The notes under the pieces are model-generated. The model was not told where the DNA came from. It did not search any database and worked only from the letters and a program-made list of their open reading frames with translations. The position numbers were made by a program, and so were the translations under genes. Shown in pieces: positions 1-64,000 of a stretch of 64,000 nucleotides of DNA. Numbering within the stretch: position 1 is the first letter of the stretch; each line of letters opens with the position of its first letter. This DNA is from Paenalcaligenes suwonensis (lineage in GTDB: Bacteria > Pseudomonadota > Gammaproteobacteria > Burkholderiales > Burkholderiaceae_B), in assembly GCF_011290505.1 (NCBI RefSeq), contig NZ_JAANPV010000009.1, positions 62,001 to 126,000 of the forward strand. Reading direction: 5' to 3'.

Positions 1-507
1 TTACTCGTCGTCCTCGTCATCAAACCCCATATCTAAGGCTTCAATCCCTTGATCCGCCACACTAGGCAGCAAGTCTTGAACAGAACCTTGAGCTAACTTC
101 AGCGTAGGTGCTAAGTCAGCCAACGGATACAGAACAAACGCACGTTGGTGCATTCTAGGATGCGGTAGAGTCAGTTCTGGCGTGTCCATCTGCGTATCGC
201 CAAATACCAACAAGTCTAAGTCTAATGTACGTGGGCCATTGTGCTCAGTACGTACGCGACCATGCTTGTTTTCTAGGGCCTGTAGTGCGTGTAGTAGCTC
301 TAGTGGGCTCAACGTGGTGTGTAGGCTGACGACCGCGTTAATGAAATCAGGGCCAGTGGCCTCAAAAGGTGCGGTGCGGTAAAAGCCAGAGCTTTCCAGA
401 TTAGAACAACCCGGTAGCTCACGCAGCTCATCAATGACATCAAGCAGCATGCCGATGGGGTCGCCCAAATTAGCGCCTAGGGCAATATAAGCAAGGGTTT
501 TACTCAT
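1..507 (-). CDS. folK: 2-amino-4-hydroxy-6-hydroxymethyldihydropteridine pyrophosphokinase
   Basis: FolK transfers pyrophosphate from ATP to 6-hydroxymethyl-7,8-dihydropterin in cytosolic folate synthesis. The protein opens with YIALGANLGDP, the family's N-terminal strand and loop, and carries the signature GPRTLDLDLLVFGD and the LPHPRMHQRAFVLYPLADLAP segment that closes the active site. At 168 residues it has the usual length. The ATG at 505-507 is chosen because everything upstream in the frame lies inside pcnB and lacks family resemblance; the two genes then overlap by 8 bp, which indicates translational coupling with pcnB. The C-terminus is acidic (DDEDDE). The pcnB-folK pair is common in proteobacteria. 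Confidence 0.95.
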   Translation of the reverse strand: MSKTLAYIALGANLGDPIGMLLDVIDELRELPGCSNLESSGFYRTAPFEATGPDFINAVVSLHTTLSPLELLHALQALENKHGRVRTEHNGPRTLDLDLLVFGDTQMDTPELTLPHPRMHQRAFVLYPLADLAPTLKLAQGSVQDLLPSVADQGIEALDMGFDDEDDE

Positions 508-1861
508 TGGTGCTGTCCTGCGAGATGGTGTTTTTGATGCGTTTACGTGGGGCGCGTCTGCGACGAGAGCTAGTGCTGCTACGTGGTGCAGTCGGGCGGG
601 CCTCAATCATTGCTGCTCGTGTTTCAGTGCTGTCACTGTCGGCCAGATCCATCCACCATTGCGCCATCAGGCTGTCAACTTCCTTGGCTTCAGCACGCAA
701 TTGCAGAAAGTCTACGGCAGCACGGAAGCGAGGCAGTTCGATCATGCGCCAGATAGCACGGTTATTGACGCGCTCAAAACGCGGCTGCATAAACCAAATC
801 TCACGCATGTCACCTTGGTAACGACGTTGTATAGGCAGTACGCTGCTTTGTGCGTCAATCACGATGTCGCTAGCTTCTGACAACGCTTGTACGGGTGGTG
901 AACCCGCTTTGATGCGTTTGGCCCACTGTTCTTGTACGGTTTTCCATAGCAATGCCGCAAACACAAAGCTTGGGCTGGTGCTGCGACCACTGCGAACGCG
1001 GCTGTCGGTACGAGCCAGAGCGATCTCTAAGAATAGACGTTGCTCGGGGTCGGACAAGCTGTGCTCCAGAAAGGGCAACAAGTAGGGCACTAGGGCTTCT
1101 TGTTGTAACTGCTCTAAGCACTTCAGGGCATGACCGCATTCCAGTAGCTTCAACAACTCATCAAACAGTCTGGACTCTGGCACGTTGGTAATGAGCGAAG
1201 CCAGTTTTTGAATGGGTTGATGCGTTTGTGGTTCGATCGTAGCGTTTAACTTGGCAGCAAAACGCAGCGCACGCAACATACGCACCGGGTCTTCGCGGTA
1301 ACGGGTGTCGGGGTCGCCTATCATGCGCACTACACGGTTTTTCAGGTCTTCTACGCCGTTGTGGTAATCAATCACTTCTTCAGTGATGGGGTCGTAGTAC
1401 AGCGCATTTAAGGTGAAGTCACGACGGTTTACATCGTCTAGTAACTCGCCGTATTCGTTGTCGCGCAAGATACGGCCATGGGCATCGGTTTGCTGCTTTT
1501 GGCTGTCTCCGGCTCTAAACGTAGAGGTCTCGATAATCTCACGACCAAATACCACGTGTACCAGTTTGAAGCGTTTGCCAATAATGCGGGCGCGCCTAAA
1601 CAAGGGGCGTATTTGCTCGGGTGTGGCGTTGGTCGCCACATCAAAGTCTTTGGGTTCTAACCCAGCAATCAAGTCGCGCACAGCACCGCCCACCACATAG
1701 GCTTCATAGCCATGTTGTTGCAGTACCTCGCATACCTTGAAGGCATGGCGAGAAACCAAGTCCGGGTCAATCCCGTGTTGGGATTGAGCCAGACGTTTAG
1801 GCCCCTTAGCAGGGGCGGCGAATAAGCGCGCGACGAAAGTTTTTATTGTTCGTTTTAGCAT
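500..1861 (-). CDS. pcnB: Poly(A) polymerase I
   Basis: Adds poly(A) tails to RNA 3' ends, which marks transcripts for decay. Class II nucleotidyltransferase features are visible: YVVGGAVRDLI (about residues 55-65) followed by the catalytic carboxylates in KDFDVATNATP, then RRARIIGKRFKLVHV and the RRDFTLNALYYD motif, and the RNA-binding helical domain with EDPVRMLRALRFAAKL. The C-terminus is a basic tail (SSRRRRAPRKRIK) typical of PcnB and absent from the related CCA-adding enzymes, which decides between the two. Length 453 matches the family. Start is the ATG at 1861; no clear Shine-Dalgarno precedes it. It overlaps folK downstream and follows a HAD phosphatase gene after 9 bp, so the three are probably cotranscribed. 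Confidence 0.95.
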   Translation of the reverse strand: MLKRTIKTFVARLFAAPAKGPKRLAQSQHGIDPDLVSRHAFKVCEVLQQHGYEAYVVGGAVRDLIAGLEPKDFDVATNATPEQIRPLFRRARIIGKRFKLVHVVFGREIIETSTFRAGDSQKQQTDAHGRILRDNEYGELLDDVNRRDFTLNALYYDPITEEVIDYHNGVEDLKNRVVRMIGDPDTRYREDPVRMLRALRFAAKLNATIEPQTHQPIQKLASLITNVPESRLFDELLKLLECGHALKCLEQLQQEALVPYLLPFLEHSLSDPEQRLFLEIALARTDSRVRSGRSTSPSFVFAALLWKTVQEQWAKRIKAGSPPVQALSEASDIVIDAQSSVLPIQRRYQGDMREIWFMQPRFERVNNRAIWRMIELPRFRAAVDFLQLRAEAKEVDSLMAQWWMDLADSDSTETRAAMIEARPTAPRSSTSSRRRRAPRKRIKNTISQDSTNE

Positions 1862-1870
1862 GAGTGTTGA

Positions 1871-2572
1871 TTAGGATTTTTCATCCATTAGCTGTGCGAA
1901 TAGATCCAGCACGGCCCAATCACGCTCAGTAGCGGTACGTCGTAGGCTATCACCGGGGTTAGTCGCAACAGGATCAGAAACCAGTTCCATCAGGGGCAAG
2001 TCATTGCTGGAGTCGCTGTAGAACCAGATACGATCAAAGTTATTACGTTGCAATCCCAACTCGTGTAACCATTGGTCCACACGGGTAATTTTACCTTCAC
2101 GGAAGCTGGGTACGCCGGTTAATTTACCGGTATAGATGCCGTCACGTTCTTCAGCCAAGGTAGCGATCAAGTGTTCAATGCCCAAGGCTTTGGCGATGGG
2201 TGTAGTCACAAACTCGTTGGTGGCAGTCACAATAGCGCACAAATGGCCTTGTTGTTGGTGATAGCGCACTAAATCCACAGCAGCAGGTTTGATGGATGGC
2301 AGAATCACTTCTTCCATGAACTCTGCTTGCCATGTGAGTAATTCTTGACGTGGTGTGTTGCTTAACAAGCCCAACATGAATTCGGCGGATTCTTCCGCCG
2401 TCAGGTTGCCTTGATTGTAGCGATCCATAAGATCTTCGTTTTTACGTCTGGCTTCTTCGGGGTCTCCTGCACGTCCAGTGCGCGCCAAGAACTCAGCCCA
2501 TTGATAGTCGCTGTCCAAAGGAAGCAGAGTGTGGTCCAGATCGAAAAGTGCCAGATTAGTTGGGGTATTCAT
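1871..2572 (-). CDS. HAD superfamily (IB, SerB-like) phosphatase
   Basis: A 233-residue HAD-type hydrolase. Motif I is ALFDLDHTLLPLDSD with the nucleophilic and acid/base aspartates; motif II is the Thr in IVTATNEF; motif III Lys lies in the REGKITRVDQ region; motif IV is FYSDSSNDLPLMELV with the metal-binding aspartates. These place it in subfamily IB beside phosphoserine phosphatase. The physiological substrate cannot be read from sequence; orthologues next to pcnB or hda in related bacteria are usually annotated simply as HAD-IB hydrolases. It lies 6 bp after hda and 9 bp before pcnB in one minus-strand run. Confidence 0.85.
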   Translation of the reverse strand: MNTPTNLALFDLDHTLLPLDSDYQWAEFLARTGRAGDPEEARRKNEDLMDRYNQGNLTAEESAEFMLGLLSNTPRQELLTWQAEFMEEVILPSIKPAAVDLVRYHQQQGHLCAIVTATNEFVTTPIAKALGIEHLIATLAEERDGIYTGKLTGVPSFREGKITRVDQWLHELGLQRNNFDRIWFYSDSSNDLPLMELVSDPVATNPGDSLRRTATERDWAVLDLFAQLMDEKS

Positions 2573-2578
2573 AGCTAC

Positions 2579-3271
2579 TCAAACAGAAAGAAGGCCTTCG
2601 GCCAATAAGTCTCGAAGCAAGGGCAAGGTAATGTGCCGCTTGCGTGTCAGGGAATAACGGTCCAGTGCATCAATCAGGTTGATGAGTTGGCCCATATCGC
2701 GTTCATAATGGGTTAATACCCAATGCATGACCTCTGGGGTCAGGTGCAGGCTTTTTTCTAAAGCACGGGTGCGCAGCGCTTCTTCGCGCTCGGCATCCGA
2801 TAAGTGTTGTAATCGGAAGACCAAATCCCAACCTAGCCTCGTACGCAAATCTTCGCGCACCTTTGTAACCAATGGTGCAAATTCGCCGGAAACTAGGATA
2901 ATAAAGGCTTGGCTAGATGCTGCACACTCGCGCCAGCGATTGTACAGAGCAAATATTGCAGCTTGTCCTGCCGCGCTGAATTGTTCGATATTGTCAATAG
3001 CAACGAGCGGCTGGGTGAACGATTCGGCCGAGATTAGCTTCTTTAGCTGCGCAATAGAATCAGAAGCACTAAAATAGACTCCGTGATGACGCGCAGCCAT
3101 GGCTTGCAGCAAATGCGTACGACCAACACCAGGCGCACCATATAGATAAATGGCGCGACCAGACTGACACTGCATCAGGGCGTTTAGCACTTCCTGATTG
3201 GAACCGATAACAAAGTTATCCAGTGTTGGAGTAGGGGTTGGAGAAATATCCAGAATCAGTTGTTGGTTCAT
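2579..3271 (-). CDS. hda: DnaA regulatory inactivator Hda
   Basis: Hda is a short AAA+ protein that, with the DNA-loaded sliding clamp, stimulates ATP hydrolysis by DnaA and so limits re-initiation. The protein begins [20 protein letters not shown]; the N-terminal QLILDI resembles the clamp-binding motif of Hda. Then come a Walker A variant ([15 protein letters not shown]), Walker B with [10 protein letters not shown], and a C-terminal DnaA domain III-like lid. It lacks the DnaA DNA-binding domain IV, and 230 residues fits Hda. The ATG at 3271 is preferred over a longer open frame because it gives the canonical N-terminus. Divergent from purM, 54 bp apart, an arrangement common in beta- and gammaproteobacteria. 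Confidence 0.93.
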
Positions 3272-3325
3272 GTGTCGTACAATCTCATCCAACCTGTAAT
3301 TCTTACATATCCCACGGCTTTTCTC

Positions 3326-4375
3326 ATGACAAACAATCAATCCGTATCATTAACCTACCGCGATGCAGGGGTAGACATTGACGCAGGGGATGCCCTTGTT
3401 GATCGCATCAAACCTTTAGCCGCTAGAACCATGCGCCCTGGCGTCATGGCAGGTATTGGCGGCTTCGGTGCCCTGTTCGAGGTACCTAAACATCTCAAAG
3501 AGCCCGTATTGGTTTCCGGCACTGATGGCGTCGGCACCAAATTACGTTTGGCCTTTGATTGGCAACGGCACGATACCGTTGGTATAGACCTAGTCGCCAT
3601 GAGTGTTAATGATATTCTGGTTCAAGGTGCAGAGCCATTGTACTTTCTGGATTACTTTGCGTGTGGAACTTTGTCAGTAGATACTGCTGCACAAGTTGTA
3701 GCAGGTATTGCGAAGGGCTGTGAGCTGTCCGGTTGTGCATTGATTGGTGGTGAAACCGCTGAAATGCCAGGTATGTACCCAGAAGGCGAGTACGATTTGG
3801 CTGGTTTTGCTGTGGGTGCTGTGGAAAAGTCACACATCATCTCTGGTCAGAACATTGGTGCTGGTGATGTGGTGTTGGGTTTGGCCTCTAGCGGCGCGCA
3901 CTCTAACGGTTTCTCGTTGATCCGTAAGATCATCAGTCACGCGAATGCGAAGCCTACTGATATGTTGGATGGCCGCCCATTGGCTGACGTGGTGATGGAG
4001 CCTACACGTTTGTACGTGAAATCTATGTTGTCCGCATTGGCCGCTCACCGTGAGTCCATCAAAGGTATGGCGCACATTACCGGCGGTGGCTTGTTGGAAA
4101 ACATTCCACGTGTATTGCCTAAAAACACGGCAGCACGCATTCAGCGCGATGCTTGGGAAATGCCAGCACTGTTCCAGTGGTTGCAAGAAAACGGCGGCGT
4201 GGCCGACGAAGAAATGTGGCGCGTGTTCAACTGCGGTATCGGTATGGTAGTGGTAGTGCCTGCTGACCAGGCTGACGTGGTTGCTGCGCACCTAAGCGAA
4301 CAGGGAGAGACCGTGTACCGCTTAGGCGAGATCGTAGAAAGGGTTGCAGATCAGCCACAAGTGCTGATGGTGTAA
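3326..4375 (+). CDS. purM: Phosphoribosylformylglycinamidine cyclo-ligase (AIR synthetase)
   Basis: Closes the imidazole ring in de novo purine synthesis, turning FGAM into AIR with ATP. Visible are the N-terminal [17 protein letters not shown], the ligand loop [39 protein letters not shown], and the glycine-rich [14 protein letters not shown] segment, all standard for PurM. Length 349 is normal. The ATG at 3326 is used because it yields the conserved [15 protein letters not shown] start; the upstream open frame overlaps hda. It ends 3 bp from the convergent miaA stop, leaving no room for a separate terminator. Confidence 0.96.
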
Positions 4376-4378
4376 GCC

Positions 4379-5329
4379 TTAAGTGGTGGGCCAGACTTGT
4401 GCTGCTGCGTCCACCACTGCATCCGCTTTGTGCGGATTTAAGCAGTCCATACTAAGCCGTTGCGGGTCACTACGCAGCCACGTCAATTGTCGTTTGGCGA
4501 GCTGTCTAGTGGCAGCAATGGCTTTTTCTATGGCCTCGTCTTGTGAGCACTCGCCATCCAAATGCGACCACAACTGTCTGTAACCCACGCAACGAATAGA
4601 CGGTAGCGTAGGGTTGAGGTCTGGGCGTGCATACAGGGCCTGTACTTCGGCCAGTAGTCCTGCATCAATCATTTGTCGGTAGCGCAATGCAATCTGCGCA
4701 TGCAGCCATGCGCGGTCCGAGGGTTCTAGGCTTAGGGTGTGAAATGGGATGCTAGGTTTTTGCCGCTCTTGTTCTTGTAGCCACGCACTCATGGGTTTCC
4801 CGCTGATCTCATAGATCTCCATGGCACGTTGTATGCGTTGGCTATCATTAGGGGCCAAGCGTGCGGCGGTGATGGGGTCGTATTCGGCCAGCAATTGGTG
4901 CATAGCAGGCCAACCTAGCTGTGCCGCTTGTTCGTCTAAGCGTGCGCGTATTTCTGGGTTGGAGGAGGGCAGGTTATTAAGCCCTTCACGCAAGGCTTTG
5001 TAATACAGCATGGTACCGCCACACAGCAGCGGGTAGCGGCCACGTTGCCAAATGTTGTGTATGAGTTGAGTGGCATCCGACGCAAACTCAGCCGCTGAAT
5101 AGCTTTGTGCGGGGTCGCGTATATCTAGCAAGTGGTGTGGCACCAGCGCTTGTTCGTCGGCACTGGGTTTGGCCGTACCTATATCCATACCTTGGTAGAT
5201 AGTGGCCGAATCCATCACGATGATTTCTATAGGCCAGCGTTTTGCTAAGGCTAGAGTAGAGGCACTTTTCCCTGCAGCGGTAGGGCCTGTCAGGCAAATC
5301 ACTGGCAGGTTAGAGGTGTGGCGAGTCAT
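4379..5329 (-). CDS. miaA: tRNA dimethylallyltransferase
   Basis: Transfers a dimethylallyl group to N6 of A37 in tRNAs reading UNN codons. The P-loop [18 protein letters not shown] (about residues 12-29), the [16 protein letters not shown] substrate loop, [10 protein letters not shown] and [10 protein letters not shown] are family signatures, and the C-terminal half has the [14 protein letters not shown] helix. At 316 residues it is full length. Its start is 3 bp past the mutL stop, so mutL and miaA form one minus-strand operon; in many proteobacteria the same pair leads into hfq, which is absent here. Confidence 0.95.
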
Positions 5330-5332
5330 GCT

Positions 5333-7198
5333 TTATTGTCCGCGCAAGAAAAGTTTGTCCAAATCAGCGATGGACCAGTAAAACCAAGTGGGGCGGCCGT
5401 GGTTACACAGATCAGCTCGGTCTGTATTTTCCATACGGCGCAATAGTGCGTTCATTTCATCTAAGGTAAGACGCCTGTTGGCGCGTATAGCGCCGTGGCA
5501 TGCCATGGTGGCAAGTAGTTCGTTGCGTTGCTGTGTGAGCTGAGCCGAACTGCCAATGTTGTTCAAGTCTTGCAGCACATGGCGGGCTAGGGCTTCGATA
5601 TCACCTCGGGCGAGCAGTGCTGGTACGGCACGCACAGCCAATGCGGTAGGGCCTGCAGGGTTAATTTTTAAGCCCAGCTCTAGTAGTGATTCTTGATGGT
5701 TCTCCACCAGCGCTAAGTCGGTTTCCGACGCTTGAAAGACTACCGGGACTAGCAATTCTTGGCAGGGTAAGTCGCGGGCATCCATCGCTTGTTTTAATTG
5801 TTCGTACACCACGCGCTCATGCGCCGCATGCATGTCTACCAAGATCATGCCATGCTGTGTTTGCGACAGTATATAAATGCCGTGCAATTGCGCTATCGCT
5901 ATGCCCAAGGGCAGTTCTTCAGCGGCAGAGCCGGGTTCTGATGCAGGTAAGGTAGCGCCAGCCGAGGTAGGTTCAGAAAACGCTGCAGGGGCTTGAGCCT
6001 CTGGTAGCGGGGCATACAGCTTTTGCCACTGCTCACCGGCAGGTGCTGGGCTGGACTGCAAATCAAAGCGGCCTTGGTGACGGTAGCTGGGTTGCAGCGG
6101 TGCACTAGGTGTAGTGCTAGACATCCCGCCAGCAGGGTAGGAGGGCGATGCCGCCGGAAAAGACATGACCGATGCGCTGCTATCTGGAGCAGTGCTTTGA
6201 TGCTCAGCTTGGCTTTGAGCCAGTTCAGCATTAAGCGTTTGCACAATAAATTTGTAGACGGCTCCTGATTCTCTAAAACGTACCTCATGTTTGGCGGGGT
6301 GTACGTTCACGTCCACCGTGTTGGGGTCCACGTTTAAATACAGGGCGTAAGCGGGCTGCCTATCACCGTGCAACACATCGGAGTAGGCTTGGCGAATGGC
6401 GCTGCTGACGAGCCTGTCGCGTATAAAGCGACCGTTCACATACAAAAACTGTTGGTCGGTACGACTGCGAGCATGGGCTGGGCGGATGATGAGGCCATGC
6501 AGTGAAATCAAGCCTTGGGTTTGGCCTATGTTGATGCTTTGGCTCACAAACTCTTCGCCCAATACATCCAAAATGCGTTGTTCTATAGAGCCGCTGCGCC
6601 AATGACGCGTGGCTTTGTCATTATGAAAAAGCCTAAAGCCTATATCGGGGCGTGCTAAGGCAATGCGTTCTAAGGCGGTGACGCAGTGGCCATACTCGGT
6701 GTTTTCTGTACGCAGAAATTTGCGGCGGGCAGGAATATGGTCAAACAACTGGCGCACATCTACGGTGGTGCCAGGATTGCCGCTGGCCGCTTCGGGGTGC
6801 TGCTGGTTTTGGCCTTCTAGCTCCCATGCGTGGGCAGCGTCTGCCGTGCGTGAGCGTAGTGCAGTACGGGCAACCGAGGCAATAGAGGCTAAGGCCTCAC
6901 CCCTAAAGCCCATGGAGGCTACCGCTTCTAGCTCAGAGAGCGAGCGGATTTTACTGGTGGCGTGGCGTGTAAAGGCTAAGGCTAGCTCTTCAGGGGGGAT
7001 ACCATGGCCGTCATCGGTTACCGCAATGCGGCGTATGCCACCCCCCTCTAAACGAACTTCAATGTTGCTGGCACCGGCATCCAATGCGTTTTCCAGTAAC
7101 TCTTTAAGTACGGAGGCTGGGCGCTCAATGACTTCACCTGCGGCAATTTGACTGACCAACAGATCTGGCAGGGCGGCGATAGCGTGACGAACTGGCAT
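5333..7198 (-). CDS. mutL: DNA mismatch repair protein MutL
   Basis: MutL is the GHKL ATPase that links MutS mismatch recognition to downstream nicking and excision. The N-terminal ATPase is complete: [30 protein letters not shown] with the Mg-binding Asn, [12 protein letters not shown], and [15 protein letters not shown] Ser/Pro/Ala-rich linker (about residues 340-430) joins the C-terminal dimerisation domain. MutH-independent MutLs carry the endonuclease motif [12 protein letters not shown]-type sequence with a conserved DQHA; here DMHAAHERV occurs, but I do not see the DQHAx2Ex4E pattern intact and leave endonuclease activity open. The ATG at 7198 gives the conserved [12 protein letters not shown] start; an ATG 10 codons upstream is possible. 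Confidence 0.95.
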
Positions 7199-7293
7199 AT
7201 TCTGTAATTTGTAGTGAGGGAAGGGCATTTTGGCGTTAACGTGTTGTATAGTCTGGTTTTCCCAAAATATAGTACGACGCTGGATAACGATGT

Positions 7294-7941
7294 ATGCCTG
7301 AAATACTGACAATGCTTTTGCAGATAGATCAAACACTAGGGCTCTGGGTAGAGCAATACGGTGCTTGGATTTACCTGATCCTGTTCCTTATTATATTTGC
7401 TGAAACAGGTTTGGTGGTTTTCCCTTTCCTGCCCGGTGATTCCTTGCTGTTTATTGCGGGGGCGTTTGGTGCTTCGGGCATGTTAGATCCAGTGGCGTTA
7501 GGGGCGTTGTTGTTGGTGGCAGCCATTCTAGGCAATACCGTTAACTACTACATAGGGCGCTACATTGGCCCTAAAGTGTTTACGACAGAGTCTCGTTTTC
7601 TGGATCGTAAAGCGCTGGTGAAAACGCAAGCCTTTTACGCTAAACATGGTGGTAAAACCTTGGTGATGTCGCGCTTCTTGCCCGTCTTCAGAACCTTTGC
7701 TCCATTTGTCGCGGGCGTGGGCAGTATGAATCAAGCCTTGTTCCAGCTTTACAATGCGCTGGGCGCGTTTTTGTGGATTGTGGGTTTGATTACGGCAGGC
7801 TATTTCTTTGGCAATGTGCCCATTATCAAAGATCACCTAAACACCATTGTACTCATAGGTATTAGCGCTGCAGCCGTGCCGGTTGCGGGTGGTTTAATCT
7901 GGAAACTCGTACGACGTGGTGCCGAGAAACAGCAGAAATAA
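7294..7941 (+). CDS. DedA family inner-membrane protein
   Basis: A 215-residue polytopic protein with about five hydrophobic segments. DedA/SNARE-associated signatures are clear: the [19 protein letters not shown] stretch with the conserved acidic and glycine residues, then [13 protein letters not shown] and the amphipathic [30 protein letters not shown] motif containing the functionally important arginines. DedA proteins are now linked to phospholipid (undecaprenyl phosphate or PE) flipping and membrane homeostasis; which lipid applies here cannot be told. Transcribed divergently from mutL with about 95 bp between starts, and it ends in a strong hairpin terminator shared with the convergent HdeD-like gene. 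Confidence 0.9.
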
Positions 7942-7983
7942 AGCGGTCTACTACACGGCGTTAACAGCGATTGTCTAAAAGCA

Positions 7984-8017
7984 TTTGCCCCCACTACTAG
8001 CCAGCAGTGGGGGCAAA
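7984..8017. terminator. Bidirectional hairpin terminator
   Basis: TTTGCCCCCACT pairs perfectly with AGTGGGGGCAAA over 12 bp with a 10-nt loop, between the convergent dedA and HdeD-like genes. The flanking T tract is short (TTGTTT), so it may work mainly as a strong stem serving both directions. Confidence 0.75.
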
Positions 8018-8038
8018 TTGTTTATAGCGGTATGTGGT

Positions 8039-8623
8039 TTATTGGCGTTTTAGTGCCATGCCCAGTAGCAGCATGCTCCAGCCTTGGAACAGCAAGTCTA
8101 CGGACAGAATTAAACCCAGTACCCACAAGCTATTGGTAGGCCAACCAGCGGCGATAATCAGCCCTACGACTAAGGTCATTAAGCCTGACCATGCAATCCA
8201 GCCGCCGCCTGTTTGTGTACGGTTCTGCAGCCATACCCATAAGCGGAAAAAGCCCGATGCAATCAGCGAAGCACCAAACACCAAGGTGAGGATCTCTGCG
8301 CCTACCAGTGGATTCAAAATAGCAATGACACCAGCAATTAGATACAGCAAACCGCTGAGTGACCAGAATAGAAAGGAGCGCCAGTTTTTGCAGCTCCATG
8401 CGTGCACAATTTGCAGAGCACCACCAATAGCCATCAGCACACCGATGAACAATACGCTGGCCAAGGTAGCACCCACCACATAGATGAAAGCAATCAGCCC
8501 CAAGATGACAAAAGCGGCACCCAAGCCCATTAACCAACCGGGTTTCAATTGTGATTTCCAGGCGTTGATCAAGTCGTTAGGGTTAGGAGGTGTGTTCTGC
8601 GGTTGAACGGGGTCAGTGCTCAT
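8039..8623 (-). CDS. HdeD family (DUF308) membrane protein
   Basis: A 194-residue protein with a soluble proline/asparagine-rich N-terminus (about 30 residues) and six hydrophobic segments. The repeated pattern of a long hydrophobic helix ending in G-x-L-x-I-x-x-G-x-x, and phrases such as LYLIAGVIAILNPLVGAEI and WIAWSGLMTLVVGLIIAAGWP, match the HdeD/DUF308 family, where E. coli HdeD helps acid resistance at high density. The molecular function is unknown. A good Shine-Dalgarno (GGAGAT) lies 5 bp before the ATG. It follows the amidase gene by 27 bp on the same strand and may be cotranscribed with it. Confidence 0.85.
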   Translation of the reverse strand: MSTDPVQPQNTPPNPNDLINAWKSQLKPGWLMGLGAAFVILGLIAFIYVVGATLASVLFIGVLMAIGGALQIVHAWSCKNWRSFLFWSLSGLLYLIAGVIAILNPLVGAEILTLVFGASLIASGFFRLWVWLQNRTQTGGGWIAWSGLMTLVVGLIIAAGWPTNSLWVLGLILSVDLLFQGWSMLLLGMALKRQ

Positions 8624-8650
8624 GGTGATCTCCGATGGTAGGCAAAAAGG

Positions 8651-10012
8651 TTAGCCGTGGTTAGCCAAGGCGACGCCAGAAGAAAAATAGTCATTGATGC
8701 CGGACAGCATGGCCTGAGCTAATTTATCTTGATGGCCTGCACTGCGCAGTAAGCGTTCTTCGTTCGGGTTACTGATAAAAGCAGTTTCGATCAGAATAGA
8801 GGGAATGTCGGGGGCTTTTAGCACGGCAAAGCCCGCACGCTCTACCTGACGTTTGTGCAATTGGTTGATTTTGCCAATTTCGGAAAGAATGCCCGAGCCT
8901 ACGCGCACAGAGTCGTTAATTTGGGCAGAGGTAGATAAGTCCAGCAGCACTTCAGCCACTTGGCGACTTTGCCCACCAATATTGACGCCACCCACTAAGT
9001 CGGCTTGGTTTTCTTTGTCGGCCAACCAGCGAGCTGCTGTACTGGTTGCTCCGTTTTGGGACAACGCATAAATAGACGAGCCGCGTGCCGACGGTTTAAT
9101 CCACGCATCAGCATGTATAGAGATAAATAAGTCGGCTTTGACGCGGCGTGCTTTTTGTACACGCACGCCTAGCGGGACGAAGAAGTCTCTGTCGCGGGTG
9201 AGGTAGGCACGCATATTGGGCTGGCTATCAATCAACCGTTTTAAGCGCTGCGCTATTTGCAGTACCACGTCTTTTTCTCTAGTGCCGCCAGGGCCAATAG
9301 CACCTGGGTCTTCACCGCCATGGCCAGGGTCCAGCGCGATCAGCACGGGGCGATTACGGCCCGGGGTTGGTGTCACGCGTGGTACGGAAGGCGTAGGTGG
9401 AGGCGTGGTAGGTTGCGCAATACGCGGTATTTCTTGGCCTTGTACCGACGGTGGTGGAACTACTGGTTGGTTTTGTGCCAAGCTTTCCAGCACACCTGCC
9501 AAGGGGTCGTTATCGTCGAACTGCTGCAATGCCAACAAGGGATCGGCGGCAACACGTGGGTACAGGTCAACCACCAAACGGTATTTGTATTCACCAACCG
9601 GTTTTAGGGTAAACAACTGCGGGGCGATAGGCTGTTTAAGGTCCATCACCAAACGCACCACGTTATCGCGGTTTTGCGCGATACGGATGGTAGAAATATA
9701 GGGGTCATTAGGGCGAACTTTGGACACCAGTTCTTGCAGCGTACTGTTCATGGTGAGACCTTCAATGTCTATCACCATACGATGCGGGTTTTCTAGTGTG
9801 AAGTGCTCGGCCTTGAGCTCGGTATCCATTTCCAGTGTGACGCGCGTGTAGTCGTCAGCCGGCCAAGTACGCACCGCAACAATGGCACTGGCGTGGGCAA
9901 CACGTGGAATGATGGGTAATAAGACGAGCGAGGACGCGGACGCCAGCAAGCGTCGGCGATTTATGCTTTGGGAGGTAAATTCTGAATTTTTGTGTTGATC
10001 AGTTCTAGCCAT
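8651..10012 (-). CDS. amiC: N-acetylmuramoyl-L-alanine amidase (Tat-exported, AmiC type)
   Basis: Cleaves the amide bond between N-acetylmuramic acid and the stem peptide, splitting septal peptidoglycan at division. The N-terminus has a twin-arginine signal (SINRRRLLASASSLVLLP, cleavage after AHA). Residues about 45-160 form an AMIN domain that targets the septum; after a Pro/Thr-rich linker the Amidase_3 domain shows IALDPGHGGEDPGAIGPGG (zinc His and Glu), SIHADAW and the ILIETAFISNPNE motif with the catalytic Glu. The ATG at 10012 is preceded by AAGGGG about 6 nt away, which supports it; it then overlaps tsaE by 52 bp. The tsaE-amiC pair is conserved in proteobacteria. Confidence 0.93.
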   Translation of the reverse strand: MARTDQHKNSEFTSQSINRRRLLASASSLVLLPIIPRVAHASAIVAVRTWPADDYTRVTLEMDTELKAEHFTLENPHRMVIDIEGLTMNSTLQELVSKVRPNDPYISTIRIAQNRDNVVRLVMDLKQPIAPQLFTLKPVGEYKYRLVVDLYPRVAADPLLALQQFDDNDPLAGVLESLAQNQPVVPPPSVQGQEIPRIAQPTTPPPTPSVPRVTPTPGRNRPVLIALDPGHGGEDPGAIGPGGTREKDVVLQIAQRLKRLIDSQPNMRAYLTRDRDFFVPLGVRVQKARRVKADLFISIHADAWIKPSARGSSIYALSQNGATSTAARWLADKENQADLVGGVNIGGQSRQVAEVLLDLSTSAQINDSVRVGSGILSEIGKINQLHKRQVERAGFAVLKAPDIPSILIETAFISNPNEERLLRSAGHQDKLAQAMLSGINDYFSSGVALANHG

Positions 10013-10482
10013 GATTGCCCCTTCTTGCTGTAGGCCGAGAGAGTGATCTGCCTGCCCGGTTCGCAATAGTCAAATGTGATTTTCAGGTCAGGGGTAGGTA
10101 ACAAGGCCCCCGCTTGATCAGGCCATTCAATGAGCACAACAGCATTTTCTTCAAGCATATCACGAAAACCAGCATCTAACCATTCTCGGCTATCGCTAAA
10201 ACGATAAAAATCAAGATGATACGCCTTTAAGCTAGAAAGATTATAGCTTTCTACTAGGCCGTAACTTGGGCTTTTGATACGCCCCGTTACACCTTCGTGT
10301 CGCAAAAATGCTCGAGTGAAGCTGGTTTTTCCCGCGCCTAGGTCACCAATAAGATGCACGTGGCCGCCTTGACTGTCTGCAGAGCAAACCAAAGGCGACA
10401 GCCATTCGGCCAGTTGCTGGGTGACAGCTTCGTCAGCGGCATACAGGCTAAGACTAAGCAAAGGTGCAGGTTGTGTGGTCAT
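9961..10482 (-). CDS. tsaE: tRNA threonylcarbamoyladenosine biosynthesis ATPase TsaE
   Basis: TsaE is the small ATPase that works with TsaB and TsaD in making t6A37 on ANN-decoding tRNAs. Walker A is HLIGDLGAGKTSFTRAFLR; the following IKSPSYGLVESYN and HLDFYRFSDSREW segments and VVLIEWPDQAGALLP are family signatures. Length 173 is usual. Its 3' end overlaps the amidase start by 52 bp, so translation of the two is probably coupled. Confidence 0.93.
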   Translation of the reverse strand: MTTQPAPLLSLSLYAADEAVTQQLAEWLSPLVCSADSQGGHVHLIGDLGAGKTSFTRAFLRHEGVTGRIKSPSYGLVESYNLSSLKAYHLDFYRFSDSREWLDAGFRDMLEENAVVLIEWPDQAGALLPTPDLKITFDYCEPGRQITLSAYSKKGQSWLELINTKIQNLPPKA

Positions 10483-10591
10483 GACTATATAAGAAAGAGA
10501 GAACTGAATTCCGTTAGCACTAGCAGTGCAGCAAGAAGTGTACCTAATTGCTGCCTGCTATCGCGTGTGCCTAACGAGACTACGATGTGAT

Positions 10592-11524
10592 TTATTTTTT
10601 ATCGTTTAGTTTTGCGAAGAAGTTGGCCAAAATCGCGCCACTAATATTATGCCAAACACTAAACAAGGCACTAGGAACCGCCACAATAGGGTCAAAGTGT
10701 TTGCTGGCTAAGGCAGCACCTAAGCCACTATTTTGCATACCTACTTCAATAGAAATAGCTTTACGCTGTGCCAAACCTAGGCCCATGATGCGAGCAATAA
10801 TGTAGCCAAATAGATAGCCAAAGCTATTGTGCAAAATGACGATACCAATAATGAGCAAGCCTGTTTCTTGAAGTCTGGCTTGGTTCAGTGCCACCACAAT
10901 CGCCACAATCATCACAATGCCAAACACCGAAACGATAGGAAGTACAGGGGTAAGGATGGCGACACGTGCGCCCAAGATGATGCGAACGACCAAACCCAGT
11001 GCGATAGGAACAATCACAAAGTTAATGATGGACATCATCATGGCGTAGAACGACACGTCAATGCTTTCAGCGGCAAGCAGCTTCAGCAATAGCGGTGTCA
11101 TGAACGGGGCCAGTAGCGTGGTAATACTGGTAATGGTTACGCTTAATGCCACGTCACCACGTGACAGGTAAGTAATCACATTACTGGACGTACCACCGGG
11201 GCAAGAGCCCACCAGTACGACGCCCAGAGCCAGCAGTGGGTCAATGTTGAACAGCTTAACCAGTGCCAGAGCCAACAGCGGCATGATAATAAACTGTGAG
11301 CACACGCCTAGCAGCACTTGCAGGGGCTTTTTCACAACCTCGGAAAAGTCCTTAATGGTCAGTGTCAGACCCATACCAAACATAATGATCCCTAAGAAGT
11401 AGACGATTAAGTCTTTTAAGGGCACAAAGGTGGCGGGTATGAAAAAGCCTAGGACGGCAAATAGTAGGGTCCAGATGGCAAAGGTTTTGCCAATGAACTC
11501 AGAAAATAAGTGTAGAAAACGCAT
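10592..11524 (-). CDS. Bile acid:sodium symporter (BASS) family transporter
   Basis: A 310-residue inner-membrane protein with nine to ten hydrophobic segments. The family hallmark GSCPGGTSSNVITYLSRGDVALSV, which lines the sodium and substrate site, is intact, as are MFGMGLTLTIKDF and the C-terminal EVGMQNSGLGAALASKHF. Bacterial members move bile-acid-like or keto-acid anions (for example pantoate or pyruvate) with sodium; the substrate here is unknown. It stands alone on the minus strand between tsaE and an AEC transporter gene. Confidence 0.9.
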   Translation of the reverse strand: MRFLHLFSEFIGKTFAIWTLLFAVLGFFIPATFVPLKDLIVYFLGIIMFGMGLTLTIKDFSEVVKKPLQVLLGVCSQFIIMPLLALALVKLFNIDPLLALGVVLVGSCPGGTSSNVITYLSRGDVALSVTITSITTLLAPFMTPLLLKLLAAESIDVSFYAMMMSIINFVIVPIALGLVVRIILGARVAILTPVLPIVSVFGIVMIVAIVVALNQARLQETGLLIIGIVILHNSFGYLFGYIIARIMGLGLAQRKAISIEVGMQNSGLGAALASKHFDPIVAVPSALFSVWHNISGAILANFFAKLNDKK

Positions 11525-11656
11525 GGGGAATGTGAATCAATAAAAAAGTGAGTGCGTAAACACAGCTTTTGGCTGTGGGTGACTACTGGCGCATCAGCGT
11601 CAAAGGTGGATCAAGCTATTGCCAACGTCACGGTGCACCCGTTGTCATGGCTAATG

Positions 11657-12556
11657 TCATGATAAAGAAAACTGAATCCATAGCGGCAAGGTGATGGCCG
11701 CTAAGAGTGTGCCTAACGACATGGTGGTGGCGACTAGATCGCCTTTGCCACCCATACGAGCGGCTAATACGTGTGCTGACGATGCCGTAGGTAACGCGGC
11801 AAACAAAATCAGCATTTGTGTTTCCAGGGCGGATAACGCCAACAGCTTGCTAATAAATACAGCAGAAATAGGCAAAATCAGCAGTTTAACGGCAATAATC
11901 CATCCTACTAAGCGCTGCGCACCATGCAGCGCTTTAATGGAAATGGTCGCGCCCACGCACAGTAAACCAATGGCTAGTGCGCAAGCACCCAAACGGCTAA
12001 GCGCGGTGTTGACGGGAGTGGGCATAGACAAGCCCGACAAGCTAAACAGCAGCCCCAACACTGTGGCAATAATTAATGGGTTAGCCAGAATCTCTTTGTA
12101 GGGGTTGCGGTTACTGTTGCGGGCCAGAGCATGCACTGCCAACACGTTCACAATGGGAACAGATAACCCTACAAACACCGCCATGATGGCCACGCCAGTG
12201 GGGCCTGCCAGTGCCGAGGCGAGCGACAAGGCTAAGTAGGTATTAAAGCGAAAAGCGCATTGTTGTAGCGAAGCATGCTGTAAGCCATCGCACTTCAAAA
12301 TAGGTTTGGCGAGTAACGCCGCTACAAAGCCTACAGCGGTTAAACAGACCACAGCCGCGAGTAACAACAGTGTTTCGTCACCTTGCAACGAAGTTTGGCT
12401 GATGGAGTAAAACAATAGGGCGGGAAACAGTACGTAATACACCAACTTTTCGGCATAGCTGAAGAACTCCCCCTGAAACCCTAGCTTGTGCCGTAGCAAA
12501 GCACCCAGAGCAATTAATAGGAAGTCGGGAAGTATCAGTAAAAAGGTATCGAACAT
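11657..12556 (-). CDS. AEC family (auxin efflux carrier-like) transporter
   Basis: A 299-residue protein with about ten hydrophobic helices, ending in LPTASSAHVLAARMGGKGDLVATTMSLGTLLA, the characteristic final part of AEC/Mdc-type permeases. The N-terminal half begins with a short helix and YAEKLVYYVLFPALLFYSIS, also typical. Bacterial members often carry dicarboxylates such as malonate or malate; the substrate cannot be assigned. It lies 90 bp before the divergent tRNA-Arg(CCU). Confidence 0.85.
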   Translation of the reverse strand: MFDTFLLILPDFLLIALGALLRHKLGFQGEFFSYAEKLVYYVLFPALLFYSISQTSLQGDETLLLLAAVVCLTAVGFVAALLAKPILKCDGLQHASLQQCAFRFNTYLALSLASALAGPTGVAIMAVFVGLSVPIVNVLAVHALARNSNRNPYKEILANPLIIATVLGLLFSLSGLSMPTPVNTALSRLGACALAIGLLCVGATISIKALHGAQRLVGWIIAVKLLILPISAVFISKLLALSALETQMLILFAALPTASSAHVLAARMGGKGDLVATTMSLGTLLAAITLPLWIQFSLS

Positions 12557-12606
12557 GGTGAAATGTAGGACTGTCTGCGCAATCTGTTAGATTACGCTAT
12601 TTTCAT

Positions 12607-12636
12607 TTGCCCGTACCAGCCTAATGTCTTTATAAT
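12607..12636 (+). promoter_or_regulatory. Promoter of the tRNA-Arg(CCU) gene
   Basis: TTGCCC at 12607-12612 and a perfect TATAAT at 12631-12636 with an 18-bp spacer; the tRNA 5' end follows 10 bp later, a usual distance for a stable-RNA promoter. Confidence 0.65.
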
Positions 12637-12682
12637 TTTGGGCTGTGGCTCCATAGTTAAATGGATATAACTTTCCCCTCCT

Positions 12683-12897
12683 AAACAAAATTGGGCACAC
12701 CTAGGCGAAAGCCTTGATGTGAATGCGCTTAAATTCGGTGAAACCCCTGTGCAAACGCGGCAATACCGAGCGAAGCCTCGCCAGAGGAACGTGTAGAGAC
12801 TCGACAGGCGCAGCCTACGGCACAACGTGCTATGGCTAAGATAGAGTCCAGACTACAAACCTGTGCAATGCAGGGCAGTGAAAACTGTAGTGGTACG
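12683..12897 (+). ncRNA. Group I self-splicing intron (IC3-like) in the tRNA anticodon loop
   Basis: 215 nt between U36 and A37 of the anticodon loop. A GGG guide at 12693-12695 can pair with the exon bases CCU, leaving the expected G-U at the 5' splice site; the last intron base is G (12897). Conserved core strings are present: AAATTCGGTGAAACC (12731-12745, P/J4-5 region), GTGTAGAGACTCGACAGG (12791-12808, R/P7 region) and AAGATAGAGTCC (12838-12849, S/P7-J8/7). GAAA tetraloops cap a stem at 12703-12714 and another at 12876-12887, matching L2 and L9. The core resembles, from memory, the 205-nt Azoarcus tRNA-Ile intron, and tRNA-Arg(CCU) of Agrobacterium carries one at the comparable place. No endonuclease gene is inside. 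Confidence 0.92.
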
Positions 12898-12920
12898 AAG
12901 GGAAGATTACAGGTTCGATT

Positions 12921-12936
12921 CCTGTTGGGGCCGCCA
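12921..12936 (+). other. attL: 3' end of tRNA-Arg(CCU)
   Basis: CCTGTTGGGGCCGCCA, the last part of the T arm and acceptor of the tRNA. The segment GGGCCGCCA recurs exactly at the far end of the island. Integrases of the P4 family typically use tRNA 3' ends and restore the gene on integration. Confidence 0.8.
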
Positions 12937-12970
12937 TAACGCCATACGGTAAAATGCGTTAAAGTTAACA

Positions 12971-13004
12971 AAACCCGCGCCAGATAATGGTTAGCGGGTT
13001 TTTT
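12971..13004 (+). terminator. Rho-independent terminator after the tRNA
   Basis: AAACCCGC pairs with GCGGGTTT across a 15-nt loop and is followed by a T run. It lies 35 bp beyond the mature tRNA end, already on the island side of attL, so the island would supply the present terminator. Confidence 0.8.
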
Positions 13005-13039
13005 GTTGGTTGTTAATGTACGGTAGTGTGCATTGACAT

Positions 13040-13104
13040 ATACCGTCATGCGACGGTATTTTAGACGGTATCTGATAAATTGCTCGGAAAAATACCGTCA
13101 TGCG
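13040..13104 (+). promoter_or_regulatory. ATACCGTC/GACGGTAT box cluster upstream of int
   Basis: ATACCGTC-ATGC-GACGGTAT at 13040-13059 is a perfect 8-bp inverted repeat; a further GACGGTAT starts 12 bp on at 13064, and ATACCGTCATGCG recurs at 13092-13104, covering the int start codon. The portion 13046-13077 is repeated with three mismatches at 21850-21881. They may be integrase arm sites, an int operator, or both. Confidence 0.65.
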
Positions 13105-14302
13105 TCCTAAACTTAGCGCTGTTGCTGTGAGGCAGGCCAAGCCAGAGAGTAAGCCGTACAAGTTAACTGATGGGTCTGGTTTGTATTTGCTTGTGAATAG
13201 TATGGGCAAATACTGGAGATACGATTATCGATTCCAAGGTAAAAGGAAAACTCTGTCATATGGGGTGTTTCCCACCATTACCCTTGAGGCGGCACGACAA
13301 GCACATCAGGACGCCAAACGTACCTTAGCGGATGGCATAGACCCAGCAGAGCAGAAAAAACGAGCTGATGGACGTAAGAGCTTTGCTGCGGTGGCGCGAC
13401 TCTGGTTTGAGCATTGGAAAACAGATAAGGCTGATAGTACGGCTAGAGTTGTGTGGCGGGGATTAGAGGTAAACATACTGCCATTTATAGGCAACGTGTT
13501 GATTGATGAGTTAACAGCAGCACAAGTGCGGGACTGTGTGAAGCGAATAGAGGCGCGCGGCGCGTCTGAGGTGGCCAAGCGACAGTTACAGCGATGCAGC
13601 CAGATAGCGCGTTTTGGTGTGGCACATGACTATGCTGAACGTAATCCTGTTAGTGACGTAAATCCAAGCGACATATTAAAGCCAAGAAAGAAACAAAATT
13701 ACGCTCGTGTCGACTCTAAGGAATTACCCGTTTTATTGCAGGCCATCGATACGTATCAAGGGCAAGAGCATACACGGCTTGCTTTGCAGTTAATGGCGCT
13801 CACCTTTGTGCGCACGTCGGAACTCATCAAAGCAAAATGGCCAGAGTTTGATTTACAGGCGCATCGATGGGAGATACCAGCCGAGCGCATGAAAATGCGC
13901 ACTCCTCATATGGTGCCTTTGAGTAAGCAGGCTGTAGAGGTAATACAGAGGCTGCAGGCTATTTCCATGAGTGATAGCTATGTGTTCCCTTCGGATAATC
14001 GTAGAGGTGGCCACATGAGCAATAACACCATTCTGTATGCCCTGTATCGTATGGGGTATAGAAGCCGTATGACTGGCCACGGGTTCCGAGGTGTGGCATC
14101 AACGTTGCTGCATGAAAAGGGTTTTGCTCATGAGCACATAGAGCTACAGCTTGCCCACCAAGAGCGCGATGAGGTGAGCGCATCGTATAACCACGCCCTG
14201 TATCTTGAACCGCGCAAAAAGATGATGCAGTGGTGGGGGGATTACTTGGATGGGCTACGCAAGGGGAACCTACTTGATTTCCCTGTGAAGAAAATAGGGT
14301 AA
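13100..14302 (+). CDS. int: P4-type tyrosine integrase of the island
   Basis: A 400-residue site-specific recombinase. The N-terminal 90 residues are the arm-binding DUF4102 domain (LTDGSGLYLLVNSMGKYWRY, SYGVFPTITLEAARQA), followed by a core-binding helical domain (about 100-200) and the catalytic domain. Catalytic residues visible are Arg238 in FVRTSEL, His327 and Arg330 in GHGFRG, His353 in LAHQ and the probable nucleophile Tyr363 in SYNHALYL. The gene reads away from the tRNA, 164 bp from its end, as expected of islands that use a tRNA attachment site. The ATG at 13100 lies within one of the ATACCGTC boxes, which suggests that box occupancy could affect its expression. Confidence 0.95.
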   Translation: MRPKLSAVAVRQAKPESKPYKLTDGSGLYLLVNSMGKYWRYDYRFQGKRKTLSYGVFPTITLEAARQAHQDAKRTLADGIDPAEQKKRADGRKSFAAVARLWFEHWKTDKADSTARVVWRGLEVNILPFIGNVLIDELTAAQVRDCVKRIEARGASEVAKRQLQRCSQIARFGVAHDYAERNPVSDVNPSDILKPRKKQNYARVDSKELPVLLQAIDTYQGQEHTRLALQLMALTFVRTSELIKAKWPEFDLQAHRWEIPAERMKMRTPHMVPLSKQAVEVIQRLQAISMSDSYVFPSDNRRGGHMSNNTILYALYRMGYRSRMTGHGFRGVASTLLHEKGFAHEHIELQLAHQERDEVSASYNHALYLEPRKKMMQWWGDYLDGLRKGNLLDFPVKKIG

Positions 14303-14404
14303 CGGTTAACGCTGGCATCTAGTCCGACGGGACGAAAAGGCGGAAGTCCACCGCTCTGATGCTGGCTACTTATTCGTATGGACAGCTACTAGGACGGGTA
14401 GTGG

Positions 14405-15187
14405 ATGAAGCATAAGTATTACAGGATAAAAGAGTATCTAGATGGAAGAGAGGCTATTCAGTATTTGGCTTATTTAACTGGTGTGGAACTTGGTCGAAGT
14501 GAGTTTCTCTCTTTCATAGGAGAAGAGCTTTTTCCTTACCTTCAATTTATAGATATTCCCGAATATGGATTTCTAAATGAGGTTGCAGGTGAGTTATGTG
14601 GAGTGAACGGTAGTTTGAGGGCAGTGGGTCTACAGAAAATATGCTCACGATTGAGTCCACTTTTTGAAAGTGATCTGGGTGACAGTCTTGAATTGCCACG
14701 AAGGGGGGACTGTTACTTTCCTGATGTTTTAGAGTTAGAGGGTAAGATTACTTATCAGGAAGGAAAAGAGTTAGTTACAGATAGTTGTGTGTGGAATGTG
14801 AACGGTTATGAACTATTGCGGGCAGATGGACTGTTTTTCAAGACAAAGGATATAGAGTTATTGGCTGACAGGATGAATGCGGAAAATGCAGGGGAGTTGA
14901 GACGAGATGAGGAGGTCGTAGCTCTCAAGGCTGAAGTGGAGAAGTTAAGGGCAGCATTATCTGGTGGAGGTGGAATAAACCGCAGAAAAGAAGAAACCTT
15001 ATACAGAATCATCATAGGTATGGCTCGAGGTGGATACGGTTATGATTTTTATGCGGAAAGAAATAGCGCAACTAACCGTATTCTGAAAGACATAAATGAG
15101 CGCAGAGAAGAAATAAGTATAGAGGCGTTACGGATACACCTAAACGCCGCTAGAGAGTATTTGCCTAGAAAGCCAGAAAAGACGTAG
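14405..15187 (+). CDS. Island protein of unknown function with coiled coil
   Basis: 260 residues, not recognised as a characterised family. The first 150 residues are mixed, with an unusually AT-rich coding sequence compared with int. Residues about 170-190 (EEVVALKAEVEKLRAAL) form a short coiled coil followed by a glycine linker. The C-terminal part (ETLYRIIIGMARGGYGYDF..., then KDINERREEISIEALRIHLNAAREYLP) recalls a C-terminal module found in many phage- and island-encoded hypothetical proteins, where a GYGYDP-type motif precedes a predicted helix-turn-helix-like segment; this is from memory. No signal peptide or membrane segment. It follows int by 102 bp. A DNA-contacting accessory role would be a guess. 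Confidence 0.7.
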   Translation: MKHKYYRIKEYLDGREAIQYLAYLTGVELGRSEFLSFIGEELFPYLQFIDIPEYGFLNEVAGELCGVNGSLRAVGLQKICSRLSPLFESDLGDSLELPRRGDCYFPDVLELEGKITYQEGKELVTDSCVWNVNGYELLRADGLFFKTKDIELLADRMNAENAGELRRDEEVVALKAEVEKLRAALSGGGGINRRKEETLYRIIIGMARGGYGYDFYAERNSATNRILKDINERREEISIEALRIHLNAAREYLPRKPEKT

Positions 15188-15251
15188 AGCTAGCAGTAAG
15201 TACTGTTAGATGAGCGGTACTTACTGCACATAAAGACTGACTAAAAATACA

Positions 15252-15286
15252 GTATCTCCATTGTTTTTTAATAACCGTGGAGATAC
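15252..15286 (+). promoter_or_regulatory. Inverted repeat overlapping the alpA ribosome-binding site
   Basis: GTATCTCCA (15252-15260) and TGGAGATAC (15278-15286) are a perfect 9-bp inverted repeat with a 17-nt T/A-rich loop. The right arm contains the GGAG Shine-Dalgarno of alpA, whose ATG is 4 bp further. As RNA it would hide the ribosome-binding site; as DNA it could be an operator. Confidence 0.6.
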
Positions 15287-15290
15287 AGAA

Positions 15291-15491
15291 ATGTCTACCA
15301 AAGCCTTTCAACGTATGCCTGCCGTGCAAGAGCGAGCAGGGGGCGTATCCAGAACCACTATTTACGAGTGGGTGAAAAAAGGGCAATTCCCTAAGCCAGT
15401 AAAAATAGGTGGCCGCGCTATTGCTTGGCGGGTAAGCGACCTAGAAAAATGGGCAGAAAACCCTCAGGGTTGGGCTGAGGGGGGCGTGTAA
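15291..15491 (+). CDS. alpA: AlpA-like helix-turn-helix regulator
   Basis: 66 residues (ATG at 15291, GGAG 7 nt upstream). The sequence GGVSRTTIYEWVKKGQFPKPVKIGGRAIAWRVSDLEKWA is the standard AlpA/MerR-like winged helix: the turn around SRTTIYEWV, the wing FPKPVKIG and the closing W-R-x-S-D-x-x-x-W. In P4-like elements and CP4-57, AlpA activates excision genes. Here it is the first gene of a tight cluster: its TAA overlaps the ATG of the next gene (TAATG), and the third gene overlaps no further than 0-1 bp. An inverted repeat covers its ribosome-binding site. Confidence 0.9.
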   Translation: MSTKAFQRMPAVQERAGGVSRTTIYEWVKKGQFPKPVKIGGRAIAWRVSDLEKWAENPQGWAEGGV

Positions 15492-15874
15492 TGGATCCGC
15501 AAAAAAGAAACGCCCCCATCACGAGAAGCAATGAGAGCGCTGCAAATATCACTGTTGGCCAGCATACCATAAAACCATTTCAGGGCACACGTAACGTCAA
15601 TGAGTTACGGGCGCTGGATGTGCTCCTCAAAGCAGAAGGCAAGCCAGTAAGCCGTAAGGATTTAGATCGATTATGTGGGGCTGCTAATAGCCCTGAAATC
15701 GTGCGCCGGCTACGTGAAAAAGGTCTGCCTATAAAGTGCGATATGCAGGAGACGGTGAACCGCTTTGGTGAATCGGTTAAGGCAGGGTATTACAGTCTTA
15801 CCCCTTATGCTATGGCTAAGTTGTGCTTGTGGCTTGATATTGTTGCCTCCAGAGTAGGCAGGAGGTCCGCATGA
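15491..15874 (+). CDS. Small island protein, predicted winged-helix
   Basis: 127 residues, no firm family. The middle (NELRALDVLLKAEGKPVSRKDLDRLCGAANSPEIVRRLREKGLPI) has the look of a winged helix: a first helix, a second after PVSRKDLD, and a recognition-like helix SPEIVRRLREKG, followed by a strand pair. This type of protein often sits between alpA and replication or accessory genes in P4-like islands. It is translationally coupled to alpA by a TAATG overlap, and its own TGA is immediately followed by the next ATG. Confidence 0.7.
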   Translation: MDPQKRNAPITRSNESAANITVGQHTIKPFQGTRNVNELRALDVLLKAEGKPVSRKDLDRLCGAANSPEIVRRLREKGLPIKCDMQETVNRFGESVKAGYYSLTPYAMAKLCLWLDIVASRVGRRSA

Positions 15875-16276
15875 ATGACACGACGCAAACGCTCGGATTA
15901 CCCCATCGGGGGGCGCTTTTGTGCTTTGCCTCACAAGGTTATGGATTGCGCGGCATTTGTTAGCTTGTCGGGTGCTGCTACTCGTCTGCTGCTGGAAATA
16001 CTACGCACCTACAACGGCAACAACAATGGTCAGATGCACGTCACTCTAGGTGTTCTAAAGAGTCGCGGTTGGAATAGTGGTGATGTATTTACACGCGCTA
16101 GGCAGGAGTTGCAGGACAAGGGGTTTATCCAAATGACCCGCCTACCTCTTATGCCTAGACGTGGGGCATGGTTTGGCCTGACATGGCGGCCATTGGACTA
16201 CACGCCAGAAATGGACTTAAAGCCGGTGGACTTCCTAAAAGATGCGTTTTTGCTGTGGGAGAGGAAAACAAAATAA
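15875..16276 (+). CDS. Small island protein, helix-turn-helix-like, possible replication or control protein
   Basis: 133 residues. The core ALPHKVMDCAAFVSLSGAATRLLLEILRTYNGNNNGQMHVTLGVLKSRGWNS followed by ARQELQDKGFIQMTRLP reads like the winged-helix part of plasmid/island DNA-binding proteins of the 'replication initiator-like' or helix-turn-helix type: a helix through S-x-x-A-x-x-L-L-L-E-I, then a glycine turn and a recognition helix leading to G-F-I. A strong GGAGG lies 9 bp before the ATG. The palindrome array begins one base after its stop codon, making this protein, or AlpA, a candidate ligand. The family assignment is inference. Confidence 0.65.
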   Translation: MTRRKRSDYPIGGRFCALPHKVMDCAAFVSLSGAATRLLLEILRTYNGNNNGQMHVTLGVLKSRGWNSGDVFTRARQELQDKGFIQMTRLPLMPRRGAWFGLTWRPLDYTPEMDLKPVDFLKDAFLLWERKTK

Positions 16277-16277
16277 C

Positions 16278-16405
16278 TGACCGGAATACGGTCATATAAA
16301 GCCCTCCATTTGACCGGAATACGGTTATACGAAGTGCTCCATGTGACCGGAATCCGGTCAAATACAGGCCCAAAACAGCGTTTTCATATGACCGTATTCC
16401 GGTCA
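16278..16405. repeat. Array of four 17-bp palindromes (TGACCGGAATACGGTCA)
   Basis: Copies at 16278-16294 (exact), 16311-16327 (one change), 16344-16360 (ATC for ATA, so fully CCGGAATCCGG-like) and 16389-16405 (exact reverse complement of copy 1). Each is TGACCG-5 nt-CGGTCA. The first three start exactly 33 bp apart, about three helical turns, and the fourth 45 bp further, placing the sites on one face. This looks like a cooperative operator or an iteron set rather than a CRISPR. Confidence 0.9.
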
Positions 16406-16843
16406 CTTTATATATATAGCCATCTACTCCCCCATTTATGGGGGATTTATTAGGGGTTAGAAAGCAGCAAATAGGGATGTATAGTGCAAACGGTTTTTTG
16501 CAAAAAGTTGCACCGTTTACTGTAATGGGGACCAAAAAGGTAAAGCATGACTGCTATTTGATTAGCGGACATTGATGCTGCTTCGTAGTAGTGTATGTTA
16601 GCTTTTGTTAGCATTACCGTGGGTTTTCGGAGGCCATAAAAAAGACTATCTCCATTCCCTTGGTGCGCCAAAATAGGGTGCGGGTAGTTTTTAGGGTTGG
16701 ATAAAACCTCACATCTACCGCACAGCTTTGCTGATGGGCATAATTGATTGGCCCGTTATCTAAGCGTTGCGTAACGGTTATGTCGTATCATAGCCAGCAT
16801 CTATCATTATTGATTTGCATCTTTATTTGCTGCTGCCTTGCTT
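16406..16843. other. Non-coding leader between the palindrome array and the restriction gene
   Basis: 438 bp with no convincing gene. It starts AT-rich (TTTATATATATA), then has TCCCCCAT-TT-ATGGGGGA (16428-16445, perfect 8-bp arms) and AAACGGT...ACCGTTT (16488-16494 with 16512-16518) enclosing TTTTTGCAAAAA. GTTAGC is repeated 10 bp apart near 16588. These features fit a control or origin-like region; no clear promoter for the large gene was identified. Confidence 0.5.
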
Positions 16844-34302: not shown

Positions 34303-35276
34303 GGCGTGATGGGCTGTAGTTGCAGCAAAAGAGGGTTTTGTTGTGGTTGGTAGTGCCATTGCAAACCTTGCGCCTGCAACTGGGATCGCGTGTTTTCTAA
34401 TACTCCTTCTAGCGATTGCGTGTTGCTGTCAGGGTGTAGCAGTAGGCTGAGGGTTTGCTCTTTCCACGTTAGGCTTTGCAGAGAAGGGGCAAGGGAACGT
34501 AGCCATTCAGCAGAGCCTTGCAACATACTTTGTAGCGATACAGACGATGCGGCGGTGGTAGGGAGTGCTTGATTGTTTAACGCCTGTTGCGCTTGTTTTA
34601 ATGGGGCAACGATCACGGGTAAGTGCGGCCACCTATCACTCACGGCTTGTTGTGCCACGCTTTGGAGATGCTGTAGTTCGTTACCTTGCTGCTGGGTATA
34701 GCTATACAGGCTAATAACCAAGATGAAGAGGGCAGCCAAGGCTCCTAGCAGTGGGCGAGTGAGTCGCTTTTCCCAAGGCGTACTGTGTTGCAGCTGGGTG
34801 CTGAAATCCAGTGTTTTATGTAGTGCATAGCAGTGTGGTGCGCGCGGTAGCGTAGGGCTTAGGCTGGCCGGCTGCAGCATGATGCGGTGTACCGACAGTA
34901 AGTTGAGGTGCTGTAGTAGGTTTTGTAGCGGTGCGCGCTCTGTCCACACCACATCAAACTGATGGTCTGCTTTGGCTTCATAACAAAATAGATGCTGCGA
35001 TAGGGGGGCTAGCAGCATTTGCTGCAAGCGACTTTGCACAGCCATGGCGTGTTGGGCCTTCTTTAAAGGCGGCAAGGTGATGGTGGTGTGTACCGTATCC
35101 AGCGGGTGTACCATCAGCAAAAAAGGCAGCGTGGGAAATTGCTGTGCCAATTGCCGTAGCGTGGCATGGCCTTGGCGTGTGACCTGATCACGTTTGTGCA
35201 CAACGCTAAACGCGACATCCGAGTCCAGCGATAGCTGTTCTAGTTCGGGTAAAAGAATCTGTAAATGGGTGCGCAT
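34299..35276 (-). CDS. gspL: Type II secretion protein GspL
   Basis: 325 residues. A cytoplasmic actin-like half (about 1-170) that binds GspE, a single membrane helix (LLGALAALFILVISLYSY, about 180-197), and a periplasmic ferredoxin-like half. At 325 residues it is shorter than the E. coli type (about 400), with the cytoplasmic part apparently compact. Assignment rests on topology, on TWKEQTLSLLLHPDSNTQSLEGV-like periplasmic sequence and on its place between gspK and gspM. Confidence 0.82.
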   Translation of the reverse strand: MRTHLQILLPELEQLSLDSDVAFSVVHKRDQVTRQGHATLRQLAQQFPTLPFLLMVHPLDTVHTTITLPPLKKAQHAMAVQSRLQQMLLAPLSQHLFCYEAKADHQFDVVWTERAPLQNLLQHLNLLSVHRIMLQPASLSPTLPRAPHCYALHKTLDFSTQLQHSTPWEKRLTRPLLGALAALFILVISLYSYTQQQGNELQHLQSVAQQAVSDRWPHLPVIVAPLKQAQQALNNQALPTTAASSVSLQSMLQGSAEWLRSLAPSLQSLTWKEQTLSLLLHPDSNTQSLEGVLENTRSQLQAQGLQWHYQPQQNPLLLQLQPITP

Positions 35277-35277
35277 A

Positions 35278-36162
35278 TTAATACTGAATCCAGCGAGTCA
35301 TGACTTGCGAGCCTTTGCGTTCCAGCAGGGCTTGCAGCGATTGCTGGGTACCGGAAATGGTGATTAAGCCCTGTGCACTAAACCAGTGGCTCTTGACGCC
35401 TAAGGTGCGGGCAGGGGTGTCCACCGTAGCGGGCAGTTGTAAGGTGAGGTCGGATACTTGGTTGAACCAACGCCCTTGATCCCTTTGCGTGGTTAAACGG
35501 GAGGCATCAGCCAGACTCAATCCGTCTATGTAGCTGTGCAGCACCTCGGGGGAGGCCATGTTGATATTGAGCAAGGTGGTGGGGGGCAGCAGGGTGGTGT
35601 AGCGGTCTAAACGTTCGCGCTGTGCGGCGTCCAGAGTTTTTGCGCCCACCAGCTCTGATGGCCGTCGTGCGTTGACTTGCGTAGCTGGGTGTTGCATACC
35701 TTGGTACGCTTGGGCCAGTTGTTGTGCCAGCGAGGTTGCGAGGGTTTTAGGGAGCTGAATACTGACCAGTAGTTTTTCCAGTCTGGTGATTTCCTCTGCC
35801 TTGGTTTCCCCCTCACGCTGTAAACGTAGTAGGTTGAACTTAGCTTGTTCGTCCGTAAGAAAGCCTGAAAAGTACGCGGTGGTGCGTTCATCTTCGATGG
35901 GCATGCGATCTAAGCGTTGTGCCCATAAGCCATTGCGCGTGGTAATGGCACTGTGGCGGTTATCGTCTAACAGTAGTTGGCGGCTCCAGTCCATCGCCCC
36001 CCGTAACAGCCATGTGGCTTGGGTGACATCGTTTTCGATAATGGATTGTTCGCTGTTTTGCGCTTGTCTACTGATTAAGGCGGCAGCAATGGCACTGGTG
36101 GCAAACACAATCACCAGAGCATTAATCACTGCAAGCCCGCGTTGGCGCGTAAAGTGAATCAT
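35278..36162 (-). CDS. gspK: Type II secretion minor pseudopilin GspK
   Basis: 294 residues. The prepilin leader ends RQRG, followed by LAVINALVIVFATSAIAAALISRQ, the N-terminal helix without the usual Glu5, as is known for GspK. A large inserted domain follows (T2SSK; FLTDEQAKFNLLRL, LLNINMASPEVLHSYIDGLSLADASRL). GspK caps the pseudopilus tip with GspI and GspJ. It overlaps gspJ by 4 bp. Confidence 0.9.
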   Translation of the reverse strand: MIHFTRQRGLAVINALVIVFATSAIAAALISRQAQNSEQSIIENDVTQATWLLRGAMDWSRQLLLDDNRHSAITTRNGLWAQRLDRMPIEDERTTAYFSGFLTDEQAKFNLLRLQREGETKAEEITRLEKLLVSIQLPKTLATSLAQQLAQAYQGMQHPATQVNARRPSELVGAKTLDAAQRERLDRYTTLLPPTTLLNINMASPEVLHSYIDGLSLADASRLTTQRDQGRWFNQVSDLTLQLPATVDTPARTLGVKSHWFSAQGLITISGTQQSLQALLERKGSQVMTRWIQY

Positions 36163-36785
36163 GATAGCGGCACCACCTTGGTGTAACGCACGGTTTGATT
36201 ACGTTCGGTGCGTTCAATAGTGAGCTCTAACCCTGTAGGGGCACGCGTACTTTGTGTTAGCGGCAAGGGTACCCAGCCACGTGCTGGAATCCAGGCTCTT
36301 GCGCTAAAACGTTGTACATCTTGAAGTACTGCGTGTTGGGTGGCGGGCAACGGGCCGGGAAGTTGTACAAAGGGGGCACCTAGGTCGCGGTATAAGGTCT
36401 GTCCCTCCAAACGCCATTGCAGCCACACGTTGCCGGGGGTAGGCAGAGTGGCAGGTTGGCGTATGGCCAGCAAGGTACTGCGAGGGTTTTGCAACCAGAG
36501 TAAGGCGCTTTGTGGTGCACTTAACCCATCGGGATGCAGTGGAAACGATGTCAGGTCGTCGTTAAATAGTGGTGTGGTGTTTTGCAGCAGAATGTCTTGT
36601 TCTAGTTGCTGCAAAACGGCGTGTATGGATTGATGCCTAAGTTGTGTGTCGTGTAGCTGCGTTTGGGTGCGTTGAATGTAGTCCAAGGCGCGCCAAGACA
36701 GCAGGCTTAGCAAGCTCATAATGAGTAGCGTGACCAAGACTTCAAGTAATGTGAAACCGCGTTGGGCAGAAACGGTCATGTTCAT
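36159..36785 (-). CDS. gspJ: Type II secretion minor pseudopilin GspJ
   Basis: 208 residues with prepilin cleavage at AQRG^FTLLEVLVTLLIMSLLSLLSW, Glu5 present, and a GspJ-type body (GNVWLQWRLEGQTLYRDLG, GWVPLP). Overlaps gspI and gspK by 4 bp each. Confidence 0.92.
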   Translation of the reverse strand: MNMTVSAQRGFTLLEVLVTLLIMSLLSLLSWRALDYIQRTQTQLHDTQLRHQSIHAVLQQLEQDILLQNTTPLFNDDLTSFPLHPDGLSAPQSALLWLQNPRSTLLAIRQPATLPTPGNVWLQWRLEGQTLYRDLGAPFVQLPGPLPATQHAVLQDVQRFSARAWIPARGWVPLPLTQSTRAPTGLELTIERTERNQTVRYTKVVPLS

Positions 36786-37153
36786 GGCTGCATTAAAATG
36801 CCATGCAAATACGCAAAGTTTTGCTGATGATCCGGCAAGGTGACGCGAACCGTTACTTGCCGGAATTTGCTGTGCTCGGTTTTGGCACTGGTGACTTCGC
36901 AGTTAAAGGCATACATCCCTTGGGGGCAGGCGTATTGCTGGGTCCCCGGCGACGGAAACTGGCGTTGTAGGCGTAGTTCGGCCAACGTGTTGCTCGCACT
37001 ATGCAGCGCTAAATTTCGCATCTTAATAGACTGTGTGCTGCGCGTAGTGAGCTGTAAGGCCTGTAGTACGGCGGTCAGGGCAATGCTGATGATGGCCAAC
37101 GCTACTAGCACCTCTACTAAGGTGTAGCCATGTTGTGGGGTGATGGCTTTCAT
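36782..37153 (-). CDS. gspI: Type II secretion minor pseudopilin GspI
   Basis: 123 residues, prepilin site PQHG^YTLVEVLVALAIISIALTAVLQ with Glu5, and the short GspI body (HSASNTLAELRLQRQFPSPGTQ, TVRVTLPDHQ). Tyr rather than Phe or Met occupies the first mature position, a mild oddity. Four-base overlap with gspJ and gspH. Confidence 0.9.
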   Translation of the reverse strand: MKAITPQHGYTLVEVLVALAIISIALTAVLQALQLTTRSTQSIKMRNLALHSASNTLAELRLQRQFPSPGTQQYACPQGMYAFNCEVTSAKTEHSKFRQVTVRVTLPDHQQNFAYLHGILMQP

Positions 37154-37626
37154 GGTGTGATCAGCTCGAATACACCATGCAGGTCACGACGTATGATAAG
37201 GCTGTCTACGCCATTATCTAGGGTGATGAGCAAGGGTTCATACAGCCAGGCGGGGTGTATAAGCAGTGGGCTAGTTGGTTGAGTACGTACGTTAACCGCC
37301 GCCGTGCTTTGCCATGCGGTATGGGCAAGACTACTGGGGAAACGGGCATTAAAAGGGGCAGCTGTAAGGGGTTCAAAGCCATAGCCCCCTTCCTGTAGTT
37401 GCCAACGCAAGGGTTGTCGGTGCTGAATGGCATAGCGCTGTGCAGCCTGTAACCGTTGCGTTAACCGCTTGGCATCGTGGCTTAAGCTGTTTTGTTCGGT
37501 GGCGGGCAGGTAGCGTATGCCTACACTGGTGCTTATACCAATGATGAACAACACAATAATGACTTCCAGTAATGAAAAGCCGTGCTGTAGACGAGGCTGT
37601 TTATTGCCAAGAGCCGATGTCAGCAT
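37150..37626 (-). CDS. gspH: Type II secretion minor pseudopilin GspH
   Basis: 158 residues. Prepilin site LQHG^FSLLEVIIVLFIIGISTSVGI with Glu5, then DAKRLTQRLQAAQRYAIQHRQPLRW typical of GspH. It overlaps the gspG 3' end by 26 bp. Confidence 0.9.
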   Translation of the reverse strand: MLTSALGNKQPRLQHGFSLLEVIIVLFIIGISTSVGIRYLPATEQNSLSHDAKRLTQRLQAAQRYAIQHRQPLRWQLQEGGYGFEPLTAAPFNARFPSSLAHTAWQSTAAVNVRTQPTSPLLIHPAWLYEPLLITLDNGVDSLIIRRDLHGVFELITP

Positions 37627-38053
37627 TCATCTCTTCCCCACCGCGCTGGCCATCTGCGCCAAAAGAGAACACATCTACATCATTGTCCACGCCGGGATTC
37701 AAATATTGGTATGCATTGCCCCAAGGGTCTGTAGGCACTTTGTCTAAGTAACGTTGCCAGTTTTGCGGTACAGGTGGTGAGGCCGGTTTTTGCTGTAAAG
37801 CCTGTAAACCTTGCTGTGTGCTGGGGTAAAAGCCGTTATCTAAACGGTACAGTTTTAGCGCCTGCATGATACCGGCAATATCTTGTTTGGCAGCGACAAC
37901 ACGCGCCTGATCGGGCCGGCTTAATAAGTTAGGAACAACGAGCGCTGCCATGATGCCCATGATGACAATAACCACCATGATTTCTATCAGTGAGAAGCCG
38001 CGTTGCGAGGCGTGTGCAGCGGTAGTGCAGGGGAGTGAATGCTGTGGTGTCAT
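37601..38053 (-). CDS. gspG: Type II secretion major pseudopilin GspG
   Basis: 150 residues. Prepilin site QRG^FSLIEIMVVIVIMGIMAALVVPNL with Glu5, then the GspG body with LYRLDNGFYPSTQQGLQAL and the calcium-loop region TDPWGNAYQYLNPG...VFSFGADGQRGGEE. First gene of the minus-strand run of eleven; its start faces gspC across 86 bp, which must hold promoters for both directions. Confidence 0.96.
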   Translation of the reverse strand: MTPQHSLPCTTAAHASQRGFSLIEIMVVIVIMGIMAALVVPNLLSRPDQARVVAAKQDIAGIMQALKLYRLDNGFYPSTQQGLQALQQKPASPPVPQNWQRYLDKVPTDPWGNAYQYLNPGVDNDVDVFSFGADGQRGGEEMNADIGSWQ

Positions 38054-38139
38054 ACTTCTTTCATTAATACATGCCAGACTCTGGAGGTGAAAAAAACAAG
38101 CAGACCAGAGCGTCTTTGAGTCTGGTCCCCAGTGTATAG

Positions 38140-38589
38140 ATGAGATATGTCAGTTTTATGGCGCAGTGGATACAGCGTTTTTTGGTGGTGATTGCCGCCG
38201 CTTTTGCCGGTTATGGCGTCGCACAATTGGCCGCACCAACGACATTGCGGTTTGCTCCCATCGCGGTGCAGCAAAGCGTATTGCCAGGCAGCGAGGCGCA
38301 AACAGTAGCCGCTTGGTTTGGGCAAGCCGGAGGCCCTGTACGCATACAGATTCAAGGTGTAATGAGTTCCAGTCTAGGGCGCGGTGGGGCGGCTTTATTG
38401 CGTATTGATGGTGCACCGGCGCAAGCGTTTAGGCAGGGTGATTGGCTGGCGGATGGTGTGCGTTTGGTGGCGATAGGGCCACGAAGCATACAGGTAGAGC
38501 AACAAGGGGCACGCTACAGCGTAGAGGCTCCGGCAGAACCAGTGGCTGTCCTAGAACAGGCGATACGTGTGGTGAGCCCTGCACCATGA
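38140..38589 (+). CDS. gspC: Type II secretion protein GspC (short, no PDZ)
   Basis: 149 residues: one membrane helix (FLVVIAAAFAGYGVAQLA) followed by the homology region that touches the secretin N0 domain (VRIQIQGVMSSSLGRGGAALLRIDGAPAQAFRQGDWL). No PDZ or coiled coil follows, as in the short GspC of other betaproteobacteria. An internal ATG at 38158 is an alternative start. Its stop overlaps the ATG of gspO (ATGA). It points away from the other gsp genes. Confidence 0.87.
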   Translation: MRYVSFMAQWIQRFLVVIAAAFAGYGVAQLAAPTTLRFAPIAVQQSVLPGSEAQTVAAWFGQAGGPVRIQIQGVMSSSLGRGGAALLRIDGAPAQAFRQGDWLADGVRLVAIGPRSIQVEQQGARYSVEAPAEPVAVLEQAIRVVSPAP

Positions 38590-39209
38590 TAGAAGTGGGG
38601 GCGGTAGCCGTGCTGGCAAGTGTGGGGTTACGTTGGCAATGGGTAGGGTGTTGCCGCGAATTCTCGGTAGTGGGAGTGCCAAACCGGCGGCAAGCCTATG
38701 TGTTTTACGGTGGTTTGCTGGCGGTGATAGGACTGGGGTGTGTACTACCTGTCAGTGCTGCGGAAAAGACGGCCTATAGCCTGTTTCTAGTGCAACTGTG
38801 GCTACTGATGTGTTTTGACGGCTGGTATGGCTATTTACCCGACAAGCTCAGTTATGCCCTGCTGTGGTCTGGCTTGCTTTGGCAGGCGGGCTATACACCG
38901 TGGTTAGTAGAAAATAGCGTATGGGGGGCGGCCTTGGGCTATGGTTTGCCGTGGGCGGTAAGCAGGGTATTTAGCCTCTGGCACGGTAAAGAAGGTTTAG
39001 GTCTAGGTGATGCCAAGTTGTTGGCTGGCATAGGCGCTTGGTTGGGTGTGATGGCGGTACCCTATGTGTTGTTTGTGGCCAGTGCCTTGGCGTTATGTTA
39101 TGCGCTGTGGCAGCGCTGCCGTCGTTCATGTTGGCCATCTATGCTGTACTTCGGCCCATTTTTAGGGCTTGCTGCTGGCATCATGTGGAGCGTCCAAATG
39201 GGGCGCTGA
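38586..39209 (+). CDS. gspO: Prepilin peptidase GspO lacking the N-terminal methylase domain
   Basis: 207 residues. The A24 aspartic peptidase is present: FDGWYGYLPDKLSYALLWSG aligned with the first catalytic Asp motif, and GLGLGDAKLLAGIGAWLG with the second (GxGD). The roughly 90-residue cytosolic domain with two CxxC pairs, found in bifunctional PilD-type enzymes, is missing: the protein goes from a short hydrophobic start straight to the peptidase helices. It should process GspG-K but may not N-methylate them. The start ATG overlaps gspC; a longer frame upstream lies inside gspC and is rejected. Confidence 0.82.
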   Translation: MIEVGAVAVLASVGLRWQWVGCCREFSVVGVPNRRQAYVFYGGLLAVIGLGCVLPVSAAEKTAYSLFLVQLWLLMCFDGWYGYLPDKLSYALLWSGLLWQAGYTPWLVENSVWGAALGYGLPWAVSRVFSLWHGKEGLGLGDAKLLAGIGAWLGVMAVPYVLFVASALALCYALWQRCRRSCWPSMLYFGPFLGLAAGIMWSVQMGR

Positions 39210-39239
39210 CACCTAGCAGCAAACACTAGGACGAGAGTC

Positions 39240-39917
39240 TTAGTCGGCCTGATCCAAGCCCATTTGCCAGAAGTCCACTTCTAAGCGTGTGGCATCGCGA
39301 AATGTCGTCGCCAGATAATCCATGCGAGCGGAGTCTATATGGCTAAGGTGTTGGTTTAGCCAATCCTGCTCGGCTGTGGCCGCTTGCTGAAATTCTGGGC
39401 TGATATACATCTTGATCCAGTCAGCGTAGGGGTTGGCATCAGACAGCACGGTGAAGTCTTGTGCTACTAACCAACGAGCAATCTCGGCGTAACCAATCAA
39501 ACATGGTACGAGGGCAACGTGCAAATCCAGCAAGTCGCCACGGTTACCGGCGTCCAGCACATAACGGGTATAGGCCATGGTGGCACGCGCTTCGGGTAGT
39601 TCACCCAGTTCTTTTTCGCTAATACCCCAGCGTTCGCAATACTGTATGTGTAGCCCCATTTCTAAGTCGACAATGGCTTTTAAACTGTCTAGGCCTTGGC
39701 GCAGCTCTTGCATAGAACGGCTTTTGTACACCGCCAACCCCCAGGCACGGGCAAAGTGCACCAGAAACAAATAGTCTTGGCGTAAATAGTGTTTGAAGGC
39801 TTCAGCAGGTAGTGTGCCTGCACCTAACTGGCACACAAAATCGTGTTGGGTATACGCTTTCCATGCGTCGTTGCAGCGTTGTTTTAGCTGATCAAAAGGA
39901 AGCAGGGTAGAACTCAT
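39240..39917 (-). CDS. tenA: Aminopyrimidine aminohydrolase / thiaminase II
   Basis: 225 residues, all helical. TenA salvages thiamine breakdown products by hydrolysing 4-amino-5-aminomethyl-2-methylpyrimidine to HMP. The family motifs are HYLRQDYLFLVHFARAWGLAV, YTRYVLDAGNRGDLLDLHVALVPCLIGYAEIA with the catalytic Cys, and YADWIKMYISPEFQ. Full length. Convergent with gspO, 30 bp apart; no thiamine riboswitch was recognised upstream. Confidence 0.93.
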   Translation of the reverse strand: MSSTLLPFDQLKQRCNDAWKAYTQHDFVCQLGAGTLPAEAFKHYLRQDYLFLVHFARAWGLAVYKSRSMQELRQGLDSLKAIVDLEMGLHIQYCERWGISEKELGELPEARATMAYTRYVLDAGNRGDLLDLHVALVPCLIGYAEIARWLVAQDFTVLSDANPYADWIKMYISPEFQQAATAEQDWLNQHLSHIDSARMDYLATTFRDATRLEVDFWQMGLDQAD

Positions 39918-39969
39918 GGGGCCTCTGATAAAACAAAAAAAGCACTATAGGGGCTCACACTACAACAAC

Positions 39970-40356
39970 TTAGGGAGTGGTGAGGGGCTCGGAAATTTCA
40001 ATGAGGTTAAGGTCAGGGTCACGCAAATAAATTGAGCGTATAGGGCCAGTAGCACCGGTGCGAGGCACCGGGCCTTCGATGATGGTGGCGCCTTTGGCCT
40101 GCAAGTGTGCGATCACCTCGTCTAAGGGGCGGTCCGCCATAAAGCAAAGGTCTAACGCACCGGGCACGGGCAGATGCGCTTTGGGTTCAAACTCTGCACC
40201 TTTGACATGTAGATTGATTTTTTGATGGCCAAAACTAAAGGCTTTTCGGTTTTGCCCAAAGGTGACTAACTCCATACCCAAGCAGTCTACATAGAAAGCC
40301 ACGCAGGCTGCTTCATTGCTAGTAGTTAGTACCAGGTGGTCTAAATGGTGAATCAT
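39970..40356 (-). CDS. VOC family (glyoxalase-like) protein
   Basis: 128 residues, one vicinal-oxygen-chelate module pair: DHLVLTTSNEAACVAFYVDCLGMELVTF, then KINLHVKGAEFEPKAH and a second beta-alpha-beta unit ending in SIYLRDPDLNLIEISEPL, where the metal-binding His and Glu are retained. Proteins of this form act as glyoxalases, dioxygenases or fosfomycin-resistance enzymes; orthologues are usually left as VOC proteins. A GGAGA motif lies just before the ATG. It lies 18 bp after ybaK and 52 bp before tenA on the same strand. Confidence 0.85.
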   Translation of the reverse strand: MIHHLDHLVLTTSNEAACVAFYVDCLGMELVTFGQNRKAFSFGHQKINLHVKGAEFEPKAHLPVPGALDLCFMADRPLDEVIAHLQAKGATIIEGPVPRTGATGPIRSIYLRDPDLNLIEISEPLTTP

Positions 40357-40374
40357 GATGTCTCCGGTAAGGGC

Positions 40375-40872
40375 TTAGGCGTGAGCGTCTAGGCCGGCTT
40401 CCACAGGGGTAGCCCCCAATGCAGTTACTAGCGTGGTAGGGGGCAGTTCTAGCAAATAGCCGCGTTTACCGCCATTGATCAGAATGGTAGGAAACTCCAG
40501 CAAACTTTGTTCTATAAAAATAGGCATGGTTTTGCGTGTACCAAACGGCGACGTACCGCCCACCATGTAACCCGAGTGGCGCTGGGCGACATCGGGTTTA
40601 CAAGGGGTGACTTTTTTTACCCCTATTTGTCTTGCGAGATTTTTGGTAGAAACTTCTCGGTCGCCATGCATTACGATAATCAGCGGCTTGGCGTTTTCGT
40701 CTTCCATAATCAGCGTTTTGGCGACTTGTGCCGGCGGGAAGTGCAGTTGTCTCGCAGCCTCTTGGGCACCACCATGATCAATGTAATCGTAGTTGTGCTC
40801 GGTAAAAGAGATTTTCGCTTTGCGTAGCCACTGTGTGGCGGGGGTTTCGCTAACGTGCTTTGCTTTGGCCAT
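40375..40872 (-). CDS. ybaK: Cys-tRNA(Pro)/Cys-tRNA(Cys) deacylase
   Basis: 165 residues. YbaK/ProX-type editing domain: FTEHNYDYIDHGGAQEAARQL, QVAKTLIMEDENAKPLIIVMHGDREVSTKNLAR, VGGTSPFGTRKTMPIFIEQSL and ILINGGKRGYLLELPP. The invariant Lys in VAKTL and the GGxSPFG loop are visible. It hydrolyses misacylated Cys-tRNA(Pro) in trans. Next gene of the xerD-ybaK-VOC-tenA run, 7 bp after the xerD stop. Confidence 0.92.
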   Translation of the reverse strand: MAKAKHVSETPATQWLRKAKISFTEHNYDYIDHGGAQEAARQLHFPPAQVAKTLIMEDENAKPLIIVMHGDREVSTKNLARQIGVKKVTPCKPDVAQRHSGYMVGGTSPFGTRKTMPIFIEQSLLEFPTILINGGKRGYLLELPPTTLVTALGATPVEAGLDAHA

Positions 40873-40879
40873 AACGTAA

Positions 40880-41770
40880 TTATGCTCGGGGATGGTGTTG
40901 TTGATGCAGTTGTTTCAGCCGCTCTCGGGCGACGTGGGTGTAGATTTGGGTAGTGGAAATATCCGCATGCCCCAGCAGCAGTTGTACCACTCGTAAATCG
41001 GCGCCGTGGTTTAACAGGTGGGTGGCAAACGCATGACGCAGTACATGCGGTGATAGCGGTGCCTGTATGCAGGCTTGCAGGGCGTATTTTTTAATCAGTA
41101 ACCAAAAGGCTTGCCTAGTCATGGCTTGGCCTCTGCCTGTCACAAACAAAAAGGGGCTGCGCTGCTGTCCCAAAATAAGCTGTCGAGCATGCTGTAAATA
41201 GTCTTGCAAACTATCTTGTGCTTGCGCCCCCAAGGGCACCAGCCTATCTTTACCGCCTTTGCCGCTCACCACCCGTATCACCCCATCATTTAGACTCAGG
41301 TGTTGCAGGTGTAGGTTGATCAGTTCGCTGACACGCAAACCCGTGGCGTACAACGTTTCTAGCATGGCTATGTCACGTAAGCCTAACGGTGTATCGGCAT
41401 CCGGGGCTTGTAGCAGTGCGTCAACTTGGGCCTCGCTTAGGGTGGCAGGTACGCGTACCGCTTGTTTGGAAGAGTTCAAGTTTTGACAGGGATTGTGCTC
41501 AATCAGTTGTTGGCGTAGTGCCCAGCCATAGAATTTCTTTAAGGTAGCCAACCTACGATTCGTTGTAGTGGCTTTATGGGTTTGGGCTTCCACGCTGCGC
41601 CACGTTTGTATGTGCTCGGTTGTGGCGTCTAACAGGGTGTTGCCTTGTTGTTCGTGTAGCCATTCCGCAAAAATGACGAGGTCGCGCTCGTAGGCAGCCA
41701 ACGTATTGTTGGCCAACCCTTCTTCTAACAAACAGTATTCTAAAAAAGCGGCAAGATTGGGCGTTGTCAT
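40880..41770 (-). CDS. xerD: Tyrosine recombinase XerD
   Basis: 296 residues. XerD with XerC resolves chromosome dimers at dif. N-terminal SAM-like domain (FLEYCLLEEGLANNTLAAYERDL), then the catalytic core: Arg in LYATGLRVSELINLHL, Lys in VSGKGGKDRLVPLG, HxxR in SPHVLRHAFATHLLNHG, and LLGHADISTTQIYTHV with the nucleophilic Tyr. The DLRVVQLLLGHADISTTQIYTH wording fits XerD better than XerC. The ATG at 41770 gives the normal length; the frame is open 17 codons further upstream without family likeness. Confidence 0.93.
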   Translation of the reverse strand: MTTPNLAAFLEYCLLEEGLANNTLAAYERDLVIFAEWLHEQQGNTLLDATTEHIQTWRSVEAQTHKATTTNRRLATLKKFYGWALRQQLIEHNPCQNLNSSKQAVRVPATLSEAQVDALLQAPDADTPLGLRDIAMLETLYATGLRVSELINLHLQHLSLNDGVIRVVSGKGGKDRLVPLGAQAQDSLQDYLQHARQLILGQQRSPFLFVTGRGQAMTRQAFWLLIKKYALQACIQAPLSPHVLRHAFATHLLNHGADLRVVQLLLGHADISTTQIYTHVARERLKQLHQQHHPRA

Positions 41771-41860
41771 GCTTAGCATAATACTACGAGCGTTGCTGGC
41801 AAGGCAGGGGGGGTGAAACAAGATGCATGGCCTTGAAACCCATGCCTGACAGGGTGTTTG

Positions 41861-41888
41861 CGATATCTATATACATCTATATATAATG
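41861..41888 (+). promoter_or_regulatory. Putative ModE operator upstream of modA
   Basis: CGATATCTATATACATCTAT followed by ATATAATG: repeated TATAT/TACAT half-sites resembling the ModE consensus (paired TAYAT-type sites), 37 bp before the modA start and within a probable -10 region (TATAAT at 41882-41887). modE is encoded 2.2 kb away. Assignment is by eye. Confidence 0.5.
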
Positions 41889-41924
41889 CTTTCATAGATT
41901 CTTACAACTTGCCAAGGAGTAGGC

Positions 41925-42698
41925 ATGAAAAGCTATAGCCGTATTGTTCGCGCGCTCTGTGTATCGGGTGCATTGAGTGCAGGACTGGTGTTTGGTGGTG
42001 CCGCACACGCCGGGGAATTGTTGGTATCGGGCGCAGCTAGCTTGACCAATGCCTTTAAAGAAGTTGGCGAGGCGTTTGAGAAAAAACATAGCGATACTAA
42101 AGTGCTGAACAGCTTTGCTGCATCAGACGTGTTGCTGCAGCAAATTGTGAATGGTGCGCCAGCGGATGTGTTTGCATCTGCAGACCAGAAAGCCATGGAC
42201 AAAGCCGGTGAGGCCGATGTGATCGTGCCGGATTCTCGCGCGGATTTTGTGCGCAACCAAGTGGTGCTGATTGTTCCTAACGACAATCCTAAAAATGTAG
42301 AAGGCTTGGCATCGTTGGCAAATGCTGATGTGACGCGCATTGCTTTCGGTAACCCAGAAACAGTGCCTGTAGGCCGTTACACCAAAGGTGCTTTGGAAAA
42401 AGCAGGTGCATGGGAAGCCGTGACCGAGCGTCAAGTATTGGGTCAAAACGTGCGCCAAGTGTTGGACTACGTTAGCCGTGGTGAAGTGGATGCAGGCTTT
42501 GTATTCGCCACCGATGCCGCTATCATGAAAGATAAAGTGAAAGTGGTGGAAACACTGGAAACTGTCACGCCCGTTACTTACCCCATCGCGGTTGTAAAAC
42601 GTGATGGTGCTAACCCACAAGCGCAAGAATACGTAGACTTCATTTTGTCGGATGAAGGTCAAGAAATTCTGGCTAAATATGGCTTTTCTAAGCCGTAA
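41925..42698 (+). CDS. modA: Molybdate-binding periplasmic protein ModA
   Basis: 257 residues with a signal peptide (LCVSGALSAGLVFGGAAHA). Mature protein: ELLVSGAASLTNAFKEVGEAF, then NSFAASDVLLQQIVNGAPADVFASADQKAMDKA and GNPETVPVGRYTKGALEKAG, all ModA hallmarks including the Ser and Ala that bind the oxyanion. AGGAG lies 6 bp before the ATG. It captures molybdate or tungstate for ModBC. First gene of modABC. Confidence 0.95.
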   Translation: MKSYSRIVRALCVSGALSAGLVFGGAAHAGELLVSGAASLTNAFKEVGEAFEKKHSDTKVLNSFAASDVLLQQIVNGAPADVFASADQKAMDKAGEADVIVPDSRADFVRNQVVLIVPNDNPKNVEGLASLANADVTRIAFGNPETVPVGRYTKGALEKAGAWEAVTERQVLGQNVRQVLDYVSRGEVDAGFVFATDAAIMKDKVKVVETLETVTPVTYPIAVVKRDGANPQAQEYVDFILSDEGQEILAKYGFSKP

Positions 42699-42715
42699 AG
42701 TAGGCTAAGGCACTT

Positions 42716-43396
42716 ATGCTGTCAGGACTGTGGGTCCCCCTGTTGCTTTCGTTGAAGGTGGCAGGGTGGGCCACTTTTTTTGCTGCCATTCTAGGGATCG
42801 CTGGCGCGTATGCGTTGTCGCGCTGGAAGTCCTCGTGGTGCAACGTTGTTGACTCTATTCTGACCTTACCCATGGTATTGCCACCTACGGTGGTGGGCTA
42901 TTACTTATTGGTATTGTTAGGGCGTCGCGGCGTTGTGGGCCAATGGTTAGCGCAATGGAATATCGAGTTGGTATTCACCTGGCAGGGTGCGGTAGTCGCC
43001 GCCACCGTGGTGGCTTTTCCCATGGTGCTTAAAGCCGCTAGAGCGGCCTTTGAAGATGTAGACCAGCGCTTGGTGAATGCATCGAAAATTCTAGGCGTGT
43101 CAGACACGGCTACTTTTTTCAGGGTGACCTTGCCCTTAGCTATGCGCGGCATTATGGCGGGGGTACTACTTGCTTTTGCCCGTGCGTTGGGCGAGTTTGG
43201 TGCCACCTTAATGATTGCGGGCAGTATTCCTGGCCGTACTCAAACCCTGTCTATTTCTATTTACGAAGCGGTACAAGCGGGTAATGACGATTTAGCAATG
43301 GTGTTGGTGATTACTACGTCTATTAGCTGTGTATTGGTGTTGTGGTTGGCCAGTTACATCAAGCCTGCTCATGCTAGACGACAGGGAGCGCGCTGA
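42716..43396 (+). CDS. modB: Molybdate ABC transporter permease ModB
   Basis: 226 residues, five membrane helices. Features: TLPMVLPPTVVGYYLLVLLGRRG and the cytoplasmic EAA loop (ASKILGVSDTATFFRVTLPLAMRGIMAG), ending ARALGEFGATLMIAGSIPGRTQTLSISIYE. Overlaps modC by one base. Confidence 0.95.
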   Translation: MLSGLWVPLLLSLKVAGWATFFAAILGIAGAYALSRWKSSWCNVVDSILTLPMVLPPTVVGYYLLVLLGRRGVVGQWLAQWNIELVFTWQGAVVAATVVAFPMVLKAARAAFEDVDQRLVNASKILGVSDTATFFRVTLPLAMRGIMAGVLLAFARALGEFGATLMIAGSIPGRTQTLSISIYEAVQAGNDDLAMVLVITTSISCVLVLWLASYIKPAHARRQGAR

Positions 43397-44124
43397 TGAG
43401 TATTACCTTACGCATACAGCGCACGGTGGGGCAAGGCGATAGAAGCTTTACCTTGGATGTGGACATACATACCCAAGCGCAGCGCATCGCGTTGTTTGGC
43501 CCATCAGGTTCGGGGAAAACCTTAACCGTGCAGGCAGTAGCCGGTTTGTTGCGCCCCGATGCCGGTCATATTGCCATTAACGATAGGGTGCTGTTTTGCG
43601 CTGAAAAAGGGGTGCTGGTGTCACCGCAAAAACGCCGTTTGGCGTATTTGCTGCAAGACTATGGCCTGTTTCCGCACTTAACGGTGGCACAAAACATTTG
43701 TTATGGCTTACGCCATTCGTGGTGGAATCCTAGCCGTAAATTTTTGCCTAAAGCGGCACAGCGTTGGGTAAACGCCTTTGAGCTAGAAGCTGTTTTGCAT
43801 AACTACCCAGCCGAAATTTCAGGCGGCCAAAAACAGCGTACGGCCTTGGCCAGAGCCTTGGCGGTAGAGCCTGATTTATTAATTTTGGATGAGCCCTTAG
43901 CGGCCTTAGACGTGCATTTGCGTCGTAAGATGCGGGTGGAACTGCGTGAGCTACAACAGCAGTTAGATATACCCTCTATTATCATCACGCACGACCCAGA
44001 GGATGCGGTTGTGTTGGCCGATGAGGTCTATCGCATACGTCGCGGAAAAATAGAAGGCAGCTGTACACCAGCTGCCTTACAAGCGGAATCCGAAAGCCTG
44101 CTGGCCCAGGAAGAAGTGGGTTAA
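43396..44124 (+). CDS. modC: Molybdate ABC transporter ATPase ModC, without Mop domain
   Basis: 242 residues. Walker A FGPSGSGKTLTVQAVAGLL, signature ISGGQKQRTALARALA, Walker B DLLILDEPLAALD and the switch His in IITHDPEDAV are intact. The usual ModC continues for about 110 more residues with a molybdate-binding Mop/TOBE domain; this one stops right after the ATPase, so it cannot show the regulatory molybdate inhibition of full-length ModC. Its end overlaps the convergent modE by 4 bp. Confidence 0.93.
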   Translation: MSITLRIQRTVGQGDRSFTLDVDIHTQAQRIALFGPSGSGKTLTVQAVAGLLRPDAGHIAINDRVLFCAEKGVLVSPQKRRLAYLLQDYGLFPHLTVAQNICYGLRHSWWNPSRKFLPKAAQRWVNAFELEAVLHNYPAEISGGQKQRTALARALAVEPDLLILDEPLAALDVHLRRKMRVELRELQQQLDIPSIIITHDPEDAVVLADEVYRIRRGKIEGSCTPAALQAESESLLAQEEVG

Positions 44125-44936
44125 TCCAGCGTACCCAGCAACACACTAGAAGCTTTGAAAATCGCACAGGCATCTTGGCCCAGCGTGAGCTTCAAGCGCT
44201 GCATGCTTTCTGTAGTGATGGTGGCGGCAATACGGTGACCACTGGGTAATTCCAAGCCCACTTCAGCACCTACTTCTTCGCTTTGCAGATGCACGATTTT
44301 GCCATGCAGAATATTGCGGGCAGAGAGTCGGGCGGTGCTGCAGTCAGTACCAATAATAATGGACGAGGCTTTAATAAAGGCCAAGGCTCTAACACCTTTC
44401 GTTAGGCCTAATGTTTCTACGCTTTCGCGGGTAACGGAAGAAACAATATCAAACTGCTCACCAATGCTTAGGCGTACTTCGGCACTAATTTGCGACATGG
44501 TGACATCGCTTACCGTACCGATGAAATTATTACGTGCAGAAGTTTGTACCATCATATTTTGCAATACCTGCATGGTTTGTTCAGAGCCAGGACGGGCGCG
44601 AGACAGACGCTTCATGAAGCGTTGATGTACTTCGTCTAAGTGTTCGTATAGCTCAAGAATCTCAATGGCTTTAGGGGTGAGCATAGCGCCGCCCCCGCGT
44701 TGGCCACCGGTGCTGCGTTCTATTAGGGTTTCATCAGACAGGTTATTAATGGTGTCGATGGCATCCCATGCTGCTTTGTAGCTCAACCCAATATCACGGG
44801 CCGCAGCAGAAATAGAGCCGTGCTCACGAATGGCAGCAAGCAGAGCCATGCGACGAGGGTTTCCCCAATTCTGGGTTCCAGACCTAAACCAGATGGAACC
44901 AGCAAGTTCAAATTCAGGCATAGAAGAGTCGGACAT
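44121..44936 (-). CDS. modE: Molybdate-responsive regulator ModE
   Basis: 271 residues. The N-terminal winged helix (MALLAAIREHGSISAAARDIGLSYKAAWDAIDTIN, then GGQRGGGAMLTPKAIEI) is diagnostic. Two Mop domains follow (about 125-195 with ARNNFIGTVSDVTMSQISAEVRLSIG, and about 200-270 with SARNILHGKIVHLQSEEVGAEVGLELPSG) which bind molybdate. ModE-molybdate represses modABC; a candidate site lies before modA. Convergent with modC. Confidence 0.95.
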   Translation of the reverse strand: MSDSSMPEFELAGSIWFRSGTQNWGNPRRMALLAAIREHGSISAAARDIGLSYKAAWDAIDTINNLSDETLIERSTGGQRGGGAMLTPKAIEILELYEHLDEVHQRFMKRLSRARPGSEQTMQVLQNMMVQTSARNNFIGTVSDVTMSQISAEVRLSIGEQFDIVSSVTRESVETLGLTKGVRALAFIKASSIIIGTDCSTARLSARNILHGKIVHLQSEEVGAEVGLELPSGHRIAATITTESMQRLKLTLGQDACAIFKASSVLLGTLD

Positions 44937-45038
44937 AGTTCAAACAATCACTGTCAGTAAGGAAACGGCATCTTAGTACAAGGAGGCCGCTACAATAACC
45001 ATCTATATTACAGGACAAAGCGGAGGCACATCCTCGTC

Positions 45039-47699
45039 ATGCAGGAAATTCCTTATTTGCAGATGCACGAACTGGGCGAGTGTGAAAGCACTCAAACCCT
45101 GATTCTGACGGTGAATAACCGTTTTGCCCGGCGTATTTTAGAAACGCTGCAACGTTCCCTGCCTGCAGGGCAGCGCACGATGGAAGTGCCCGAGATTATG
45201 CCAGTAGGGGCATGGTTACGGCAGTTGGCCGATGAGCTGTGCTTTAGTGATGAGTTTGCGCCCGCGGCGCACGTACTGGATAGCTTTGGCTGCCATTATG
45301 CGTGGGAAGAAGCCATACGCGAGGAAGAGGCCACTGAGGGTGAAGGCTTGCTGGATATGCGCCAAGCCGCCAAGTTAGCCAGCGAAGCAGATAGTCTATT
45401 GGACGATTGGCAGATAGGGGTCATGGACGCCGAACAGTCGCCTGACTATGAGCGTTTTTTGCGTTGGCGTGAGCGTTATAAAAATAGGCTGCACGAGTCT
45501 GATCTGGACGATGCCAACCGATCCGCCAATAGGGTGTTGCAGGCACTACAAGCCTCTGCTTTGCAGCCACCCTTTACCACGCTAGTATTGGCGGGGTTTC
45601 ATGAGTTGTCGCCACGCTTCACACTCTTGTTGCACGCGTTGAGTGCCCAAGGGGTAAAGTGCTATCAGTTAGCAACACCGGAGGTAGATAAGACGGATCC
45701 GCTGCAAATCGCAGCGCACGATAGCGACCACGAATGGCGTTTGGCGGTGCAGTGGGCCGTAGAGCAGTTGCGCGCCAATCCCTATAGCAAAGTAGCGATT
45801 GTGGCAGCTCAGCTAGAAAAAAATGTGCCCTTAGCGCACAGGTTGTTAAGCGAAGCCTGCCGAGGGGACGGGGATCATCTGCCTGCCTTGGCATGGAACG
45901 TGGCCGTCGCCAGACCTCTTACCGAGTGGCCATTAGTGCGTGCCGCACTGGCGTGGTTAGAGGTGATGGCCGAGTTGTTACGCACAGATCAGGTCACCGC
46001 CGCCACCTTAGGTAAAGCGCTATTGACTGGCGCTTGTGCTGGCAGCATGAGCGAAGCGGCGTCGCGGGTGATGTGGGATGTGCGCTTACGCCAACAAGGT
46101 GAACTTAGCGTAGATAAACTGACCTGGGAAACTGCACTAACCGAGCGTTTGCCTGAGCTACACCAAGCATGGGGGACAGCATGGGCGCACTTGCAAGCAC
46201 AACCAACGCGGCAGTCTGCCTTAGGTTGGGCGCAATGCATGCGGCACCTGCTGCAACTGTTGGGGTTTCCGGGTCAAGAAAGCTTGGATAGTCATGCTTT
46301 TCAGGTAATGGAGGCTTTTGATGCCAAGCTGGGGCAGTTTGCTCAGCAAACACCCTTGTTGTCCACACTGCGTTTTGGCCAAGCGGTACGCTTATTAACG
46401 CGTTTACTACGAGAAACGGCCTTCCAGCCACAACGTGACCCTTCAGCACGGCTGGACGTATTGGGGATGCTTGAGGCCGAGGGCGGTCAATGGGATGCCG
46501 TTTGGATTCTAGGGTTAAGCGATGAAGTACTACCTGCTGCGGTGCGTCCTAACCCTTTAATCCCCTACAGTGCGCTACGCCGTGTGAATGCCCCACGGTC
46601 TACTCCTGAGCGTGAACTGCAATGGGCGCGTTACTTGTTTAATTCGCTGTGTGGTAGTGCTAAAACGGTACGTGTGAGTTATCCACAGTATCAGGGCGAA
46701 CAGTTATTGCGCCCTAGCCCATTGCTGAGCAAGTTGGAGCAGCAAGACTACGCCTTACCGGATGCGAATGCTGACGAGGTGGCGTTGGAGTACTTGCGCG
46801 ATGAACATGGTCCGGCATTACTGCAAACAACGCCAATACAGGGTGGGGCAGGAGTGTTGGATACCCAAGCGCGATCTCCCTTGTGGGCATTTGTGAAATA
46901 CCGATTATCGGCGGCGGCTTTGCCGGATTATGCACAGGTGGGTGAGCAAAACGTGCGTGGCCAGTTTTTGCACAGCGCCATTGAACGCGCGTGGGAAGCC
47001 TGTGAGCCTCGCACGCAAGCGGGTTTGGCACAGTGGTTAGACACTCAGCCCGAGGGGTTGGGGCAGTGCATTGAAAAAGCCGCACATGAAACCTTATATG
47101 GCTATTCAGCGCGTTTGCGCCAATTAGAGTGCGAGCGTGCCGAGCAGGTATTGCGCAGTTGGTTTGCCTTTGAGCTAACACGCCCAGATTTTGAAGTGCG
47201 ATCGTTAGAGCAAACCTTGTACTGGGCCTATCAGAATTTACGTTTATCCATGCGACTAGACCGACTGGATCAGTTGGCGGATGGCAGTGTGGTGGTGTTG
47301 GATTACAAAACCTCCTTAAATAGGCGCAATCCATTAGATGATTGGTTGCGACCTAGGCCTATAGAGTTGCAGTTACCGTTATATGCCGCACATTTGCAGC
47401 AACAGGGTGAGGAGGTTAGTGGAGCCGCTTTAGCATGGTTGAACACTCGATCGCCCGGTGTGACAGGGTATGCGCAGCAGCCTTTTGGCGATGTGAGTAC
47501 GCCTGAGTCCGCCAGTAAAAAACAGGATCTTCCCGATTGGGAGTCACAAGTGCAGCAGTGGCAGAAGGCCATAGAGGCGTTGGCAGAGGAGTTCTGCGCA
47601 GGCTATGCCGCGAATCAACTATGGAATGAGCAAGACCTGATGTTTTGTGATGTATTACCCATGTTGCGTTTGAACGAGGTGAACGATGATCACGCCTAA
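45039..47699 (+). CDS. AddB-like PD-(D/E)xK nuclease, double-strand-break repair
   Basis: 886 residues. The first 600 resemble an inactive UvrD-like helicase (LILTVNNRFARRILETLQ where a P-loop would stand; WDAVWILGLSDEVLPAAVRPNPLIPYSALR), as in AddB. The C-terminal PDDEXK_1 nuclease shows FLHSAIERAW, SMRLDRLDQLADGSVVVLDYKTS and an ELQLPLYAA helix with the catalytic Asp-Tyr-Lys-Thr. It matches the 'probable DNA repair protein' family that replaces AddB in betaproteobacteria. Partner of the following helicase-nuclease, whose start overlaps it by 14 bp. Divergent from modE by 102 bp. Confidence 0.87.
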   Translation: MQEIPYLQMHELGECESTQTLILTVNNRFARRILETLQRSLPAGQRTMEVPEIMPVGAWLRQLADELCFSDEFAPAAHVLDSFGCHYAWEEAIREEEATEGEGLLDMRQAAKLASEADSLLDDWQIGVMDAEQSPDYERFLRWRERYKNRLHESDLDDANRSANRVLQALQASALQPPFTTLVLAGFHELSPRFTLLLHALSAQGVKCYQLATPEVDKTDPLQIAAHDSDHEWRLAVQWAVEQLRANPYSKVAIVAAQLEKNVPLAHRLLSEACRGDGDHLPALAWNVAVARPLTEWPLVRAALAWLEVMAELLRTDQVTAATLGKALLTGACAGSMSEAASRVMWDVRLRQQGELSVDKLTWETALTERLPELHQAWGTAWAHLQAQPTRQSALGWAQCMRHLLQLLGFPGQESLDSHAFQVMEAFDAKLGQFAQQTPLLSTLRFGQAVRLLTRLLRETAFQPQRDPSARLDVLGMLEAEGGQWDAVWILGLSDEVLPAAVRPNPLIPYSALRRVNAPRSTPERELQWARYLFNSLCGSAKTVRVSYPQYQGEQLLRPSPLLSKLEQQDYALPDANADEVALEYLRDEHGPALLQTTPIQGGAGVLDTQARSPLWAFVKYRLSAAALPDYAQVGEQNVRGQFLHSAIERAWEACEPRTQAGLAQWLDTQPEGLGQCIEKAAHETLYGYSARLRQLECERAEQVLRSWFAFELTRPDFEVRSLEQTLYWAYQNLRLSMRLDRLDQLADGSVVVLDYKTSLNRRNPLDDWLRPRPIELQLPLYAAHLQQQGEEVSGAALAWLNTRSPGVTGYAQQPFGDVSTPESASKKQDLPDWESQVQQWQKAIEALAEEFCAGYAANQLWNEQDLMFCDVLPMLRLNEVNDDHA

Positions 47700-50600
47700 T
47701 GACGCCGCCATACGGCAAACCGCCATAGACCCACGACGTTCATTTTTGGTGCAAGCGCCAGCCGGTTCAGGAAAAACCGAACTGCTGACTGACAGAATTC
47801 TGGCGTTGTTGGCAACGGTACGGCGACCAGAAGAAGTGGTAGCTATCACCTTTACCAAAAAAGCCGCCGCAGAAATGCATGCCAGGGTACTAGAGAAGTT
47901 GCAGGCAGGTGCATCGGATACGCCTCCTGCAGAGGCCTACAAGCGACAAAGTTGGGAGTTGGCCCGCCAAGCCATGCAGCGTGATCTAGAGCTGGGCTGG
48001 AATTTGTTGGAATACCCTGCACGGTTAAGTATTCGTACCATTGACTCGTTGTGTGCGCACTTGGTGCGCGCCATGCCGTGGGTGAGTGGCTTAGGTGGTA
48101 TGCCCGCTGTGGCCGAGGACGTGAGCCAACATTACCGACGTGCGGCACAAGCCACGTTGGCGATGATAGACGAACAAGAGCCCGTAGCCAAAATGATGGC
48201 GCACATGGATGTGCATGTGCCGGCAGCCGAAGAGTTGCTGATGCAGATGTTGGCTAGCCGTGATCAGTGGCAGCCCATATTAAGTGACCCGGAAAGCATC
48301 TTCCAAATTGAAGACAACCTAGAGCAAATACTGCAAGCCGAGTTGGCTGTATTGGCCGCCGCGATGCCGTTAGGGTGGGCGCAAGACTTAGCACCGTTGG
48401 TACGCTATGCGGCAGAGCAACTTGCCGCAACAGGCAATGACAGCTTGCAGTTGTTGCAGCAGTGGAGTGGTGAGCCGTTATCCGCAGACATAGACGCGTT
48501 GCCGCAATGGCGGTGTTTGGCCGACTTTTTGCTGACAGGCAAAGGCGAGCTGCGTAAACGTATTACTGTTGCCCAAGGCTTTGCTCCTAAAACTGCCGAA
48601 AAAGCAGCAGTAGAGGAATGGATTGCGTCTGCGGCTGTAGACGCGCCGTGGATAGCGGCGTTGGCACGTGTGCGTGACCTACCTAATGGCTACAGCGAAG
48701 AGCAATTAGACGCATTAATGAATTTCATCCAAGTGCTGTGGCTGGCCAGTTTTCAGTTGCGCCAAGTGTTTGCTGAGCAAAGCGAGGTGGATTTCATCGA
48801 AATCTCTCAGCGCGCGTTGCACGCCTTAGGTAGTGCAGACGAGCCTTCCGAGCTGTTGCTTAAGGCTGACCGCGCTATACAGCATTTGCTGGTGGATGAG
48901 TTCCAAGACACTAGCTTGACGCAAATTGCATTGTTAGAAGGGCTAAGTTCGGGTTGGGAAGCGGGTGATGGTCGTACGCTGTTCTTGGTGGGCGACCCCA
49001 TGCAATCCATTTACCGTTTTCGTAAAGCCGAAGTGGGGTTGTTTTTGCGGGTTAAAGCGGCGCGTGCCCTAGGCTCAGTAGCATTAGAACCTTTAACACT
49101 CACCACCAACTTCCGCTCACAAGCTGGATTGGTAGAGTGGGTGAACGTGGCGGGTAGGTGGCTGTTTCCTGCGTATGATGACAGCGATATGGGGGCGGTA
49201 AGCTATAGCCCGTCTGATCCCTTTAATCCCGAGTCAGAGCATACCGCAGTAAACTTCCATCCTGTGTGGAGTGCAGCCGAAGACGAGAGTGCCGATGACG
49301 TTGCCGCGCAGTCACAACAGCAAGTTGTGGCCTTATGCAAAGATGGTTTGCAGCGTTATGCAGGCAGTGCTCACCCCGTGGCAGTGTTGGTGCGAGCACG
49401 TAGCCATTTACGCCAAGTGGTGCGAGAGCTCACCATGCAGGGCATTCCATGTAGGGCGGTGGAACTAGAACCGCTGGCCAATAGACCTGTGGTGGGTGAT
49501 TTGGTGCAGTTGGTGCGAGCTTTGTGCCACCCCGGCGATAGGTTGGCCTGGTTGGCGATTTTGCGCTCCCCCATGGTGGGGCTAAAGCTAAACAGCTTAC
49601 ACAGTTTATGTGGGCATGATGCACACACGCCCATTCCTGAACTAGTGTCCGCCTTGCTGGCTAGCCCTGAACGCTGTGCTGCCATGGAGAGCGACGAACT
49701 TGCTAGATTGCAGGCGGCAAGTGCGGCCTTGTTTGCACAGAGCAACCGCAGCGGTAGTCAACCCTTTGCCGCGTGGTTGCAAGAAGTCTGGCAGCGCTTA
49801 GGTGCCGAGCACGTCTATGCGCACCCTGCTGACCGCGATGATGCTGAACAAGTGTTCCGTTTGCTCGAAAACCTTGCTCCGTATGGTGATGTGAGCGTCA
49901 ACGATTTTGAAGAGCGGGTGCAGCGATTATTTGCTGTACCGCAGGGGGCAGGGGAGTGTGTGGAAATCATGACCATACACAAGTCCAAAGGCTTGGAATT
50001 TGAGTCCGTTATTTTGTACGGTCTAGAGCGCGCCGCGCGAGGTGATACTGCACCACTCATCCGCTTAGAGCAAAGCGATGGTCGCTTGTTATTGGGGCCC
50101 GTGAAACCGCGTGGCAGCGAAGACCAAGATCCCGTTTCGGCCTTTCTGGCAAAGCGTGAGCAACAACGTGCTTTCCATGAAGCGAATCGCTTGCTGTATG
50201 TAGCGGTCACCCGGGCACGCAGCCAACTGCATGTGGTGGCTGAGATGAAAATAGATAATGCAGGCCTATTTAAATCGCCTAGTGGACAAAGCTTATTAGG
50301 CAGGATTTGGGACTGCCTACCCAAAGACGATGTGGCGGCTTCTAGCGCTGAGCTGGAGGCGATGACACCCACATCAGGCTCACAGCGTTTATTAAAGCGT
50401 GTGCAGCAGGTATTACCCGTAGCAGTACCGCCTAAAGCCGTTTCTGCGGCACATAACGCATGGCGCTGGCCGGAGTCCACGCAAAACGAAAGTGCGTTGG
50501 GTATAGTGGCGCACGCGTGGTTAGAACGTATGGCGGCGGCTCCCGCCCAATTTGCCGAAGCAAGTAGCATCACTCCTTACGCCAACACCATGCGTAAACA

Positions 50601-51021
50601 ACTGCTGCGCGCAGGCACCGAGCCAGAACGCGTCATGCAGTCTCTGGACATACTTCAGCAAACGCTAAAAGCCACGATAACTAGCGAACGTGGGCAGTGG
50701 TTATTAGGTGTAGCCAAAGCCTATAGAGAGTGGTCATTGTTGGATGCTGGTGGCCGAGTTTCGGTGATTGACTTAGCGATTTCGCAAGAAGACCACTGGT
50801 TAATTGTGGACTACAAAACCTCTGCCCCAGCAGAAGGCGAAACCATCGCCATGTTTGAGCGACGCATGCTAGAGCGTCATAGTGCACAGTTGCAGCGTTA
50901 TTGCGAGCAAGTGCATGCCTTAGACGGGCGACAGGCTAAAGCGGCGCTGTACTTCCCTAGGGTGGACTTGTGGGTGCCATATGTAGTGGCACCGGTTGGT
51001 AGCCAAATGGCGTTGTTGTGA
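47686..51021 (+). CDS. AddA/RecB-like UvrD-type helicase-nuclease
   Basis: 1111 residues. Superfamily 1A helicase: Walker A LVQAPAGSGKTELLTDRILALL, EEVVAITFTKKAAAEM, IRTIDSLCAHLVR, Walker B HLLVDEFQDTSL, VGDPMQSIYRFRKAEVGLF, TTNFRSQ, VEIMTIHKSKGLEFESVIL and RLLYVAVTRARSQLHVV. The C-terminus has the PD-(D/E)xK nuclease (RVSVIDLAISQEDHWLIVDYKTS, QLQRYCEQVHALDG). With the AddB-like protein it should resect broken ends up to a Chi-type site and load RecA. Full length and intact. Confidence 0.92.
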   Translation: MITPNDAAIRQTAIDPRRSFLVQAPAGSGKTELLTDRILALLATVRRPEEVVAITFTKKAAAEMHARVLEKLQAGASDTPPAEAYKRQSWELARQAMQRDLELGWNLLEYPARLSIRTIDSLCAHLVRAMPWVSGLGGMPAVAEDVSQHYRRAAQATLAMIDEQEPVAKMMAHMDVHVPAAEELLMQMLASRDQWQPILSDPESIFQIEDNLEQILQAELAVLAAAMPLGWAQDLAPLVRYAAEQLAATGNDSLQLLQQWSGEPLSADIDALPQWRCLADFLLTGKGELRKRITVAQGFAPKTAEKAAVEEWIASAAVDAPWIAALARVRDLPNGYSEEQLDALMNFIQVLWLASFQLRQVFAEQSEVDFIEISQRALHALGSADEPSELLLKADRAIQHLLVDEFQDTSLTQIALLEGLSSGWEAGDGRTLFLVGDPMQSIYRFRKAEVGLFLRVKAARALGSVALEPLTLTTNFRSQAGLVEWVNVAGRWLFPAYDDSDMGAVSYSPSDPFNPESEHTAVNFHPVWSAAEDESADDVAAQSQQQVVALCKDGLQRYAGSAHPVAVLVRARSHLRQVVRELTMQGIPCRAVELEPLANRPVVGDLVQLVRALCHPGDRLAWLAILRSPMVGLKLNSLHSLCGHDAHTPIPELVSALLASPERCAAMESDELARLQAASAALFAQSNRSGSQPFAAWLQEVWQRLGAEHVYAHPADRDDAEQVFRLLENLAPYGDVSVNDFEERVQRLFAVPQGAGECVEIMTIHKSKGLEFESVILYGLERAARGDTAPLIRLEQSDGRLLLGPVKPRGSEDQDPVSAFLAKREQQRAFHEANRLLYVAVTRARSQLHVVAEMKIDNAGLFKSPSGQSLLGRIWDCLPKDDVAASSAELEAMTPTSGSQRLLKRVQQVLPVAVPPKAVSAAHNAWRWPESTQNESALGIVAHAWLERMAAAPAQFAEASSITPYANTMRKQLLRAGTEPERVMQSLDILQQTLKATITSERGQWLLGVAKAYREWSLLDAGGRVSVIDLAISQEDHWLIVDYKTSAPAEGETIAMFERRMLERHSAQLQRYCEQVHALDGRQAKAALYFPRVDLWVPYVVAPVGSQMALL

Positions 51022-51044
51022 GGGGGGTAATGGTGGGGCTTTGC

Positions 51045-51359
51045 TTACTCGGGTGTTGCCGCGTCTAGCGGTAGCACAGCCAAGCGTAGTCCCATTGCTT
51101 TAAGGATGGCGGTGAGGCTACTAAGAGCGGGATTACCTTTGGGCGAGAGGGTGCGGTACAACTGAGTAGGGTTTAGTTGGGCATGTTCGGCTACTGCTTG
51201 CATGCCGCCAAATGCGTGTGTGAGTTGTCGTAGCATAATCAATAGCTCTGCCTGATCGCCATCTTGTAGGATGCCGTTGAGCACATCCAATGCTAGAGCT
51301 GGGTCGCTACGATAAAGCTCAGCCATTGCGGCGTCATGTGTGCGACTTTTCATTGTCAT
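51045..51359 (-). CDS. Antitoxin, addiction-module antidote (HigA-like)
   Basis: 104 residues. The centre (LLIMLRQLTHAFGGMQAVAEHAQLNPTQLYRTLSPKGNPALSSLTAILKAMGLRLAV) is the helix-turn-helix of the 'addiction module antidote' family (TIGR02684). Start may be the ATG two codons in. Located after its toxin, overlapping it by 26 bp, the toxin-first order usual for HigBA-like pairs. It should neutralise the toxin and repress the operon. The stop is 23 bp from the convergent AddA-like gene. Confidence 0.88.
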   Translation of the reverse strand: MTMKSRTHDAAMAELYRSDPALALDVLNGILQDGDQAELLIMLRQLTHAFGGMQAVAEHAQLNPTQLYRTLSPKGNPALSSLTAILKAMGLRLAVLPLDAATPE

Positions 51360-51684
51360 TTCTCCGTTGCCAATCTTGCCAATAACGCACTGCTAATTGA
51401 ATGTCTTTATTTTGCGAGTGTTTGTTGCCACCACATAGCAGCAAGACGACGCTGCGCCCCGTTAGCGCATAATAAACACGGTAACCCGGCCCTATATCAA
51501 TACGTAGCTCCCACACTCCATCACGGCAGAATGCATGATCACCAAAATTGCCTTGTTCAATTCGATGCATTCTTCTGATCACGGCGATTTTGGCTTGAAG
51601 GTCGCGTAGGCGAGCTAGCCAAAGTAGATAGAGATCGTCCTGACTCTGTTCAGTCAGGTAATGCTCAATACTGTATGTTTTCAT
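51334..51684 (-). CDS. Toxin, RelE/HigB-like addiction-module killer protein
   Basis: 116 residues. LARLRDLQAKIAVIRRMHRIEQGNFGDHAFCRDGVWELRIDIGPGYRVYYALTGRSVVLLLCGGNKHSQNKDIQLAVRYW, of which the parts VWELRIDIGPGYRVYY and LLLCGGNKHSQNKDI are diagnostic of the RelE/ParE-superfamily killer family (TIGR02683), a ribosome-dependent mRNA endonuclease type. The N-terminus (KTYSIEHYLTEQSQDDLY) is longer than in many members. First gene of the pair; the upstream 200 bp before repeat copy B should hold its promoter. Confidence 0.9.
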   Translation of the reverse strand: MKTYSIEHYLTEQSQDDLYLLWLARLRDLQAKIAVIRRMHRIEQGNFGDHAFCRDGVWELRIDIGPGYRVYYALTGRSVVLLLCGGNKHSQNKDIQLAVRYWQDWQRRNDNEKSHT

Positions 51685-51888
51685 TTTCGTTTATTGACGA
51701 ATTTAAGTCAATGTTTATCCATGTGATGTCAGCTCGTTAGCGTATTCGTTTAGTTGTGTAGTGCGTTGAGTATGAGGGGGTTGTTTGCGTATGGCTATGG
51801 ATGGGGAGGCTGTGAATGTCCTGCCTACACGAGCTTTTAGAGGTCTTGTTGCGTGTGCAATGAGTGCAGTCGCTATACGTATCAACAC

Positions 51889-52311
51889 TGAGAGAAAAAG
51901 CCCGCTTACTAGCGACTTGACTGCATTAGCCTAAGGCTGCGAAAGTATTTTTTTATTTGAGACACCAAATAAAAAAACACTTCCATCCGCCTTTTGCTCG
52001 TCGCTTGCCTAGATTTTTAGGCTGGTGATTGCTGTGAATTGCGCATACTTCTGAGAAAAACAGCATGTGATGCAACGCAAGCTCTCGAGAATAGAAACCC
52101 TCTAGTTGGCTGTGCTTGGATAAAACCATCTGCCGCGTAACAACAAGGTGTAGAAGATATATATAGGTATGGTCTGACTCGTTGCCACACCGGAAAGGGC
52201 TGTAAGTCTATCCATTGCGAAAACTCGGGGAGGCGGAGGAAAACTTTTTTGATTTGGTGTCTCAAATCACAAAAAGTTGTTCCGCAGTCCCCCAGCGTGT
52301 GCGATGAATAC
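51889..52311 (-). repeat. Twin-hairpin repeat element, copy B
   Basis: 423-bp non-coding element; inverted counterpart of 27675-28063. Left: AAAAGCCCGCTTACT, CCTAAGGCTGCGAAAGT, a 17-bp hairpin with one mismatch (51943-51982; loop AGACAC), then CCATCCGCC. Right: GGCGGAGG, a hairpin (52242-52277; loop GTGTCT), then GTTCCGCAGTCCCCC and GCGATGAATAC. The 52000-52230 middle is diverged from copy A except TTACAGCCCTTTC-type and GCGACGA blocks. It lies between the toxin gene and the SRP RNA. The remaining 52312-52440 shows nothing I can name. Confidence 0.85.
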
Positions 52312-52458
52312 TGCGCATCACAACCAGCAACCCGCAGAAATAGAGCTCAGACAGTGAACGTAAAACTGTCGACCACGAGCGCTTCTCTATACGTATCAGC
52401 ACCTTACATAGCCATAGTCTAGAATTTAGCGCTAGCCGCCACATAGACCAAATACCTA

Positions 52459-52467
52459 TGCTACAAT
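52459..52467 (+). promoter_or_regulatory. Extended -10 promoter of ffs
   Basis: TGCTACAAT: a TGn extension directly before the -10 hexamer TACAAT (52462-52467), 6 bp upstream of the RNA 5' end. No good -35 is present at 17 bp, which the extension can compensate. Confidence 0.6.
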
Positions 52468-52472
52468 TCTTA

Positions 52473-52571
52473 GCGGCGGGTCCCTTCGCATGGTTCAACA
52501 GTCAACCTGGTCAGGTCGGGAACGAAGCAGCCATAGCTGTCCCGAATCAGTGCCGAAGTCAGGCTCGCCGC
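52473..52571 (+). ncRNA. ffs: Signal recognition particle RNA (4.5S type)
   Basis: 99 nt. The conserved apical part GGTCAGGTCGGGAACGAAGCAGCC (within 52509-52532) carries the symmetric loop and GGAA-type tetraloop that bind Ffh, and the ends GCGGCGGGTC (52473-52482) and GGCTCGCCGC (52562-52571) pair with one G-U. Size fits the short bacterial SRP RNA. It is 135 bp upstream of dnaX, the common proteobacterial neighbourhood. Confidence 0.93.
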
Positions 52572-52706
52572 CCTTCTACTGGCTTATGCCTATCTGTTAC
52601 ATCTCCCCCTTTAGCGTTATTCTGCCCATCCAACACGGGAATCCGGTACACTTTTGCTTTCGATGGCATCTAGTGGATGCTGGCAATTTTCTGGCCTTCT
52701 AAAAGC

Positions 52707-54890
52707 ATGACCTATCTTGTTCTTGCCCGTAAATGGCGCCCCCGTTCCTTTGATACTCTCATTGGTCAGGACCACGTTGTCCGTGCATTAAATCATGCGT
52801 TGACCACGCAACGACTGCATCACGCGTGGCTGTTCACAGGGACTCGCGGGGTGGGTAAGACCACGTTGTCGCGTATTTTGGCGAAGGCGCTTAACTGCGA
52901 AACGGGTATTACACCTAATCCCTGTGGGCAGTGCAGAGCGTGTCAGGAAATTGATAGTGGTCGCTTTGTTGACTATGTGGAGCTGGATGCGGCGTCTAAC
53001 CGTGGGGTAGACGAGATGACGCAGCTGCTTGAGCAAGCTGTGTATGCACCTAGCGTTGGACGCTACAAAGTCTACATGATTGACGAGGTGCACATGCTGA
53101 CGGGGCATGCGTTTAACGCCATGCTCAAAACTCTGGAAGAACCTCCTGCACACGTAAAATTTATTCTTGCCACCACCGATCCACAGAAAATCCCTGTGAC
53201 GGTGTTGTCGCGTTGCTTGCAGTTCAACCTGAAGCAAATGACAGTGCCGGCTATTGTTGAGCACTTACAGCAAATTCTAGAAGAAGAAAAAATCGAGTTT
53301 GATGTACCCGGCCTGCGCTTGATTGCGCAAGCGGCCGCAGGGTCTATGCGTGATGCGTTGTCGCTAACCGACCAGGCTATTGCTTACAGTGCCGGTAACG
53401 TCAGCAATGACGCTGTGCAAGGCATGTTGGGGACCATAGACCAAGGGCATTTGTGCCAGTTGTTGCGTGCTTTGATGAATCGTGATGCGCAATCTTTAAT
53501 GGCCGTGGCTGATGATCTGGCATTACGTGGGTTGTCTTACTCTGCGGCGCTAGGTGATCTGGCCGTATTGCTGTCGCAAATCGCGGTAGAGCAGCGCTTA
53601 CCCGGTGCTACGCCTGCTGAACATCCGCTGCAAGCAGATATTCAAGATTTAGCCCAGCAGCTGGGGCCCGACTTTGTACAACTGTTTTACTCAGTAGCCG
53701 TACACAGCCGTAAAGAATTAAGTTTGGCGCCGGATGAATATGCTGGTTTTGTGATGGGGTGCTTGCGTATGCTGGCGTTGATGCCCGGCGATACCTTGCC
53801 TTCACAACCTGATATTCGTAGGGACACTGCAGTAGCAGCGCCCGTGGCCGCTGCGGCGGCGGTAACAGCAGCGGCTCCGCAGCTAGAGCAAGCGGTGGAA
53901 GCGGCTGTAGAGGCCGCACAGCACGCACCAGTGGAGCCGGCGGCGCCAGTGGTTACACCACCAGTGGCTGAGGTGGTAACAGAGCAAGCAGCCCCTACGC
54001 CAGCAACGGAGGAAGCGGTTGCGCCAGCGGAAGTTCAAGAGCCACCCGCAGCAGAGACTGCTCCTAGTGCAGCACCACAACCTGTTACCGAAGCCCCTGT
54101 AGCGCCAGCACGTGATGATGACGTGCCGCCAGCGCCTCCGGCAGCGATGCCTCCTACTACAGAAGTGGGCGGTACGATTCTGAATAAACCCAGCGCTCCT
54201 GCTGCAAACGTGGACGTTAAGCCACCCGCAGAGCCTGCGCCGTCAGTCGCTGAATCCGCTCCAGTACCAGCAGTTGCCGCCGATGGCCCCCCTGCAGATT
54301 TTGATGATATTCCGTGGGAAGATGATCCTGGTGCAAGTGATGATGCGCCGTATGAACAAGCGGGTGATCCCGGTTCTGATGATTCTTTTTCAGGGCAAGA
54401 CGATGTGGCCTCATTTGAGGGCGCGTTAGTCGAGCCGGATTTGTCTGGCTTAATTGCCGAACCTAGGGATGTCGCCAAGACTGCTTCTTTGAAAAGAATG
54501 GATTCCAGTGGTTGGCCAGCGGTAGCGGCCAGCTTACCGCTTAGTGGTTGGGCGGCAGAGCTCGCACGTCAGAGTGAATGGATTAGTGCAGATAAAGAAG
54601 GCCAAATTGTATTGCGTGCGCAAATACGCTCCGCAGACGATAGTCAGGCTAAAGCCCGATTAAGTACGGTGTTGGCAGAGTATTTTGGACAGGTAGTACG
54701 GGTTAATATTGAATATGGTGCAACGGGCGATGCCACGGCCTATGCTGTCGAGCAGGCTGAGCGTGAGCAACGTCAACTACAGGCCGAGCAAAATGCACCT
54801 AAAGACCCATTTATCGTTAGTTTGATTCGTGAATTTGGGGCACAAATTATGCCCGGTTCCATACAGGCCAATCATTTGAAGGCCGTTTAA
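52707..54890 (+). CDS. dnaX: DNA polymerase III subunits tau and gamma
   Basis: 727 residues. The clamp-loader ATPase is complete: MTYLVLARKWRPRSFDTLIG, Walker A GTRGVGKTTLSRI, zinc cysteines (CETGITPNPCGQCRAC), VYMIDEVHMLTGHAFNAMLKTLEEPP and the sensor LATTDPQKIPVTVLSRC. A long Ala/Pro/Glu-rich linker (about 370-560) joins the C-terminal tau domain. No strong slippery heptamer such as A-AAA-AAG was found, so a programmed gamma product is not supported. The ATG at 52707 gives the conserved MTYLVLARKWRP start. ybaB follows after 34 bp. Confidence 0.95.
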   Translation: MTYLVLARKWRPRSFDTLIGQDHVVRALNHALTTQRLHHAWLFTGTRGVGKTTLSRILAKALNCETGITPNPCGQCRACQEIDSGRFVDYVELDAASNRGVDEMTQLLEQAVYAPSVGRYKVYMIDEVHMLTGHAFNAMLKTLEEPPAHVKFILATTDPQKIPVTVLSRCLQFNLKQMTVPAIVEHLQQILEEEKIEFDVPGLRLIAQAAAGSMRDALSLTDQAIAYSAGNVSNDAVQGMLGTIDQGHLCQLLRALMNRDAQSLMAVADDLALRGLSYSAALGDLAVLLSQIAVEQRLPGATPAEHPLQADIQDLAQQLGPDFVQLFYSVAVHSRKELSLAPDEYAGFVMGCLRMLALMPGDTLPSQPDIRRDTAVAAPVAAAAAVTAAAPQLEQAVEAAVEAAQHAPVEPAAPVVTPPVAEVVTEQAAPTPATEEAVAPAEVQEPPAAETAPSAAPQPVTEAPVAPARDDDVPPAPPAAMPPTTEVGGTILNKPSAPAANVDVKPPAEPAPSVAESAPVPAVAADGPPADFDDIPWEDDPGASDDAPYEQAGDPGSDDSFSGQDDVASFEGALVEPDLSGLIAEPRDVAKTASLKRMDSSGWPAVAASLPLSGWAAELARQSEWISADKEGQIVLRAQIRSADDSQAKARLSTVLAEYFGQVVRVNIEYGATGDATAYAVEQAEREQRQLQAEQNAPKDPFIVSLIREFGAQIMPGSIQANHLKAV

Positions 54891-54924
54891 GTTTTAGGTT
54901 TTATTTCAACAGGAAGCCGTTGTT

Positions 54925-55251
54925 ATGATGAAAGGACAGATCGCTGGGCTGATGCGTCAGGCGCAGCAAATGCAAGAAAACATGAAGAAAGCCCAGGAAG
55001 CTTTGGCTAGCATCGAAGTAGAAGGTGCAGCAGGTGGTGGTCTGGTTAAAGTGGTGATGACATGTCGCAATGACGTGCGTCGTATCACTATTGATCCTAG
55101 CTTGTTGGAAGACGACAAAGACATGTTGGAAGACTTGGTTGCTGCTGCAATGAACGATGCATTGCGTAAAGCAGAAGCCACCTCCCAAGAGAAAATGTCG
55201 TCGGTAACAGCTGGTTTGCCATTGCCCCCAGGCATGTCTTTACCGTTCTAA
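54925..55251 (+). CDS. ybaB: Nucleoid-associated protein YbaB/EbfC
   Basis: 108 residues. [20 protein letters not shown], then [32 protein letters not shown] and [15 protein letters not shown] are the family sequence. It forms a tweezer-shaped dimer that binds DNA. Its TAA overlaps the recR ATG (TAATG); dnaX-ybaB-recR is a conserved operon. Confidence 0.95.
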
Positions 55252-55862
55252 TGTCTACACCTGTATTGCCTGAGCCCGAACCACTACGGGCGCTGATAGA
55301 CGCGCTACGTCGCTTACCCAGTGTGGGTGAGCGTACTGCGCGTCGTATGGCGTATCACTTGCTGCAACACGATTTGTCGGGTGCGGTGGTGTTGGGGCAG
55401 GCATTAGACAGAGCTACCCAATCGCTGCAGCATTGCGAACAGTGCAATAGCTTCAGCGAAACGGTGCTGTGCTCGCTGTGCGATAACGCACAACGCGATA
55501 AGTCGTTATTGTGTATTGTGGAAACCCCAGCCGATCAGAATACGGTAGAGTCCAGCCATGGTTACCAAGGCTTGTACTACGTACTGATGGGCAGGTTGGC
55601 ACCTATAGAAGGTATAGGCCCAAACGAGCTTCAGTTTGATCGCTTGTTACAACGGGCGAGTGGTGCCGAGGTAGAAGAAATTATTCTTGCTACTAACTTC
55701 ACTGCCGAGGGTGAAACGACGGCGCACTATTTGGCCGAACTGTTACGACAGCGCGGTAAGCGTGTCACACGGTTGGCCCGAGGCGTGCCTGCGGGTAGCG
55801 AATTAGAATACGTGGATGCCAGTACGATGGCATGGGCGTTGCAGGAGCGCAGGGAAACCTGA
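55251..55862 (+). CDS. recR: Recombination protein RecR
   Basis: 203 residues. Helix-hairpin-helix (ALRRLPSVGERTARRMAYHLL), four-cysteine zinc module (CEQCNSFSETVLCSLC), and the Toprim domain (LCIVETPADQNTVESS, YYVLMGRLAPIEGIGPNELQFDRLL, ILATNFTAEGETTAHYLAELL). RecR works with RecO and RecF to load RecA at gaps. Coupled to ybaB. Convergent with tal. Confidence 0.96.
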   Translation: MSTPVLPEPEPLRALIDALRRLPSVGERTARRMAYHLLQHDLSGAVVLGQALDRATQSLQHCEQCNSFSETVLCSLCDNAQRDKSLLCIVETPADQNTVESSHGYQGLYYVLMGRLAPIEGIGPNELQFDRLLQRASGAEVEEIILATNFTAEGETTAHYLAELLRQRGKRVTRLARGVPAGSELEYVDASTMAWALQERRET

Positions 55863-55876
55863 CGCTCCTACTATCA

Positions 55877-56842
55877 TTACGCTTGCTGGGCTTTAACTTG
55901 AGTAATCAGTTGGTCCAGCGTGAGCGCATCTGCCGTAAACAAACGAATACCCTCAGCCAGTTTTTCTGTGGCCATGGCATTGTCGTTTAAGCGGGTACGG
56001 AAGTTCACCTCATTATTAGCACGCCACTCTGGGGCTACGTCTTTGGCGTAGTCAGGGTCTAGCTGCAGCGGTACATCACCTGCTTTCTCTTGCAACTCAG
56101 CAAGTAGGGTGGGGCTGATGGTCAGTAGGTCGCAACCGCTTAGGGCCTGAATTTGGCCAATGTTACGGAAGCTAGCACCCATGATTTCAGTCTTGATGCC
56201 ATAGGTTTTGTAGTAATTGAAGATCTTACGTACTGATTTCACGCCGGGGTCATTCACGCCAGCGTTAGCGGCCTCGTCCCAGCTACTGCCGGCACTTTTC
56301 TTGTACCAGTCGTAAATACGTCCTACAAATGGCGAAATCAGTGTGACGTTAGCTTGCGCACACGCAACCGCTTGGGTCAGCGAGAACAACAAGGTTAGAT
56401 TACAGTGAATGCCATCAGCCTCTAACTGACGTGCAGCCTGAATGCCTTCCCATGTGGCGGCAAGCTTAATCAGCACGCGATTGCGTGAAATACCAGCGGC
56501 TTCATACAGCTCAATGATATTGTGGGCGCGCTCAATGCTGGCTTGGGTGTCAAAAGACAAACGGGCATCGACTTCGGTGGACACGCGTCCGGGCACAATA
56601 TCCAGAATGGCACTGCCAAAAGCGACCAGTAAGCGGTCACACAGTTCAGGAATACTGGCTTGTGGAGCCGCTTGCACGGTTTTTTCTAGCAGGTAACGGT
56701 ATTGTTCCTGTTGTACGGCTTTAAGAATTAGCGACGGGTTGGTGGTCGCGTCAGTGGGCCTGAAGGCCTTCATGGCTTCAAAATCGCCGGTATCGGCCAC
56801 AACGGTGGTGTGTTGCCGTAAAGATTCAAGCAAGGTGGTCAT
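55877..56842 (-). CDS. tal: Transaldolase
   Basis: 321 residues, TalB class 1. Interconverts sedoheptulose 7-P + glyceraldehyde 3-P and erythrose 4-P + fructose 6-P in the non-oxidative pentose phosphate pathway. [26 protein letters not shown] at the start, the Schiff-base Lys in [20 protein letters not shown], and [16 protein letters not shown]-type C-terminal sequence (here [22 protein letters not shown]) are characteristic. Divergent from carA over 175 bp. Confidence 0.95.
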
Positions 56843-57017
56843 GGTCTACTGCCTTATCACATCAACTACGGGTCAGATACAAGCCACATACTGTAAGCTA
56901 TTTTTTGTAAAAACGTGGAATATAAACATCTGATTTTTGTAGTTCTTTCTGAGAAGGCCCAAGTCGGCGTATAATTGGAAGGTTTATTTGTAAATTTAAA
57001 AAATCCGGGGTTTAAAC

Positions 57018-58172
57018 GTGCTGCCGTCTCTCTTTCCTGAAGAGTCTCATGCTACATCAACTGCAATCCTGGCCCTTTCCGATGGTACGGTATTTAAAGG
57101 TATCTCTATCGGTGCAGAAGGCCACGCAGTTGCCGAAATAGTCTTCAATACAGCCATGACTGGCTATCAGGAAATCCTCACCGATCCCAGCTACAGGGGT
57201 CAGATCGTTTCTCTCACTTATCCACATATTGGTAATACAGGCATTAATGCTGAAGACTCTGAGTCTGCAGGCATTCAAGCAGCCGGTTTGGTGGTGCGTG
57301 ATTGTGCGTTGAAGGTTTCCAATTTCCGTTCAGAACAATCGTTGCCAGAATACCTCAAGAAAGAGGGCATTGTGGCTATCGCTGGGGTTGATACCCGTAA
57401 GCTGACTCGCATACTTAGAGAAACAGGCGCTCAAGGCGCATGTATCTTGGTTGGCGATGACGCCGAACGGGCCATTCAACTGGCCCGTTCTTTTGTGGGA
57501 ATGGTTGGTCAAGATTTGGCCAAAGAAGTTTCCGTGCGCCAGCCAGGTGGTTGGACACAAGGTTCTTGGTCCTTGGGTGGTGGTTTCACCTCTCCAGAAT
57601 TGGGCCGCTTTAAAGTCGCAGTCTATGACTTTGGTGTGAAGGCCAATATTTTGCGCCTAATGGCTGACCGTGGTTGCGATATCACTGTGTACCCCGCGCA
57701 AACACCAGTAGCCGACATTCTTGCTACACAGCCTGATGGCGTGTTCCTGTCCAACGGACCAGGAGACCCAGAAGCATGTAGCTACGCTATCGAAGCGACC
57801 AAAGCTGTACTAGAGGCTAAAGTGCCTGTATTTGGTATTTGTTTGGGTCATCAGATTCTGGGCTTGGCCGTAGGTGGTCAAACCGTGAAAATGAAAACTG
57901 GCCACCACGGTGCTAACCATCCTGTACAGGAAGTAGCATCGGGTCGTGTGTTTATCACCAGCCAGAACCATGGCTTTGCGGTAGATGCGAACACTCTGCC
58001 AGCCACAGCCAAGGTTACTCATATATCGTTGTTTGATGGCACGTTGCAAGGCTTCGAGCTGACAGATCGTCCTGCGTTTGGTTTCCAAGGTCACCCTGAA
58101 GCCACTCCTGGTCCACGTGATATCGCCGCCTTGTTCGATACCTTCATCAACCTGATGGAAAAGCAGGCCTGA
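57018..58172 (+). CDS. carA: Carbamoyl-phosphate synthase small subunit
   Basis: 384 residues. Glutamine amidotransferase class I that feeds ammonia to CarB. N-terminal domain [52 protein letters not shown]; the C-terminal triad has Cys in [16 protein letters not shown] and His/Glu in [13 protein letters not shown]. The open frame starts at GTG 57018 with a nearby CCGGGG, giving MLPSLFP, a start seen in betaproteobacterial CarA. A TATAAT at 56970-56975 lies 43 bp upstream. No leader peptide or attenuator recognised. Confidence 0.95.
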
Positions 58173-58197
58173 TCCGCCTCGCAGACGAAAAAGTATT

Positions 58198-61100
58198 ATG
58201 CCAAAGCGTACAGACATAAAAAGTATTCTTATCATCGGTGCCGGCCCAATCATTATTGGTCAGGCGTGTGAGTTCGACTATTCCGGTGCTCAAGCGTGTA
58301 AAGCGCTGAAAGCCGAAGGTTACCGCACGATTCTGGTCAACAGTAATCCGGCCACCATCATGACTGACCCTGCAACTGCAGACGTCACCTACATCGAACC
58401 CATCACATGTGAAGCGGTAGAGAAAATCATCGAGCGTGAGCGCCCAGATGCTTTGCTGCCAACCATGGGTGGTCAAACTGCCTTGAACTGCGCGCTGGAA
58501 TTGGCCGATCGCGGTGTCTTGGAAAAGTACAACGTAGAAATGATCGGTGCCAACGCGGCAGCGATTGATAAAGCAGAAGATCGCAAGAAGTTTAAAGAAG
58601 CGATGACCTCCATTGGTTTGGAGTCTGCTAAATCCGGCGTTGCACACTCTATGGACGAAGCGTGGGACGTACAACGTCAAATCGCTGCGGAAGTGGGTAC
58701 ATCTGGCTTCCCCGTGGTGATTCGTCCTAGCTTTACGCTGGGCGGTACAGGCGGTGGTATTGCCTATAACCCAGAAGAGTTCGAAACTATTTGCCGTCGT
58801 GGCTTGGAAGCTTCTCCAACTAAAGAGTTGTTGATTGAAGAGTCCTTGCTGGGTTGGAAAGAGTTTGAAATGGAAGTGGTGCGTGATAAGGCAGATAACT
58901 GCATTATCGTGTGTTCCATCGAGAACTTGGATCCAATGGGCGTGCACACTGGTGACTCCATCACTGTTGCTCCTGCCCAAACCATGACCGACCGCGAATA
59001 CCAATTGATGCGTAATGCATCCATTGCAGTATTGCGTGAAATCGGTGTGGAAACAGGTGGTTCCAACGTACAGTTTGCGGTGAACCCCGATAACGGCCGT
59101 ATGATCGTTATCGAGATGAACCCACGTGTGTCCCGTTCTTCTGCGTTGGCTTCCAAGGCAACCGGTTTCCCTATCGCTAAAATCGCAGCACGTTTGGCCG
59201 TAGGTTACACACTGGATGAACTGAAAAACGAAATCACAGGTGGTTTGACTCCTGCATCGTTCGAGCCAACCATCGACTACGTGGTGACTAAAGTTCCACG
59301 TTTTGCTTTCGAAAAATTCCCACAAGCCGACTCTAGACTGACCACTCAGATGAAATCGGTAGGGGAAGTGATGGCAATGGGCCGTACCTTCCAAGAGTCC
59401 TTCCAGAAAGCCCTGCGTGGTTTGGAAGTAGGCGTGGACGGTCTGAACCAAATGACCACCGATCGCGAAAAACTGCAGATCGAATTGGGTGAGCCTGGTC
59501 CAGAGCGTATCTGGTACGTGGGCGACGCTTTTGCCCAAGGTTGGAGCCTAGAAGAAGTTCACAACATCACCAAGATCGACCCATGGTTCTTGGCGCAAAT
59601 TAAAGATATCGTGGATATCGAATTGGCGCTGGAACAAAAAACATTGGCCGATTTGGATAGAGACACCCTTTTTGGCTTGAAACGTCGTGGCTTCTCGGAT
59701 CGTCGTTTGGCATTCTTGCTGGACACAGCCGAATCTGAAGTACGTAAAACACGTCATCAGTTGAATGTGCGCCCTGTGTACAAACGTGTAGATACCTGCG
59801 CCGCAGAATTCTCCACCAACACCGCGTACATGTACTCCACGTACGAAGAAGAGTGCGAGTCCCAGCCTACAGATCGTAAGAAAATTATCGTTCTGGGCGG
59901 TGGCCCAAACCGTATTGGTCAAGGTATCGAGTTTGACTACTGCTGCGTGCACGCTGCGATGGCATTGCGTGAGCAGGGTTACGAAACCATCATGATCAAC
60001 TGCAACCCAGAAACAGTGTCTACCGACTTCGATACATCGGATCGTCTGTACTTCGAGCCACTGACTCTGGAAGACGTGCTGGAAATCGTACACATCGAAA
60101 AACCAGTAGGCACTATCGTTCAGTACGGTGGTCAAACACCCTTGAAATTGGCGCGTGCCTTGGAAGCTAACGGCGTACCTATTATTGGTACTAGCCCAGA
60201 GTCCATCGACATCGCTGAAGACCGTGAGCGTTTCCAAAAACTGCTGACCAAACTGGGTCTGCGTCAGCCGCCAAACCGCACAGCTCGTACAGAAAGCGAA
60301 GCGATTGCGATGGCTAGCGAAATTGGTTACCCATTGGTAGTACGCCCTAGCTACGTGCTGGGTGGTCGTGCGATGGAAATCGTGCACGAGCAAAACGACC
60401 TAGAGCGCTACATGCGTGAAGCGGTCAAAGTGTCTAACGACTCTCCAGTACTGTTGGATCACTTCCTGAACAACGCGACTGAAGTAGACGTAGATTGCTT
60501 GTGTGACGGCGTAGACGTGTTTGTTGGCGGCGTGATGGAGCACATCGAGCAAGCAGGTGTTCACTCCGGTGACTCCGCATGCAGTCTGCCTCCTTACTCG
60601 TTGTCGAACCAGATCGTTGAAGAAATTCGTCGTCAAACCGCGTTGATGGCTAAAGCCCTGAACGTGAAAGGTCTGATGAACGTACAGTTCGCGATTCAAG
60701 ATGGCGATGTGTATGTGCTGGAAGTGAACCCACGTGCATCACGTACTGTGCCGTTTGTGTCCAAAGCTACAGGTTTGCAGTTGGCGAAATTGGCTGCTCG
60801 CGTGATGGCTGGCGAAATGCTGAAGGATCTGTGCTTAGAAGCACCTGCTAAAGACGGTTATTTCGCTGTGAAAGAAGCCGTGTTCCCATTCGTGAAATTC
60901 CCTGGCGTAGACACCATTCTGGGACCAGAAATGAAGTCTACCGGTGAGGTGATGGGTGTGGGCCGCAGCTTTGCAGAAGCCTTTGTGAAATCACAAATGG
61001 CGGCTAGCGTAAAACTGCCTGAGTCCGGTCAAGCCTTCCTGAGCGTACGCGATGCAGATAAAGCACGTGCCGTAACGGTTGCTCGTGGTTTGATCGCGTT

Positions 61101-61431
61101 GGGCTTTAGCGTGGTCGCTACACGTGGTACCGCCGCTGCTATCAGCGAAGCTGGTTTGGAAGTGAAAGTGGTGAGCAAGGTCACGGAAGGCCGCCCTCAC
61201 ATTGTAGATATGATCAAAAACGGTGAAATCGCTTTGGTTATTAATACAGTGGAAGAGCGTCGTAATGCGATTGCTGACTCACGCACTATCCGTACACATG
61301 CGTTGGCAGCCAACTTGGCGTACTACACCACTATCGCTGGTGCAGTTGCTGCGGTTGAGGGTTTGCAGTATATGCGTCATGGCGAAGGCCTGCGTGTGTA
61401 TTCCTTGCAGGAAATGCATGGCATTGCATAG
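58198..61431 (+). CDS. carB: Carbamoyl-phosphate synthase large subunit
   Basis: 1077 residues, two ATP-grasp halves. First half [29 protein letters not shown] and [17 protein letters not shown]; second half [24 protein letters not shown] and [17 protein letters not shown]; then oligomerisation and C-terminal allosteric (MGS) domain ([26 protein letters not shown]). Makes carbamoyl phosphate for pyrimidine and arginine synthesis. Follows carA by 25 bp and ends at a strong terminator. Greater than 400-codon antisense open frames here are composition shadows. Confidence 0.97.
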
Positions 61432-61460
61432 GGTAACCTAGCCGTATAAAGTAGTAACAA

Positions 61461-61498
61461 AACCAGCCAGACCCATAACGGTTCTGGCTGGTTTTTTT
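61461..61498 (+). terminator. Terminator of carAB
   Basis: AACCAGCCAGA and TCTGGCTGGTT make a perfect 11-bp stem with an 11-nt loop and a T run, 30 bp after carB. The rest of 61499-61783 shows nothing further I can name. Confidence 0.93.
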
Positions 61499-61799
61499 GT
61501 GTTATTTTCTTAGTTATATCCCTGTAAACAAGCGCCTAACGTAGTCAGTAGTCGCGGGATAGCAAGCGTGTGGCCCAGATAAATTATTCATTAATCATAA
61601 AATCTGGTTGCAGGAATTAACGATACAGCAGCGACTCAGGGTTATTCTGGATACGATGCTTAAGTTGTTGTTATAGAACGTTTTTGCTGGTGTTTTATAG
61701 GGAGTATCAAATATCTTTATTGGACGTGGTGTCCGGTATTCCCTATCTTGCTGTCTAACCTAACTCTAGGCTAGTTATTTTTACAGGGAGACTACCGCA

Positions 61800-63119
61800 A
61801 TGAAGCTACGCTGTAAACCGTTGTTGGCCGCACTAATGCTGGCTGCTGCAGGTCCGGCTTTAGCAGGAACTGTTACTGTTATTACCTCTTTTCCCAAAGA
61901 GCTAACGCAAGCCTATAAGTCGGCTTTTGAAAAAGCCAACCCAGATATCAAACTGGAAATTCTGAATAAAAATACAGTGTCTGGCATTGCCTACGTACGC
62001 GAAACTCCCGAAGGCAAGCGCCCTGAAATTTTTTGGGCCAGCGCACCCGATGCGTTCGAGGTGTTGTCTCAAGCACAATTGCTGGAAAACGTAGCGGATA
62101 TCGCTAACCCTGCTGTGCCAGCGACTATTGGTAGCTTCCCTATTAATGACCCTAATGGCATGTTCTTGGGCCAAGCATTAGCCGGTTACGGGATTATGTA
62201 TAACACCCGTTTGGTGAAGGCGAAAAAATTGCCTGAGCCCAAAACGTGGGAAGACCTGCTACGCCCAGAGTGGTTTAACAACGTAGGCCTGACCTCGCCT
62301 TCACGCTCTGGTACTACCCACCTGACTGTTGAAACTATTCTGCAGGGTGAGGGTTGGGAAAAAGGGTGGGAAACATTGCTACGTATGTCGGGTAATAGTG
62401 CTGCCCTAACAGACCGTTCCTTTGGTGTGCCAGATGGCGTGAATAACGGCCAGTTTGGTGCAGGTCCTGTTATCGACTTCTTTGGTTTGTCTAGCAAGTA
62501 CTCGAACTTCCCGGTGGAATTCGTGTACCCAGATGAAACGGCTATTGTGCCCGCCAATATTGGTTTGATCGCAGGCGCAGCCAATACAGAAGAAGGTAAA
62601 AAGTTCATCGAGTTTTCGTTGAGCAAAGAAGGCCAAGAGTTGCTGTTGGCACCACAGATTTCTCGTTTACCTGTGTTGCCATACGAGCAGTTGGATAACG
62701 TTCCAGAGAATTACCCCAATCCTTTGGAGATCGTAGAGCGCAGTAAAGTGAACTTTGACGTAGATCTGTCCCAACAGCGCTACTACATCGTTCAAACCTT
62801 GTTTGATCAGACAATCACCTTCCGCCACAAAGAACTGCAAGCGGCCAGCAAAGCCATTCTTGATGCAGAAGCCAAACTAGGCGCTAACCCACAAGGTCAA
62901 GCGGCTGAACTATTGGCTGAAGCGAAGAAATTGGCTTGGGCGCCATTAATCAGCGCAGAGCAAGTGCAAGACCAAGCACTGATTGATTTGTTTGCAGGCG
63001 ATAAAAAAGATACTCAGATCAGCCAACAACTGTCTAAGTTGCAAGGCGACTGGAACAGTCAAGCCAAAGCTAACTACGAGAAAGCTATTGAGCTGGCAAA
63101 CCAAGCTGCGTCTTTATAA
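61800..63119 (+). CDS. ABC importer periplasmic substrate-binding protein (iron/phosphonate/PgtC-like)
   Basis: 439 residues, longer than the usual 330-380 of this group. Signal peptide LLAALMLAAAGPALA, then TVTVITSFPKELTQAYKSAFEKANP, a type II binding fold related to ferric iron, polyamine and phosphoglycerate binders. AGYGIMYNTRLVKAKKLPEPKTWEDLLRPEWFNNVGLTSP and PVEFVYPDETAIVPANIGLI mark it. The two extra Tyr often used for ferric iron are not seen in the standard place, so the ligand is uncertain. The C-terminal 80 residues are helical and Ala/Lys-rich (AILDAEAKLGANPQGQAAELLAEAKK). AGGGAG lies 10 bp before the ATG. The following permease starts 96 bp on. Confidence 0.82.
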   Translation: MKLRCKPLLAALMLAAAGPALAGTVTVITSFPKELTQAYKSAFEKANPDIKLEILNKNTVSGIAYVRETPEGKRPEIFWASAPDAFEVLSQAQLLENVADIANPAVPATIGSFPINDPNGMFLGQALAGYGIMYNTRLVKAKKLPEPKTWEDLLRPEWFNNVGLTSPSRSGTTHLTVETILQGEGWEKGWETLLRMSGNSAALTDRSFGVPDGVNNGQFGAGPVIDFFGLSSKYSNFPVEFVYPDETAIVPANIGLIAGAANTEEGKKFIEFSLSKEGQELLLAPQISRLPVLPYEQLDNVPENYPNPLEIVERSKVNFDVDLSQQRYYIVQTLFDQTITFRHKELQAASKAILDAEAKLGANPQGQAAELLAEAKKLAWAPLISAEQVQDQALIDLFAGDKKDTQISQQLSKLQGDWNSQAKANYEKAIELANQAASL

Positions 63120-63215
63120 GGCGTAGATGTGACACACCCACTCTTCTAGCCGGAAGAGTGGGGTTTACTGTTTTTATTACTGACGCGATGCGAGCAGTCT
63201 TGTCGCGGTGTATTC

Positions 63216-64000
63216 ATGGCGCATTCTTTCTCTTCCCGCTATCCAGTAGGACTAATCATGGCCGCCCTTGTGGTGTTGTCCTTTTTGGTCTTCTTTCTGG
63301 TTGTTCCTGTAGGGAACGTGTTCTACACAGCATTTTTAGATGCTGACGGCGGCTTTACGCTGGGTCACTTTGGTGCGTTTTTCCACCAAACCCTGCTTAA
63401 AGAGTCGTTCATGAACAGCTTATACGTGGCTTTTATGTCCACGGTATTTGCTTCGTTGATCGCCATTCCTTTGGCGTACTTGACGATTCGATTTCAATTT
63501 CGTGGCGCGCTGATTATTCAGACACTGGGTATCTTGCCCTTGATCATGCCGCCTTTCGTGGGCGCGGTTGCGATGCAGCTATTGTTTGGCCGTTCGGGTT
63601 CGCTAAACCTGATGCTAGATGATTGGTTTGGCATCACGCTGCCCATTATGGATGGTTTAAACGGCATTATCTTTGTAGAAGCGCTGCATTACTTCCCTTT
63701 CATTTTGATGAACCTGACCGTTGCTTTGCGCAACATTGATGGTGCGATGGAAGAAGCCGCGGTGAACTTGGGCTCTAAGGGCTGGCGCTTATTCCGCCGC
63801 ATTATTTTCCCGCTGGCATTGCCTGGGTACATCGCCGGTGCATCGCTGGTGTTTGTGAAAGTCTTTGATGACTTGGGTACACCGTTAGTGCTGGGTATTA
63901 CCAATATGCTGGCTCCTCAGGCGTACTTGCGTATTACCCAAGTCGGTATTGATGACCCACTGGGTTATGTCATCAGTGTATTGATGATTGGCTTCTCTAT
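63216..64000 (+). CDS. ABC importer permease (partial, runs off the window)
   Basis: Open from the ATG at 63216 to the last base (261 codons, no stop), with at least six membrane helices so far. NSLYVAFMSTVFASLIAIPLAYL is the conserved first core helix pair, and the cytoplasmic EAA loop reads EEAAVNLGSKGWRLFRRIIFPLALPGYIAG, so this is the FbpB/ThiP/PhnU type permease. Two such halves are often fused, so the full gene may be near 550-570 codons. It should form one importer with the binding protein upstream; the ATPase is beyond the window. Confidence 0.9.
   Translation, partial: MAHSFSSRYPVGLIMAALVVLSFLVFFLVVPVGNVFYTAFLDADGGFTLGHFGAFFHQTLLKESFMNSLYVAFMSTVFASLIAIPLAYLTIRFQFRGALIIQTLGILPLIMPPFVGAVAMQLLFGRSGSLNLMLDDWFGITLPIMDGLNGIIFVEALHYFPFILMNLTVALRNIDGAMEEAAVNLGSKGWRLFRRIIFPLALPGYIAGASLVFVKVFDDLGTPLVLGITNMLAPQAYLRITQVGIDDPLGYVISVLMIGFS

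Follow-up and report, generated by a model that had tools for sequence, protein, structure and literature searches.

The group I intron of the Azoarcus pre-tRNA-Ile(CAU) comes from a betaproteobacterium, interrupts the anticodon loop, is similar in length to the intron described here and carries GAAA at L2 and L9. Group I introns reportedly also interrupt the tRNA-Arg(CCU) of alphaproteobacteria, Agrobacterium included, in work said to be by Paquin in 1999. For one such intron, that of Bartonella bacilliformis tRNA-Arg(CCU) (BbgpI), the available extract of PMC7717549 gives splicing in vivo and self-splicing in vitro; the same extract presents the tRNA-Arg(CCU) intron family as established in alphaproteobacteria and the split Bartonella gene, like the one considered below, as unannotated. 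Extracts of PMC4033280 list tRNA group I introns for cyanobacteria and for alpha- and betaproteobacteria, and an extract of PMC8450103 reports tRNA-Ile2 introns of Acidovorax and Burkholderia that were noted by hand. The 'group I introns' of 22-49 nt given for other cyanobacterial tRNAs, including Arg(ACG), in an extract of PMC5733544 are far shorter than the present ones.

The window analysed here is a stretch of 64,000 nucleotides from Paenalcaligenes suwonensis. With a high degree of confidence it can be said to hold a tRNA-Arg(CCU) gene in which a small group I intron without an endonuclease follows directly on the anticodon and which would be spliced to a functional tRNA (Table 1). The intron lies between U36 and A37, and the exons when joined are recognised by ARAGORN as a tRNA-Arg(cct) of 75 nt, which aligns over 75/75 nt and with 96% identity to the uninterrupted genes of the congeners G001, G006 and G007. 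The coordinates and the insert length of 215 nt given in a preliminary description of this DNA proved exact. When introns are allowed, ARAGORN agrees with them, finding in the 4 kb around the gene one tRNA with the anticodon cct and the intron i(37,215); in its default mode it found no tRNA in the window. Eleven further betaproteobacterial tRNA-Arg(CCU) genes are split in the same way, and over these twelve the boundaries chosen by ARAGORN in intron mode are the same as ours in ten, the other two (L005 and L035) being given the same tRNA with a different placing of the intron. The exons are intact in all twelve, and substitutions in the acceptor stem compensate one another; a pseudogene or an assembly artefact was ruled out since exons and intron are kept in 12 genomes. 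A scan for terminators found none.

Table 1. Features of the split tRNA-Arg(CCU) gene and the adjoining island, in positions of the window
Feature	Position	Strand	Basis
Sigma-70-like promoter TTGCCC-18-TATAAT, upstream of the tRNA gene	12607..12636	+	consensus match only; shuffles mean 0.6
tRNA-Arg(CCU) gene, split	12647-12936	+	ARAGORN intron mode, exon pairing
5' exon, 36 nt, ending in anticodon C34 C35 U36	12647..12682	+	
Group I intron, 215 nt, terminal G	12683..12897	+	Rfam, ARAGORN, covariation
Internal guide GGG, pairing with CCU 12680-12682 (P1); P1 extended by A12683-A12684 with U12691-U12692	12693..12695	+	
P2 hairpin, GAAA loop 12707-12710 (L2)	12696..12721	+	
P3 (12724-12728/12808-12812) around P4 (12735-12739/12765-12769), P5 and P6/P6a	12724..12812	+	
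P7 (12798-12802/12844-12848), crossing P3; P8 12813-12836	12798..12848	+	
P9 (12853-12856/12890-12893); P9b hairpin 12876-12887, GAAA loop 12880-12883 (L9b)	12853..12893	+	
3' exon, 39 nt, A37 through encoded CCA	12898..12936	+	
attL, last 15 nt of the tRNA gene	12922..12936	+	repeat
Tyrosine integrase (Arm-DNA-bind_3, Phage_integrase)	13100..14302	+	domains
Type ISP restriction-modification enzyme, 1644 aa, cargo	16838..21772	+	
attR, copy of the tRNA 3' end minus one G (14/15, one gap)	21936..21949	+	at synteny resumption

The Rfam model Intron_gpI matches the window intron over the full length of the model with 41.7 bits (E = 9.4e-9). The model search that had been proposed as a check thus returns a group I intron, with a score under the gathering score of 50, which is a threshold of detection and not a defining property. 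None of the 12 betaproteobacterial introns, the present one included, reaches that score, and for L006, L033, L037 and L039 there was no Intron_gpI match at E 0.001. The expectation that standard predictors miss the gene was borne out for the two that were tried, the default mode of ARAGORN and the Rfam gathering score each finding 0/12 of the betaproteobacterial introns. A match to GP20-b in the Rfam search (E 0.73) was put down to chance. No endonuclease frame fits within 215 nt, in keeping with the absence claimed at the outset; an open reading frame on the minus strand that overlaps the intron (12729-13049) is mechanical and not an endonuclease gene. The claim that the intron is one of the smallest did not hold, 215 nt being ordinary among the 12 betaproteobacterial introns, this one included, which measure 204-250 nt. 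The intron may resemble those of subgroup IC3.

The guide GGG, the terminal G and the two GAAA loops, in L2 and L9b, are all present as they had been described. The guide pairs with C34, C35 and U36, which places a U.G pair at the 5' splice site, and the CCU before the intron, its pairing with GGG and the G at the intron end are common to 12/12 betaproteobacterial introns. A secondary structure of 73 pairs, comprising the tRNA arms and P1-P9, was drawn from the window and scored on the 12 sequences, in which 95.1% of the cells are paired compared with 89.4% in shuffles (0/500 as high), a measure that benefits from the use of the window as template. Double changes in the other rows are less affected by this: both sides change at 21/73 pairs, in 51 cells, with 0/500 shuffles as high on either count, and these pairs include members of P2, P3, P4, P6a, P7, P8 and P9b. 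Sliding the partner strand lowers the pairing to 30-43%. The number of further pair types (36 compared with 32.0 in shuffles, 25/500 as high) is the weakest of the measures. In the core helices P3, P4, P6, P7 and P8, 87.5-100% of the cells are paired, with compensatory changes. P2 is 69.4% paired, its outer three pairs forming in 12/12 and its inner pairs, as written, being poor, one of them forming in 1/12; the third P5 pair fails in 3/12, one of which is the window intron. The fold energy of the window intron is no better than that of shuffles (z -1.15). The minimum-energy fold contains P7 and the centroid contains P3, which is the expected outcome for two helices that cross. Taken as a whole, the reading of the preliminary description, a group I intron in the anticodon loop of tRNA-Arg(CCU), is confirmed.

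The pre-tRNA would be transcribed as one RNA, in which the intron is expected, with the support of the covariation, to fold so that the GGG guide holds the anticodon CCU. Following the group I mechanism and the alphaproteobacterial counterpart, guanosine would attack after U36 and the freed U36 would in turn attack after the terminal G, joining U36 to A37 in what should be a functional tRNA reading AGG. By analogy with that counterpart the window intron very probably splices itself out. The genome (3.54 Mb in 28 contigs, with the window in contig C10) has 49 other tRNAs, all of whose anticodons were read, and its other arginine tRNA genes are UCU (two), ACG (two) and CCG (one). A second intact tRNA-Arg(CCU), which the preliminary description had named as a reason for doubt, was found neither among these 49 anticodons nor in a search of the 28 contigs with the joined tRNA, and because no other copy was found, the cell would have a CCU isoacceptor only if this gene is spliced.

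The intron is patchy within the genus, where its presence in relatives had been suggested as a check. Of 11 genomes, four have it (G000, G005, G009 and G010), five have an uninterrupted gene (G001, G002, G003, G006 and G007) and in two (G004 and G008) no tRNA-Arg(CCU) gene was found. G000, G001, G005 and G006 all have the gene on the far side of one and the same amidase region, with two extra genes in between in G000, so that the locus is probably orthologous across these four. In a tree of the amidase from 10 genomes the carrier G005 falls among non-carriers, which implies repeated loss or separate gain of the intron, and in a tree of 105 introns (see below) the terminal branch of the G005 intron is longer than that of any other of the 12 betaproteobacterial ones. 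G005 also has a second, uninterrupted tRNA-Arg(CCU) (L231, 1667-1741) beside its split copy, and G001 has two uninterrupted copies, the second being L232 (944-1018). The near flanks of these second copies are alike and a frame read by eye as HNH-like lies near that of G005, for which reasons both may be seated on prophages.

Introns of the type matched by the model are carried by 107 of 268 genomes of the family, at least 12 of them in tRNA-Arg(CCU); in the genus g4, 43 genomes have intron matches and five loci were classified. A common 3' junction pattern is seen in ten records, from Candidimonas (4), Paenalcaligenes (2) and others, the same junction being found also in Alcaligenes, Paralcaligenes, Mesopusillimonas and one Alcaligenaceae bacterium. 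Candidimonas, Paenalcaligenes, Alcaligenes, Paralcaligenes and Mesopusillimonas are genera of the Alcaligenaceae. Two further introns (L227 and L149), read by eye, belong to genomes of different families within the order.

An integrative island with an integrase and a restriction enzyme, which is absent from the preliminary description, is attached at the 3' exon. Synteny with the island-free genome G010 breaks off at 12937, immediately downstream of the tRNA, and is restored at 21949. The intervening ~9 kb (12937-21949) encodes the integrase and the type ISP enzyme, together with three small frames for which Pfam gave no match. The attR copy is the best match to the tRNA end in the ~70 kb scanned downstream (score 23, next 20), and elsewhere in the genome there is no copy of the last 23 nt of the tRNA with two mismatches or fewer. 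For its attachment site the integrase has taken the final 15 nt of this exon without disrupting it, so that the docking spares the intron and both splice sites. A 28-bp near-repeat (93%) lies just inside both ends of the island, at 13046-13073 and 21850-21877, and perhaps represents binding sites of the integrase; as candidate island ends the two copies were ruled out, the break in synteny pointing to 12937 and ~21948. Integrases ~38% identical to that of the window also adjoin the tRNA-Arg(CCU) genes of G219, which is split, and G025, which is uninterrupted.

Could the intron have travelled with, or belong to, this island? The two abut, the island starting at the very base after the tRNA, and the gene beside the integrase of G219 likewise bears an intron. 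It is, however, extremely improbable, since the split gene of G010, 96% identical, has no island and therefore marks the intron as independent of it, while G025 has an integrase next to an uninterrupted gene and the repeat is confined to the final 15 nt of the 3' exon. A different account would have the intron decayed and unable to splice and the tRNA gene silent, with AGG read by tRNA-Arg(UCU). The two tRNA-Arg(UCU) genes, which may partly cover AGG, would allow for this, and G005 pairs its intron-bearing copy with an uninterrupted one; one P5 pair, moreover, is broken in the window. Against this, the other 72 of the 73 written pairs are standard in the window, many with a compensated change among the relatives, the exons are unbroken in 12/12 and no other copy was found in the genome of the window, so that decay seems very unlikely and a gene that is spliced to a functional tRNA remains the reading that we adopt.

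To place the intron among its relatives, 110 loci were examined by their exons and 106 were assigned to a tRNA; none could be assigned for L022, L115 and L149, L116 was spurious, and the weak, partial loci L114 and L117 had been omitted beforehand. L149, L227 and L219 were read by eye, and a first brute-force classification of 80 loci was noisy and was discarded. The 106 comprise Leu(UAA) 47, Leu(CAA) 22, Arg(CCU) 21, Ser(UGA) nine, Ile(CAU) five, Thr(UGU) one and another Arg one, so that the related introns occupy seven tRNA identities. The 21 in Arg(CCU) are the 12 betaproteobacterial introns and nine that come from a different class within the phylum and are treated as alphaproteobacterial. 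The U before the intron and the G at its end are partly built into this set because the classification rewards them. ARAGORN gives the assigned label for the joined exons in 106/106, partly by construction and with Ile(CAU) named Met(cat); choosing its own boundaries in intron mode it agrees in 92/106, including 37/47 for Leu(UAA), 20/21 for Arg(CCU) and 2/4 for Ile(CAU) at 33, the other Arg being labelled differently. In its default mode it finds nothing for 105/106 of the split genes. That other Arg, L129 (G638), had been assigned as Arg(ACG) at 33, and this was replaced by Arg(UCU), the preferred reading of the intron mode; it has a GGG guide and apparently an extended P1 loop. In the open-access literature that was searched, with most subscription journals outside it, there was no report of Ser(UGA), Thr(UGU), Leu(CAA) or Arg(UCU) as hosts of such introns.

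Several of these loci differ from the general pattern. All 22 Leu(CAA) introns (L068, L072, L074 and 19 more) have C and not U before the 5' splice site, seemingly opposite a G in the guide. Four tRNA-Ile(CAU) introns (L017, L090, L098 and L148) lie between 33 and 34, unlike that of L071 at 36/37, and are 246-252 nt long, their 5' part being longer; for two of the four the intron mode of ARAGORN returns the assigned tRNA. On the conjugative plasmid pCTX-M3 (NC_004464.2), a tRNA-Leu(UAA) with a group I intron between its halves (L021, 2886-3184) lies near aac(3)-IId and has no feature in the PLSDB table, which is itself incomplete. The core of the window intron is matched at 60-80% by 1255 plasmid records, of which two were inspected, L021 and L022, the latter with its 3' part cut off. 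The 735-kb genome of an uncultured phage (LR756501.1) has, near 190325-190464, a sequence that on inspection by eye looks like a tRNA-Leu(UAA) interrupted at 34/35 by a group I intron (L219; R1, 116.6 bits); the available extract of a 2014 review (PMC3984707) has phage introns as then known in protein genes only. Three phage stretches of similar core (L220, L221 and L222) lie between two pieces annotated as DNA maturase B, between two annotated as capsid protein, and behind a tape measure gene, in the last case with an HNH gene farther on.

In the tree of 105 introns the Leu(CAA), betaproteobacterial Arg, Ser and alphaproteobacterial Arg introns each fall on one side of a branch, and the Leu(UAA) and Ile introns do not. 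The alphaproteobacterial Arg introns group there with alphaproteobacterial Leu(UAA) introns (100/92). In a core tree of 71 rows the betaproteobacterial Arg and the Ser(UGA) introns are joined (96/95). They are not together in the free trees of the 105-intron set and of a third tree; forcing them together costs 3.42 log units in the 105-intron set (p-AU 0.445) and gains 2.26 log units in the third tree (p-AU 0.558), and is rejected in neither. The third tree, which places L227 among the Ser introns and L149 elsewhere, resolves little because the alphaproteobacterial Arg set is itself not one clade in it (2 changes).

Whether the two sets of tRNA-Arg(CCU) introns are of one descent bears on how such elements spread. 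The nine alphaproteobacterial loci have the same 36/37 site and the same GGG guide as the betaproteobacterial ones, and a joint clade is never rejected (p-AU 0.378 in the 105-intron set, 0.0925 in the 71-row core and 0.294 in the third tree), which would suit a single lineage passed by horizontal transfer between cognate sites rather than separate invasions. In the free trees, however, the two stand apart, each with the different partner named above, and P6 distinguishes them, being GAGCG with ACGTG in 12/12 betaproteobacterial and GAGCC with AGGTG in 9/9 alphaproteobacterial introns; a single lineage in Arg(CCU) is possible, although we would not call it probable. Equally tentative is the reading in which small group I introns without an endonuclease are transferred as RNA from one anticodon loop to another, a single lineage having entered, within the Proteobacteria, at least seven tRNA identities (Leu UAA, Leu CAA, Arg CCU, Arg UCU, Ser UGA, Thr UGU and Ile CAU) with its guide changed each time, and Arg(CCU) having been invaded separately in alpha- and betaproteobacteria.

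Default annotation would drop the split tRNA gene, so that an isoacceptor which the genome does encode would appear to be missing. With introns of this type in so many genomes of the family, and nearly all of the assigned split genes missed by the default mode of ARAGORN, the same omission may affect many related genomes. One orthologous locus with and without the intron within a genus, together with introns in several anticodon loops, makes this set material for the study of spread without an endonuclease, and the docked island shows that integration at a tRNA gene remains possible when the gene is split.

To judge from its sequence, the window intron belongs to a known kind of element in a host group for which an earlier report was not found, the open-access literature searched, with most subscription journals outside it, holding none of betaproteobacterial tRNA-Arg(CCU) introns. 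It shares with the alphaproteobacterial intron of Agrobacterium and Bartonella the same tRNA and, in the nine loci of that type, the site and the guide, and differs from it in the class of its host, in P6 and in its place in the free trees, a joint clade not being rejected. With the Azoarcus intron it has in common the host class, the site in the loop, the length and the GAAA loops; there, however, the host is tRNA-Ile(CAU), and the Ile intron at 36/37 (L071) does not group with the betaproteobacterial Arg introns. The introns at 34/35 of tRNA-Ser(UGA) in related genomes (L007, L008, L012, L023, L028, L040, L041, L063 and L110) are its sisters in the 71-row core tree, a kinship that is not firm, and differ in tRNA, splice site and guide. 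The island resembles those that tyrosine integrases place at the 3' ends of tRNA genes in its adjoining integrase, its short direct repeat and the empty site in a relative, and is distinguished from them by a host tRNA gene that is split by an intron, with the repeat lying wholly within the 3' exon.
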